The position numbers and the translations under genes are program-made. The notes beneath the pieces are model-generated. The model saw nothing but the letters and a program-made list of their open reading frames with translations. It was not told where the DNA came from and ran no database searches. This document shows, piece after piece, positions 1 to 46,307 of a DNA stretch of 46,307 bases (position 1 is its first letter; every line of letters starts with the position of its first letter). This stretch comes from Salinisphaera sp. (GTDB lineage: Bacteria > Pseudomonadota > Gammaproteobacteria > Nevskiales > Salinisphaeraceae): contig NZ_PBYA01000010.1 in NCBI RefSeq assembly GCF_002729955.1, positions 1 to 46,307 of the forward strand. The letters are read 5' to 3'.

Positions 1-233
1 AGATAGATGCCCTGCAACAGCACGCCGGCAACCAGCGCGTTGGCCCAGGCCCGCAGACCGCGCGGCCAGGGCGCGCCCACGGCGACGGCGATGATCACGA
101 ATGCAACGACCGTGAGCGCATAGCGGTAGCACAGAAACGTCAGCGGATCGGAATAGGGCGCGACCAGTCGTGCGGCGATGAAGCCGGTCGACCAGATCAG
201 CACGAAGAACAGGGGCAGGGCACGGGCCAGCAT
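1..233 (-). CDS. EamA/DMT-family membrane transporter, N-terminal part
   Basis: Reading leftward from an ATG at 233, the frame is open to the window edge and gives 77 residues of a hydrophobic protein starting MLARALPLFFVLIWSTGF, followed by an ARLVAPYSDPLTFLCYRY stretch. This matches the first two helices of EamA (drug/metabolite transporter) permeases, where a W-S-T/S-G-F motif in helix 1 and a D-P-x-x-F-x-x-x-R motif at the start of helix 2 are typical. The 3' part lies outside the window, so length and substrate are unknown. It starts 45 bp after the stop of the hydrolase gene on the same strand, so the two may be co-transcribed. It is too short inside the window to say more than the family. 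Confidence 0.75.
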   Translation of the reverse strand, partial: MLARALPLFFVLIWSTGFIAARLVAPYSDPLTFLCYRYALTVVAFVIIAVAVGAPWPRGLRAWANALVAGVLLQGIY

Positions 234-278
234 CAGGTCATCCGGTCGGGGGCTTGGACGGGCAGCGACGGCAGGCGA

Positions 279-1532
279 TCATTGGTCGAGATCGGCGCTG
301 GTGGCCCAGTTGGGCATGAGGTCGTTGCTGGGCTGTTTCTTGTCGAGCAGCTTGTGCGCGGTTTCCACGCCGGCGATGGGCAGGCCCGTGGGGTCGAGCT
401 TGCCGATCTGGACCAGCACCGAGGCCTGATCCCAGTAGATATGCTCGTTGTAGAGCTTGTTGCCGCGAAAGGTCACGATCGCCACGAACGGAATCTCGAC
501 GTATTTGCCGGTGGGCTCGATGCCCGGCAGCAGCCAGTCGATTTCGCAGTCGTGGGTGAAGCAGAGCACGAACTCGTCGACCATGCGATCGACCCCGACC
601 GTGCGCGAGATCGGCTTCATCTGCAGATCGGCCGGGTTCTTCGGGATGAAATGGTGTTTGTAGAACCGCTTGAGATAGTCGTGGCCGGTGCCGCCGGTCA
701 TGGTCGGCACATGGTTCACATAGGGCTCGGCCACCATGGTCTTCATGGTTTCATCGACGTCGCGGGCGGCGAATTCCAGCTCGAAGTGATGATCGGCCAG
801 GGCGGCCAGGTCGTAGCGCGGCCCAAGCGCAGCCCGCAGCACGCCCAGCGTACGGGTATGCGCCAGCCGCGCCGCCCCGGGGTTGTAGTGGTCGTTGCCC
901 CAGCGATTGAAGGCATGATCGGCGTTGTCGTAGACGAACACCTGGGCGTCCGGGTTGCCGGCAAACGCGCTGCGAATTTTCTCGATCGTCTCGGGGGGCG
1001 AGAACTTGTCCAGGCCGCCGAAGTGCAGCGCCATCGGACAGTCGATCGCCTCGGCCAAATCCAGCGACTCGTCGATGCCCACGCCGTAGTAGCCGACCGC
1101 GCAGTCCACGTCGCAATGGGCAGCCGCCAGATAGGCGAGCTTGCCGCCCAGGCAGAAACCCACCACGCCCACGTCACCGCGCCGCGGTTCGGCCACGACT
1201 TCGTCCGTGGCCCGGGCGGCGGCTACGGTGGCGCCGATATCGGCCACGGTGCGCTCGACGTTCAGATTCTGGAAATAGCCGAAGGCCTGTTCGAAGTCTT
1301 CCGGGCTATAACCCAGTTCGATGCCCGGCTCGAACTGATGAAACAGATCGGGCGCAATGGCGACATAGCCTTCTTCGGCATAGAACTCGCAGACCTCGCG
1401 GATATGGCGATTCACGCCGAATATTTCCTGCAGCACGATCACGGCGGGGCCATGGCCGGCTTCCGGCAGGGCGCGATAGGCGCTGAAACGGCTGCCGTCG
1501 GGGGCGTCGATCTGAATCGTGTGGGTGCTCAT
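279..1532 (-). CDS. Dienelactone hydrolase fused to a SnoaL-like domain
   Basis: A 417-residue protein with two parts. Residues about 1-235 are a dienelactone hydrolase (carboxymethylenebutenolidase-type alpha/beta hydrolase): VLQEIFGVN near the start, nucleophile Cys in GVVGFCLGGK, an Asp in GGLDKFSPPE and a His in DNADHAFNRWG form the Cys-Asp-His triad. Residues about 240-400 look like a SnoaL/NTF2-fold polyketide-cyclase-like domain. The family hydrolyses dienelactones and related esters in the cytoplasm; the role of the added domain is unknown. The frame is open further upstream, but MSTHTIQID at 1532 is preferred because the domain begins there and an AGGCAG-like ribosome site precedes it. 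A 452-codon open frame on the opposite strand is its shadow. Confidence 0.85.
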   Translation of the reverse strand: MSTHTIQIDAPDGSRFSAYRALPEAGHGPAVIVLQEIFGVNRHIREVCEFYAEEGYVAIAPDLFHQFEPGIELGYSPEDFEQAFGYFQNLNVERTVADIGATVAAARATDEVVAEPRRGDVGVVGFCLGGKLAYLAAAHCDVDCAVGYYGVGIDESLDLAEAIDCPMALHFGGLDKFSPPETIEKIRSAFAGNPDAQVFVYDNADHAFNRWGNDHYNPGAARLAHTRTLGVLRAALGPRYDLAALADHHFELEFAARDVDETMKTMVAEPYVNHVPTMTGGTGHDYLKRFYKHHFIPKNPADLQMKPISRTVGVDRMVDEFVLCFTHDCEIDWLLPGIEPTGKYVEIPFVAIVTFRGNKLYNEHIYWDQASVLVQIGKLDPTGLPIAGVETAHKLLDKKQPSNDLMPNWATSADLDQ

Positions 1533-1618
1533 AAATACTGCCTGGCTCATGCAACGATGGCGCATTATCGGGCAGCGGCGGATACAGGCCAAACGCGGCG
1601 CTGGGATCGGAGGTTATC

Positions 1619-1655
1619 AAATGATCAGAAAATAATATAAAATGATCATATGATT
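1619..1655 (+). promoter_or_regulatory. AT-rich operator/promoter of the Xre-RES toxin-antitoxin operon
   Basis: This AT-rich patch stands out from its GC-rich surroundings just before the antitoxin gene. It holds two copies of AAATGATCA starting at 1619 and 1640, exactly 21 bp (two helical turns) apart, each containing the palindrome TGATCA. A perfect 10-bp palindrome ATCATATGAT lies at 1645-1654. Antitoxins of this family usually repress their own operon, so these are likely binding sites (inference). A GGAG ribosome site at 1660-1663 sits 6 bp before the ATG. Confidence 0.6.
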
Positions 1656-1669
1656 AATCGGAGCCGGTC

Positions 1670-2095
1670 ATGACATCAGCTGCTGCCGTCCAAAAAGAAG
1701 CCCGTGCGGATATTCACGACGTCGAGCTGCGTCGTCGGGTCAGCCCCGGTGCGCTGCGAAGCTGGTTCGGTATTGCCCGCCAGTGGGGGCTGACCGATAT
1801 TCAGGCCGCACGCCTGCTGGGGACGCCGACAAGTACGTACCGGCGCTGGAAGCGTGCGCCCGATATCACCCTGGATGTCGGCCAGATGGAGCGGTTGTCT
1901 TTGTTGCTGGGTATCTACAAGAGCCTGGAAATGCTGCTGCCACGCGCGGATGCGGCCGATGGCTGGATCAAGCAGCCCAACCGCAACCCGTTGTTCGGCG
2001 GCAGCACCCCGTTGGAGCGCATGCTGGCCGGGCATATCGAGGATCTGGCCGTGGTGCGTCGTCATCTGGACGCCGAGCGTGGCGGCTGGGCATGA
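1670..2095 (+). CDS. Xre/MbcA/ParS-type antitoxin
   Basis: A 141-residue protein of the Xre/MbcA/ParS antitoxin family. Residues about 25-60 form a helix-turn-helix region (ITDIQAARLLG-like helix, then TSTYRRWKR). The C-terminal half contains the toxin-binding domain with the typical N-P-L-F-G-G-S/T-P-L-E-R-M-L segment near residues 107-119. Such proteins bind and neutralise a RES-domain toxin and often repress the operon. The stop overlaps the start of the RES gene by 4 bp (ATGA), so translation is coupled. AT-rich repeats immediately upstream are probable operators. The identification rests on both domain pattern and gene pairing. Confidence 0.88.
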   Translation: MTSAAAVQKEARADIHDVELRRRVSPGALRSWFGIARQWGLTDIQAARLLGTPTSTYRRWKRAPDITLDVGQMERLSLLLGIYKSLEMLLPRADAADGWIKQPNRNPLFGGSTPLERMLAGHIEDLAVVRRHLDAERGGWA

Positions 2096-2811
2096 GCGCT
2101 TCGGCCGTCGAAAGCTTTCCGCGTCGCCGCGTGCGCTGGCGGCCGAGCTATCGCATCGTGCCCTCGCGTTTTCCGCCGCGGGGGCTGTTCGACCGCGTTG
2201 CCGATCCGGCCGACCTGGAGGCGACCTTCGCGGTCGAGTCGCTCACCAACGACCGCCTGCGCGACGAAGTAGGCGAGCTGTCGCGGGTGCCGCGTGAAGA
2301 ACGGATGACCGGCCCGGGAGCAACCCCGGTGATGGCTGCCTTCACCCACGTCAATCCGGCCGGTTCGCGCTTCTCGGATGGCAGCTTTGGCGTGTTCTAT
2401 GCGGCGAAAAGCGAAGCCACGGCAGTACGCGAGACGGTGTTTCATCGCGAGCGTTTTCTGGCCGACAGCGCCCAGCCGCCGATGACCATCGAAATGCGCG
2501 TCTATCAGGTCGATGTGGATGGGGCTCTGCGCGACCTGCGCGGCCAGGCCGAAGCAAAGCCCTTGCTCGACCCCTACAGCTACGCGCAGTCGCAACGCTA
2601 CGGCGTGCAGGCGTACACAGCGAGCGAGAGCGGCATCGTCTACCCGAGCGTGCGGGATGCGGGGGGCGAATGCGTGGCGGTGCTGCGGGCGTCAGCCCTC
2701 TCGCCGGCGGTCCAGGGGCGACATTTCGGCTATATCTGGGACGGTAGCTGCATCACCGATGTCGTCACCCTCGGTGAAAGCGGGATCGAGCCCCACGGCG
2801 ATCGCCGCTAG
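2092..2811 (+). CDS. RES-domain toxin
   Basis: A 239-residue RES-family toxin, cognate to the antitoxin it overlaps by 4 bp. The frame is open far upstream, but the ATG at 2092 is chosen for the ATGA overlap and because YRIVPSRFPP, the usual RES N-terminus, follows at once. The three family signature residues are visible: Arg in YRIVPSR, Glu in SEATAVRETVFHRE, and Ser in ASESGIVYPSVR. Characterised RES toxins degrade or phosphorolyse NAD+, causing growth arrest; that activity is inferred here. The gene ends in a CTAG shared with the stop codon of the convergent response-regulator gene. Confidence 0.88.
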   Translation: MSASAVESFPRRRVRWRPSYRIVPSRFPPRGLFDRVADPADLEATFAVESLTNDRLRDEVGELSRVPREERMTGPGATPVMAAFTHVNPAGSRFSDGSFGVFYAAKSEATAVRETVFHRERFLADSAQPPMTIEMRVYQVDVDGALRDLRGQAEAKPLLDPYSYAQSQRYGVQAYTASESGIVYPSVRDAGGECVAVLRASALSPAVQGRHFGYIWDGSCITDVVTLGESGIEPHGDRR

Positions 2812-3359
2812 AAACGTACCGGCTTCTTGTCGAGCTTGCGTTGCAGGGTGCGCCGATGCAGCCCCAGCGCGCGAGCAGCTTCGGAAATATTGCCGTCGTG
2901 TTCGGCCAGCACGCGCTGGATATGCTCCCATTCCAGACGTTTCAACGACATGCGCTCGCCGGGGGCGCTCGGCGCGGCGGCATCGCTGTCGTCGGCGAGC
3001 GCGGCCAGCACCGTGGGCGCATCGACGGGCTTTGCCAGATAACCGGCCGCGCCGCGCTGCATGGCGGTGACGGTCGTGGCAATACTGGCATAGCCGGTGA
3101 GCACCGTGATCCGTACGCCTGCCACGCGCTCGCATAGCGGTGCGATCAGATCGAGTCCGGACACCTCGTCGCCGAGATTCAAATCGAGCAGCACATGGCT
3201 GGGCTGCCATTGTTCGGCATGTTCGAGCGCGCTGGCGGGGTCGTGGGCCAGTGCGGTTTCGATACCCCGCCGGTCCAGCGCGCGGGCGAGCGTGGCCGCG
3301 AAGACCGGATCGTCGTCGACCAGCAGTACGCGCATGATCCGGGCCTTTGCTGCGTTCAT
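2808..3359 (-). CDS. RegA/PrrA/ActR-like response regulator
   Basis: A 183-residue two-domain response regulator. Residues about 9-125 are a receiver domain with the acidic pocket DDD at 15-17, phospho-acceptor Asp59 in HVLLDLNL, and Lys110 in YLAKPVD. Residues about 138-178 are a Fis-type helix-turn-helix (NISEAARALGLHRRTLQRKL), the layout and C-terminus typical of RegA/PrrA/ActR global redox regulators. The ATG at 3359 overlaps the stop of the upstream kinase gene by 4 bp, so the pair forms one unit. RegA-type regulators control respiration, carbon and nitrogen genes in response to redox state; which genes are controlled here cannot be told from the window. Confidence 0.85.
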   Translation of the reverse strand: MNAAKARIMRVLLVDDDPVFAATLARALDRRGIETALAHDPASALEHAEQWQPSHVLLDLNLGDEVSGLDLIAPLCERVAGVRITVLTGYASIATTVTAMQRGAAGYLAKPVDAPTVLAALADDSDAAAPSAPGERMSLKRLEWEHIQRVLAEHDGNISEAARALGLHRRTLQRKLDKKPVRF

Positions 3360-4630
3360 GACCGGGCCGTCTGTGACGACAGCGGTATGGCGACCTGGGT
3401 GCGCGTACCCCCCTCGGGCCGACGCTTGAGGCTGATTTCGCCGCCCAGGCGTTCGAGGCTCACATGGGAGACGATCAGGCCGAGCCCGCGGCCGTCGCGC
3501 TTGCTCGAAAAGCGGATACGCCCGGCCCGGGCGGTATCGGCATCGGCGATGCCGCGGCCTTCGTCGTCGATGGTCAGCACAAGGCGTGTCTCAAGGCGTT
3601 GTGCTGCGATATCCACCCGGCTGCTGGCGTTGGCCTGCGAGGCATCGGCGGCGTTGTTGAGCACGTTGGTCAAGGCCTGAGCCAGAGCGGTTTCGTCGTC
3701 TAACGACGCAGTATTGAGGGCGGGGTCGATATCCACCGTGGCCTGGATTTCCGGTCGCATCAATCGCCAGCGAGCCACGATTCGATCGAGCGCGGCGGGG
3801 GCGGCCACCGGCGTTGCACTCGCGGGCTCGGCGGGTTCGGCCGCGCCGAGCAGCTGGTCGATCTGGTGCGCGCACAGGGCAAGCTGTTGCTCGAGCACGG
3901 CCAGGTCGGCCTGTAGCGGCGTATCGGCGGCCTCGGTATCGCGCAGCTCGGAGACGATCACCGACATCGTCGACAGTGGCGTGCTCAGTTCATGTGCCGC
4001 GCCCGCCGCGAGCGCGCCGATGGCGGTGATCTGTTCGTTGCGCAGCATCTGCTCGCGGGCGGCGGCCAGCGAGCGATCGCGCCGTCGTACCGCCGAGGCC
4101 ATGCTGCCCACGAAGATCACCAGCAACGCCGCACTGACCACGAAGGTGGCCCACATACCCAGCACATGCAGGGTGAAGTCGCCGTGATGCCCGGCCATCG
4201 ACGCCGGATAGAGAAAGCGCAGCAGCAGCGCGGTATAGGCCCCGCCGGCCAGGGCGGCCACCAGCCAGGCCTGGGCGCGTGGCAGGGCCGCGGCGGCAAT
4301 CGCGATCGGCAGCAGATAGAGCGAGACGAACGCGCTCGACGAACCGCCGGTACAGGCAAGCCAGGCGGTGAGGGCGCCCACGTCGAGCAGCAGATGGGCC
4401 AGCAGTTCGGCCTGGGTGGCCGGGCGGGGTCGGCGCAGGCTCCAGCCGATCAGGGCATTGATCGCGGCCACCACCGCGCTGACCGCGAGCAGGCCATCGG
4501 TATTGACGCGGACCTGCGCCAGCATCGGCGCGACGGCGACCGCCGACAGGACGCAGGCAATCGCGCCCCAGCGCAGCCAGTGCAGCCAGGCCAGCAGCCG
4601 GATGGGCGTAAGTCTAAAAACAGCCTGCAT
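3356..4630 (-). CDS. RegB/PrrB-like membrane sensor histidine kinase
   Basis: A 424-residue histidine kinase with about six membrane helices (residues 10-180) and a cytoplasmic kinase core. His213 lies in AAHELSTPLSTM. The N-box is near 322-329 (NVLNNAAD), G1 near 356-360 (DEGRG) and G2 near 380-385 (GRGLGL). Gene order and the partner suggest RegB. In RegB the ubiquinone-sensing loop is GGxxNPF; here residues 95-101 read GGSSSAF, so the Asn-Pro is missing. A Cys at 253 (ALCAHQ) sits about where RegB has its redox-active Cys. It overlaps the downstream regulator by 4 bp. The family assignment is good; the exact signal is uncertain because of the altered loop. Confidence 0.8.
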   Translation of the reverse strand: MQAVFRLTPIRLLAWLHWLRWGAIACVLSAVAVAPMLAQVRVNTDGLLAVSAVVAAINALIGWSLRRPRPATQAELLAHLLLDVGALTAWLACTGGSSSAFVSLYLLPIAIAAAALPRAQAWLVAALAGGAYTALLLRFLYPASMAGHHGDFTLHVLGMWATFVVSAALLVIFVGSMASAVRRRDRSLAAAREQMLRNEQITAIGALAAGAAHELSTPLSTMSVIVSELRDTEAADTPLQADLAVLEQQLALCAHQIDQLLGAAEPAEPASATPVAAPAALDRIVARWRLMRPEIQATVDIDPALNTASLDDETALAQALTNVLNNAADASQANASSRVDIAAQRLETRLVLTIDDEGRGIADADTARAGRIRFSSKRDGRGLGLIVSHVSLERLGGEISLKRRPEGGTRTQVAIPLSSQTARS

Positions 4631-4690
4631 GGGCTCGGGTCGGTCGGTTCGACCGCCTAGAATAACGGGTGTCGTGCCCGCGGGCCGCCG

Positions 4691-4709
4691 CCTGCGACAA
4701 TCGGTCGCA
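4691..4709 (-). terminator. Stem-loop downstream of the EamA gene
   Basis: A perfect 7-bp inverted repeat (CTGCGAC, loop AATCG, GTCGCAG) sits 4 bp past the stop of the EamA transporter gene read leftward. There is no T-run after it, so it may be a transcript-end stabiliser or a rho-dependent pause rather than a classical terminator. Confidence 0.35.
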
Positions 4710-4712
4710 GCA

Positions 4713-5612
4713 TCAACGCCGGCCGCGCTCGGCCAGGGCGATGCCGCCGAGCACCAGCGTCAAAGCGACGACATGAAAGACGTGCAGGCGCTCGCCCAGC
4801 AGGAGCACCGACAGCAGGGTGCCGAATATCGGGACCAGGTTCAGGAAGATGCCCGCCCGGTTGCCGCCGATCAGTTCGTTGCCGCGAATGAAGGCGCTCT
4901 GCGCGATCAGACCCGGCACCAGTGCCGCAAACGCGACCACGGACAGGCCGATCGCATCCGGCCAGACGATCGTGTTGGTGGCGAACTCCCAGCCAGCAAA
5001 GGGCAGTGAGCCGGCCCATGCAGTGGCCGAGATCACGGCGATAAAACTCAGCCAGTGCATCGGCGGTTTGATCCGCAGCGCTGCGGTATAACCGCCGTAA
5101 CAGGTGATGGCCACCAGCATGAGCGCATCGCCGCGGTTGAGATCGAGCGCGAGCAGTCGAGACAGCTGGCCACCGGATACGATCAATGCCACGCCGGACA
5201 CGGTGATCACAAAGCCCAGCAGCTGGCGCGCGGTGATGGTTTCACGCAGCAGCAGAAAGTTGAGCGCAAAAATCACCCCCGGCATGCCGGCCTGTTCGAT
5301 CACCACGTTGATCGCACTCGTATGATTGAGCGCGCTGTAAAGGGCCGCGTTGAAGCCGGTAAAACCGATCGCACCGTAGGCGACGAGCAACGGCGCATGC
5401 CGACGAATGACCGGCCAGTCCTGCTTGAGATAGGGCCAGGCGAAGGGCAAGGCGGCAATGAACGCACCACCCCAGCGCAGGTGAGTGAGCAGCAGCGGGC
5501 TGATATGGCCGACCGCGAACTTGCCGGCGACCGCGTTCAGCCCCCAGGCCAGTGTGGTGGCAACGAGCAGCGGATAGGCGAGCGCGGCCTTCTGGGCAGC
5601 GGCGCGCGGCAT
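4713..5612 (-). CDS. EamA/DMT-family transporter
   Basis: A 299-residue integral membrane protein of the EamA drug/metabolite transporter superfamily with about ten helices as two EamA repeats. Typical motifs are ATTLAWGLNAVAGKFAV in helix 1, LTHLRWGGAF in helix 2 and the repeat-2 end NLVPIFGTLLSVLLLGE. The start at 5612 (MPRAAAQK) is preferred over an upstream in-frame ATG because it forms a TGATG overlap with the stop of the ABC exporter gene. Substrates of this family are metabolites or amino acids and cannot be predicted here. A second, partial EamA gene lies at the left edge of the window. Confidence 0.88.
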   Translation of the reverse strand: MPRAAAQKAALAYPLLVATTLAWGLNAVAGKFAVGHISPLLLTHLRWGGAFIAALPFAWPYLKQDWPVIRRHAPLLVAYGAIGFTGFNAALYSALNHTSAINVVIEQAGMPGVIFALNFLLLRETITARQLLGFVITVSGVALIVSGGQLSRLLALDLNRGDALMLVAITCYGGYTAALRIKPPMHWLSFIAVISATAWAGSLPFAGWEFATNTIVWPDAIGLSVVAFAALVPGLIAQSAFIRGNELIGGNRAGIFLNLVPIFGTLLSVLLLGERLHVFHVVALTLVLGGIALAERGRR

Positions 5613-7474
5613 CAGTGCACGATTCGCGGGTCGTTCGTGTTCGCGCCGTCCTCGGCCAGGAAACCGCCGGACTGCATCTGCCAAAGGCGTGCATAGAGCC
5701 CGCCGGCGGCGAGCAGCTCGGCGTGGGTGCCGGCTTCCACGATCGCGCCATCGTCGATCACGATCAGCCGGTCGAGTTCGGCGATGGTAGACAGCCGATG
5801 CGCGATCGCGATCACGGTCTTGTTGTCCATGAGGCGGTGCAGGTTCTCGGTGATCGCGGCTTCCACCTCCGAATCCAGTGCCGAGGTAGCCTCGTCGAGC
5901 AGCAGAATCGGCGCGTTCTTGAGCATGACGCGGGCCAGGGCGATACGCTGGCGCTGGCCACCCGAAAGCTTCACGCCGCGTTCGCCCACCATGGCATCGA
6001 GGCCGCGCCGGCCCTGGGCATCCACCAGATCATCGATGAAGTCGCGTGCGTGGGCCGCCACCAGTGCAGCCTCGACCTCGGCATCGCTGGCGTCGGGGCG
6101 GCCGTAGCGGACGTTGTCGCCCACCGAGCGATGCAGCAGCGCGGTGTCCTGGGTGACCATGCCGATATTCTCGCGCAGCGATGCCTGGGTGACGCCCGCG
6201 ACGTTCTGGCCGTCGATGGTGATGGCACCGGATTCCACGTCGTGAAAACGCAGCAGCAGCGACAGCAGCGTCGACTTGCCGGCGCCGGAGCGCCCCACCA
6301 GGCCGACCTTTTCGCCGGGCGCGACCGTGAGCGAAAGGTTTTCGATCACCCCCGTGCCGCGCCCATAGTGGAAGCCGACCTTGTCGAAGGCGATCGCGCC
6401 CTCGCGCACGGTCAGGCGGGTCGCATCGGGGGCGTCGACCAGCGCCTGGGTCCTGGAGAAGGTAGCCATGCCGTCGCGCAGGGTGCCGATATTCTCGAAC
6501 AGCTGCGAGACTTCCCACATGATCCACTGCGCCATGCCGTTGATGCGCAGCACCAGGCCGAGTGCGGCCGCGATCGCCCCGCCCGTGATCAGGTTCGACT
6601 GCCACAGCCCGATGCCGAGGGCGGCGACCGCGATCAACAGCAGCGAATTGAGCAGATACAGGCTGGCGTAGAAGCCATTGACCTTGCGCATCTGGGCATA
6701 GACCGTGCTCAAGAACGCCTGCATGCTCTGGCGGGCATAGTCGCCCTCGCGTTCGGTATGGGCGAACAGCTTGACCGTGGCGATATTGGTATAGGCATCG
6801 ACCACGCGCCCGGTCATCGCCGCTCGTGCATCGGCCTGGCGTTCGGCCACCCGGCCCAGGCGCGGCACGAAATAACGCAGCAGGGCGATATAGCCGGCCA
6901 GCCAGAACACGAACGGTATGGCCAGGCGCCAGTCCGCGCCGGCCACCAGCACCACGATGCCGGTGAAATACACGGCTACATAGAGCATCACATCCAGGAA
7001 CTTCATGACCGTTTCGCGCACGGCGAGCGCGGTCTGCATGAGCTTGGTGGCGATGCGCCCGGCGAACTCGTCCTGAAAGAAGGTCAGCGACTGGCCGAGC
7101 AGCCAGCGATGCACCGTCCAGCGAAAACGCATGGGGAAATTGCCGGAGAGCGCCTGAAACGTGACCAGCCCCTCGATGAACACCAGCAGCGGCAGTACGA
7201 CGAGGATCACCACCGCCATGCCCGACAGCGCCAGCGCATTGTCGGCCACGAACGTCTCGCGCGGCGAATTCGCGAACCAGTCGACGATATGGCCGAGAAA
7301 GGCGAACAGCGAGACTTCGATGACGGAAATGGTCGCGGTAAGCACCGCCATGGCGACAAGCAACGGCCAGACCGGCTTCGCATAAAAGGCGATAAAGCGC
7401 AGCAGGCTGTCGCTGGGCGGCGTACGGCCGTCGTCCGGAAAAGGCGCGACCAGGCGTTCGAACAGACCAAACAT
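5612..7474 (-). CDS. ABC exporter (fused membrane and ATPase domains, MsbA-like type)
   Basis: A 620-residue half-transporter: a six-helix exporter domain (residues about 35-330) followed by an ATP-binding domain (about 365-600). The ATPase has Walker A GRSGAGKST at 394-402, signature LSGGQRQR, Walker B ILLLDEATSALD and the H-loop IAHRLST, all intact. It would work as a homodimer in the inner membrane exporting lipids, drugs or peptides; the substrate is unknown. It is the first gene of a pair with the EamA transporter, overlapping by one base. A very long open frame on the opposite strand (5552-9073) covers it and the next gene and is a GC-driven shadow. Confidence 0.9.
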   Translation of the reverse strand: MFGLFERLVAPFPDDGRTPPSDSLLRFIAFYAKPVWPLLVAMAVLTATISVIEVSLFAFLGHIVDWFANSPRETFVADNALALSGMAVVILVVLPLLVFIEGLVTFQALSGNFPMRFRWTVHRWLLGQSLTFFQDEFAGRIATKLMQTALAVRETVMKFLDVMLYVAVYFTGIVVLVAGADWRLAIPFVFWLAGYIALLRYFVPRLGRVAERQADARAAMTGRVVDAYTNIATVKLFAHTEREGDYARQSMQAFLSTVYAQMRKVNGFYASLYLLNSLLLIAVAALGIGLWQSNLITGGAIAAALGLVLRINGMAQWIMWEVSQLFENIGTLRDGMATFSRTQALVDAPDATRLTVREGAIAFDKVGFHYGRGTGVIENLSLTVAPGEKVGLVGRSGAGKSTLLSLLLRFHDVESGAITIDGQNVAGVTQASLRENIGMVTQDTALLHRSVGDNVRYGRPDASDAEVEAALVAAHARDFIDDLVDAQGRRGLDAMVGERGVKLSGGQRQRIALARVMLKNAPILLLDEATSALDSEVEAAITENLHRLMDNKTVIAIAHRLSTIAELDRLIVIDDGAIVEAGTHAELLAAGGLYARLWQMQSGGFLAEDGANTNDPRIVH

Positions 7475-7585
7475 CGGCGAACGGGCGACAACGCGCCGGG
7501 TTGCGAAAGGCGCGCCAGTCTAGCCTATGTCGGTTACGTCGACAGCCGTGGGTTGTTAGACCGGCTCGGCGCCATCGTGGACGGA

Positions 7586-8845
7586 CTATTTCGCCGGCAT
7601 GGCCCGTCGCTGCTCGACCTGGGCAAAGCCGTAGCTTGCAGCGATATAGGCGACCAGCGCGCTCAGCACGGCGTTGACCGGTGCAATCCCGGGGAGGAGA
7701 TTCGCTGCCGCGAAGCCCACGCCCCAGGCGCCGACGGCGATCCAGTTCACTTGCTTGAGCGCTGCCTGTTCAAGGCTCGGGTAGTGCCGGCGCGCGACGA
7801 TGAAGAAGTCGGCGATCAGAATTGCGCCGATCGGCGGCAGGGCCGAACTGAGAAACGACAGCCAGCCGACGAAGTTGTTGTACAACCACAGGGCAGCGAG
7901 GGTGCCGATCGTGCCGTTGAAGATCACGATCCAGTGCTTGGGCAGGCGGGTGATGTTGGCAAAGCCGAGCGAGGCGGCATACAGGGCGTTGTCGTTGGTC
8001 GTCCAGATATTGAGTCCGAGCACCAGAATGGCCGGCAGAATCAGCCCCTGGGCGAACATGACCTGGGAGATATCGGCTTCGCTGTAGACCAGCGCGCCCA
8101 CGGCACCAAAAGTGAACATCAGCGAATTGCCCAGAAAGAAGGCGATCAGCGTGGTGCTCACGCCAACTCGCGGGCTACGGGCAAAGCGTACGAAATCCGG
8201 CGTGAGGGTCGCGCCGCTGATGAACGAACCGATACAGGCGGTCAGCGCCACGGCCAGGGTGATCGGCTCCTCCGGGGTGATCGAGGCCAGCGCGTCGAGG
8301 CCGCCGGCTTCGCCCACGGCCATCGCGACCGACATGTTGCCGAGTACGAAGATCGCCGGCACCGCGATGAAGCTCAGGATGGTGAGGGCCTTGAAACCCA
8401 CCCAGGCGGTCGCGGTCATGAGCACGCCGCCGATAGCGATCAGCGCATACATATTGAAGCCGGTCGCGGCCTGGATCGGCAGGGCGAACATCACCACGCC
8501 CACGCCGAACCAGCCCACCTGGGTGCCACCGAGCAGAAACGATGGCAGCCACGAGCCGCGCACGCCGAAGGCATAGCGGCTGAGCAGATGCGTGGACAGC
8601 CCGGTGCGGCTGGCGATGAAGGCCAGCGCCACGGCATACAGCCCGAGCACGAAATTGCCCGCCATCACGACCGCGGCAAACTCCCACAGCGTCAGGCCCT
8701 GGCCGAGCGTGCCGCCGGCCCACATGCTGGCCGAAAAGAAGGTGAAGCCGAGCATGACGGCGAGCATGGTCCAGAAACCGCGGCGTGCGCCGGCGGGAAC
8801 GGCAGAGAATTCAAAGTCCTGGAAATCGTGTTCGGGTTGCGGCAT
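7586..8845 (-). CDS. NCS1-family cytosine permease-like transporter
   Basis: A 419-residue, 12-helix permease of the nucleobase:cation symporter-1 family resembling CodB. Visible family features include the N-terminal WTMLAVMLGFTFFSASMW helix, SRYAFGVRGSWLPS, the GATLTPDFVRFAR segment and IWTTNDNALYAASLG. It should import cytosine or a related base with a cation. Start 8845 (MPQPEHDFQ) is chosen because the extra residues of the longer open frame are Arg/Cys-rich and unlike the family. No cytosine deaminase gene lies beside it, so the substrate is inferred from family only. The upstream 166 bp (8846-9011) show no gene. Confidence 0.85.
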   Translation of the reverse strand: MPQPEHDFQDFEFSAVPAGARRGFWTMLAVMLGFTFFSASMWAGGTLGQGLTLWEFAAVVMAGNFVLGLYAVALAFIASRTGLSTHLLSRYAFGVRGSWLPSFLLGGTQVGWFGVGVVMFALPIQAATGFNMYALIAIGGVLMTATAWVGFKALTILSFIAVPAIFVLGNMSVAMAVGEAGGLDALASITPEEPITLAVALTACIGSFISGATLTPDFVRFARSPRVGVSTTLIAFFLGNSLMFTFGAVGALVYSEADISQVMFAQGLILPAILVLGLNIWTTNDNALYAASLGFANITRLPKHWIVIFNGTIGTLAALWLYNNFVGWLSFLSSALPPIGAILIADFFIVARRHYPSLEQAALKQVNWIAVGAWGVGFAAANLLPGIAPVNAVLSALVAYIAASYGFAQVEQRRAMPAK

Positions 8846-9011
8846 CGGTCGGTATTCGAGTGGGTGAGGACATACGGCGCGCGGTCGGCGACAGGCGGCT
8901 GCACCCAAACGGGGCAACCCGGCGCGGCATTATCCTTCAGTTGGAAGCGAAGCCGAAGCACAGCAAGGCTCGTGCCAGCGAACACGAGGCGCGCCGGTCT
9001 GATCCAGCCGG

Positions 9012-9701
9012 CTATGCCTGCGGCGGCGCGCTTTCGATATCGCGATACGTGGCGGGCGGAAAGCACAGGTTGAATCTATCCGCGTACAGGCCGATGCGCG
9101 GCGTCTGCCCGGCGATATCGGGAAAGCCGCTGTCGTCGGGAATGTCGTAGTCGGCCAGGCGGGCCAGCCGCGAACGGGTGCGTGCACGGATCAGGGTGCG
9201 GTAGTAGCGGCCCTGCCAGGGCTGTTCGAGCGTGCGCCAGGCCCGAGGCAGAATACCGGTCGAAAGCGGCAGGCGAGGCCCGCGCCGGGTGAACGACAGC
9301 GTGAGCGCGGTGTGATTCGGCAGTTGCACGCGAAAACGCTCGCGCACATCGTTGCTGGCTAGGGTTTCGAAGCGGGCCAGACGTTTGGGCAGGCCCCAGT
9401 TGCGCTGGCCGTTGTCGACACTGGCCGAGGTGGATACCCAGATATGGGTGATGGCCGCGGCCCGGCGATCGCCGAAGTCGAAACGCCCCGGGCATAGCAG
9501 CAGTTCACGGTACGGGCCGACGTTCGAGCTGGCGTAGTCGATGAGCATCAGCGCGCCCATGCCGCCACGGGCCCGGCCGGCAAGAGCGGGCACGTTCTCT
9601 GCGCAGCGCTCGCCGAATGCGGGTGAACAGGACAGGGCGATGACATAGCCGCGGCCGGTGAGTTGCCAGGGCGCGGGCGCCTCGATGTTCGGCGGGCTCA
9701 T
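9012..9701 (-). CDS. Acetoacetate decarboxylase-like protein
   Basis: A 229-residue protein that resembles the acetoacetate decarboxylase superfamily: WQLTGRGYVIAL at the start, a central ALMLIDYASSNVGPYREL segment (the family often has a Y-x-S-x-P-x-G-P-Y-x-E pattern here) and a beta-rich remainder with NWGLPKRLARFE. The usual catalytic Lys environment is not obvious to me, so decarboxylase activity is not claimed. It lies 34 bp downstream of the oxidoreductase-UbiA fusion gene on the same strand and is probably co-transcribed. Proteins of this superfamily outside true decarboxylases are mostly uncharacterised enzymes acting on small keto or polyketide-like substrates. Confidence 0.55.
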   Translation of the reverse strand: MSPPNIEAPAPWQLTGRGYVIALSCSPAFGERCAENVPALAGRARGGMGALMLIDYASSNVGPYRELLLCPGRFDFGDRRAAAITHIWVSTSASVDNGQRNWGLPKRLARFETLASNDVRERFRVQLPNHTALTLSFTRRGPRLPLSTGILPRAWRTLEQPWQGRYYRTLIRARTRSRLARLADYDIPDDSGFPDIAGQTPRIGLYADRFNLCFPPATYRDIESAPPQA

Positions 9702-9735
9702 GGCCGTCCCGGCAGGGCAGGTGCATGTTCGAAGC

Positions 9736-11268
9736 TCATGCCAGGTTGATCCACGGTATGAGGACGAACCACAGCATATAGGTCAGCAGGGCCACCAACA
9801 GACCATCGATGCGCTGCAGTTTCTGTGCGGGCTTGTGCGCATACCACCACAACAGACCGAGCGCGAGCGTGGCATGGGCGATAACGAAACCGGCGACGCC
9901 CTCGTACGCGCCGCCCGCTACGTGCATGCGCTCGAATGCCAGCCCCAGGCCGGCAGCCGCGGCAACGCTGATCGCTGCGAGTTTGAAGGCGCTCAGATGG
10001 CCGAAGCGTACCGCGAGCGTGCGCTTGCCAACGCTCTGGTCGGCCGGGCGGTCCGGCACGCCGGCCAGTATGATCGAGGGCAGGATGGCCAGGGCCAGCG
10101 GGGCCGATACGAGCCAGAGCACCGGCTCGAACAGGGTCGCGCCTTGCAGCAGTCCGCCGAGTACGACCACGAGGGCGCTGTGGGTGAATGCGACGTCCAG
10201 CTCGCCCAGGCCGCGATAACTCAACTTGAGCGGGGCGGCGGTATAGCCGAGCGTGGTCACCGCGGCGATGCTCATCCAGAGCGCGGTGACCCAGGGCGCC
10301 GGCGCGAGAGTCAGCACGAGTGCTGCCACGGCCAGTACGCCGATAAGCAGCAGCCCGGTCGCGAAGCGTAATCGCGAGGGGTCGATCTTGCCGTCGACGA
10401 GTACGCGCGAGCCGCCGGTGAACGGGCCGCAATTTGCGTTGGCCCGGTCGGTAGCGAGATCGAGACGTTCGTTGCTGAACACGGTCGCGGCTTCAAGCAG
10501 TGCGATGGCGATCAGGCCCCACAAGAACAGGACCCAGTCGAGCGAGGCGCTGACGGCCACGGCGCCCAGACTGTAGGCCGCCCAGCTCATCGGATAGAAC
10601 TGCAGCCGGAGTGCGGCCAGCCAGGGTTTGGCGCGCTGCCAGGCGCGCCCTAGCGGTGAGTGCACGCCGGCGCGTAGCGCAAACCCCGCAGCGCGTGTTT
10701 TCTCGAGCCAGCGCGCGCGCTTGGCGGGCGTGGAGGTACGCACCGGGCCGAAGTGCAGAATCCGGGTCGGGCGTACGCCACAGAAACCCAGCGTCGCCCG
10801 TGCCATGGCATTGTGCCCGGGCGCCTTGAACAGCCAGCGATAGATCGGTGGCGGCGTGTCCATGGTGGTAATCAGCTGGGCGGATTTTCCCTGCCAGAGC
10901 CCTTCCCATTCTGCTGCGCCCGGCCCGTAGAAACGAAACGCCAGCCCCGGCATCACGAGGCGGTCGAGAAAACTTTTGAGCAGCGCCGGCATGGTGCCCC
11001 ACCACGTCGGGTAGACGAATACCAGATGGTCGGCCCAGACGAGATCGTCGCGGGCGGCGGCGAGGTCGGGCTCCAGCGGCTGGTTCTCGGGGGAGTCGGC
11101 ACAGACGTCGCGGGCGAACTCCAGCTCGCCGAGCACCAGCGAGCGCAGCGTGACGCCGGCCTGCGCTGCCCCCTCCCGATAGGCGCTGGCCAGTGCGCCG
11201 CAAAGAGAATCCGGGCGCGGATGCGCGAGTATGAGCAGAACGCGCAGGGGCGCATCGTGGTCGGGCAT
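9736..11268 (-). CDS. Fusion of NAD(P)H quinone reductase-like flavoprotein and UbiA prenyltransferase
   Basis: A 510-residue protein with two distinct parts in one frame. Residues 1-215 are a flavodoxin-fold NAD(P)H oxidoreductase of the KefF/MdaB type: VLLILAHPRPDSLCGAL for the FMN loop and VYPTWWGTMPALLKSFLDR near 85-103. Residues about 225-510 are a UbiA-family membrane prenyltransferase with about eight helices; the first Asp-rich motif is N266-x3-D270-x3-D274 and the second is GVPDRPADQSVGKRTLA. Both active regions look intact. The start MPDHDAPL (11268) is where the flavodoxin fold begins; the longer open frame upstream runs through a terminator and is not coding. UbiA enzymes attach prenyl groups to aromatic acceptors; a fused reductase could act on the quinone product (inference). 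Confidence 0.85.
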   Translation of the reverse strand: MPDHDAPLRVLLILAHPRPDSLCGALASAYREGAAQAGVTLRSLVLGELEFARDVCADSPENQPLEPDLAAARDDLVWADHLVFVYPTWWGTMPALLKSFLDRLVMPGLAFRFYGPGAAEWEGLWQGKSAQLITTMDTPPPIYRWLFKAPGHNAMARATLGFCGVRPTRILHFGPVRTSTPAKRARWLEKTRAAGFALRAGVHSPLGRAWQRAKPWLAALRLQFYPMSWAAYSLGAVAVSASLDWVLFLWGLIAIALLEAATVFSNERLDLATDRANANCGPFTGGSRVLVDGKIDPSRLRFATGLLLIGVLAVAALVLTLAPAPWVTALWMSIAAVTTLGYTAAPLKLSYRGLGELDVAFTHSALVVVLGGLLQGATLFEPVLWLVSAPLALAILPSIILAGVPDRPADQSVGKRTLAVRFGHLSAFKLAAISVAAAAGLGLAFERMHVAGGAYEGVAGFVIAHATLALGLLWWYAHKPAQKLQRIDGLLVALLTYMLWFVLIPWINLA

Positions 11269-11589
11269 CGTCGGCCTCGCTGGTTTGATACACGGGCGTT
11301 CGTGCAAACGCTGTAGAGGCGCCCGCCTCGCTGAGCATGCGACGGCATTCAGCCGTAACGACTCAATATCCCGGGCGCGCCTGTCTTGTTCCAGCATACA
11401 GGCGACGGACTCGGGTGCGACGGGTTGCCGGTAGGCGAGCGATTCGGCGATAGCGTGAAGGCCGGTATCGAGTTTGTGGTGACGGCCGGCCGATCTTTTG
11501 ACATAAAAAAGGGCAGCTCGAAAGCTGCCCTTTTTAGCGTCGGTCTGTGTCGGCCAGCGACGGCCGGTCACGACCATGCCGAATGCGGA
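11269..11589. other. Intergenic region between the fusion gene and the low-complexity protein gene
   Basis: A 321-bp gap on the minus-strand side of two genes. It must hold the promoter of the fusion gene and contains the strong terminator at 11506-11535. The in-frame upstream extension of the fusion gene has no recognisable protein features. Nothing else was seen. Confidence 0.6.
11506..11535 (-). terminator. Strong rho-independent terminator
   Basis: A 13-bp perfect stem (AAAAAGGGCAGCT and its complement) with a four-base loop; a T-run follows on either strand. It lies 54 bp past the stop of the low-complexity protein gene read leftward, so it ends that transcript; the symmetric A/T flanks would let it work in both directions. 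Confidence 0.9.
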
Positions 11590-12111
11590 TTACATATCCG
11601 AATCGCGCTGCTGGTTGAGCTCGTCCGGGCTGGACGGATCACGCTGGCCCATGCCTTTGTCGCCGTCAGCGCTGTTGCCGTCGCCCATGGTGTTGCCGCC
11701 GGACATCGTGTCCTGATTCAGCGAGCCATCGTTCGACATCGAGCCCTGGCCCTGCATGCCGTTGTCGTTCGACATCGCGCCTTCGTTGGAGCGATCGGCA
11801 TCGTAGTCCTGGCTATCGCGCTGGCCCTCGGCGCTGCCGTAGCTGTCGTCGCGTGCGTGGCTCTGGCTGCTCATGCTGTCGTCGCCGGACATGTCGTGGT
11901 CGCTGCTCATGCCGCCATCGTTCGACATGCTGCTACCGCCGGCCATGTCGCTATCGCTGCCCATGCTGCTTTCGCTGGACATGGTGCTGCTGGTGTTGCC
12001 CGAGGCGCTTCCGGCCGAGTCGGCAGCAAAGGCCGCCGGCGCGAGCGTGACCGCGCCGGCAACGACGAGTGCGGTCAGAACGGAGGGGGTAAACTTGGAA
12101 ATGGAATGCAT
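11590..12111 (-). CDS. Secreted Ser/Met/Asp-rich low-complexity protein
   Basis: A 173-residue protein of no recognised family. Residues 1-29 are a clear Sec signal peptide (hydrophobic core TALVVAGAVTLAPAAFA, cleavage after AFA). The mature part is almost entirely Ser, Met, Asp, Gly, Asn and Gln, with loose repeats such as SSMSNDGGMSSDHDMSGDDSM, and is strongly acidic and presumably disordered. It has no Cys. An excellent AGGAG ribosome site lies 7 bp before the ATG and a strong terminator follows, so it is a real, singly transcribed gene. Met/Asp/His-rich periplasmic proteins can bind copper or silver, but only one or two His are present here, so that is speculative; an envelope or osmotic role is equally possible. 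Confidence 0.8.
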   Translation of the reverse strand: MHSISKFTPSVLTALVVAGAVTLAPAAFAADSAGSASGNTSSTMSSESSMGSDSDMAGGSSMSNDGGMSSDHDMSGDDSMSSQSHARDDSYGSAEGQRDSQDYDADRSNEGAMSNDNGMQGQGSMSNDGSLNQDTMSGGNTMGDGNSADGDKGMGQRDPSSPDELNQQRDSDM

Positions 12112-12412
12112 AATGCAACTCCTGTGGTGTTCTTTTCCGGCCGGGAAAATGGGTGGCCGGAAACTTCAGCCTAATGACGTTTTTCGAATGGCACCTGAAC
12201 AGCGGCTGCCCTGAAAACGTGGCTGATCAAATAATATGGCGCGGGCGGCAGGGGGCGATATCCGGAATTACCCCCAGGCAAGACATGACGCGTGGTGACA
12301 GCCGACTTCGCCTGCAAGCATTTGTTGAAAAATGTAATACGACTTTCATCGAGCTGTAATTTTCATCACGCCACGAGAGTTTTTCGAGCCGATTCGCCGG
12401 GAAGGAATATTA
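12112..12412. other. Divergent promoter region between the low-complexity protein gene and modA
   Basis: A 301-bp region with no gene. It contains nested inverted repeats near 12130-12165 (TTTTCC...GGAAAA and CCGGCC...GGCCGG) in the 5' leader of the leftward gene, and an AT-richer stretch at 12315-12375 before modA. I looked for a ModE-type operator and did not find a convincing one. Confidence 0.5.
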
Positions 12413-13210
12413 ATGAGAGCGAAACGCCGCCTGCACAGGATTGCGCTGGCGCTATTGGTTACGCTGGCACTCATGGGCGTAGCGCCCGTCGCACTGGCCG
12501 CTAGCGACGGGGTGATGGTCTTCGCGGCCGCCAGCCTAAAGAACGCGATGGATGAAGTCGTGGCCGACTACGAACGCGGGCACGACACGTCGGTACGGGT
12601 CAGCTATGCCGGCAGCTCGACGCTCGCGCGCCAGATCGAGCAGGGCGCGCCGGCCGACCTCTATGTATCCGCCAATCAGAAATGGATGGATCGGCTGCAC
12701 GAGCGTGGCCTGATTCGTACCTCGTCGCGGGTCGATCTGCTACGCAACACGCTGGTGCTGGTCGCGCCCGCGGGCAGCGATACGCACATCACCCTCGATC
12801 GGCAGACCGACCTGCGCGCTGCGCTCGGCGACAACGGCTATCTGGCCATGGCCAATACCGACGCGGTGCCGGCCGGCATCTATGGTCGCCAGTCGTTGCA
12901 ACGGCTGGGTCTGTGGCAAGAGTTGCAGGGGCATATCGCCCAGTCCGAGGACGTGCGCGCCGCGCTGGCCCTCGTCGCGCGTGGCGAGGCGCCGCTGGGC
13001 GTGGTGTATGCCAGTGACGCGCTCGCCGAGAAGAGAGTCCGCGTGGTGGCGAAATTCGCGGCCGACAGCCACGATCCGATCATCTACCCGGCGGCGCTGC
13101 TGGCCGATGTCGACAAACCCGCGGCGCAGCAGCTGCTGGCCTTCATGCGCGAGGATGCCGCACAGGCCATCTTCGAACGCTGGGGATTCGAAGTCGTCGG
13201 CAACGACTGA
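12413..13210 (+). CDS. modA: Molybdate ABC transporter substrate-binding protein
   Basis: A 265-residue periplasmic binding protein. A signal peptide covers about residues 1-29 (ending APVALAAS). The mature part begins VMVFAAASLKNAMDEV, the ModA signature whose Ser contacts the oxyanion, followed by YAGSSTLARQIEQGAPADLYVSA, a second binding-site motif, and later DAVPAGIYGRQSLQ and GEAPLGVVYASDA. ModA captures molybdate or tungstate and delivers it to ModBC. GGAAGGA precedes the ATG. modB follows after 8 bp and modC overlaps modB, giving a complete importer operon. Confidence 0.95.
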   Translation: MRAKRRLHRIALALLVTLALMGVAPVALAASDGVMVFAAASLKNAMDEVVADYERGHDTSVRVSYAGSSTLARQIEQGAPADLYVSANQKWMDRLHERGLIRTSSRVDLLRNTLVLVAPAGSDTHITLDRQTDLRAALGDNGYLAMANTDAVPAGIYGRQSLQRLGLWQELQGHIAQSEDVRAALALVARGEAPLGVVYASDALAEKRVRVVAKFAADSHDPIIYPAALLADVDKPAAQQLLAFMREDAAQAIFERWGFEVVGND

Positions 13211-13218
13211 GGCGCACC

Positions 13219-13908
13219 ATGTTCGATCCCGCCACGCTCGAGGTTCTGTCGCTGAGTCTATGGGTCGCCACGACGGCCGTACTGCTCAGCCTGCCGCTGG
13301 CGTTGGTGGTGGCCTGGTTTCTGGCCCGTTCGCGCTGGCGCGGCAAGATGCTGGTCGATGCGCTGGTGCATCTACCGCTGGTCCTACCGCCGGTGGTGAC
13401 CGGCTATCTGCTGCTGGTCGGCCTGGGCCGCAACAGTTTGGTGGGTGGCTGGCTGGCGGATACCTTCGGGCTGGTATTCGCCTTTCGCTGGACCGGCGCG
13501 GCGCTTGCCGGGGCAATCATGGGTTTTCCGTTGCTGGTCCGCCCGATTCGGTTATCGCTGGAAGCCATCGATACGCGCGTGGAGTCGGCCGCGGCCACCC
13601 TCGGGGCGTCGCCGCTGTGGGTAGCGCTCACCGTGACCCTGCCGCTCGCCCTGCCGGGGGTCATCGCCGGGCTGGTACTGGCCTTTGCGCGCGCGCTGGG
13701 TGAATTCGGCGCCACCATCACCTTTGCCTCGAATATTCCCGGCGAGACCCGTACCCTGCCGATCGCCATCTATACCTTCATCCAGGTGCCGGGCGGTGAA
13801 GGCCGGGCCGCACAGCTCATTCTCATATCGGTTGCGGTATCGCTGGCGGCGCTGGTGGCCTCCGAACTGATCGCCCGCCGCGTGAAACGACTCCAGGCGC
13901 TTGCCTGA
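13219..13908 (+). CDS. modB: Molybdate ABC transporter permease
   Basis: A 229-residue inner-membrane permease with about five to six helices. The EAA loop that contacts the ATPase is visible as ESAAATLGASPLWVALTVTLP, followed by the FARALGEFGATITFASNIPGET segment characteristic of ModB/CysT permeases. It forms the channel for molybdate with ModC. The stop TGA overlaps the ATG of modC by one base, indicating coupled translation. Confidence 0.95.
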   Translation: MFDPATLEVLSLSLWVATTAVLLSLPLALVVAWFLARSRWRGKMLVDALVHLPLVLPPVVTGYLLLVGLGRNSLVGGWLADTFGLVFAFRWTGAALAGAIMGFPLLVRPIRLSLEAIDTRVESAAATLGASPLWVALTVTLPLALPGVIAGLVLAFARALGEFGATITFASNIPGETRTLPIAIYTFIQVPGGEGRAAQLILISVAVSLAALVASELIARRVKRLQALA

Positions 13909-15008
13909 TGCTGTCGATCGATATCGCACACCGGCAGGGCGATTTCACGCTCGAATGCGCCTTCGACAGCGATGCCCGCGTGACCGGGCTGTTCGGCCCC
14001 TCGGGCGCGGGCAAGAGCAGCCTGCTGCGGATCATCGCCGGGCTGGTGCGGCCCGATCGGGGCCGGGTGGAGCTGGCCGGGCGCTGCGTATTCGATAGCC
14101 AGGCGGGTGTGCATGTGCCGGCGCACAGGCGTCGTATCGGCTATGTGTTCCAGCGCGCGCGCCTGTTCGCGCACCTGAACGTTCGCCACAACCTCGGCTA
14201 TGGCGCCTGGTTCGCCCGTGAGAAGCCCGTTCGTGCGCGCTTCGAGCAGGTGGTCGATATGCTCGATATCGGCCCGCTGCTCGGGCGTCGTATCCACGGG
14301 CTGTCCGGCGGTGAACAACAGCGTGTGGCCATCGGCCGGGCGCTGTTGTCGAACCCGGCCATGCTGCTGCTCGACGAACCTCTGGCGTCTTTGGACGTTG
14401 CACGGCGTCAGGAAGTGCTGCCCTATATCGAACGCCTGAGCGCAGAGTCCGAGCTGCCGATCCTGTTCGTGAGTCATCAGCTGGACGAACTGCTGCGGCT
14501 GGCCAATCGTCGGGTCGTGGCTATTCGCGACGGCCGAGTGACCTTCAGCGGTCCCACCGCCGAGTTTCTGGCGCAGCCCGCCCTGCTGGGCGCCGAGCAG
14601 GCCCGGGATGCCGGCGTGCTGTTGCGCGGCGAAATCGTCGCGCATGTGCTGGCCGACGGGCTGACCGAGCTTGCCTGTGGCGGGCAGTTGTTGTACGTGC
14701 CGCAGGTGGAGCACGCAGCCGGTGCCGAGATCACCCTGCATGTACGGGCACGCGACGTCATGCTCGCGCGTGAGCGCCCGCAGGACATCAGCGCCTTGAA
14801 CGTGCTCGAGGCGCGTATTGAACGCCTCGCCAACGACGGCGACTATGCCGTGAATGTGCAAATGCGGGTCGGCGAGCAGCCCCTCGAGGCGCGTATTACC
14901 CGGCGTTCGGCCCAGGCCCTGGCGCTTGCACCGGGCCAGACTGTTCATGCCGTCATCAAGAGCCTCGCGCTGGCCGAGCAGGCATGGGAACGGCTGGGCG
15001 GGCTATAG
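13908..15008 (+). CDS. modC: Molybdate ABC transporter ATP-binding protein
   Basis: A 366-residue ATPase of the molybdate importer. Motifs in order: Walker A GPSGAGKSS near residues 30-38, Q-loop YVFQRARLF, signature LSGGEQQRVAIGRAL, Walker B MLLLDEPLASLD and H-loop VSHQLDE. The C-terminal region (about 290-355) is a Mop/TOBE-type molybdate-binding domain with NVLEARIERLANDG, which senses molybdate in ModC. Length is normal for the family. Confidence 0.94.
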   Translation: MLSIDIAHRQGDFTLECAFDSDARVTGLFGPSGAGKSSLLRIIAGLVRPDRGRVELAGRCVFDSQAGVHVPAHRRRIGYVFQRARLFAHLNVRHNLGYGAWFAREKPVRARFEQVVDMLDIGPLLGRRIHGLSGGEQQRVAIGRALLSNPAMLLLDEPLASLDVARRQEVLPYIERLSAESELPILFVSHQLDELLRLANRRVVAIRDGRVTFSGPTAEFLAQPALLGAEQARDAGVLLRGEIVAHVLADGLTELACGGQLLYVPQVEHAAGAEITLHVRARDVMLARERPQDISALNVLEARIERLANDGDYAVNVQMRVGEQPLEARITRRSAQALALAPGQTVHAVIKSLALAEQAWERLGGL

Positions 15009-15078
15009 CGTCTGCAGGCGCTGCTTTGCGGGCGAACTTTCTGCTAGATTCAACACGCCTGTTCCCACGGAGATAATC

Positions 15079-15351
15079 ATGAAGAAAGGGTTCGTTCTGG
15101 CGGGTGCGTTGTTGCTGTCGGCCTCGGTGTTCGCGCCGGCGTTTGGCCAGCAATCGGAAACCTTGAGTTCGAAATCGGCGGATGCGGCCAAGGCCTCGGA
15201 GATGCCGCTCGACAAGGTCTGTATACAGCGAAGCAATATCTACAGCGCGGGCGCGGTGGTCACGATGAATGAAAAGCCCTACGTCTGCAAAATGGACAAG
15301 AACGCCGGTACCAATGCGCTGAGTTGGGTGCCCATGGAATCCGGGGCCTGA
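15079..15351 (+). CDS. Small secreted DUF1496-like protein
   Basis: A 90-residue protein with a signal peptide (MKKGFVLAGALLLSASVF..., cleavage near AFGQ) and a mature part carrying two Cys in CIQRSNIYSAGAVV and KPYVCKMDKN, then a Trp. This C-x-(6)-Y-S-x-G-A-V...C...W pattern resembles DUF1496, small periplasmic proteins of unknown function; the two Cys probably form a disulfide. GGAG lies 6 bp before the ATG. It is 70 bp after modC on the same strand and could be read through from it, but a functional link to molybdate is not evident. A rho-independent terminator follows. Confidence 0.75.
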   Translation: MKKGFVLAGALLLSASVFAPAFGQQSETLSSKSADAAKASEMPLDKVCIQRSNIYSAGAVVTMNEKPYVCKMDKNAGTNALSWVPMESGA

Positions 15352-15366
15352 CCGAGGCATCGGTTC

Positions 15367-15385
15367 GCCAGCGTGGCTGGCTTTT
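15367..15385 (+). terminator. Rho-independent terminator after the DUF1496-like gene
   Basis: A 6-bp stem GCCAGC/GCTGGC with loop GTG, followed directly by TTTT, 15 bp after the stop codon. Short but well placed to end the modABC/DUF1496 transcript. Confidence 0.7.
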
Positions 15386-15387
15386 GT

Positions 15388-15415
15388 CGTCGGGCGCCGT
15401 TACCGGCGCCCGACG
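15388..15415. terminator. Perfect 12-bp GC-rich hairpin between convergent operons
   Basis: CGTCGGGCGCCG and its exact complement around a TTAC loop. It lies between the terminator of the rightward operon and the stop of moaCB (15426) read leftward. It has no T-run on the moaCB side, so it may block read-through or protect the moaCB mRNA end. Confidence 0.6.
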
Positions 15416-15425
15416 TATACCCGAT

Positions 15426-16346
15426 TCAGCCGGTATGGCCGGCGAAGCGCTGATGGATTTCGAGTACGTGCACGATGCTGGGCAGCAGGGCGGCCAGCGT
15501 TTCCTGTGCGCCCGAGCGACTGCCAGGGAAGGTCAGCACGAGCGAATTGCCGGCAAAGCCCGATACGCCCCGCGATAGCACGGCATAGGGCGTGCGCCGC
15601 TGGCCGAAGGCGCGGGCGGCTTCCATCAGACCCGGCATGGGCGTGGTCAACAACGGTTCGACGGTCTCCACCACCCGATCCTTCGGGCCGATGCCGGTGC
15701 CACCGACGGTGACGATCAGCTGGGTGTCGGCTGCGATCGCGGTATCGAGTGCTTCGCGAACCTGTGTTTCATCGTCGTGCAGCAGCCGGTAGTCGACCGG
15801 CGCGAAACCGGCTTTTTCCAGGCCTTCGAGGACATGGCGGCCGGCGGTATCCGGCTTGTGGCCATCGGCCACCGGGTCCGAGACCATCAGCACGGTCGCC
15901 GACAACGGTTTTTTGAGGGTTCGCTTGAAATGACTCTTGCCGCCGGTCTTGTCGAGCAGCCGCGTTTCGCCGACGGCCAGCTCTTCGGCCTCGGCATAGG
16001 GCTTGAGCATGTCGTAGAGCGTGAGGGCGGCCATGCTGGCGGCGGTGAGCGCTTCCATTTCCACGCCGGTGGGGCCGATCGTATGCACCTCGGCCTCGAT
16101 GACCACGCGCTCGGACTCGATATGGAAATGCACCTCGGCCGCATGAATGGGCAGCGGGTGACACAACGGCAGCAGTTCATCCGTGCGCTTGGCGGCCAGA
16201 ATGCCGGCAATACGGGCGCTGGCCTGGGGATCGCCTTTTTCGGTATCGCGATCGGCAATACGCTGCAGGCAATGCGCCGGCGCATGGAAGCTCGTGGTGG
16301 CGGTGGCCGAGCGCAGGGTCTCGGGCTTCATGCCGACATCTTTCAT
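15426..16346 (-). CDS. moaCB: MoaC-MoaB fusion, molybdopterin biosynthesis
   Basis: A 306-residue bifunctional protein. Residues about 1-150 are MoaC (cyclic pyranopterin monophosphate synthase): LLPLCHPLPIHAAEVHF and GVEMEALTAASMAALTLYDM, with the KTGGKSHF end. Residues about 155-300 are MoaB/MogA (molybdopterin adenylyltransferase fold): VTVGGTGIGPKDRVVE (the GGTG loop) and PYAVLSRGVSGF..LVLTFPGS. The first half makes the pyranopterin ring, the second acts late in cofactor assembly. The ATG at 16346 overlaps the moaDE stop by 4 bp, fixing the start; the longer open frame upstream is shadow. MoaCB fusions are known in other bacteria. Confidence 0.93.
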   Translation of the reverse strand: MKDVGMKPETLRSATATTSFHAPAHCLQRIADRDTEKGDPQASARIAGILAAKRTDELLPLCHPLPIHAAEVHFHIESERVVIEAEVHTIGPTGVEMEALTAASMAALTLYDMLKPYAEAEELAVGETRLLDKTGGKSHFKRTLKKPLSATVLMVSDPVADGHKPDTAGRHVLEGLEKAGFAPVDYRLLHDDETQVREALDTAIAADTQLIVTVGGTGIGPKDRVVETVEPLLTTPMPGLMEAARAFGQRRTPYAVLSRGVSGFAGNSLVLTFPGSRSGAQETLAALLPSIVHVLEIHQRFAGHTG

Positions 16347-17089
16347 GACTGTGGTCCTGTGTCGCGGCCAGTGTCTGCGTCTGCGTCGCGCGGGCGTTCC
16401 GGGCGGGGCACTTCCGTGCCTTCGAGATAGGCGCTGCTGCCGTCGGCATAGAATTCGTTCTTCCACACCGCCACGCGTGCCTTGAGTTCTTCCAGCGCAT
16501 GGCGGGCGGCGGCAAAGGCGGCGTCGCGGTGCACGGCACGCACCACCACATAGACGCTCACCTCGCCCAGACCCAGACGGCCGGTACGATGCTGAATGCG
16601 GCAGGCATGGGCATCGAATCGGTCGGTGGTTTCGGCCTCGATATCGGCCAGCGTGCGCGCCGCAAGCGGGCCGTAGGCGGAATAGTCCATCGACTCGACC
16701 TCGCGGCCGGCGTTGTTCAGGCGCACGGTGCCACCGAACACCACCAGCGCGCCGCAGCGATCGTCTTCGGTTTCGGCCATCAGCGCGTCGAGATCCAGCG
16801 GCGCATCGCTCAGATGGCGGTCTGAATCCGGCTGGCCGCCTGAAACCGGCGGGATCAGGGCGACGCGATCGCCGTCGGCCAGTGGCGTATCCGCGGCGAG
16901 CAGCGTATCCCCGCGTGCACAGGCGGTGCGCGAAAGCAGGTCGTGCGCGCGCGGATACTGCTGCTGGGCGGTCTCGATAAGCTGCGCGGGCGTGCAGGGG
17001 GCGGCGAGCCGAAGGGCCGCCGTATCGGCGCCCATCAGCGCGGCAAGCTCGCCGAAGCATTCGGCATGGACGGTAATCGAATCGCTCAT
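16343..17089 (-). CDS. MoaD-MoaE fusion, molybdopterin synthase
   Basis: A 248-residue protein joining both subunits of molybdopterin synthase. Residues about 1-85 are MoaD, a ubiquitin-like sulfur carrier ending VALIPPVSGG. Residues about 95-235 are MoaE: DDRCGALVVFGGTVR, EYSAYGPLA-like MDYSAYGPLAARTL, and VAVWKNEFYADGSSAYLEG with the catalytic Lys region. In free MoaD the terminal Gly-Gly is thiocarboxylated and inserted into MoaE; here Gly-Gly runs straight on into QPDSDRHLS. Either the chain is cut after Gly-Gly, as reported for mycobacterial MoaX, or the chemistry differs. The start at 17089 (MSDSITVH) is preferred to an upstream ATG in frame because MoaD begins there. Confidence 0.92.
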   Translation of the reverse strand: MSDSITVHAECFGELAALMGADTAALRLAAPCTPAQLIETAQQQYPRAHDLLSRTACARGDTLLAADTPLADGDRVALIPPVSGGQPDSDRHLSDAPLDLDALMAETEDDRCGALVVFGGTVRLNNAGREVESMDYSAYGPLAARTLADIEAETTDRFDAHACRIQHRTGRLGLGEVSVYVVVRAVHRDAAFAAARHALEELKARVAVWKNEFYADGSSAYLEGTEVPRPERPRDADADTGRDTGPQS

Positions 17090-17184
17090 GATCGGGTCAA
17101 GGCAGGTATGCAATACGCAAGGCTAGAGTGTGGCGGCAGACGGGGCAATCGCCGACGGCTCAGCGTCGCGGGCGCAGCGCCCGG

Positions 17185-18387
17185 TCAGTGGTCGTTCGCA
17201 CGGGCCGTTCCACGAGCTGCGCCGGTGCACCAGAACGCCAGCGCGCTGGCCTCGAGTACCGCGGCCACGGCGAGCGCGCCCGCCCAGCCACCGAGTTCAT
17301 AGGCAATACCGGAGACGAGCGATCCGAGCGCGCCGAACAGAAAGAAACAGCCCATATAGGCGGTCGTGATCCGGCTGCGTGCATCCGGGCGCAGGGTATA
17401 GATGGTGCTCTGGTTGAGAATCTGCACGCCCTGTACGCCCAGATCCATCAGCAGCAGGCCGATGATGATCGCGGTCAGGCTGTGCGGGTTCAAGCCCATG
17501 AACACGAAGGAAGCACAGGCAAGCAACAGAAAACCGCCGGTCGCCCAGCGTTCGTAGCCGCTGTCGTGAAAACGCCCGGCCAGCGACGCACCGAGGGCGC
17601 CCGCGGCGCCGAACAGGCTGAACAGGCCAATGGTGGTTTCACTGTAGTTGTAGGGTTCGCCGGCAAGCAGGAAGGGCAGCACCGTCCAGGTGATGGTGAA
17701 GCCAGCAAAGCCAAAAGCGCCATAGACGATACGCCGCCGTAGCACCGGTTCTTCCACCAGCAACGCGCCGACCGACCGCAATACCTGGCCGTAGCGCAGC
17801 GTATTGGCCGGGGGGGCGTTGTTCGGCAGAACCCGCCAGAGCAGGATCGTCTGGGCCAGCATGGCGAGCGCAGCGCAGCCGAATACAGCCCGCCAACCGG
17901 CCATATCGGCGACGATGCCGGAAAACGCCCGGGCCAGCAGGATGCCGATCAACAGCCCGCTCATCACGCGGCCGACCACCGCGCCGCGCTGGGCGGGGGC
18001 GGCCAGGGTGGCCGCCATGGGCACCATGATCTGGGCCGAGGTCGCCGACAGGCCGATCACGAAGCTGGCGAGCACGAAATAGCCGAAGGCCGGTGCCAGC
18101 GCGGCCGCCGCGAGGGCCAGGGCGGTGATCAGGCATACCGCGCCGATCAGCCGACGACGATTGAAGAAATCGCCGACGGGTACGATGAACACCAGGCCGG
18201 CGGCATAGCCCAGCTGGGTGACGGTAATGATCGTGGTCGCGCCCGCCGAAGAGATATCGAAGCTGCGGGTGAGCAGATCGAGCAGCGGCTGGGCGTAGTA
18301 GATATTGGCGACCGACAGGCCGCAGGCGACGGCCATCAGCCAGGCCAGCGGGGCCGACGGGGTGAGTTCGGTATGTTCGTTCGTCAC
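17185..18387 (-). CDS. MFS transporter, YnfM/NepI-like
   Basis: A 400-residue, 12-helix major facilitator. The N-terminal region SVANIYYAQPLLDLL and the loop GDFFNRRRLIGAV (motif A) are typical of the group that contains YnfM and related drug or sugar/nucleoside exporters. A shorter helix pattern in the second half (GLFSLFGAAGALGA) agrees. The substrate is unknown. The gene stands alone between the moa pair (95 bp away) and the PepSY gene. Confidence 0.88.
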   Translation of the reverse strand: MTNEHTELTPSAPLAWLMAVACGLSVANIYYAQPLLDLLTRSFDISSAGATTIITVTQLGYAAGLVFIVPVGDFFNRRRLIGAVCLITALALAAAALAPAFGYFVLASFVIGLSATSAQIMVPMAATLAAPAQRGAVVGRVMSGLLIGILLARAFSGIVADMAGWRAVFGCAALAMLAQTILLWRVLPNNAPPANTLRYGQVLRSVGALLVEEPVLRRRIVYGAFGFAGFTITWTVLPFLLAGEPYNYSETTIGLFSLFGAAGALGASLAGRFHDSGYERWATGGFLLLACASFVFMGLNPHSLTAIIIGLLLMDLGVQGVQILNQSTIYTLRPDARSRITTAYMGCFFLFGALGSLVSGIAYELGGWAGALAVAAVLEASALAFWCTGAARGTARANDH

Positions 18388-18548
18388 AGCGGCGAAGGGT
18401 TCGGGAAAAGGCAGCGGATTCTAACGTTGTATCGTGCAGTGGTGTGTTTTGCGGCGGCGCGGACCCGTACTCGCTGCTTCGGTGACGCGTGTTTTTGCCG
18501 GCCGCGCGGCCGCGGGCCGTAGCCATCGCCTATGTCCGGCGGGCAAAC

Positions 18549-18577
18549 AAAAAAAGCCCGCCTGAAAACAGGCGGGC
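18549..18577 (-). terminator. Rho-independent terminator of the PepSY gene
   Basis: A perfect 9-bp stem GCCCGCCTG/CAGGCGGGC with an AAAA loop. Seven A's at 18549-18555 become a T-run when read leftward, so it ends the minus-strand PepSY transcript 50 bp after its stop. Confidence 0.9.
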
Positions 18578-18627
18578 CGGGGCGTCGGCGTGCGACAGAT
18601 CGGCTCGAACGCCGACGGGGCGATCGA

Positions 18628-18921
18628 TCAGTCGTCGTCGCGTTCGCTGCGCAGGATCTCGCCGGTACGGGCATCGATCGTGAGTTCGACGCGCTGGCCG
18701 GCCGGGTCGGTGGCCTCGACGTCGTAGCGATCCATATCGCGATCGACTTCATCGATCTGGGTATAGTCCTGGCTCTCCAGCATCTGTACGACGTCCACCA
18801 GCGATTTCGTGTTCGCGTTGGCGTTCGCGCCGGCCTCGTTCTGGGCGAGGGCGACGGCCGGACCCGCGGTCAGTGCGGCGGCCAGGGCGAGGGTGGCGAT
18901 ACGGCTGTTGAAGTGGGACAT
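18628..18921 (-). CDS. Periplasmic PepSY-domain protein
   Basis: A 97-residue exported protein with a signal peptide (to about residue 26, ...AVALAQ) and one PepSY domain: SLVDVVQMLESQDYTQIDEVDRD..YDVEATDPAGQRVELTIDARTGEIL. PepSY domains are small periplasmic or membrane-associated modules thought to inhibit or modulate proteins and are often found beside two-component systems. It is transcribed away from such a system, 109 bp from a second PepSY-like gene, sharing one promoter region (18922-19030). It is probably a target or a modulator of that system (inference). Confidence 0.88.
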   Translation of the reverse strand: MSHFNSRIATLALAAALTAGPAVALAQNEAGANANANTKSLVDVVQMLESQDYTQIDEVDRDMDRYDVEATDPAGQRVELTIDARTGEILRSERDDD

Positions 18922-19030
18922 GCGTCCTCCTTGGGTTGAGTTCGGCGCCGAGTGTGGGCGTCGACCGTCGAATACGTTGTGAATAGGGCATTCATCGTCA
19001 ATTCATCGCTGCAGCATGGACAATAGTCGT

Positions 19031-19390
19031 ATGTCTCGTGCCTTCAGCTCATTCTTGCCGTGGTTATGCGTGGGCGGCCTGCTCATCGGCGCCAGCGCGG
19101 CCTTGCGTGCCGGTGACGTCGACGCCGAAGATGCCCGGCAGGCGAGCGATGCCGGCAAGATCGCGCCGCTGCGCCACCTCTTCGACAAGGTCGAGCGCGA
19201 ATGTCGCGGCCGTTTTGTCGAAATGGAGCTGGAAGAAGACGACGGCCGCTGGACCTACGAGATCAAGCTCATCGGCCCGGGTGGAGATGTCGCGGAACTC
19301 GAATACGATGCGACGGATTTGCGCCTGCTCGAAGCCGAAGGCAAGCGCCTTGACGCGCTTGAATGCGTACCGCCCGGCACCCCGGACTGA
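19031..19390 (+). CDS. Exported PepSY-like protein
   Basis: A 119-residue protein with an N-terminal hydrophobic export segment (FLPWLCVGGLLIGASAALRA) and a C-terminal PepSY-like domain (PLRHLFDKVERECRGRFVEMELEEDDGRWTYEIKLIGPGGDVAELEYDATDLRLLE). An ATG at 19016 in the same frame is an alternative start. It is the first gene of a rightward operon with the response regulator 17 bp later and the kinase. PepSY proteins encoded with PhoP/PhoQ-like systems are common; the likely role is to tune the sensor from the periplasm (inference). Confidence 0.8.
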   Translation: MSRAFSSFLPWLCVGGLLIGASAALRAGDVDAEDARQASDAGKIAPLRHLFDKVERECRGRFVEMELEEDDGRWTYEIKLIGPGGDVAELEYDATDLRLLEAEGKRLDALECVPPGTPD

Positions 19391-19407
19391 TTCGAAGTAT
19401 TGCGCCT

Positions 19408-20076
19408 ATGAGACTGCTGATTGTCGAAGACGAGCCCACGCTCTGCGAACAGCTCGAAGAAGCACTGGGCGAGGCGGGCTATGCCGTGGATATCGCCGTC
19501 GATGGCGAGGACGGGGCCTATCGCGGCGCCACCGAACCCTATGACGCGATCGTGCTCGATCTGGGTCTGCCGCGACTGGACGGTTTGAGCGTACTGCGCG
19601 GCTGGCGCGCCGAGGGCGTGAATGTGCCGGTATGCATTCTCACCGCCCGCGGCGAATGGCATGAAAAGGTCGATGGCATGGATGCCGGCGCCGACGACTA
19701 TCTGGCCAAGCCGTTTCGCATGGAAGAGCTGCTGGCCCGATTGCGGGCGCTGATTCGTCGCGCCAGCGGCATGGCCACGCCGGTGCTCGAGGTGGGCGAC
19801 GTCAGTCTGGATACACGCAGCGCACGGGTCGCGGTCGCGGGCCGGCCGGTCAAGCTCACCGGCCACGAATACCGCGTGCTGTCTTATCTGATGCACCACC
19901 CCGACGAGGTGGTATCGCGCAGCGAGCTCATCGAGCATATCTATGCACAGGATTTCGATCGTGACTCGAATACGATCGAGGTCTTCATCCGGCGCCTGCG
20001 CCAGAAACTCGACAACGACGCCATCGTGACCGTACGCGGCTTCGGCTATCGCTTCGACGCGAACGCGAGCGGCTGA
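19408..20076 (+). CDS. OmpR/PhoP-family response regulator
   Basis: A 222-residue regulator: a receiver domain (residues 1-120) with acidic pocket E7/D8, phospho-acceptor Asp51 (IVLDLGLPRLDG) and Lys in YLAKPFRMEEL, then a winged-helix DNA-binding domain (about 128-220) with LTGHEYRVLSYLM, SNTIEVFIRRLRQKL and VRGFGYRF. The start at 19408 matches the family N-terminus MRLLIVEDE; the frame is open upstream but overlaps the PepSY gene. The kinase gene begins 7 bp after its stop, so the two form a cognate pair. Confidence 0.92.
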   Translation: MRLLIVEDEPTLCEQLEEALGEAGYAVDIAVDGEDGAYRGATEPYDAIVLDLGLPRLDGLSVLRGWRAEGVNVPVCILTARGEWHEKVDGMDAGADDYLAKPFRMEELLARLRALIRRASGMATPVLEVGDVSLDTRSARVAVAGRPVKLTGHEYRVLSYLMHHPDEVVSRSELIEHIYAQDFDRDSNTIEVFIRRLRQKLDNDAIVTVRGFGYRFDANASG

Positions 20077-20082
20077 ACGGGC

Positions 20083-21429
20083 ATGGCCCGCATGTCTCTA
20101 CAGCGGCGCCTGTTTCTGGGCGCGGCGATCTGGATCGTACTCGCGCTTGCGACCACCGCGCTGCTGCTGTCGGTGCTGTTTCGTGACCATCTGGAAAACG
20201 ATCTCGCCCGGCGGCTGGACGCCGATTTCCTCCAGCTCGTCTCCCAGTTCGATGTCAACGAACAGGGCCGGCTGCTGCATTCGGTGGCCATGAGCGATCC
20301 GCTCTATCAGCGCGTACTCTCCGGGCGCTACTGGCAGGTCGAGCGTGGGGGCGTGGTGAGCCTGCATTCGCGCTCGCTCTGGGACGCCACCCTGGCTGTC
20401 GAAGAACATCAGACCGGCGCGCGGGTGCGCCTGGCCGGCCCGCGCGGCGCGCCGCTGCTGGCGGTGGTGCGCAATATCACCGTGCCCAACGTGGCCGAGC
20501 CGCTGCGCCTGACCGTGGCCGCAAGCCTGGCGCCGGTCGACACGGCGGTGGCCGAGTTTCGGCGTACCACGCTTATCGCACTCGGCGTGCTGGCGGCCGG
20601 CCTGATTCTGGCCGCGGCATTGCAGGTGCGCCTGGGTCTGCGCCCGCTCGGCAAGCTGCGCGGCGAGCTGGCGACGATCCGCGATGCGCGGGCCACCCGG
20701 CTATCCGGCGATTACCCGGCCGAGGTCGAGCCGCTGGTGGCCGATCTCAACAGCGTGCTCGCCCATAACGAAACACTCATCGAGCGCGCGCGTCGCCAGG
20801 CCGGCAATCTGGCCCATGCATTGAAGACGCCGCTGTCGGTCATCGGCAATGAGGCCGCCCGCCTGGGTGCCGACGGTCAGGGCCGGCGCGCCGAGCGTTT
20901 GCAGCATGAAGTGGCGGCGATGCAGCGCCATATCGACTGGCATCTGGCGCGCACGCGTATCGCCGGGCAGGCGGGCAGTCACAAGTCCACGCCGGTGGCC
21001 GAGGTGCTGGCCCGGCTGCAGCGTACCCTGCAACGCCTCTACGGCGCCGACGGGCTGGTGATCGATATCGATTCGTCGCAGGCGCTGCGTTTTGCCGGCG
21101 AGCAGCGGGATCTGGAGCAGATGCTCGGCAACCTCATGGAAAACGCCTGCAAATGGGCCCGCGGCGTGGTCGAGGTCCACGTCGCGGCCACGGGCGCGTC
21201 GCTGCTCGTACAGGTCGACGACGACGGGCCGGGCCTGAGCGCCGAACAACGCAGCCAGGCCATCCGGCCCGGCCAGCGTTTCGATGAGGCCGTGCCCGGC
21301 TCGGGGCTTGGTCTGGCCATCGTCAGCGATCTGGCCGAAGCCTATGCCGGCGCCCTGCGCCTCGAAGACGCCGAGCTGGGTGGGCTCTCGGCGCGGCTGA
21401 CGTTGCCACGCTCGCCGGACGCGTTCTAG
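20083..21429 (+). CDS. PhoQ-like sensor histidine kinase
   Basis: A 448-residue membrane kinase with two transmembrane helices (about 12-33 and 162-182) flanking a periplasmic sensor of some 125 residues, then HAMP-like linker, the phospho-acceptor His245 in [13 protein letters not shown]-box [18 protein letters not shown] and GSGLGLAIV. The AHALKTPL box is typical of PhoQ-type kinases. Together with the adjacent PepSY proteins this suggests a system sensing cations or envelope state; the signal is not deducible. The stop shares the tetranucleotide CTAG (21426-21429) with the stop of convergent rpiA. Confidence 0.9.
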
Positions 21430-22088
21430 CGCTTGTGCGTCTGTACGCCGCCGTCTGCGGCCACGATAAGAACGTCGGCCGGGCGGCGTGCGAACAGGCC
21501 GACCGTGACCACGCCCGGAATGGCGTTGATGGCGTCCTCGAGTTCGATCGGGTTCATGATTTCGAGGTTATGCACGTCGAGAATCGGGTGGCCGTTGTCG
21601 GAGACGAAGCCTGTGCGCAGTTCCGGCTCGCCGCCGAGTTTGACCAGCGCCCGCGCCACGCTCGAGCGGCCCATTTCGATGACTTCCACCGGTAGCGGGA
21701 AGCGCCCCAGCAGATCGACCTGCTTGGAGGCGTCGACCATGCAGATGAAGGTACGCGAGGCCCCGGCGATGATCTTTTCCCGGGTCAGCGCGCCGCCGCC
21801 GCCCTTGATCAGCTCCAGGTGCTCGTTGGCTTCGTCCGCGCCGTCGATATACACGCCCAGCGCGCCGGCGGTGTTCAGGTCCACCACGTCGAAGCCGGCC
21901 GCGCGCAGGCGTTCGGTGGTGGCTTTCGAGCTGGATACGCAGCCGGGGATATCCGGCTCGCGCTCGGCGAGCACGTCAATGAAGTGATTGACCGTCGAAC
22001 CCGTGCCCACGCCCAGGTATTCGCCGTCGTTGACGTATTCGTAGGCGGCTTCGGCCGCGGCGCGCTTGAGATCGTCCTGTTTGCCCAT
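21426..22088 (-). CDS. rpiA: Ribose-5-phosphate isomerase A
   Basis: A 220-residue RpiA, which interconverts ribose 5-phosphate and ribulose 5-phosphate in the pentose phosphate pathway. Motifs: [13 protein letters not shown] (phosphate loop), [25 protein letters not shown] (active site Asp and the Lys/Glu region) and [15 protein letters not shown]. Length is standard. It starts 45 bp after yggS on the same strand and converges on the kinase gene with a 4-bp overlap at the stops. Confidence 0.96.
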
Positions 22089-22133
22089 TAAAGCTTTCCT
22101 GCTGCGATGTCGAAAAAAGATAGGTTGTGAGAA

Positions 22134-22835
22134 TCAGTGGTCGCGCGCGCCGAATATGTCGGTGCCGACACGTACATGCGTCGCGCCCTCGGCGATCGCG
22201 GCTTCCAGGTCGCTGCTCATGCCCATCGACAGGGTATCGAGTCGGTGGCCGCTCGCATTGAGGTGCTGCATGAGTTCGCGCAGCGCGGCAAAGGGTTTGC
22301 GCTGGCTGGCTTCGTCGTCGCGGGGTGCGGGAATGGTCATCAGCCCGCGTAGCCGCACGCCATCGAGCTCGACGATCTGGTCGGCGAGTTCGGCCACGGC
22401 GTCGGGCGCCAGGCCGGACTTGCTGGCTTCGCCATCGATGTTGACCTGGATGCATAGATTCAGCGGCGCCAGGCCCGCCGGACGCTGATCGGCGAGCCGG
22501 CGCGCGATCTTGAAACGGTCGATGGCATGGGCCCAGTCGAAATTTGATGCGATATCACGGGTCTTGTTCGACTGAATGTCGCCGATAAAGTGCCAGAGAG
22601 GTGTGCGTTCGGTCAGTACGCCGATCTTGGCGAGCGCGTCCTGGAGGTAGTTTTCGCCAAAATCGCGCTGCCCGTGATCGAGCGCTTCGCGTACGCGTTC
22701 GACCGGTTTGGTCTTGGAGACCGCCACCAGGGTGACTTCGCCCGAATCGCGGTGCGCGGCTGCCGCCGCACGGGCAATGCGATCGCGCACACGATCGAGG
22801 GCGTCGGCGATGGATGGGGTTGAATCGGTCGGCAT
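22134..22835 (-). CDS. yggS: YggS/PLPBP family pyridoxal-phosphate homeostasis protein
   Basis: A 233-residue PLP-binding barrel protein without known catalytic activity, involved in vitamin B6 and amino-acid homeostasis. Motifs: VTLVAVSKTKPVERVREAL with the PLP Lys, FGENYLQDALAKI, WHFIGDIQSNKTRDIA, and LSMGMSSDLEAAIAEGATHVRVGTDIFG. It is divergent from pilT with a 79-bp gap, the same neighbourhood as in Pseudomonas. Confidence 0.96.
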   Translation of the reverse strand: MPTDSTPSIADALDRVRDRIARAAAAAHRDSGEVTLVAVSKTKPVERVREALDHGQRDFGENYLQDALAKIGVLTERTPLWHFIGDIQSNKTRDIASNFDWAHAIDRFKIARRLADQRPAGLAPLNLCIQVNIDGEASKSGLAPDAVAELADQIVELDGVRLRGLMTIPAPRDDEASQRKPFAALRELMQHLNASGHRLDTLSMGMSSDLEAAIAEGATHVRVGTDIFGARDH

Positions 22836-22914
22836 GGAAACAGTTTTCGTTCGGCTGCGTTGGGTTAGGATTAGGATAACGCGGCCGGCCTAGCAGGGAG
22901 CACGTCGGGAACCT

Positions 22915-23961
22915 ATGGATATTTCCCAGTTACTGGCCTTTTCGGTCAAACAGAATGCCTCGGATCTGCATTTGTCGGGCGGCCTGCCGCCGATGATCCG
23001 CGTAGACGGCGACATGCGGCGCATCAATCTGCCGCCGCTGGAACACAAGGAAGTGTTCGATCTCGTCTACGACATCATGAACGACCGTCAGCGCAAGGCC
23101 TACGACGAGCACCTTGAGACCGACTTTTCGTTCGAGATCCCGAATCTCGCGCGTTTTCGTGTCAACGTGTTCAACCAGAACCGCGGCGCGGCGGCGGTGT
23201 TTCGTACCATTCCTTCGCAGGTGCTCACGCTCGAAGAGCTGGACGCGCCCAAGGTCTTTCGCGACATCGCGGCACTGCCGCGCGGGCTGGTGCTGGTGAC
23301 CGGGCCGACCGGTTCCGGTAAGTCGACCACGCTGGCGGCGATGGTCAACCACAAGAACGAAACCGAACTCGGACATATCCTCACCATCGAGGATCCGATC
23401 GAGTTCGTGCACAGCTCGCAGAAATGCCTGGTCAACCAGCGTGAAGTCGAGCGCGACACCCATTCCTTCGCGGCGGCGCTGCGCAGCGCCCTGCGCGAGG
23501 ATCCGGACACCATTCTGGTGGGCGAGCTGCGCGATCTGGAAACCATCCGCCTGGCGCTGACCGCGGCCGAAACCGGCCATCTCGTGTTCGGCACCCTGCA
23601 TACCTCGTCGGCGGCTAAGACCATCGACCGTATCATCGACGTCTTCCCCGGCGCGGAAAAGGACATGGTGCGGGCGATGCTGTCGGAATCGCTGCGCGCG
23701 GTGATTTCCCAGACGCTGCTCAAGAAGAAGGCCGGCGGCCGTGTCGCGGCCCACGAAATCATGATGGGCACGCCGGCGATTCGTAACCTGATCCGCGAAG
23801 GCAAGATCGCGCAGATGTACTCGTCGATCCAGACCGGCCAGTCGGCCGGCATGCAGACGCTCGATCAGTGCCTGCAGGATCTGGTGCGCCGGGGCGTGGT
23901 CACCCGCGACGAGGCGGGCCGCAAGGCGGTCAACCGCGAGTCGCTGGGTAGCAACAGCTAG
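22915..23961 (+). CDS. pilT: Type IV pilus retraction ATPase PilT
   Basis: A 348-residue hexameric ATPase that powers pilus retraction and twitching. Motifs: N-terminal SDLHLSGGLPPMIRVDG, Walker A GPTGSGKST at 130-138, Asp box LTIEDPIEFVH, Walker B-type ILVGELRDLET with Glu204, His box GTLHTSSAAKTIDRI, and AIRNLIRE at 288-295, the motif specific to PilT retraction function. It is first of three tandem paralogues; pilU follows after 11 bp. Confidence 0.96.
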   Translation: MDISQLLAFSVKQNASDLHLSGGLPPMIRVDGDMRRINLPPLEHKEVFDLVYDIMNDRQRKAYDEHLETDFSFEIPNLARFRVNVFNQNRGAAAVFRTIPSQVLTLEELDAPKVFRDIAALPRGLVLVTGPTGSGKSTTLAAMVNHKNETELGHILTIEDPIEFVHSSQKCLVNQREVERDTHSFAAALRSALREDPDTILVGELRDLETIRLALTAAETGHLVFGTLHTSSAAKTIDRIIDVFPGAEKDMVRAMLSESLRAVISQTLLKKKAGGRVAAHEIMMGTPAIRNLIREGKIAQMYSSIQTGQSAGMQTLDQCLQDLVRRGVVTRDEAGRKAVNRESLGSNS

Positions 23962-23972
23962 GGACGTTCGTC

Positions 23973-25157
23973 ATGGATCGTGCACAGGCAACAAAACTTC
24001 TCACCGTCCTGCTCGAGCGGCTGGTGGCCGAAGGCGGATCGGATCTGTTCATCACCGCCGGTTTTCCGCCGGCGATCAAGCACGACGGCCAGATTTCGCC
24101 GCTGATGGAGCGCCCACTCACCCACGAGCAGTCGTCGCTGATCGTGCGCTCGATCATGAACGACCGTCAGGCTCGCGAGTTCGACGAATACAAGGAATGC
24201 CAGTTCGCCATTTCGCCGCCGTCCGGGCGTTTTCGTATCTCGGCGTTCGTGCAGCAGGGCCGGGTCGGCGCGGTCATCCGCGTGATCAACACCGAAATTC
24301 CGGACTTCGACGACCTCGGCCTGCCGCCCGTGCTCAAGGATGTAGTCATGGGCGAGCGTGGCCTGGTGATCATGGCGGGCGCGACCGGCTCGGGTAAATC
24401 GACCTCGCTGGCGGCGATGCTCGGCCATCGCAACAACAACGCGGCCGGGCATATCATCACCATCGAGGATCCGATCGAGTTCGTGCATCCGCACAAGAAA
24501 TCGATCGTCACCCAGCGTGAAGTGGGTGTGGATACCCAGTCCTGGGACAACGCCCTCAAGAATACGCTGCGCCAGGCGCCTAACGTCATTCTCGTGGGCG
24601 AAGTGCGTACCCGCGAAACCATGGAATACGCGATCAACTTCGCCGAGACCGGTCATCTGGTGCTGTGCACGCTGCACGCCAACTCGGCGAACCAGGCGCT
24701 TGATCGCATCATCAACTTCTTCGACGAAGCCCGGCGCGAACAGCTGCTCATGGACCTGTCGCTGAACCTGCGCGCGCTGCTGTCGCAGCGACTGGTGCGC
24801 AAGGAAGGCGGCGGGCGCTGCGCGGCGATGGAAATCCTGCTGAATACGCCGCATGTGGCGGACATGATCTTCAAGGGCAAGGTCGGTGAGCTCAAGGAAG
24901 TCATGGGCCGCGGCAACGAGCAGGGCATGATCACCTTCGATCAGAGCCTGTTCAAGCTGTTCGAATCCGGCGAAATCGACTACGGCGAAGCGCTTCGACA
25001 TGCCGATTCGCAGAACGAGCTGCGTCTGAACATCAAGCTCAACAGCAAACGTGTACGCAAGGATCTGCGCGACGACGCCGACGTGAACGCGCTGTCCGTC
25101 CACGACGATGAAGAAGACGAAGCCGCCGACGAGGGGATGTACCGCGATGAGCGATAG
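23973..25157 (+). CDS. pilU: PilT-dependent retraction ATPase PilU
   Basis: A 394-residue PilT paralogue with the PilU features: SDLFITAGFPPAIKHDGQ, Walker A GATGSGKST at 136-144, TIEDPIEFVHPHKKSIVTQREVG, and the PilU-type C-terminus ADSQNELRLNIKLNSKR in place of the PilT AIRNLIRE motif. The Walker B-proximal segment reads VILVGEVRTRET, with Thr where Asp is usual. An acidic tail follows the PilU-like end. PilU assists PilT in high-force retraction. The last 11 bp overlap the third ATPase gene. Confidence 0.93.
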   Translation: MDRAQATKLLTVLLERLVAEGGSDLFITAGFPPAIKHDGQISPLMERPLTHEQSSLIVRSIMNDRQAREFDEYKECQFAISPPSGRFRISAFVQQGRVGAVIRVINTEIPDFDDLGLPPVLKDVVMGERGLVIMAGATGSGKSTSLAAMLGHRNNNAAGHIITIEDPIEFVHPHKKSIVTQREVGVDTQSWDNALKNTLRQAPNVILVGEVRTRETMEYAINFAETGHLVLCTLHANSANQALDRIINFFDEARREQLLMDLSLNLRALLSQRLVRKEGGGRCAAMEILLNTPHVADMIFKGKVGELKEVMGRGNEQGMITFDQSLFKLFESGEIDYGEALRHADSQNELRLNIKLNSKRVRKDLRDDADVNALSVHDDEEDEAADEGMYRDER

Positions 25158-26253
25158 CGCGCACGACACCGATAACGCCCTCGAGGCGGTAGAGCCGTAT
25201 CTGCAGCTGGCGATCGACAAGAACGCCTCGGATCTGTATTTCACCACCCATGCGCCGGTCATGCTGCGCGTGGAAGGCGAGATCTATCCGGTCAAGAGCA
25301 AGACCCGCGAGCCGTTGACGCCGGACCGTGTGGAAGCGCTGGTGCTCAGCATCATGACCGACGATCAGAAGGCCCACTACGAACAGCATCACGAAGTGGA
25401 CTTTGCCTATCGCTTCGGGCTGCAGGGGCGCTTTCGCGTGAACGTGTTCCGCCAGCGCGGCTCGGCGGCGATGGTGTTGCGCAACATCGGCAACGTGCCG
25501 GATTTCGATACCTTCGACCTGCCGCCGGTGCTGAAGCGCCTGTCCATGCAAAAGCGCGGTCTGATCATGGTGGTAGGCGCGACCGGCTCGGGTAAGTCGA
25601 CCACGCTGGCCGCGATGATCAACCATCGCAGCGAGAACGCGAACGGGCATATCCTCACCATCGAGGACCCGATCGAATTCATGTATCGCCACAAGCGCTC
25701 AATCGTCAACCAGCGCGAGCTGGGCACCGATACGCTGGATTTCGCGCGCGCCGTGCGCAGCGCGATGCGCGAAGCCCCCGACGTCGTCCAGATTGGTGAA
25801 ACCCGCGATCTGGCCACCGCCGAGGCGGCGATTCAGCTGGCCGGCACCGGCCATCTGGCGCTCACCACCCTGCACGGCAACAACGCCTACCAGGCGCTGC
25901 AACGTCTGATCGCGCTGTTTCCGGAGTTCGCGCGCGAGGCGTTGTTCATGGACCTGTCGCTCAACCTGCGTGCAATCATCTCCCAGCGTCTGGTGCGCGG
26001 CGTGGGGGGCAAACGCGTGGCCGCCTTCGAGATTCTGCTCAATACGCCCTATATCGCCGATCTCATCCGTCAGGGACGTATCGACTCCGTGCGCGAGGCC
26101 ATGTCGGAAGGCGACGGTGGCGAAGGCATGGCGACCTTCGACGATTCCCTGTTGAATCTCGTGCGCGAGGGCCAGATCAGCCAGGAACAGGCGCTGGCCT
26201 ACGCGGATTCGCGCGAGAATCTGCAAAGCCGCATGGCCTTCGAGCATCTCTAG
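25147..26253 (+). CDS. Third PilT/PilU-type ATPase, PilU-like paralogue
   Basis: A 368-residue member of the same ATPase family. It has SDLYFTTHAPVMLRVEGE, Walker A GATGSGKST at 144-152, LTIEDPIEFMYRHKRSIVNQREL and a PilU-like end (LIRQGRIDSVREAMSEG..GMATFDDSLLNLVREGQIS..ADSRENL). The Walker B region is unusual, VVQIGETRDLATAEAAI, where PilT/PilU have a longer hydrophobic run and ET(I/M). The start at 25147 overlaps the end of pilU by 11 bp, so expression is coupled. It probably joins or modulates the retraction motor, but could serve a different pilus; this is not decidable here. Confidence 0.88.
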   Translation: MSDSAHDTDNALEAVEPYLQLAIDKNASDLYFTTHAPVMLRVEGEIYPVKSKTREPLTPDRVEALVLSIMTDDQKAHYEQHHEVDFAYRFGLQGRFRVNVFRQRGSAAMVLRNIGNVPDFDTFDLPPVLKRLSMQKRGLIMVVGATGSGKSTTLAAMINHRSENANGHILTIEDPIEFMYRHKRSIVNQRELGTDTLDFARAVRSAMREAPDVVQIGETRDLATAEAAIQLAGTGHLALTTLHGNNAYQALQRLIALFPEFAREALFMDLSLNLRAIISQRLVRGVGGKRVAAFEILLNTPYIADLIRQGRIDSVREAMSEGDGGEGMATFDDSLLNLVREGQISQEQALAYADSRENLQSRMAFEHL

Positions 26254-26321
26254 CGTTGCCGCCTTGCCAGGGCGGGCCTATTGCGGCGAGGATTGGCGCT
26301 CCTTATTAACCGGGATGGTGG

Positions 26322-26798
26322 ATGAGTTCGCAATCGCCCAACACGGGCGCCGAGTCCGATAGCGTGGACAAGGCCGTGATCGGCTGGCGTGAATGGGTCA
26401 GCCTGCCGGAACTGGGCATCGACTGGATCAAGGCCAAGATCGACACCGGCGCGCGCACCTCGGCGCTGCATACCTTCCAGCTCGATGTGGGCCAGGAACA
26501 CGGCGCCAAGGTCGCGCGTTTTGGCGTGCATCCGTTTCAGCGCGATAACGATACGATCACCTGGTGCAGCGCGCCGGTGGTGGACGAACGCAGCGTGCGC
26601 GATTCCGGCGGCCACCAGGAATGGCGGTTCGTGATCGAAACGCCGGTGCGCATGGCACAGCGCGAGTGGCCAATCGAGATTACTTTGACCGCGCGCGATA
26701 CAATGTTGTTTCGCATGCTCCTCGGTCGAACGGCCATGCGTTATCTTCGGGTCGACCCGCTTGCTTCCTTTATTACCGGCCGGCCGCCGGAAGGCTGA
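26322..26798 (+). CDS. rimB: RimB-like retropepsin-type protease (PF05618 family)
   Basis: A 158-residue protein of the family annotated as ATP-dependent zinc protease but resembling retropepsins: the catalytic-type motif [12 protein letters not shown] has Asp41-Thr-Gly, and MLLGRTAMR near the C-terminus is the conserved second motif. In Pseudomonas the RimB protease acts with RimK, which adds glutamate tails to ribosomal protein S6, to control its level. Here it is 5 bp upstream of rimK, supporting that role. The gene symbol rests on this pairing. Confidence 0.82.
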
Positions 26799-26803
26799 TC
26801 GCT

Positions 26804-27709
26804 ATGCAAATTGCCATTATGTCGCGTAACCGCAACCTGTATTCCACGCGTCGGCTGGTCGAGGCCGGCAAATCGCGCGGTCACGAGGTCACGGTAATCG
26901 ACCCGCTGCGCTGCTACATGAACATCGTTCCGCATGCGCCCGAAATCCACTACAAGGGCAAGCGCCTGGAAGGCTTCGATGCGGTCATCCCGCGTATCGG
27001 CGCCTCCATCACCTTCTATGCGACGGCGGTACTGCGCCAGTTCGAGATGATCGGCGTTTATCCGCTCAACGAGTCGGTGGCGATTTCGCGCTCGCGCGAC
27101 AAGCTGCGCTCCATGCAGCTGCTGTGTCGCAAGGGCATCGGCCTGCCGGTGACCGGCTTTGCCCATTCGCCCGACGATACCGACGACCTGCTCGAGCTCG
27201 TGGGCGGCAATCAGTACGTGATCAAGCTCACCGAAGGCACGCAGGGCAAGGGCGTGGTGCTCACCGAAACCCGCGGCGCTGCCGAGTCGGTGATCGATGC
27301 CTTCCGCGGCCTGGACGCGCACTTTCTCGTGCAGGAGTTCGTCAAGGAAGCCAAGGGTGCGGATATTCGCTGTTTCGTGATCGGCGACAAGGTCGTGGCC
27401 TCCATGAAACGCCAGGGCAAGGAAGGCGAGTTCCGCTCCAACCTGCACCGCGGCGGCTCGGCCTCCGTGATCAAGATCACGCCCGAAGAACGCTCGACCG
27501 CGGTTCGCGCGGCCAAGATCATGGGTCTGAACGTGGCCGGCGTCGATCTGCTGCGCTCCAACCACGGCCCGGTGGTCATGGAAGTCAATTCCTCCCCCGG
27601 GCTCGAAGGCATCGAGACGGCCACCGGCAAGGATGTGGCCGGCCAGATCATCGGCTTCATCGAAACCTACTCGAAACGCGGCAAGACCCGTACTCGCGGC
27701 GGCGGCTGA
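26804..27709 (+). CDS. rimK: RimK, ribosomal protein S6 glutamate ligase
   Basis: A 301-residue ATP-grasp ligase that adds glutamate to the C-terminus of ribosomal protein S6 and also makes poly-glutamate. Motifs: [20 protein letters not shown], the ATP-grasp loop [39 protein letters not shown] and the metal-binding end [15 protein letters not shown]. Length is normal. The ATG at 26804 follows rimB by 5 bp. A rho-independent terminator lies 32 bp after the stop. Confidence 0.95.
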
Positions 27710-27741
27710 TTATCGGCCTGGCGCGAGCCACCCTCTCGGAA

Positions 27742-27770
27742 ACGGCAGCGTTATCGGCGCTGCCGTTTTT
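27742..27770 (+). terminator. Rho-independent terminator after rimK
   Basis: A 9-bp stem ACGGCAGCG/CGCTGCCGT with a 7-base loop, ending in TTTTT at 27766-27770. It closes the rimB-rimK unit and separates it from the following hydrolase gene. Confidence 0.9.
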
Positions 27771-27840
27771 CGATGCGCGTTGAGAACAGCCGACCACCCC
27801 GGCTGCCTGGTGCTGGATCAATAGAATTTCGAGCCTGCGT

Positions 27841-28938
27841 ATGAGCGACGACAACAACAAGCAAAACCCTGCCGACGACAAGTACCGCGCCTTCGAAGCG
27901 CTGGAGATCGGCGGCCAGACCATCGAAGCCGGGACCCGAACGACGATCGATCTGCCGGTGACCGATCTCTACACCCACGCCAAACTCACCATGCCGGTCA
28001 ACGTCATTCGGGGCCGGCGCCCCGGGCCGACGCTGTTCGTGTCGGCCGCGGTTCACGGTGACGAACTCAACGGCGTGGAGATCATCCGGCGGCTGCTCAA
28101 GCTGCGCGGCCTCAAACAGATGCGCGGCACCCTGATCGCGGTGCCGATCGTCAACGTGCACGGCTTTTTGCGCCACTCGCGATATCTGCCGGACCGGCGC
28201 GATCTCAACCGCTCGTTTCCGGGCTCGTCGAAGGGCTCGGTGGCCTCGCGTCTGGCCAAGGTATTCGTCGACGAGATTCTGGCCAAAGCCGACTACGGCA
28301 TCGACCTGCATACCGGCGCTATCCATCGCGCCAATCTGCCACAGATTCGCGCCGATCTGTCCAACGAGGAAACACGGCGCCTGGCCGAGGCCTTCGGCTG
28401 CCCGCTGCTCATCGATGCCAGTCTGCGTGAAGGCTCGCCGCGCGAGCACGCCAACGAAAAAGGCGTGCCGCTGCTGCTCTACGAAGCGGGCGAGGCGCTA
28501 CGCTTTGACGAGTTTTCCATTCGGGCCGGCGTACGCGGGGTTTCCGGCGTCATGCGCGAACTGGGCATGCTGCCCATGCGCGGCAAGCGCGCCCCGCACA
28601 AGTCCGTGGTCGCCCTCGATTCCAACTGGGAGCGCGCCCCCGAGTCCGGCATTCTGCGTTCGCTGGTCGAGCTGGGCGAATATGTCAGCAAGGATCAGGT
28701 GCTCGCCTATATCGCCGACCCGTTCGGCGAAACCGAGGTCGCGGTCACGTCCGAGCACTCGGGCATCGTGATCGGACGCTCCTACCTGCCGCTGGCCCAT
28801 GCCGGCGACGCGCTGTACCACGTCGCCCGGGTCAAGGGCGCCCAGAAGCTCGCCAGCCGGGTCGAGGCCTACCAGTCCGATAACGAACCGGATAACTTCG
28901 ACGACCGCGGCGAATCGGGCGAGCCGCCGATCGTCTAG
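27841..28938 (+). CDS. Succinylglutamate desuccinylase/aspartoacylase family zinc hydrolase
   Basis: A 365-residue member of the desuccinylase/aspartoacylase (M14-like) family. Zinc ligands are visible as His and Glu in AAVHGDELNGVEI and a His in YGIDLHTGA; DLNRSFPGS is the substrate-binding Asn-Arg motif. A C-terminal lipoyl-like beta domain (about 265-345) is typical of this subgroup, which is often encoded next to RimK. These neighbours suggest it trims glutamyl or N-acyl amino acids made by RimK-like ligases (inference). The stop lies within CTAG at 28935-28938, where a dispersed repeat begins. Confidence 0.88.
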   Translation: MSDDNNKQNPADDKYRAFEALEIGGQTIEAGTRTTIDLPVTDLYTHAKLTMPVNVIRGRRPGPTLFVSAAVHGDELNGVEIIRRLLKLRGLKQMRGTLIAVPIVNVHGFLRHSRYLPDRRDLNRSFPGSSKGSVASRLAKVFVDEILAKADYGIDLHTGAIHRANLPQIRADLSNEETRRLAEAFGCPLLIDASLREGSPREHANEKGVPLLLYEAGEALRFDEFSIRAGVRGVSGVMRELGMLPMRGKRAPHKSVVALDSNWERAPESGILRSLVELGEYVSKDQVLAYIADPFGETEVAVTSEHSGIVIGRSYLPLAHAGDALYHVARVKGAQKLASRVEAYQSDNEPDNFDDRGESGEPPIV

Positions 28939-29223
28939 GGAAGCGCTGCACAACCTGTAGCGATCGCGCCGGCCTGCTTTGCGCGTGATTGACAGACGAG
29001 TGAAAGCGTAGCGTGCCCAAACCGACAACAAGTGGCACGGTAGCGAACACTGACCCCGATCAAGCGTGCGCAAAGCCCCGGCCCCGCGAGGGGTTCGGCC
29101 GCAAAGACGCCGCGGCTGCGTTGCCAGGCTTGACCTGCCAGAAAGGCAGGCGCTGCGCCGGGGCGCCTTGCCGCACCGTCTGCGAAGACTCGAACGCGAC
29201 CCGCGAGAGGCCGTGCAGCGCTT
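28935..29223. repeat. Split copy of a dispersed palindromic element
   Basis: The 312-bp gap between the hydrolase and LysE genes holds two halves of a hairpin element whose uninterrupted copy lies at 40334-40380. The left half (28935-28965) begins CTAGGGAAGCGCTGCAC; the right half (29201-29223) is CCGCGAGAGG..GTGCAGCGCTT. The outer arms AAGCGCTGCA (28941-28950) and TGCAGCGCTT (29214-29223) are perfect complements. About 236 bp lie between, with small hairpins (CCTGCC/GGCAGG near 29130-29150) and no gene. Confidence 0.65.
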
Positions 29224-29250
29224 GCCTGGCAGCCTGCCGGCACGCCATGC

Positions 29251-29856
29251 CTAGTCGCTGAAGATCAGCACCACGCAGGCCGCGGTCAGCGCCCCCATGA
29301 GCGCGTTGAACACCCGCCACGATCTGGGCGAGCGCAGCCGCGCGCCCAGCGTACGACCGAACAACGCCCAGAAGGACACGCAGGGAAAGGCAACGGCTTC
29401 CATGAGCAGCGCCAGCAACAGGGCGTTGACCATCAGCGAGCCCTCGGCGGGGAGGAATGAAGCCGTCAGCGTCAGCCCCATGATCCAGGCCTTGGGGTTG
29501 GCGAACTGAAAGGCGGCGGCCTCCCAGGCGTTGAGCGGCCGCGCGGATTGCGTCGTATCCAGATTCGGCGGGGGCGCTGTGGCGATACGCCAGGCGAGAT
29601 AGAGCAGATAGGCGCTGCCGGCAAGCCGCAGCACCCATTGCACGCTTTCATAGCGTTCGAACACGGCGCCCAGCCCCAGCGCGATAGCCATGAACAGCAC
29701 CACGCAGCCGCCGAGAATACCGGCGATATGGGGCAGCGTACGGAGATAGCCATAGCGTGCGCCCGAAGCGGTCAGCATCAGGTTGTTCGGTCCCGGCGTG
29801 CCGGACATGGCCACGCTGAACAGGGCGATCGATAGCAGCCCGCTGAGCGTTGTCAT
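29251..29856 (-). CDS. LysE/RhtB-family amino-acid exporter
   Basis: A 201-residue, six-helix LysE-family exporter. The start MTTLSGLLSIALFSVAMSGTPGPNNLMLTASGARYG has the TPGPNN motif that defines the family, followed by AGSAYLLYLAWRI and QFANPKAWIMG. These proteins export amino acids such as lysine, threonine or homoserine. It is divergent from a MocR-type regulator with a shared intergenic region carrying matching half-sites, so that regulator probably controls it. Confidence 0.92.
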   Translation of the reverse strand: MTTLSGLLSIALFSVAMSGTPGPNNLMLTASGARYGYLRTLPHIAGILGGCVVLFMAIALGLGAVFERYESVQWVLRLAGSAYLLYLAWRIATAPPPNLDTTQSARPLNAWEAAAFQFANPKAWIMGLTLTASFLPAEGSLMVNALLLALLMEAVAFPCVSFWALFGRTLGARLRSPRSWRVFNALMGALTAACVVLIFSD

Positions 29857-30031
29857 GACGTGGATCGGTGGTGAGGCCCGGCGACAGGCCGGCGAAACGT
29901 ATTGCGCGTGAACATGATTTCTGCTTAATTGTATGGGTTCAAAATAGCGATTCGGTTTTGAGTCGTACCGCTTATTCGAACTCTATAACGCATGAAGGCA
30001 GCGTCAATGTTTTTATTGTCACCATGACAAT
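29850..30031. promoter_or_regulatory. Divergent lysE/mocR promoter with TTGTCA-TGACAA half-sites
   Basis: Two related inverted repeats lie at the two start codons. At the mocR start, 30015-30031 reads ATTGTCA-CCA-TGACAAT, a perfect 7-bp inverted repeat covering the ATG at 30024. At the lysE start, 29850-29859 reads TTGTCATGAC, overlapping that ATG. Both share the half-site TTGTCA/TGAC, suggesting one regulator binding both ends of the region, most simply the MocR protein itself (inference). Confidence 0.55.
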
Positions 30032-31406
30032 GTGGGTGCCCGTTCTATCCGGCGAGGGGCCACGCTACCGCCAGGTGGCCGATGCCATCGTGGCCGCCAT
30101 CGGTACCGGTGAATTGGCGGAGGCCGAGAAGCTGCCGCCGCAGCGCCGGCTGGCCCATGCGCTGGGGGTCACCACCGGCACGATCACGCGGGCGTACGCC
30201 GAAGTGGAGCGGCGCGGCTTCGTACAGGCCCGTGTCGGCAGCGGTACGTATGTGTGCGCCGCGGTGGCCGATACGTTCACGCACGTCCGAGCGCAGGCTG
30301 ATGCCGGACAGGTCGATCTGTCGCTGTCCCTGCCGCCACCCTGTGCCTTGCGAGCGCAGGGGCTGGGACGTGCCATGGCCGCGCTGCAGAACGACGTATC
30401 GGCGCTCACGCACGCCATGGACTACCAGCCTGAAGGCGGGTTGGCTATGCACCGTCGCGTCTATGCACGGTGGCTCACGCAGCTGGGCCTGCCCATGGCC
30501 GCCGATGAGCTGCTCATCGACCAGGGCGGCATGAACGGGATCTTTCTGAGCCTGTCGACCCTGCTGGCGCCGGGCGAGCGCCTCGCCGCCGAGATGCTGA
30601 CCTATCCCGGCCTCATCAGCGTTGCCCAGCAGCTGGGTATACGCACGGTCGCGGTCGAGCACGATGACCAGGGCATCGATATCGATGCCCTGGTCATGCG
30701 CCACGAACGTCAGCCTTTCGCGGCGTTGTATGTCATGCCGGAGCATCAGAACCCGACCACCGCGGCCCTGTCGGAGTCGCGCCGTCAGGCGCTTGTAGCG
30801 CTCGCCCGCGAACGCGATTTCTGGTTGATCGAGGACGGCGTGCAATACATCCGCGAGCGGGCGACGCCGCTTTATCAGCTCGCGCCCGAGCGCACGGTCT
30901 ATCTGTTTTCGGTGGCCAAGATGTTCGGCGGCGGTATGCGTTCGGGCGTGATTCGTGTACCGGCGGCGTTAAGCGCGCGCATGGCCGCAGCACTGCGCAA
31001 CCAGAGCTGGATGCCGCCGCCGCTGATCGCCAGCCTGGTCTGTCGCTGGATCGAGAGCGGCGATGCCGATCGCTTATTGGCATGGCAGTGCGAGGAAATG
31101 GCCGCGCGCCATGCGCTGGTCGAAACGTATCTGGCAGGTTATGACTACAGCGGCCGGACGGACGGCTTTTATATCTGGCTGCGCTTGCCGGCCGGTCGGC
31201 GCGCGAACGGGTTTGTCGACGAGCTGGCCGAAAGCGGGATCCGCGTCACCCCGGCCGAGCCGTTCTGTGTGGGCAGCGAGCCGGCGCCGCAGGCGGTTCG
31301 TATTTGTATTAGCGCGGCAGCCGATCGCGAGGCACTGCAACGAGCCCTGGCCACGATCCGCGAGCGGCTGGATTCGCCGGGGCCGGCCGTGTGGCGCACG
31401 CTTTAG
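30024..31406 (+). CDS. MocR-family (GntR plus aminotransferase-like) regulator
   Basis: A 460-residue regulator with a GntR winged helix at the N-terminus (residues about 8-72: YRQVADAIVAAIGTGELAEAEKLPPQRRLAHALGVTTGTITRAYAEVERRGFV) and a class-I aminotransferase-like domain (about 100-440) with the PLP-Lys region LFSVAKMFGGGMRSG. MocR proteins sense PLP adducts or amino acids and activate neighbouring transporter or biosynthesis genes. The start at 30024 is preferred over the long in-frame extension because that has no domain and crosses the promoter; ATG 30030 is also possible. It likely regulates the divergent LysE exporter. Confidence 0.9.
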   Translation: MTMWVPVLSGEGPRYRQVADAIVAAIGTGELAEAEKLPPQRRLAHALGVTTGTITRAYAEVERRGFVQARVGSGTYVCAAVADTFTHVRAQADAGQVDLSLSLPPPCALRAQGLGRAMAALQNDVSALTHAMDYQPEGGLAMHRRVYARWLTQLGLPMAADELLIDQGGMNGIFLSLSTLLAPGERLAAEMLTYPGLISVAQQLGIRTVAVEHDDQGIDIDALVMRHERQPFAALYVMPEHQNPTTAALSESRRQALVALARERDFWLIEDGVQYIRERATPLYQLAPERTVYLFSVAKMFGGGMRSGVIRVPAALSARMAAALRNQSWMPPPLIASLVCRWIESGDADRLLAWQCEEMAARHALVETYLAGYDYSGRTDGFYIWLRLPAGRRANGFVDELAESGIRVTPAEPFCVGSEPAPQAVRICISAAADREALQRALATIRERLDSPGPAVWRTL

Positions 31407-31437
31407 GGCGTGTCGTCGGCAACGGCGGGGGCGGAGA

Positions 31438-32400
31438 TCAGCGCGCGTTGCGGTTGCCGGCGATGATCGCCATCACTGCCATGCGGATCGCGATGCCGTT
31501 GGTCACCTGTTCCAGAATCACCGATTGCTGGCCGTAGGCGATATCGGCGTTGATTTCCACGCCGCGGTTGATGGGCCCGGGGTGCATGATCAGCGCATCT
31601 TTTTTCGCATGGGCGAGATTGGCCGCGGTCAGGCCGAACTGCTGGTGGTAGTCGTCAACGCCGGCCAGGGCATCGCCCTCGATACGCTCGCGCTGGATGC
31701 GCAGGCCCATGACCACATCGGCATCGGCCAGGCCCTGGACGATATCGCCCAGGGCGGTCACGCCGAGCGTATCGGCATTGTCCGGCAGGAAATGTTCCGG
31801 GCCGACCACGCGAATATCGGTGGTGCCGAGCGTGCGCAGCGCGTGAATGGTGGAGTGGGCCACCCGCGAGTGGCGTACGTCGCCCACGATCGCCACGCGC
31901 AGGTTGGCGAAATCGGGCCGGTGGCGCCGAATGGTGAATACGTCGAGCAATGCCTGGGTGGGGTGGGCATGACTGCCGTCGCCGGCGTTGATGATTGCGA
32001 CGTGCTCGGCCGCGTGGGCGGCAAACCGCGCTGCCGCGCCGTTTTCCGGGTGGCGGATGGCGAAGATGTCGGCGCCCATGGCCTGCAGGGTATAGAGCGT
32101 GTCGAGATCGTCCTCGCCCTTGGAGCGCGAGGAATGGGCCACGTCCATGTTGATCACGTCGGCCGACAGGCGCTTGCCCGCGAGCTCGAAGGTGGTGCGT
32201 GTACGTGTGGAGTTTTCGAAGAACAGGTTGAAGACCGTCTTGCCGCGTAGCAGCGGCACCTTTTTCGGGGCTGTGCCGGGCGTCGGTACGAACGTCTCGG
32301 CGGTGTCCAGGATCTGTTCGACCAGGGCGCGGGGCAGGCCCTCGGTGGTGATCAGATGGCGCAGGCCGCCGTTGGGATCGAGCTGAATATCCGGGCTCAT
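31438..32400 (-). CDS. pyrB: Aspartate carbamoyltransferase catalytic subunit
   Basis: A 320-residue enzyme that condenses carbamoyl phosphate and aspartate, the first committed step of pyrimidine synthesis. Motifs: FENSTRTRTTFELAGKRL (carbamoyl-phosphate loop), HAHPTQALLDVFTIRR, IVGDVRHSRVAHS and VMGLRIQRER, and HPGPINRGVEI. The ATG overlaps the stop of the ACT-domain gene by 4 bp. In Pseudomonas pyrB is followed by a pyrC-like gene; here the operon ends and faces the mocR gene. Confidence 0.96.
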   Translation of the reverse strand: MSPDIQLDPNGGLRHLITTEGLPRALVEQILDTAETFVPTPGTAPKKVPLLRGKTVFNLFFENSTRTRTTFELAGKRLSADVINMDVAHSSRSKGEDDLDTLYTLQAMGADIFAIRHPENGAAARFAAHAAEHVAIINAGDGSHAHPTQALLDVFTIRRHRPDFANLRVAIVGDVRHSRVAHSTIHALRTLGTTDIRVVGPEHFLPDNADTLGVTALGDIVQGLADADVVMGLRIQRERIEGDALAGVDDYHQQFGLTAANLAHAKKDALIMHPGPINRGVEINADIAYGQQSVILEQVTNGIAIRMAVMAIIAGNRNAR

Positions 32401-32849
32401 GAACGGGCTCCATCGTTTGAACCAGGGGCGGATCGGCGCTGCAGTGCCTCAAGCAGGGCCATCGCCCGATCGGCCTGATCCAGCGGCACGAACAGATGAT
32501 CGTGGCGCGTACCGGCCACGACGTTGCAGGCGATATCGGCCTCGGCAAGCACGCCGGCCACGGCAGCGGTCAGGCCGACCGCGGCCAGCGACGAGTAAAC
32601 GTTGAGGGTGATCCAGCAGCAGCGCAGTTCGCTGGCATCGGCTGTGGGCGGTATGTCGGATTCCCGCGCCACGATCGAGATGCCCTCGGGTTCGTGCATG
32701 AAACACAGCACCCGCGCCAAGTCGATATCGTCGATACGGGCGACGCTTGCGAATCGATAGACGCCCGCCTGGCGTTCGGGACGCAGTCCTCGCAAAAGCC
32801 GGGCAAGATCGCGTTCGCCCTCGTCGCGGCCGAGCTGCGCCGGGCTCAC
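32397..32849 (-). CDS. ACT-domain protein inserted in the pyr operon
   Basis: A 150-residue protein containing tandem ACT-like folds of the kind annotated as ACT_7/DUF2241-type: residues about 15-75 ([38 protein letters not shown]) and about 78-140 ([60 protein letters not shown]). ACT folds usually bind amino acids or nucleotides as allosteric sensors. It overlaps pyrR by 4 bp upstream and pyrB by 4 bp downstream, so translation is coupled to both. A regulatory role in pyrimidine synthesis is possible but unproven. Confidence 0.78.
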
Positions 32850-33358
32850 TGCATGATCAGACGCAGCGGCTCGGGGCCGGTGAGTTTGATGCGTTCGCCC
32901 TTGGCAATATCCAGCTGCAGGCCAACGGCGTCCGGCGCGAAGGGCAGCTCGCGGGCGCCGCGATCGACCAGCACGGCCAGCTTCACCGCCGCGGGGCGGC
33001 CATAGTCGAACAGTTCGTTGAGCGCGGCCCGTACGGTCCGTCCGGTATAAAGCACATCGTCGACCAGGATCACCGTCTTGCCGTCGATATCGGCATCGAT
33101 ACGCGAGGGCCCCACGCTGGGGTGCAGGCCGATGGTGGAGAAATCGTCTCGATAGAAGCTGATATTGAGCGTGCCCAACGGCGCGGCCAGGGCGAAATGC
33201 CGATGCAGGCGCTCGGCGATCCAGGCGCCGCCGGTTTCCACGCCGACCATGACCGCGCTCGGATCCGCCGCGATCATGGGCGCCAGGGCCGATTCCAGGG
33301 CCGCTATCGCGGCATCCACGTCGAAAGTCCGGGACGTTGGGCTATCGGTAGGCGTCAT
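32846..33358 (-). CDS. pyrR: PyrR, pyrimidine regulator/uracil phosphoribosyltransferase
   Basis: A 170-residue PyrR-type phosphoribosyltransferase. The PRPP loop [21 protein letters not shown] is intact and [16 protein letters not shown] is present near the start. In Gram-positives PyrR controls transcription attenuation; in Pseudomonas-like operons it is encoded with pyrB and may regulate it. It lies 42 bp after ruvX and overlaps the ACT gene by 4 bp. Confidence 0.93.
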
Positions 33359-33400
33359 GGTGTGGCTCTTTGCAGCGAAAAACAGGGGCAGACGAACGCA

Positions 33401-33850
33401 TCACGACGGGCTGCCGTTGGCGAGCCAGCCTTCGAGGATGACCTGGGCGGCCATGGAGTCGGAATCGCCCTTGGCCAAACGCTTGCCACGGCTGCCGCTG
33501 GCGCGTGCGGTGCGCAGTCGTTCCATGGCCTCGATGGTGGAGAAGCGCTCGTCCATGGCATGCACGGGGATATCGAAATGCTCGCCGAGCTGGCGCATGA
33601 ACTGTTGGGCGTTTTCGGTCATCGGCTGGCTCGAGCCGTCGTTGGCCAGGGGCAGGCCGACCACCAGCGCGCCCGGGCGCCACGCGGCCACGATACGGGT
33701 CAGGCCCTGCCAGTCCGGCCCGCCGCCGGCGTTGCTGTGGTGCAGGGTGGTCAAGGCCTGGGCATTGCCGGTAATCGCATTGCCTACGGCCACGCCGATG
33801 CGTTTTGTGCCGAAATCGAAGCCCAGCAATACGTTCGCATCACCGGCCAT
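33401..33850 (-). CDS. ruvX: RuvX/YqgF, RNase H-like protein
   Basis: A 149-residue YqgF/RuvX protein, an RNase H-fold nuclease involved in processing the 5' end of pre-16S rRNA. The family motif LGFDFGTKRIGVAVGN starts the protein, followed by LVVGLPLANDGSSQPMTENAQQFM and AMDERFSTIEAM and KGDSDSMAAQVILEGWL. The ATG at 33850 is chosen because the upstream open frame is antisense-like and overlaps algH. It lies 17 bp after the algH stop. Confidence 0.94.
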   Translation of the reverse strand: MAGDANVLLGFDFGTKRIGVAVGNAITGNAQALTTLHHSNAGGGPDWQGLTRIVAAWRPGALVVGLPLANDGSSQPMTENAQQFMRQLGEHFDIPVHAMDERFSTIEAMERLRTARASGSRGKRLAKGDSDSMAAQVILEGWLANGSPS

Positions 33851-33867
33851 GGGCGTACTCCACGATG

Positions 33868-34422
33868 CTAGGCATGGCCGACCAGGCCCGATAGCTGATG
33901 CGCTTCCAGGCCGAGCAGGCGCGCGGCCGCGGCCCAGCGGCCTTCCACCGGCGTGGAGAAGATGATCTGGTCGCTGGCCGGTGTATTGAGCCAGCTGTTG
34001 GCGAGCATTTCGTCTTCGAGCTGGCCTTCGCCCCAGCCGGCATAGCCGAGGGTGATCAGATACTCGCTGGGGCCGAAGCCGTTGCCGATCGCTTCCAGCA
34101 CGTCGCGCGAGGTGGTCAGGGCGAGACCGCCGCCCACCTTGAGCGTGGACTCCCACCGGCCCTCGTCGCGATGCAATACGAAGCCGCGCTCGGTCTGTAC
34201 CGGGCCGCCCCAGTAGACCGGCTGCTTGGCCGGCACATGCGCTTCGATATCCATATGCCCGAGCATTTCGTGCACGGACAGATCGCTGGGTTTGTTGATC
34301 ACCAGCCCCATGGCGCCGTCGTCGTTGTGCTCGGCGATGAAGGTCACGCTATCGGCGAAATCGCCGCCCACACGGCCCGGCATGGCAAGCAGGAACTGGT
34401 TGCGGAATATTCCATGTGTCAT
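33868..34422 (-). CDS. algH: AlgH/YqgE family protein
   Basis: A 184-residue YqgE/AlgH protein (DUF179), a cytoplasmic family often encoded next to ruvX whose biochemical role is not settled. The signature GRVGGDFADSVTFIAEHNDDGAMGLVINKP is clear, with PVYWGGPVQTERGFVLH and ITLGYAGWGEGQLEDEM. The start MTHGIFRNQFLLAMPG at 34422 matches the family N-terminus; an ATG 19 codons upstream is less likely. Order and spacing fit the conserved gshB-tonB-algH-ruvX run. Confidence 0.94.
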   Translation of the reverse strand: MTHGIFRNQFLLAMPGRVGGDFADSVTFIAEHNDDGAMGLVINKPSDLSVHEMLGHMDIEAHVPAKQPVYWGGPVQTERGFVLHRDEGRWESTLKVGGGLALTTSRDVLEAIGNGFGPSEYLITLGYAGWGEGQLEDEMLANSWLNTPASDQIIFSTPVEGRWAAAARLLGLEAHQLSGLVGHA

Positions 34423-34475
34423 GGCGTCATTATCCGCCGAGCGCTTGCGTACGGGCAAATGAGCGCCCGGGCCAT

Positions 34476-35228
34476 TCAATCGTTGCGACTGATTTCGTTC
34501 GAGTCGCCCGCCTCGAACAGCCAGTCGTAGGCAAAGCTCAGTTCGCTGGTGATCTCCTTGAGCGGCTCGTCAAAAGTCGGATAGGGCGCCGCACCGCGCA
34601 CAATGGCAAGCGCGATGTTGTCGAGCGCGTCGTTGCCGGAGGAACGCAGCACGCGCACCGCGAGCAGGCTGCCGTCGGCGCGCACGCGCACGGCCATGGT
34701 CAGCCGTCGCGGCTGCGCGGCGTCCAGCAGTTCGGCCGGATAGCGGCGGCTGCCCCGTGCTTCGATTCGTTCCTGCCAGAGTTCGAGATAGGCCGCCCGC
34801 GCATCCCGGGCGGCCGCCGAGATCTGCGCAGGGCGGGGTTTTCGGATGATCTCGATCGCCGCGTTGGGGGTGGCGGGCGTATCCGGCGTTTGCGCTTGCG
34901 GCCGTGCTTCGGGCTCGGCGACCACCACGAAGCGGGTGAGGGTGCGTTCACCGGGGGGGTGAGAACGCGTATTCGGCGGGGTTTGCGACGGCGTATTGGC
35001 TAGCTGTGCACGCTGCGAAGCACGGGCGTCGCCCTGCTGGTTTTGGGCCGCGCGGATCGACGTATCCGGCGCGTTCACAGCCGCCTCGCCCACGCTGCGC
35101 GTGGCCGAAAGCAGGCGGGCGTCGTCCGGGTGGGTCTGCGACGAACCACTCGACCAGCCGAGCAGCAGGGCATGCAGGATCAGCGCGATCGCCAGGCAGA
35201 AACAGAACCGCGCGCGAACGCTGGACAT
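34476..35228 (-). CDS. tonB: TonB-family energy transducer
   Basis: A 250-residue protein with one N-terminal transmembrane helix (FCFCLAIALILHALLLGWSS), a central Pro/Ala/Gln-rich linker (about 80-145) and a C-terminal TonB domain (about 150-245: YPAELLDAAQPRRLTMAVRVRADGSLLAVRVLRSSGNDALDNIALAIVRGAAPYPTF). It transmits proton-motive-force energy to outer-membrane receptors. Position between gshB and algH matches the conserved Pseudomonas order, where the gene is a TonB paralogue (tonB3) linked to twitching; that link is only inferred here. Confidence 0.88.
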   Translation of the reverse strand: MSSVRARFCFCLAIALILHALLLGWSSGSSQTHPDDARLLSATRSVGEAAVNAPDTSIRAAQNQQGDARASQRAQLANTPSQTPPNTRSHPPGERTLTRFVVVAEPEARPQAQTPDTPATPNAAIEIIRKPRPAQISAAARDARAAYLELWQERIEARGSRRYPAELLDAAQPRRLTMAVRVRADGSLLAVRVLRSSGNDALDNIALAIVRGAAPYPTFDEPLKEITSELSFAYDWLFEAGDSNEISRND

Positions 35229-35231
35229 GGG

Positions 35232-36182
35232 CTAGTTCAGCCGCAGCTCGATCGCGTCGAACAGCTTCGCGGCGATATTGATGCCGAACTGCTTGTCCAG
35301 CTCACGCACGCAGGTGGGGCTGGTGACGTTGATTTCGGTGAGCTTGTCGCCGATCACGTCCAGGCCCACGAACAGCAGGCCCTTTTCGCGCACATAGGGG
35401 CCGATCTCCTCGGCGATCGCCCGGTCGGCATCGGTAAGCGGACGGCCCACGCCGCGCCCGCCGGCGGCGAGGTTGCCGCGCAGTTCGCCTTCGGCCGGCA
35501 CGCGTGCCAGCGCGTAATCCACCGGCACGCCGTCGACCACCAGAATACGTTTGTCGCCTTCCTTGATCGCCGGCAGGTAGGCCTGGGCCATCGCATAGCG
35601 ACTGCCGTGTTCGGTGAGTACTTCCAGCACCACCGAAATATTGTCGTCGCCGGTCTTGACCCGAAAGATCCGCGAGCCACCCATGCCGTCGAGCGGTTTG
35701 ATCACGGCATCGCCGTGTTCGGCGATAAAGCGCTTGAAGTCGGCGCTGCGGCGCGCCACCAGCGTGGGCGCGGTCAGATGGGCAAAGCGGTTGATCGACA
35801 TCTTCTCGTTGACGTCGCGCAGCGCATCGCAGCGATTGACCACCAGCGTGCCTTCGTTTTCGGCCAGCTCGAGAATATAGGTGGCATAGATGTATTCGGT
35901 ATCGAACGGCGGATCCTTGCGCATGAGGATGGTATCGAGATCGGCCAGGGCCAGAATCTCCGACTCGCCGGTAAAGCGATACCAGTCGTCGTTGTCGTCG
36001 AACACTTCCAGGCGGCGTCCCGTGCCGTAGCCCACGCCGTCGCGCACGAACAGATCGGACATCTCGAAATAGATGATTTCGTACTCGCGGCGCATGGCTT
36101 CGAGCAGCAATGCCAGGGTGGTGTCCTTGTAAGGGGTGATATCCGCGATGGGGTCCATCACGACGCCGAGACGGGTGGCCAT
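35232..36182 (-). CDS. gshB: Glutathione synthase
   Basis: A 316-residue ATP-grasp enzyme that joins gamma-glutamylcysteine and glycine to make glutathione. Motifs: RLGVVMDPIADITPYKDTTLALLLEA at the start, ILMRKDPPFDTEYIYATYILE, VIKPLDGMGGSRIFRV and the metal-binding end VGLDVIGDKLTEINVTSPT. Length is standard. It is the first gene of the leftward operon running to pyrB; tonB follows after only 3 bp. The upstream side (36183-36330) holds its promoter and an inverted repeat CAGGCAT-GCC-ATGCCTG at 36252-36268. Confidence 0.96.
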   Translation of the reverse strand: MATRLGVVMDPIADITPYKDTTLALLLEAMRREYEIIYFEMSDLFVRDGVGYGTGRRLEVFDDNDDWYRFTGESEILALADLDTILMRKDPPFDTEYIYATYILELAENEGTLVVNRCDALRDVNEKMSINRFAHLTAPTLVARRSADFKRFIAEHGDAVIKPLDGMGGSRIFRVKTGDDNISVVLEVLTEHGSRYAMAQAYLPAIKEGDKRILVVDGVPVDYALARVPAEGELRGNLAAGGRGVGRPLTDADRAIAEEIGPYVREKGLLFVGLDVIGDKLTEINVTSPTCVRELDKQFGINIAAKLFDAIELRLN

Positions 36183-36334
36183 GCCGCAGCTCCTGATACC
36201 GGACGCGCATCAGCGCGCCCAGCGATTGTCGAATAAGCGCGCATGGTAGCGCAGGCATGCCATGCCTGGCTTTCGTCCACGCAACCTGACGTCGCCGCGT
36301 TTTCTGCGAACACATGCCCGCGGGTGGGCGGGAC

Positions 36335-37621
36335 GGCTTCGTTCCTTGAAGGCAACCACAGATTGCGCAGATTTAAGGGATTAAGAAAACGGCACTCTCT
36401 ACCCTTACGTCTGCCCCAAGCCTCGTGCATGCGGACGTAGTACGAAGCGACCTCTCATGGAATCTGCGTTGATCTGCGAAATCCGCGGTTCCTGTCTTGT
36501 CTTAGAGGACGACTCGGGCCGCGAATGAACGCGAACGGGGCATGCAGTGTGAACGTGGGGCTTCGCGTTGGCTGGCTTCGTTCCTTGAAGGCAACCACAG
36601 ATTGCGCAGATTTAGGGGATTGAAGAATGGGGCGCTTCCCGGCCTCGCACGTGCCCCAAGCCTCGTGCATGCCGACGTAGTGCGACGCGGCCTTTCACAC
36701 AATCTGCGTCGATCTGCGAAATCTGCGGTTCCTGTCCTGTCTTGGAAGACGACTCGGACCGCGAATGCACGCGAATAAACGCGTATGAGGCATGCATTGT
36801 GAACGTGGGGCTTCGAGTGGACTGGCTTCGTTCCTTGAAGGCAACCGCAGATTACGCAGATTTTGGGGATTAAGAATGGGGCGTTTTCGGCGCTCGTGCT
36901 TGCCTCAAGCATCGTGCGTGCAGATAGAGCGCGAAGCGGCCTGTCAGACAATCTGCGTCGATCTGCGAAATCTGCGGTTCCTGTCCTGTTTTGGAAGACG
37001 ACTCGGACCGCGAATGCACGCGAATAAACGCGTATGAGGCATGCATTGAGAACGTGCGGCTTTCGCGTTAGCTGGCTTCGTTCCTTGAAGGCAACCACAG
37101 ATTGCGCAGATTTAGGGGATTAAGAAGAGGGCACTTTCTACTCTTACGCCTGCCTCAAGCATCATGCATGCCGACGTAGCGCGAAGCGGCCTGTCACACA
37201 ATCTGCGTCGATCTGCGAAATCTGTGGTTCCTGCCTTGTCTTAGAGGACGACTCGGACCGCGAATGAACGAGAATAAACGCGAACGGGGCATGCAGTGTG
37301 AACGTGGGGCTTCGCGTTGGCTGGCCTCGTTCCTTGAAGGCAACCACAGATTGCACAGATTTAAGGGATTAAAAAGGGGGGCGTTTTCGGCCCTTTCACT
37401 TGCCTCAAGCTTCGTGCATGCGGACGTAGTGCGAACAGGCCTGTCACACAATCTGTGTCGATCTGCGAAATCTGTGGTTCCTGCCTTGTCTTAGAGGACG
37501 ACTCGGACCGCGAATGCACGAGAATAAACGCGAACGGGGCATGCATGCCGACGTAGCGCGAAGTGGTCTGTCAGGCAATCTGTGTTGATCTGCGAAATCT
37601 GTGGTTCCTGTCTTTCGTTCA
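36335..37621. repeat. Tandem array of about 250-bp hairpin-forming units, non-coding
   Basis: Five full units and a shortened sixth. The shared GTTCCTTGAAGGCAACC starts at 36341 (in phase), 36580, 36830, 37080 and 37329, i.e. periods of 239, 250, 250 and 249 bp. Each unit carries a left arm AACCACAGATTGCGCAGATT (with variants) and, about 100 bp later, a right arm GATCTGCGAAATCTGCGGTT, nearly complementary. Right-arm AATCTG motifs fall at 36461, 36701, 36950, 37200, 37450 and 37577. The last unit lacks its left half, joined at a GCATGC-like sequence. Short open frames on both strands repeat with the units and are not genes. No protein, RNA gene or transposase is seen. Confidence 0.9.
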
Positions 37622-37628
37622 AAGACAG
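37608..37628. terminator. Hairpin closing the repeat array
   Basis: CTGTCTTT and AAAGACAG form a perfect 8-bp stem with loop CGTTC exactly where the last array unit ends. It could stop transcription leaving the NERD-like gene leftward or mark the array boundary. No clear T-run follows. Confidence 0.45.
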
Positions 37629-37725
37629 CACACCACTCGAAGCGCGCCTTGGCGGACAGTTACACCAGCAGCCAGTCCGGCGGATCCGAATTGGCGTTTC
37701 AGCCGCTCTACATCGGGCCGTGCGC

Positions 37726-38274
37726 TCAGGCAGCAGTCTTGAGTTGAGCCGGGGCTTGCCCGGACAGCTGGGTGACGATCTGCTGCAGGCGTCGTGCAGA
37801 GAATACTTCGACCCGATAACTGCGGATATATTCGGCAAGCTCGGGCCCGTGCACCATATTGGCTGGGCGCTCTGCGGGCAGGTTGCTGACGGTGACCAGC
37901 ACCGGGCTGACGAAGCTGCGGTTTTCCTCGAGCAATTCCGCCACGTCCCGGGCCTGCTGTTCGCAACGGTCGACGGGGTTGTCGTCGTTCGCGGCATCCG
38001 CCATGGGTCGCGGGGCCCAGTCGGTGGAACCCAGGTCGTGGGCGATGCCGGCATCCAGCGGTTCGATGATGAAAAGCCCGCGGGTGCTGACCACCACCAG
38101 CCCGAGATGGATGAGCGCCGCCGGGGTCTGGACGGCCAGATTGCGCAGCACGATATAGCGACGCGAGCGCAGCATCCACCACCATGCGAGCACGGCGCGC
38201 CAACGCGACAGACGCACAACCATCGACGCATAATCGCGACGAACCACAAATCCGAGAGAAATCAGCGCTTTCAC
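37726..38274 (-). CDS. NERD-like domain protein, catalytic residues apparently lost
   Basis: A 182-residue protein. After an Arg/Trp-rich start (about 1-35), residues 40-155 fit a NERD (nuclease-related) domain: RRYIVLRNLAVQTPAALIHLGLVVVSTRGLFIIEPLDAGIAHD, then NPVDRCEQQARDVAELLEENRSFVSPVLVTVSNLPAE. In NERD proteins the strand reads roughly iDhvvvs..GvfvIEvK; here the usual Asp is Leu and the E-x-K pair is Glu-Pro-Leu, so nuclease activity is doubtful. Function unknown. It stands alone between the tandem array and an MFS gene; the 14-bp palindrome GCGCTTGCAAGCGC at 38343-38356 lies in its upstream region. Confidence 0.55.
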   Translation of the reverse strand: MKALISLGFVVRRDYASMVVRLSRWRAVLAWWWMLRSRRYIVLRNLAVQTPAALIHLGLVVVSTRGLFIIEPLDAGIAHDLGSTDWAPRPMADAANDDNPVDRCEQQARDVAELLEENRSFVSPVLVTVSNLPAERPANMVHGPELAEYIRSYRVEVFSARRLQQIVTQLSGQAPAQLKTAA

Positions 38275-38415
38275 GGCAACTACTTAAGGCTGATGAACGA
38301 CACGCGGCGGGCGCCGAGTGGGCTTCGAGACGGTATATTACGGCGCTTGCAAGCGCTTCTGAAGTACTTGGTAAATTAAATTTTCATGGCAGTTCGATAG
38401 CCGCGTTGAATGGTC

Positions 38416-38467
38416 TCGAAAGCCTGTTTCGAGCGGCTTTGCCAAGGGCTTCGCTTAAGGCTTTCGA
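38416..38467 (-). terminator. Long inverted repeat downstream of the MFS gene
   Basis: TCGAAAGCCT (38416-38425) and AGGCTTTCGA (38458-38467) are perfect 10-bp complements with a 32-base structured spacer, ending one base before the MFS stop. It probably stabilises or ends that transcript; no T-run is visible. The rest of 38275-38415 shows no gene. Confidence 0.45.
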
Positions 38468-39601
38468 TCAGTCGGTTACCGCGCGAAACCAGAACAGTCC
38501 GGGCGTCACCCCCAGGCCGGCGAACACCAAGACGGCCGCCTGTAACGACAACTGACTCATCAGCACCCCGAACAAGGGTGCGCCCGCGGTCTGGCCGACG
38601 GCGATCGTGAGAAACCCGGCCATCAGGCCGGTCCCGGGACGGTCGGGCAGCGTCGTGGTGCCCCAGACCAGATAGACGCCGGTGAGCATCACGTAGGCCG
38701 CGCCGAACAGTGCGCCGCCGACGAGCGTGAGGGTGGGCGTGGTGAACGCCAGCCCGGTCATGCCGATACTGGCCACGAGCGCCACCAGGAACAATCGATG
38801 TACGGTATTGATGCCCAGGCGCGCGACCAGCCACCCGGCCGCGGCACCCAGGATGCCGGCCGCGCCGATCGCTATCCAGAGCATGCCGGTCAGCCGGGTG
38901 GACCAGTCGAGCCGTGCCTGTGCGATCTCGCCGCCAAACGACCAGAGCGCGGTGCTGGCCGCGCCCATGAGAAACGACGCCGCCACCAGCCGTAGCAGGT
39001 TGGCATGCAGCGGCGGCATACCCAGCCCGTCGATCCGACCGTTTTTCGAGCCGCGGGCCGGCAAGGCCAGGTAGGAGGCGACGCCCAACGCGGCGGCCGT
39101 GGCGGCGAAGATCATGAAAACGAGGCGCCACTGCTCACCGAGCCCCAGCGCGAACGGCCCCGACAGCGCCACGCCCGCGCTGGTGCCGGCGTTGATGATC
39201 GTGTTGGTGAGATCGCGACGTGCCGGGGCCACCGCGTAGGACACCGCCTCGGCCAATGGCGGCGAGGCCAGGCCGGTGCTGGTGCCGGCAAGAATGACGA
39301 ATACCGCCAGCCATACCGGTGAAGTACAAACCGCGATGCCGACCAGACCCGCCGTCGCCACGGCCGCCGCGGCGACCGCGACGATGCGTGCCCCGAAACG
39401 CTCCGAGCAGCGGGCCGAGACGATGATGGCGACACAGTAGGCGGCAAAGGCGCCGCCGGATATGACGCCGGCCAGGCTGGCAGACAGCCCCAGATCGCTA
39501 CGGATCTGGGGCAGGAACAGGCCGAAGGCAAAGCGGGCAAAGCCGTAGCAGACCGCGATCAGCCCGAAGCCGGTCGCGCCGATCCGAAGCGCGGGCGTCA
39601 T
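38468..39601 (-). CDS. MFS transporter (YbfB/CynX-like), paired with TetR regulator
   Basis: A 377-residue, 12-helix major facilitator: GFGLIAVCYGFARFAFGLFLPQIRSDLGLSASLAGVISGG at the start is typical of the YbfB/Bcr-like MFS branch, with CSERFGARIVAV as motif A. The start at 39601 overlaps the TetR stop by 4 bp (ATGA), so they form one operon; an upstream in-frame extension would run through the regulator gene. The TetR protein and its operator suggest induction by a substrate, probably a toxic compound, which is not identifiable. Confidence 0.88.
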   Translation of the reverse strand: MTPALRIGATGFGLIAVCYGFARFAFGLFLPQIRSDLGLSASLAGVISGGAFAAYCVAIIVSARCSERFGARIVAVAAAAVATAGLVGIAVCTSPVWLAVFVILAGTSTGLASPPLAEAVSYAVAPARRDLTNTIINAGTSAGVALSGPFALGLGEQWRLVFMIFAATAAALGVASYLALPARGSKNGRIDGLGMPPLHANLLRLVAASFLMGAASTALWSFGGEIAQARLDWSTRLTGMLWIAIGAAGILGAAAGWLVARLGINTVHRLFLVALVASIGMTGLAFTTPTLTLVGGALFGAAYVMLTGVYLVWGTTTLPDRPGTGLMAGFLTIAVGQTAGAPLFGVLMSQLSLQAAVLVFAGLGVTPGLFWFRAVTD

Positions 39602-40125
39602 GGCCGAGCCCGTGCGTTTACCAGCTGACAGGCACAGGTGCGTGCGGCTTCGATTACGGCCGCGCCGCGGTAGGTGGCAGCCGTGGTTGCCCCTTCGAAC
39701 AGGGCCAGTATCTGATCGGCCAGTTGTGCATCCGCCTGGCCGGTTTCGCGCACGACCAGATCGGCGATGCGCTCGGTCAACTCCCGATGGTAGGCCGCGA
39801 CCTCGGCGGCGATCTCCGGTATGTCGCCGCCAGTCTCGGCCTCGGCCCGGAAGAACAGGCAGCCGCGTATGCCTTCCGCGGCGAACCACTCGGCGAGCGA
39901 GTCGAACAGCGCGGTGGTCGTGCTGAAGTCGGTGTGTTCGAAGAAACGCCGATGGCGTTCCGCCAGTACCCGCGCCATCAACGCATTCTTGTTGCCCGCA
40001 TGCTTGTAGACGGTTCGACTCGAAAGCCGCGCTTCGCGAACCAGTTTGCCCATGCCGGTGGCATTGAAACCGTTGCGATCGAACAGGCGTTCTGCAGCCG
40101 CCAGCAGCTGTTGATCAATATCCAT
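39598..40125 (-). CDS. TetR-family transcriptional regulator
   Basis: A 175-residue TetR regulator: N-terminal HTH (QQLLAAAERLFDRNGFNATGMGKLVREARLSSRTVYKHAGNKNALMARVL, residues about 5-55) and a C-terminal ligand domain like the TetR_C_7-type (GCLFFRAEAETGG). The ATG at 40125 is preferred to one at 40161, because the longer start would place a 22-bp perfect palindrome inside the coding sequence, whereas the shorter one leaves it as an operator 7 bp upstream. It represses its own operon with the MFS gene (inference). Confidence 0.88.
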   Translation of the reverse strand: MDIDQQLLAAAERLFDRNGFNATGMGKLVREARLSSRTVYKHAGNKNALMARVLAERHRRFFEHTDFSTTTALFDSLAEWFAAEGIRGCLFFRAEAETGGDIPEIAAEVAAYHRELTERIADLVVRETGQADAQLADQILALFEGATTAATYRGAAVIEAARTCACQLVNARARP

Positions 40126-40132
40126 GCGCTCA

Positions 40133-40154
40133 ATGTAAAACGATCGTTTTACAT
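40133..40154. promoter_or_regulatory. 22-bp perfect palindromic TetR operator
   Basis: The core TGTAAAACGATCGTTTTACA (40134-40153) is a perfect palindrome, extended by one base on each side. It lies just upstream of the TetR start at 40125 and is the right size and symmetry for a TetR dimer; it also decides the start codon choice. Confidence 0.85.
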
Positions 40155-40333
40155 GCGTCAATCTTGTGGCCCCTCACTGCGAGACCCGCTGCCGTGCGCA
40201 GAACGCGGATGTGCGACTGGCGGGAATGCGACGCAGGTCGGTTCGGCCACCGCGGGCGCAGGCCGTAGCGCTCGCGAATGAATGCCTGGAAAGCGCCAGA
40301 AGTCGCGGCGTGGCGTGCGGAACCGGCCTAGGG

Positions 40334-40380
40334 AAGCTCTGCACGACCTGTCGCGATCCGCGAGAGGCTATGCAGAGTTT
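40334..40380. repeat. Intact copy of the dispersed palindromic element, after rsmE
   Basis: A long imperfect hairpin: outer arms CTCTGCA (40337-40343) and TGCAGAG (40371-40377), a 3-base internal loop, inner arms CCTGTCGCG (40347-40355) and CGCGAGAGG (40359-40367) with one mismatch, and a 3-base loop. It is flanked by CCGGCCTAG and CTAGCCGG. It lies 3 bp past the rsmE stop and is related to the split copy at 28935-29223. It may act as a transcript end or a REP-like mobile repeat. Confidence 0.75.
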
Positions 40381-40382
40381 AT

Positions 40383-41132
40383 CTAGCCGGCCAGATCGCC
40401 CCAGAGCGACTGCAGCGCGGCGAGTGCCGCCATGCCCGCGGTTTCTGTACGCAGTACGCGCGGGCCGAGGGTGATGGGCTGCCAGCCGGCGGCTTCTGCG
40501 CTGGCGATTTCGGCCTCGGACAGGCCCGATTCGGGGCCGATGAGCAGGGTCATGCGCGTGTTTTTCGCCAGCGCGGTCAGGCCCGTGGTGGCGGTGGGGG
40601 CGAGCATCAGTCGCAGGGCATCGGCGTGCGCGTCTTCATCGAGTACCTGCGCCAGGTTAATGGCCGGTTGAAGCGGCGGGCATACAAGCCGGCCGCTCTG
40701 TTCGGCGGCGGATTCGACCACGGCCTGCCAGTGCGCCTGTTTCTTGGCGAGCCGGTCACCTTCGAGCTTGACCTTGCCGCGTTCGGTGAACACGGGGCGG
40801 ATCGCGGTCACGCCCAGTTCCACCGCCTTGGCCAGGGCGAAGTCCATGCGATCACCGCGTGCGATGGCCTGATAGAGGGTGATCGACAACGGCGATTCGC
40901 GTTCCGGCGTATCCCGGGTTTCGATCGCCAGCGTCATGCGCTTGCGCCCCGCCTCGCGGATGCGCGCCCCGTATTCATGGCCATCGCCGTTGAACAGCGT
41001 AACCGCTGCGTCGCTGTCGAGGCGCAGCACGGTGGCCAGATGATGGCGCTTGGCATCGGCCAGTTCGATTACCTCGCCGACCGCGAGCGGGGTCTCGACG
41101 AACACCCGAGGGACGTGGGCCCGGCGACTCAT
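40383..41132 (-). CDS. rsmE: 16S rRNA m3U1498 methyltransferase
   Basis: A 249-residue SPOUT-class methyltransferase that methylates U1498 of 16S rRNA. N-terminal PUA-like part (PRVFVETPLAVGEVIELADAKRHHLATVLRL) and the C-terminal knot with LLIGPESGLSEAEIASA and ITLGPRVLRTETAGMAALAALQ are intact. The ATG at 41132 overlaps the argA stop by 4 bp; the longer upstream frame is shadow of argA. The gene pair order differs from the gshB/endA neighbourhood of E. coli rsmE. Confidence 0.95.
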   Translation of the reverse strand: MSRRAHVPRVFVETPLAVGEVIELADAKRHHLATVLRLDSDAAVTLFNGDGHEYGARIREAGRKRMTLAIETRDTPERESPLSITLYQAIARGDRMDFALAKAVELGVTAIRPVFTERGKVKLEGDRLAKKQAHWQAVVESAAEQSGRLVCPPLQPAINLAQVLDEDAHADALRLMLAPTATTGLTALAKNTRMTLLIGPESGLSEAEIASAEAAGWQPITLGPRVLRTETAGMAALAALQSLWGDLAG

Positions 41133-42499
41133 GCCAGCGTCTTGATCAGCACCGCCGAGTTGCGCTGATAGTTGTAGAGGGCGCGCTTGGCCAGAGGCAG
41201 GGCATCCAGATCGGCCGGGGCAAAGCCGTGTTCGACGAACCAGTGCGGCGTCTTTGTGGTGAGTACGAAGATGCGTGCAAGGCCTGCTGCCCGTGCACGC
41301 CGCTCGACCTCGACCAGCAATCGCTCGGCCCGGTCCTGGCCACGATAGTCCGGATGCACGGCGACGCAGGCCAGTTCGCCCACGCCTTCTTCGGCATAGG
41401 GCATGAGCGAGCAACAGGCCGTGATCAGGCCGTCGCGTTCCAGCACCACGTAGTGGCCGATGTCCAGCTCGATCTGTTCGCGCGAACGTGCGACCAGAAT
41501 GCCCGCCTCGGCCAGCGGCTCGATGAGCGCGAGCACGCCGCCGAGATCGTCGGCGGTCGCGGTACGGGTGATGTCGTAGGTGTCGGCGGCGATCATGGTG
41601 CCGGCGCCGTCGCGGGAATACAGCTCGCGCAGCAACGCGCCGTCGGTATCGAAGCTCACCAGATGGGCCCGGGCCACGCCTGCCTGGCAGGCGTTGATCG
41701 CGGCCTGCAGGCGAGCGCGATCGGCGGCCTGCAACGGCGCGGATTCGGTCGCCAGCAGCCGTCGTGCGGTCTGGATATCCAGCTCGGCCGGGGTATCGGC
41801 AAACCGTTCGTGCAGAGAGGCGCCCGGGTGCAGCACGACGAATTTGTCGGCGGCCAGGGCCGTGGCGGTCGCGGTCGCCACCTCTTCGGCATACAGGTTG
41901 AAGATTTCGCCGGACGGCGAATAACCCACGCAGGACATCAGCACGATGGTGCCGCGCTCCAGATGGTCATTGATGCTGGCCACGTCGATACGCCGGACTT
42001 CGCCGGTATGGCCGTGATCGATACCGCCGGCAATGCCCACGGGCCGTGCGGTCACCAGATTGCCGCTGGCGGTCACGATGCGTGCGCCGCCCATGGGCGT
42101 GCTCGCCAGGCTGGTTGACAGCAGCGCCTCCATATCCATCTGCAGGCTGCCGACCGCGCGTTTCACGCAGGCAAGTGCTGCGCTGTCGGTCACGCGCACG
42201 CCATCGACGAAGCGGGTGGCAAGCCCGGCATCGGCCAGCGCGGCATCGATCTGCGGGCGCGCGCCGAACACGATCACCAGCCGAACGCCCAGGCTCGCCA
42301 GGAGGGCGATGTCGTAGACCAGATCGGCAAAAGCTGGCGATGCCGCGGCCTCGCCGGGCACATGGATCACGAAAGTGCGCCCGCGGTGGGCATGCACATA
42401 GGGCGCGCTCGCGCGCAGCGAGGCGACCATGTCGGGGTGGCGCGGTTCTTCGGCGCGCTCGGGCGCGACCGGCTGCGGGGCAGTGTGCGGCGTGTTCAT
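41129..42499 (-). CDS. argA: Amino-acid N-acetyltransferase (N-acetylglutamate synthase)
   Basis: A 456-residue NAGS, which acetylates glutamate as the first step of arginine synthesis. Residues about 25-290 are an amino-acid-kinase-like domain that binds arginine for feedback control (FVIHVPGEAAASPAFADLVYDIALLASLGVRLVIVFGARPQID). Residues about 310-450 are a GNAT acetyltransferase domain (GELACVAVHPDYRGQDRAERLLVEVE, FVLTTKTPHWFVEHGF). The arrangement matches ArgA. argE lies 25 bp upstream (stop 42524) on the same strand, so argE-argA-rsmE form an operon. Confidence 0.95.
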   Translation of the reverse strand: MNTPHTAPQPVAPERAEEPRHPDMVASLRASAPYVHAHRGRTFVIHVPGEAAASPAFADLVYDIALLASLGVRLVIVFGARPQIDAALADAGLATRFVDGVRVTDSAALACVKRAVGSLQMDMEALLSTSLASTPMGGARIVTASGNLVTARPVGIAGGIDHGHTGEVRRIDVASINDHLERGTIVLMSCVGYSPSGEIFNLYAEEVATATATALAADKFVVLHPGASLHERFADTPAELDIQTARRLLATESAPLQAADRARLQAAINACQAGVARAHLVSFDTDGALLRELYSRDGAGTMIAADTYDITRTATADDLGGVLALIEPLAEAGILVARSREQIELDIGHYVVLERDGLITACCSLMPYAEEGVGELACVAVHPDYRGQDRAERLLVEVERRARAAGLARIFVLTTKTPHWFVEHGFAPADLDALPLAKRALYNYQRNSAVLIKTLA

Positions 42500-42523
42500 C
42501 CCGATATTATGCGGGTGTCGCGG

Positions 42524-43699
42524 CTAGCGGGCGAGGCAGAAGCGCTCGATGAGCCCGTGCAGGATGCGTTGCATCGGCGCGATGCGTTCCAGGGCGAGAT
42601 ATTCGTTGGGCTGATGCGCCTGGGCGATATCGCCCGGGCCGAGCACCACGCTGTCCATGCCCATGGCATTGTAGAACGAGCCTTCGGTGCCGAAATCGAC
42701 GGCCGCCGCGGCCTGGCCGGACAAATCCTCGCAGGCGGTGACGATCGGCGAGTCGCCGGCGGTCTCGAAAGCCGGCGTGCCGGTGAACAGCTCGCGAAAA
42801 TGCAGCGTGCAATCGCTATCGGCGAGCGCGGCGGCCACGCGTTCATGCAGTTCCGCTCGCAGGCCGTCGATGGTCATGCCGGGCAGAAAACGCAGGTCCA
42901 TGTCCAGCCGGCAGCGGGCCGGAATGCGATTGGCGTTGTCGCCGCCAGAGATCGCGCCCAGGTTGAGCGTGGCATGGGGTACGGGAAAACCGGCGATGCG
43001 CTGGCGTTCCACCAGTTCGTCACGCAGGGCGCGAATCGCGCTCAGTGCCCGGTACATGCCCTCGATGGCGTTCGCGCCCAGGGCCGGGTTGCTCGAATGC
43101 CCGGAGGCGCCGTGCACCTCCAGCGTTTCCATGAAGATGCCCTTGTGCTGGCGAATGGGTACCAGATTGGTGGGCTCGCCGATCACGCAGTAGCGGCCCG
43201 GGCGCCGACCGTGCTCTCGGTGGGCATCGAGCAGGGCACGGGCGCCGTCCATGCCGCATTCCTCGTCGGCCGATACCAGCAGGCTCACGGGTGCGGCCAG
43301 TTTTTCGGCCGCGTATTCGCTGGCCACGGCGGCGGCGATCGCGATGAAGCCTTTCATGTCACAGGTGCCCAGGCCGTAGAGTCGACCATCGCGCTCGGTC
43401 AGGCTAAAGGGGTCGCTGTGCCAGCCGTTATCGTCATAGGGCACGGTATCGATATGTCCGGCGAACACCAGGCCGTGTTCACCGGTCGGGTCGTCAGCGC
43501 CCAGGCGTGCGACGAGGTTCACCTTGTCGTCGCGGTCGGGCATGGGGGTGATCGTGCAGGCAAAACCGGCCTGCTCGAGCCGATCGGCCAGGTCTTCGAC
43601 GGCGGCGCGATTGCCGCAATCGAAGTTCGGATTGTCGCTGCTGATGGTGCGATGGCCGATCAGCGTGGAGAGCGTTTGTTGCCAGTCGAGTACGGTCAT
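42524..43699 (-). CDS. argE: Acetylornithine deacetylase
   Basis: A 391-residue M20-family zinc hydrolase that removes acetate from N-acetylornithine in arginine synthesis. Zinc and catalytic motifs: GLVFAGHIDTVPYDDNGWHSDPF, GTCDMKGFIAIA, LLVSADEECGMDGA (catalytic Glu), and the dimerisation domain MDLRFLPGMTIDGLRAELHERVAAAL. Length is normal. It is the first gene of the leftward argE-argA-rsmE unit; its promoter lies in 43700-43833, opposite the small secreted protein gene. Confidence 0.94.
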   Translation of the reverse strand: MTVLDWQQTLSTLIGHRTISSDNPNFDCGNRAAVEDLADRLEQAGFACTITPMPDRDDKVNLVARLGADDPTGEHGLVFAGHIDTVPYDDNGWHSDPFSLTERDGRLYGLGTCDMKGFIAIAAAVASEYAAEKLAAPVSLLVSADEECGMDGARALLDAHREHGRRPGRYCVIGEPTNLVPIRQHKGIFMETLEVHGASGHSSNPALGANAIEGMYRALSAIRALRDELVERQRIAGFPVPHATLNLGAISGGDNANRIPARCRLDMDLRFLPGMTIDGLRAELHERVAAALADSDCTLHFRELFTGTPAFETAGDSPIVTACEDLSGQAAAAVDFGTEGSFYNAMGMDSVVLGPGDIAQAHQPNEYLALERIAPMQRILHGLIERFCLAR

Positions 43700-43833
43700 A
43701 TGCGGTTCTATCGTGGGCCTGCGCCGGGCCTGTCATCTTCGGAACACCGCATGGTATACCGGCGGTTCGAAACCTGATGAAATCATGCGGCGTAAGCCAG
43801 GTTGGATATTCACGTATGAGGGTTACAAAACCA

Positions 43834-44199
43834 ATGCGATTGTTTAAGACACCGGTAGCAGCGTTGCTGCTTGCCGCCAGCCTCGGCGTGGCGGGTTCGC
43901 CGGCTGCGTTCGCCGCCGAGCAGAAGATCTTCATCGACCCGGAAACCGGCGAAATCGTCGCGCCGCCGGCGGAAAAGCGGGAAGCCCCGAAACCGGGTGA
44001 GGCCGCGCAGAAGACGCGCGCCCCGGCGCCGAAGGCCTGGACGAACAGCGAAGGCGCACAGATGTTGACCCCCCGTTTTGAATCCGCGCCGCGCACGCGC
44101 GCGGTGCGTTGCGCGGACGGCAGTCTGCATATGGGCCACGTTGGCCACGACGAAGCCAGCGATGGCACGGAGGCGTTATGCGCTACGCACGATCGTTAG
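43834..44199 (+). CDS. Small secreted protein, post-PEP-CTERM-1-like
   Basis: A 121-residue exported protein. Signal peptide: MRLFKTPVAALLLAASLGVAGSPAAFA, cleaved before EQKIF. The mature start IFIDPETGEIVAPP matches the conserved opening of proteins annotated as post-PEP-CTERM-1 (small proteins next to sorting-signal proteins), followed by a Pro/Ala/Lys-rich linker and an ADGSLHMGHVGH segment with a Cys pair at the C-terminus. ATG 43834 is chosen for its GAGGG site; ATG 43816 is also possible. It overlaps the next gene by 22 bp. Function unknown; context suggests a partner of the sorted metalloprotease. Confidence 0.6.
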   Translation: MRLFKTPVAALLLAASLGVAGSPAAFAAEQKIFIDPETGEIVAPPAEKREAPKPGEAAQKTRAPAPKAWTNSEGAQMLTPRFESAPRTRAVRCADGSLHMGHVGHDEASDGTEALCATHDR

Positions 44200-45440
44200 C
44201 CGGAGCCACAACGCTCGGCATGGCCCTGCTGTTCGGCACGGCCTCGACCGCCAGCGCGGCCGACATGGTGCTGGTCGTCAACGACGGCCCGGACAGCGGC
44301 TTCAACGACCCCACGCCGGTCGCACCGGAAGGTGGCAATAACGGTGCCACGCTGGGACAGCAGCGCCGTATCGCCTTTCAGTACGCCGCCGATATCCTGG
44401 GCAGCCGAATTGACAGCAGGGTGCCGATTCGCATCGTCGCCGACTTCGACGAGACGTTGAGCTGCGACCGCGAGAGCGCGACCTTGGGCGCGGCCGGGCC
44501 GATAACCTACGTCGCCAATTTCACCACGACGAGCCGCGCGCGAAGCAACGTCTTCTATCCGCTGGCGCTGGCGAATGCCCTGCGTGGTTCGCGGGTGCCG
44601 GATACGGCAAACGATATCCGTGCCACGTTCAATCCGACTCTCGACGAGGGCACCAATTGCCTGGAGAGCGCCAGCTGGTACTACGGTATCGACGGCGTAA
44701 CGCCCAGCGACCGCCCGAGCTTCGTAAGCACGGTAGAACACGAACTCACGCACGGCGTGGGCTTCATATCGCTGGTGGCACTGACCGACGACGCCAACTC
44801 GCGAGCCGGTCAGTTTCCGCAGACCAGCGACGGCGGCGCACGCTTGCCCGATATTTACAGCACCTTCATCCAGGATCTGTCCTTCCCCAACGACCCGCTT
44901 TGGACCGATCTCACCGACGAGCAGCGTGCCCGGTCCTTGACCAACGGCGAAAACGTGGTCTGGAGCGATATCAATACCGGCAGCCGCGCGGCCAGTATCC
45001 TCACCGCCGGTCTTAAGGAAGGCCGGGTCAAGCTGTATGCGCCGTCGCCTGTCAGTCCCGGCAGCTCGATCTCGCACTGGGACGAGTCGCTTTCTCCGGA
45101 CCAGATCATGGAGCCTTTTGCCACCGGCAACGACGATGTCGCCAGCGGCATCGGTCTGACCACCTGCGTGCTTGAAGACATCGGCTGGACGCTCGCCAAC
45201 GGTGCGCGCTGCCCGGACGAAGCCGATCAGGCGATCGCGAATCCGCAGGAGCCCGAGGAAGAGCCCACTGAGCCGGTGACCGAGCCGGTCGTGAGCACGG
45301 GTGGTTCTTCAAGTTCGAACAGCAGCAGTGGCAGCGGCGGCGGCTGTACGCTGACCGGCGAAGGCCGTTTCGACCCGCTATGGGCCTTGTTGCTCGCGGT
45401 GGGCGCGTTCGGGGTCTGTCGCCGTCGTCGGCTCGTCTGA
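44178..45440 (+). CDS. Secreted zinc metalloprotease with JDVT-CTERM-type sorting tail
   Basis: A 420-residue protein with a signal peptide (to about residue 28, ...STASAAD), a zinc-protease core and a sorting tail. The zinc motif is VEHELTHGVGF (HExxH, catalytic Glu), and a third His plus a Met-turn-like segment appear in SISHWDES..QIMEPF, followed by LEDIGW. Then comes a Glu/Pro/Ser linker and GGGCTLTGEGRFDP, a hydrophobic helix (LWALLLAVGAFGV) and CRRRRLV. Gly-Gly-Cys before Asp-Pro, one helix and an Arg cluster is the JDVT-CTERM pattern recognised by a dedicated intramembrane protease encoded next door. A GGAGG site fixes the ATG at 44178. Confidence 0.82.
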   Translation: MRYARSLAGATTLGMALLFGTASTASAADMVLVVNDGPDSGFNDPTPVAPEGGNNGATLGQQRRIAFQYAADILGSRIDSRVPIRIVADFDETLSCDRESATLGAAGPITYVANFTTTSRARSNVFYPLALANALRGSRVPDTANDIRATFNPTLDEGTNCLESASWYYGIDGVTPSDRPSFVSTVEHELTHGVGFISLVALTDDANSRAGQFPQTSDGGARLPDIYSTFIQDLSFPNDPLWTDLTDEQRARSLTNGENVVWSDINTGSRAASILTAGLKEGRVKLYAPSPVSPGSSISHWDESLSPDQIMEPFATGNDDVASGIGLTTCVLEDIGWTLANGARCPDEADQAIANPQEPEEEPTEPVTEPVVSTGGSSSSNSSSGSGGGCTLTGEGRFDPLWALLLAVGAFGVCRRRRLV

Positions 45441-45498
45441 CCCGCCGGCGCGGTCGCCGGGCCGCGACCCGGTCTATGCGGCGGCGCTTGTCGCCGCC

Positions 45499-45873
45499 GT
45501 GCCCGCGCTCTGGCTGATCACGCTCGCCACGCCAGCGCAGTTTGTACTGCGCTGGCCGGGCTTTCCGGTTCTGATCATGGCGGTCGGGGTTCTGCCCCTG
45601 CTCGAAGAAATCGTGTTCCGGCTCGGCGTGCACGACTGGCTGCGTGGGCACATCCGTGCGCGTTGGGGGCCGCTGAGCGCGGCCAATCTCTTCACCGCCG
45701 CGTTGTTTGCGGTCGCCCATCTGCTCGCCCATCCGCCGGCCTGGGCGCTGGCGACCTTTTTTCCCGCGCTCGTATTCGGCGCGCTCTGGGAGCGTCACGC
45801 CCGGCTGTGGTCGCCGGTGAGCGTGCATGCCTTCTATAACCTCGTCTATTTCTGCTGTCTGGGCGCTGGATAG
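45499..45873 (+). CDS. CPBP-family glutamic intramembrane protease, MrtJ-like (start uncertain)
   Basis: An open frame encoding about 125 residues with several hydrophobic helices and the three CPBP motifs: LLEEIVFRLGVHDWL (EExxxR), LFAVAHLLAHPP, and SVHAFYNLVYF. CPBP proteases cut substrates in the membrane; the MrtJ subgroup is the dedicated partner of JDVT-CTERM tails, and the preceding gene carries such a tail. The start is unclear: the first canonical start codon is GTG 45499, yet a helix-like DPVYAAALVAAVPALWLIT, continuous with the protein, begins near 45466. No ATG, GTG or TTG occurs in frame from the stop at 45352 to 45498, so translation may begin upstream on a rare codon, by coupling, or after a sequence error. 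Confidence 0.75.
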   Translation: MPALWLITLATPAQFVLRWPGFPVLIMAVGVLPLLEEIVFRLGVHDWLRGHIRARWGPLSAANLFTAALFAVAHLLAHPPAWALATFFPALVFGALWERHARLWSPVSVHAFYNLVYFCCLGAG

Positions 45874-45999
45874 CGACTGGCGGATCGAGGCGCGGGACGC
45901 AGGCTTTAAGCCCGCCAAGCATAATCGCGCACGGCAGGCTATGCGCCGGGTCAACGGCCGGCTTTGCTACCATGCCGTATTGCAAAAAAGCAGCGCGAC

Positions 46000-46307
46000 A
46001 TGAGCCAAGGCAACAGCCAGAACAATATCTTCGACGCCCTCCAGGTGGGCCTGACCCAGGCCGAGTCGGTACAGACGCCGGGCGAGGTGCACGGCACGCT
46101 TACCGGCATGCTCTGTGTCGATAACGAAATCAGCGGCGCGCGGGCCGTCGAAGACGTCAAGAACGACAAGATCGAAGGCGCGCTGGATGCCCTGCGCGAG
46201 ATGACGCTCGAAGGCCTGTTCGATCCGGACCTGAGTTTTACGCCGCTGCTGCCGGGCGACGACGTCGATCTGGAACGGCGCGTGCAGGCGCTGGCGCGCT
46301 GGTGTGC
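46000..46307 (+). CDS. YgfB/YecA family (UPF0149) protein, 5' part
   Basis: The first 102 residues of a UPF0149 family protein, cut by the window end: NIFDALQVGLTQAESVQTPGEVHGTLTGMLCVDNEISG has the family's typical SPAELHGLLTGLLC-like motif, and FTPLLPGDDVDLERRVQALARWC fits the second conserved part, where PLxxR..AL..WC is usual. Function of the family is poorly known; YgfB in Pseudomonas affects beta-lactam resistance. The 126 bp before it (45874-45999) hold its promoter and show no RNA gene. Confidence 0.85.
   Translation, partial: MSQGNSQNNIFDALQVGLTQAESVQTPGEVHGTLTGMLCVDNEISGARAVEDVKNDKIEGALDALREMTLEGLFDPDLSFTPLLPGDDVDLERRVQALARWC

Follow-up and report, generated by a model that had tools for sequence, protein, structure and literature searches.

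A tandem array of hairpins lies between gshB and a weakly NERD-like gene in the window, by which we mean the whole 46,307-nucleotide stretch analysed of Salinisphaera sp. contig NZ_PBYA01000010.1, and the arms of this array belong to the same family of repeats that frames genes for PDDEXK_3 proteins ('GxxExxY protein', PD-(D/E)XK nuclease family). The array (36335-37612) consists of five hairpin units and a half unit with a period of about 250 bp. The main point falls outside the coordinates of the first-pass annotation that had described the array: arms of the array's kind bracket PDDEXK_3 nuclease genes. On balance, the array is probably a local tandem expansion of gene-less copies of an undescribed, REP/RAYT-like nuclease element, with the nuclease as the putative mover. 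Below, G-numbers denote genomes (G000 being the window's genome), L-numbers loci and C-numbers contigs.

The number and period of the units were as initially described, including the unit starts. Tandem Repeats Finder called 36335-37546 with a period of 250, 4.9 copies and 85% matches, and the unit start GTTCCTTGAAGG was read at 36341, 36580, 36830, 37080 and 37329, in steps of 239, 250, 250 and 249. All units are given on the forward strand. Unit 1 (36335..36573, 239 bp) combines an A-type hairpin with a short B-type arm and is followed by unit 2 (36574..36823, 250 bp), unit 3 (36824..37073, 250 bp), unit 4 (37074..37322, 249 bp) and unit 5 (37323..37541), whose 3' end is cut short where the half unit starts. 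The half unit (37542 to about 37612) contains a right arm only and starts, by reading, at a GCATGC common to spacer and loop, a pattern suggestive of a deletion at a short stretch present in both. Pairwise identity among the five units is 81-91%, and they are therefore distinct copies.

The arms are composed of CRCAGAT heptamers stacked 9-10 bp apart and inverted around a loop. The left arm reads AACCRCAGATT.CRCAGATT in all five units (in unit 3, AACCGCAGATTACGCAGAT at 36843..36861, forward strand). The right arm of each presents three ATCYGYG-type words 10 and 9 bp apart, matching the spacing of about 10 bp initially noticed for ATCTGCG; in unit 3 all three words are ATCTGCG (36950..36979, forward strand), and the remaining right arms lie on the same strand at 36461-36490, 36701-36730, 37200-37229, 37450-37479 and 37577-37606. 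The first-pass annotation had attributed complementary arms about 100 bp apart to every unit. This is true of units 3, 4 and 5, whose 19-nt arms, separated by 99-100 nt, are 89-95% complementary, whereas units 1 and 2 have more arm mismatches and are absent from the list of inverted pairs. The unit spacers present a second phased motif on one strand, CGCGAATGCACGCGAATAAACGCG-like and referred to as B type, with matches starting at 36522, 36762, 37011, 37261 and 37511; an example is the ACCGCGAATGCACGCGAATAAACGCG-like arm in the spacer of unit 2 (36758..36786, forward strand), and similar spacer arms were found elsewhere.

RNA folding of the five arm-to-arm stretches, a check proposed with the original description, yielded z-scores of -1.64, -3.24, -4.79, -3.73 and -2.76 for units 1 to 5, with unit 3 as the best-folding hairpin. 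Units 2 to 5 fold better than at least 198 of 200 shuffles, and unit 1 beats only 188. The idea of a structural non-coding RNA is not supported as far as known structural RNAs are concerned, since Rfam returned no match at gathering score in the window and none with E up to 1 in 36300-37660. The loops of units 1, 3 and 5 had no match at E 0.01 among the fetched loci, where the spacer alone matched, via its B-type arm. The unit loops also bear no likeness to the nuclease gene, a result that we count against the nuclease as mover. Regarding the neighbours, the identification of gshB is firm (glutathione synthetase, 35232..36182, reverse strand, Pfam GSH-S_ATP E 1.6e-71, the downstream neighbour in the reading direction), and that of the other gene (37726..38274, reverse strand) holds only weakly, its Pfam NERD match (E 0.0047, 17.9 bits) being below the cut-off of 22.1. 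Elsewhere in the window, positions 11673-11988 contain short tandem repeats whose lengths, 18 and 54 bp, are divisible by three and which are probably coding.

The history of the locus can be followed within the genus. The gshB gene is present in 14 of 14 genomes, and a CAGAT pair was found near it only in G000, G006 and G007 (14 gshB loci, 1.5 kb on each side where the contig allows). One diverged unit is found at the same place and between the same two flanking genes in G006, and the same two genes are present with zero units, by reading, in G004. These states in the two relatives, a lone diverged unit and no unit at all, indicate that the units multiplied locally. Moreover, the units of the window are more similar to one another than to the G006 unit (71-74% identity), indicating that they multiplied after the split from G006. 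Of the possibilities raised at the outset, an expanding repeat is thus the one upheld, in the sense of a repeat that has expanded: 5.5 units here, 1 in G006 and 0 in G004.

Similar palindromes had been expected to be dispersed in many unrelated genomes, and a scan for the full-hairpin pattern confirmed this with at least 120 matching stretches and about ten bacterial phyla among the matches listed. By record title, these comprise Pseudomonadota, Planctomycetota, Verrucomicrobiota, Acidobacteriota, Bacteroidota, Nitrospirota, Nitrospinota, Bacillota, Spirochaetota and Desulfobacterota, together with a Victivallales bacterium, and some of these records are metagenome bins whose names may be wrong. 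Tandem units with the motif were found in 6 of the 120 named hairpin loci listed and in one further locus of the window's own genome, and two loci of G013 have arrays, so that a regular array is indeed uncommon, as was first suspected, yet not unique. The own-genome locus (L028 1641-2606, on C39) is a 426-bp tandem array with the CAGAT motif near a contig end, and its composite includes a B-type arm; L032 and L035 present similar composites. The G013 loci (L039 1907-2432 and L040 2280-2787) show, as tandem arrays, a duplication of the B-type arm at 251 bp that is present on either side of an inverted arrangement, and a five-copy array of 100 bp. A hairpin is found between the same two genes in two Acidobacteriota bins (L137 1611-1729 and L154 3879-3993); several neighbouring genes are common to both, which suggests that this copy may be old and kept. 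In five proteobacterial loci (L091, L093, L127, L146 and L152) the palindrome seems, by eye, to extend outwards with GGTTCATCC-like sequence on both sides, and several Salinisphaera copies were read to have a common outer GGCTTCGTTC-like end.

The distribution of the triple motif CAGAT(3-6)CAGAT(3-6)CAGAT is patchy: it occurs 64 times in the window's genome (reversed control: 0) and 101 times in G013, and is absent from G003, G011 and G012 of the same genus. The reversed motif gave a single match across the 61 genomes combined. In a 398-genome sample of the phylum, 126 genomes had a match and eight had seven or more; many of the single matches look like chance.

When 560 ORFs taken from 80 of the listed 120 hairpin loci were compared all against all, the largest cluster covered 8 of the 80 loci, and it was a two-locus cluster, corresponding to PDDEXK_3, that provided the lead to the nuclease. 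A PDDEXK_3 gene is present in 3 of the 120 listed named hairpin loci, each time with arms beside it. Pfam PDDEXK_3 yielded 29 matches in 21 of the 61 relatives, and in nearly all cases phased repeats stand directly before and after the gene. The arms around these 29 genes are of several kinds: CAGAT (A), CGAAT or CAAAT (B), CGCAAAG and CGCAGAG (C), and CAGGAT (D). The coding element thus framed, inverted arms around a PDDEXK_3 gene, is about 450 bp long. Matching inverted arms with a score of at least 14 were detected for 50 of 57 PDDEXK_3 genes of Pseudomonadota: 25 of 27 (out of the 29) from the relatives and 25 of the 30 loci listed from a phylum search with matches in 64 genomes. The window genome's own element at the metH junction (L232 and L239, at contig ends) is not among the 57. 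These arm pairs are mostly built of CRCRRAD heptamers 8-10 bp apart, and at least two such heptamers were found in 47 of the 50 left arms against 39 of 10,000 shuffled arms.

Several controls were used to gauge these scores. Random places in the same loci never reached a score of 14 (0 of 458; 19 reached at least 11), the 458 being those kept from 1000 draws after places overlapping the gene were skipped. Flanking inverted arms at this score were found for 1 of 30 Y1_Tnp genes. When the upstream flank of one gene was paired with the downstream flank of another, a score of 14 was reached in 111 of 1000 pairs, because arm types are common to different genes. All four PDDEXK_3 genes on IMG/VR contigs have such arms; among plasmid-record genes 2 of 8 reach the arm score, and by eye the phased repeats at L330, L333 and L335 are direct, not inverted. 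Viral or plasmid-borne spread was considered and rejected, as PDDEXK_3 is rare there (4 IMG/VR loci; 8 of 72,556 plasmid records). In one Desulfobacteraceae locus (L205 4348-4533), three tandem copies of the right arm with a ribosome-binding-like GGAGG and an ATG precede the PDDEXK_3 gene, and the arm encodes the first residues of its protein.

The PDDEXK_3 protein is predicted to have a PD-(D/E)XK nuclease fold. LExxY, one D and ExK are invariant in 9 of 9 aligned nuclease sequences, and the structure prediction, with a mean pLDDT of 91.5, is closest to the Cas4 protein SSO0001 (E 3e-5); the structure alignment did not include L317. The next structural matches, a restriction-like protein, lambda exonuclease and others, were all above E 0.001. 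A sequence search for a solved homologue returned one match at E 0.17, which we treated as none.

The type of arm follows the phylogeny of the nuclease. The tree was built from 65 nuclease domains over 117 columns; it leaves 26 of its 62 inner branches unresolved and includes three proteins without an arm label. For 61 of the 62 labelled genes, the final heptamer letter is as predicted from the tree: heptamers end in T or A on one side of the tree (26 of 26) and in G on the other (35 of 36), the exception being L117. Two changes of heptamer end are needed on this tree versus about 20 in shuffles. Near-copies and shared descent inflate such tests; nonetheless, the match is found in 7 of 7 and 23 of 23 genes when the comparison is limited to 30 genes within one host family, which holds the host family constant.

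The nuclease is also associated with the dispersed motif at the genome level. Of the 14 genomes rich in the A motif, 12 possess an A-armed nuclease, as against 1 of the remaining 47. Here 'motif-rich' means seven or more triple motifs, a threshold chosen after the counts were seen; arm types in the 13 A-armed genomes were assigned by eye, with G004 and G006 counted despite one decayed arm. Any PDDEXK_3 gene is present in 12 of 14 motif-rich versus 9 of 47 motif-poor genomes (P 1e-5), and an A-armed nuclease within the genus in 7 of 8 versus 1 of 6. P values overstate this evidence because the genes and genomes are related. The phylum sample shows the same trend (PDDEXK_3 in 7 of 8 motif-rich and 57 of 390 other genomes), partly because one host family is rich in both. 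We count two observations against the nuclease as mover: G002 and G033 are motif-rich without a PDDEXK_3 match, and nine motif-poor genomes possess one, eight of them with other arm types. At finer scale, dispersed motifs resemble the arms of the resident nuclease. In G018, 33 of 50 motifs are 23 bp long, as is its own nuclease arm, and in G020 19 of the 24 listed motifs (29 in total) are 25 bp long, as are its own arms; both counts include the arms themselves. The window's genome possesses an element at the metH junction, with its ends on two contigs (L232, L239), that frames a PDDEXK_3 gene with the arm type of the array, and the right arm of unit 5, the unit compared, matches the arm of this element at 27 of 30 bases with the same 24-bp spacing. 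Nucleases with CGCAAAG arms lack dispersed copies, the corresponding triple motif occurring once each in 2 of 61 genomes, and this is a result against the simple model. Stand-alone elements with these arms were seen in G054, G049, G050, G045, G023 and others among the 61 relatives.

The coding elements occupy narrow gaps between operon genes, for instance carA|carB, the two halves of metH, and sufB|sufC. Among 14 species, the carA|carB gap is empty in eight (93-111 bp) and filled in five, including the window's genome, with a nuclease and arms (448-456 bp); in G002 a PF05635 gene takes the place of the nuclease element. The gap is empty in G006, a genome in which the start of CarB is 99% identical to that of G000. 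In filled junctions the whole spacer is replaced, and since loss would have to restore the spacer, we read the filled state as a gain. No target-site duplication could be read at carA|carB. The carA and carB genes of G000 are closest to those of G006 in most 60-bp windows (87-98%; 74% next to the carA stop), and this comparison showed no co-conversion tract around the element. Compared with its counterparts in the four other filled species, the nuclease gene of G000 at this junction shows 68-75% identity, which indicates that none of the four is a recent donor.

The junction of the split metH was encountered empty, filled and decayed. Measured from where the first gene stops to the conserved NFIN.GERTNV motif in the second, empty junctions span 131-133 bp (G008, G011, G012) or 15 bp (G024, G030), and filled ones 458-500 bp in seven species and 726 bp in G020. 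Only arm remnants are left in G003 (207 bp) and a 55-residue gene remnant in G001 (435 bp); the junction has other contents in G002 (662 bp) and G023 (1120 bp), metH is fused in G034 and G037, and 11 of 30 loci gave no reading. Across L284-L313, several families of this order have metH as two genes, whereas others have it fused; the split falls at the metH domain border, where PDDEXK_3 elements are also located.

A second protein family presents comparable frames. PF05635, the four-helix protein of 23S rRNA intervening sequences, was detected at 11 loci in 9 of 61 genomes (L318-L328), and 6 of the 11 genes have flanking inverted repeats with a score of at least 14, which shows that an inverted-repeat frame does not need a PDDEXK_3 nuclease. 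The make-up of these repeats differs (GTGAGGC-, GGGACTC- and GTAGATA-like, and one longer palindrome). These genes are often framed in operon junctions, and two of them, L324 and L320 (the latter without a strong score), lie at carA|carB, a junction also used by PDDEXK_3 elements. The PF05635 frames weaken an account of mobility by the nuclease alone and strengthen the likeness to intervening sequences.

From the apparent co-evolution of nuclease and arms and their type-specific association, we infer that the nuclease is best read as the mover. The main rival, which we regard as unlikely though a serious contender, is that the nuclease is a passenger: the palindromic frame itself would be the element, carrying various small genes (PDDEXK_3, four-helix PF05635) and spread by an unlinked agent such as a reverse transcriptase or recombination between conserved flanks. 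The occurrence of two unrelated families in such frames, both at carA|carB (L211, L215, L217, L220 and L223 versus L320 and L324), is in line with a passenger, as is the replacement of the spacer there. The parallel with intervening sequences points the same way, these being described in PMC4990558 as RNase III-cut stems with a loop ORF, at conserved sites, that replace a tetraloop. However, heptamer type matches nuclease clade in different hosts and at different sites, and the PDDEXK_3 and PF05635 families have different motifs. A host function is far less probable: the array could be a binding array, a regulator or a structural RNA of the gshB region, as its position upstream of gshB between co-directional genes and the clear folding of four of the five hairpins would allow, but it is absent from the same place in G004 and single in G006, a CAGAT pair lies near gshB in only 3 of 14 genomes, and Rfam gave no match.

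Two readings would assign the hairpins to familiar enzymes. It is improbable, if less so than a host function, that they are MITEs moved by an ordinary DDE transposase; they are short, dispersed and inverted at their ends, and the outer end common to several Salinisphaera copies would fit, but PDDEXK_3 was the only gene family to stand out next to the hairpins, where the largest ORF cluster reached 8 of the 80 loci, and no duplication of the target site could be read. That they are REP-like sequences moved by a RAYT (Y1) transposase seems very improbable. Y1_Tnp matches are indeed common (45 of 61 relatives, with six in the window's genome), yet they occur in 11 of 14 motif-rich and 34 of 47 motif-poor genomes, that is, with no association, and G027, G033 and G044 have the motif without a Y1_Tnp match. 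Moreover, the CAGAT motif was found within 1.5 kb of 0 of 30 Y1_Tnp loci, five of which have a B-like match somewhere. RAYT as the mobiliser is thus not supported. Least probable of all is an assembly artefact: this is a draft genome of 58 contigs, some of which end near such repeats, but the units differ by 9-19% from one another and both unique flanks are on the same contig.

The nuclease element resembles several described systems. As in REP/RAYT systems (REPIN, BIME), short dispersed palindromes share their sequence with the inverted flanks of a single small gene for a DNA-acting enzyme, and in those systems enzyme and palindrome are reported to evolve together (PMC2817692). In contrast, the enzyme here is a PD-(D/E)XK nuclease rather than a Y1 HUH transposase, the ends are phased heptamers without a GTAG-type head, and coding copies lie in operon junctions. 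By reading, the unit ends GGCTTCGTTCCTTGAAGGC-AACC and GGTTCCTGTC contain neither GTAG nor GTGG, and no Y1 (RAYT) gene flanked by the palindrome was found, a strong flanking inverted repeat of any kind being present at 1 of 30 Y1_Tnp loci. The element thus appears to work like REP/RAYT with another enzyme and other ends, yet lacks the marks of RAYT membership. By our own definition of a PDDEXK_3-framed element, the array has the expected inverted CRCAGAT arms, 9-10 bp apart, and the same genome possesses a nuclease with the same arm type, in the metH element split over two contigs.

The likeness to 23S rRNA intervening sequences consists of a small ORF in the loop of a long stem, conserved sites and the replacement of a short native stretch (PMC4990558). 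The elements described here differ in lying in protein-coding operons instead of rRNA and in encoding a nuclease instead of an S23 / four-helix protein (PF05635); the array itself is located between two protein genes, and no PF05635 match was found in the array or in the window's genome. MITEs are likewise short, non-coding and dispersed with inverted ends; no target-site duplication could be read for the present elements at carA|carB, and a DDE transposase behind the array is hypothetical. Of six terms looked up in a 2024 review of prokaryotic MITEs (PMC10969869), none was present, 'tandem' and 'nuclease' included. Finally, free-standing homing endonuclease genes are also small nuclease genes that occupy one conserved site in a number of species and are missing from close relatives of these; they differ from the present elements, which have long palindromic arms, a replaced spacer and gene-less dispersed relatives, and for which the cutting of empty sites is hypothetical. 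A link between PDDEXK_3 and these palindromes was not found in the open-access literature searched, in which the 'GxxExxY protein' is named in two papers, in passages silent on function.

If the nuclease is the mover, these elements could spread as follows. A coding family member would be an element of about 450 bp in which inverted CRCRRAD-type heptamer arms (here CRCAGAT) surround a PDDEXK_3 gene. The nuclease would recognise its own arms or a target and cut DNA, and repair would copy the element in and thereby spread it; it would also move gene-less hairpins, and recombination or slippage between units might then build an array. In transcripts, base pairing between the arms may form a stem and so protect the operon, much as 23S rRNA intervening sequences do. 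Our genome comparisons did not capture any movement of elements. More broadly, and with less confidence than for the array itself, we tentatively propose a cross-phylum class of elements that have PDDEXK_3 / GxxExxY proteins as their mobility enzymes and phased-heptamer palindromes as ends (CAGAT, CGAAT, CAAAG, CAGAG, CGAAG and CGGAT), which would settle in operon junctions without breaking genes and seed gene-less hairpins and arrays; the PF05635 elements would constitute a parallel class with its own ends.

The array as a tandem expansion has parallels in other tandem loci. The link between PDDEXK_3 and the palindromes gives these repeats a coding parent and the 'GxxExxY protein' a likely role. 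The nuclease and its site constitute a directly testable pair, the protein clade predicting the heptamer. If the nuclease moves DNA, these sequences would represent a class of mobile elements that settles in operon gaps and leaves host genes intact, and the system would bear on the origin of 23S rRNA intervening sequences, which is called unclear in PMC4990558.
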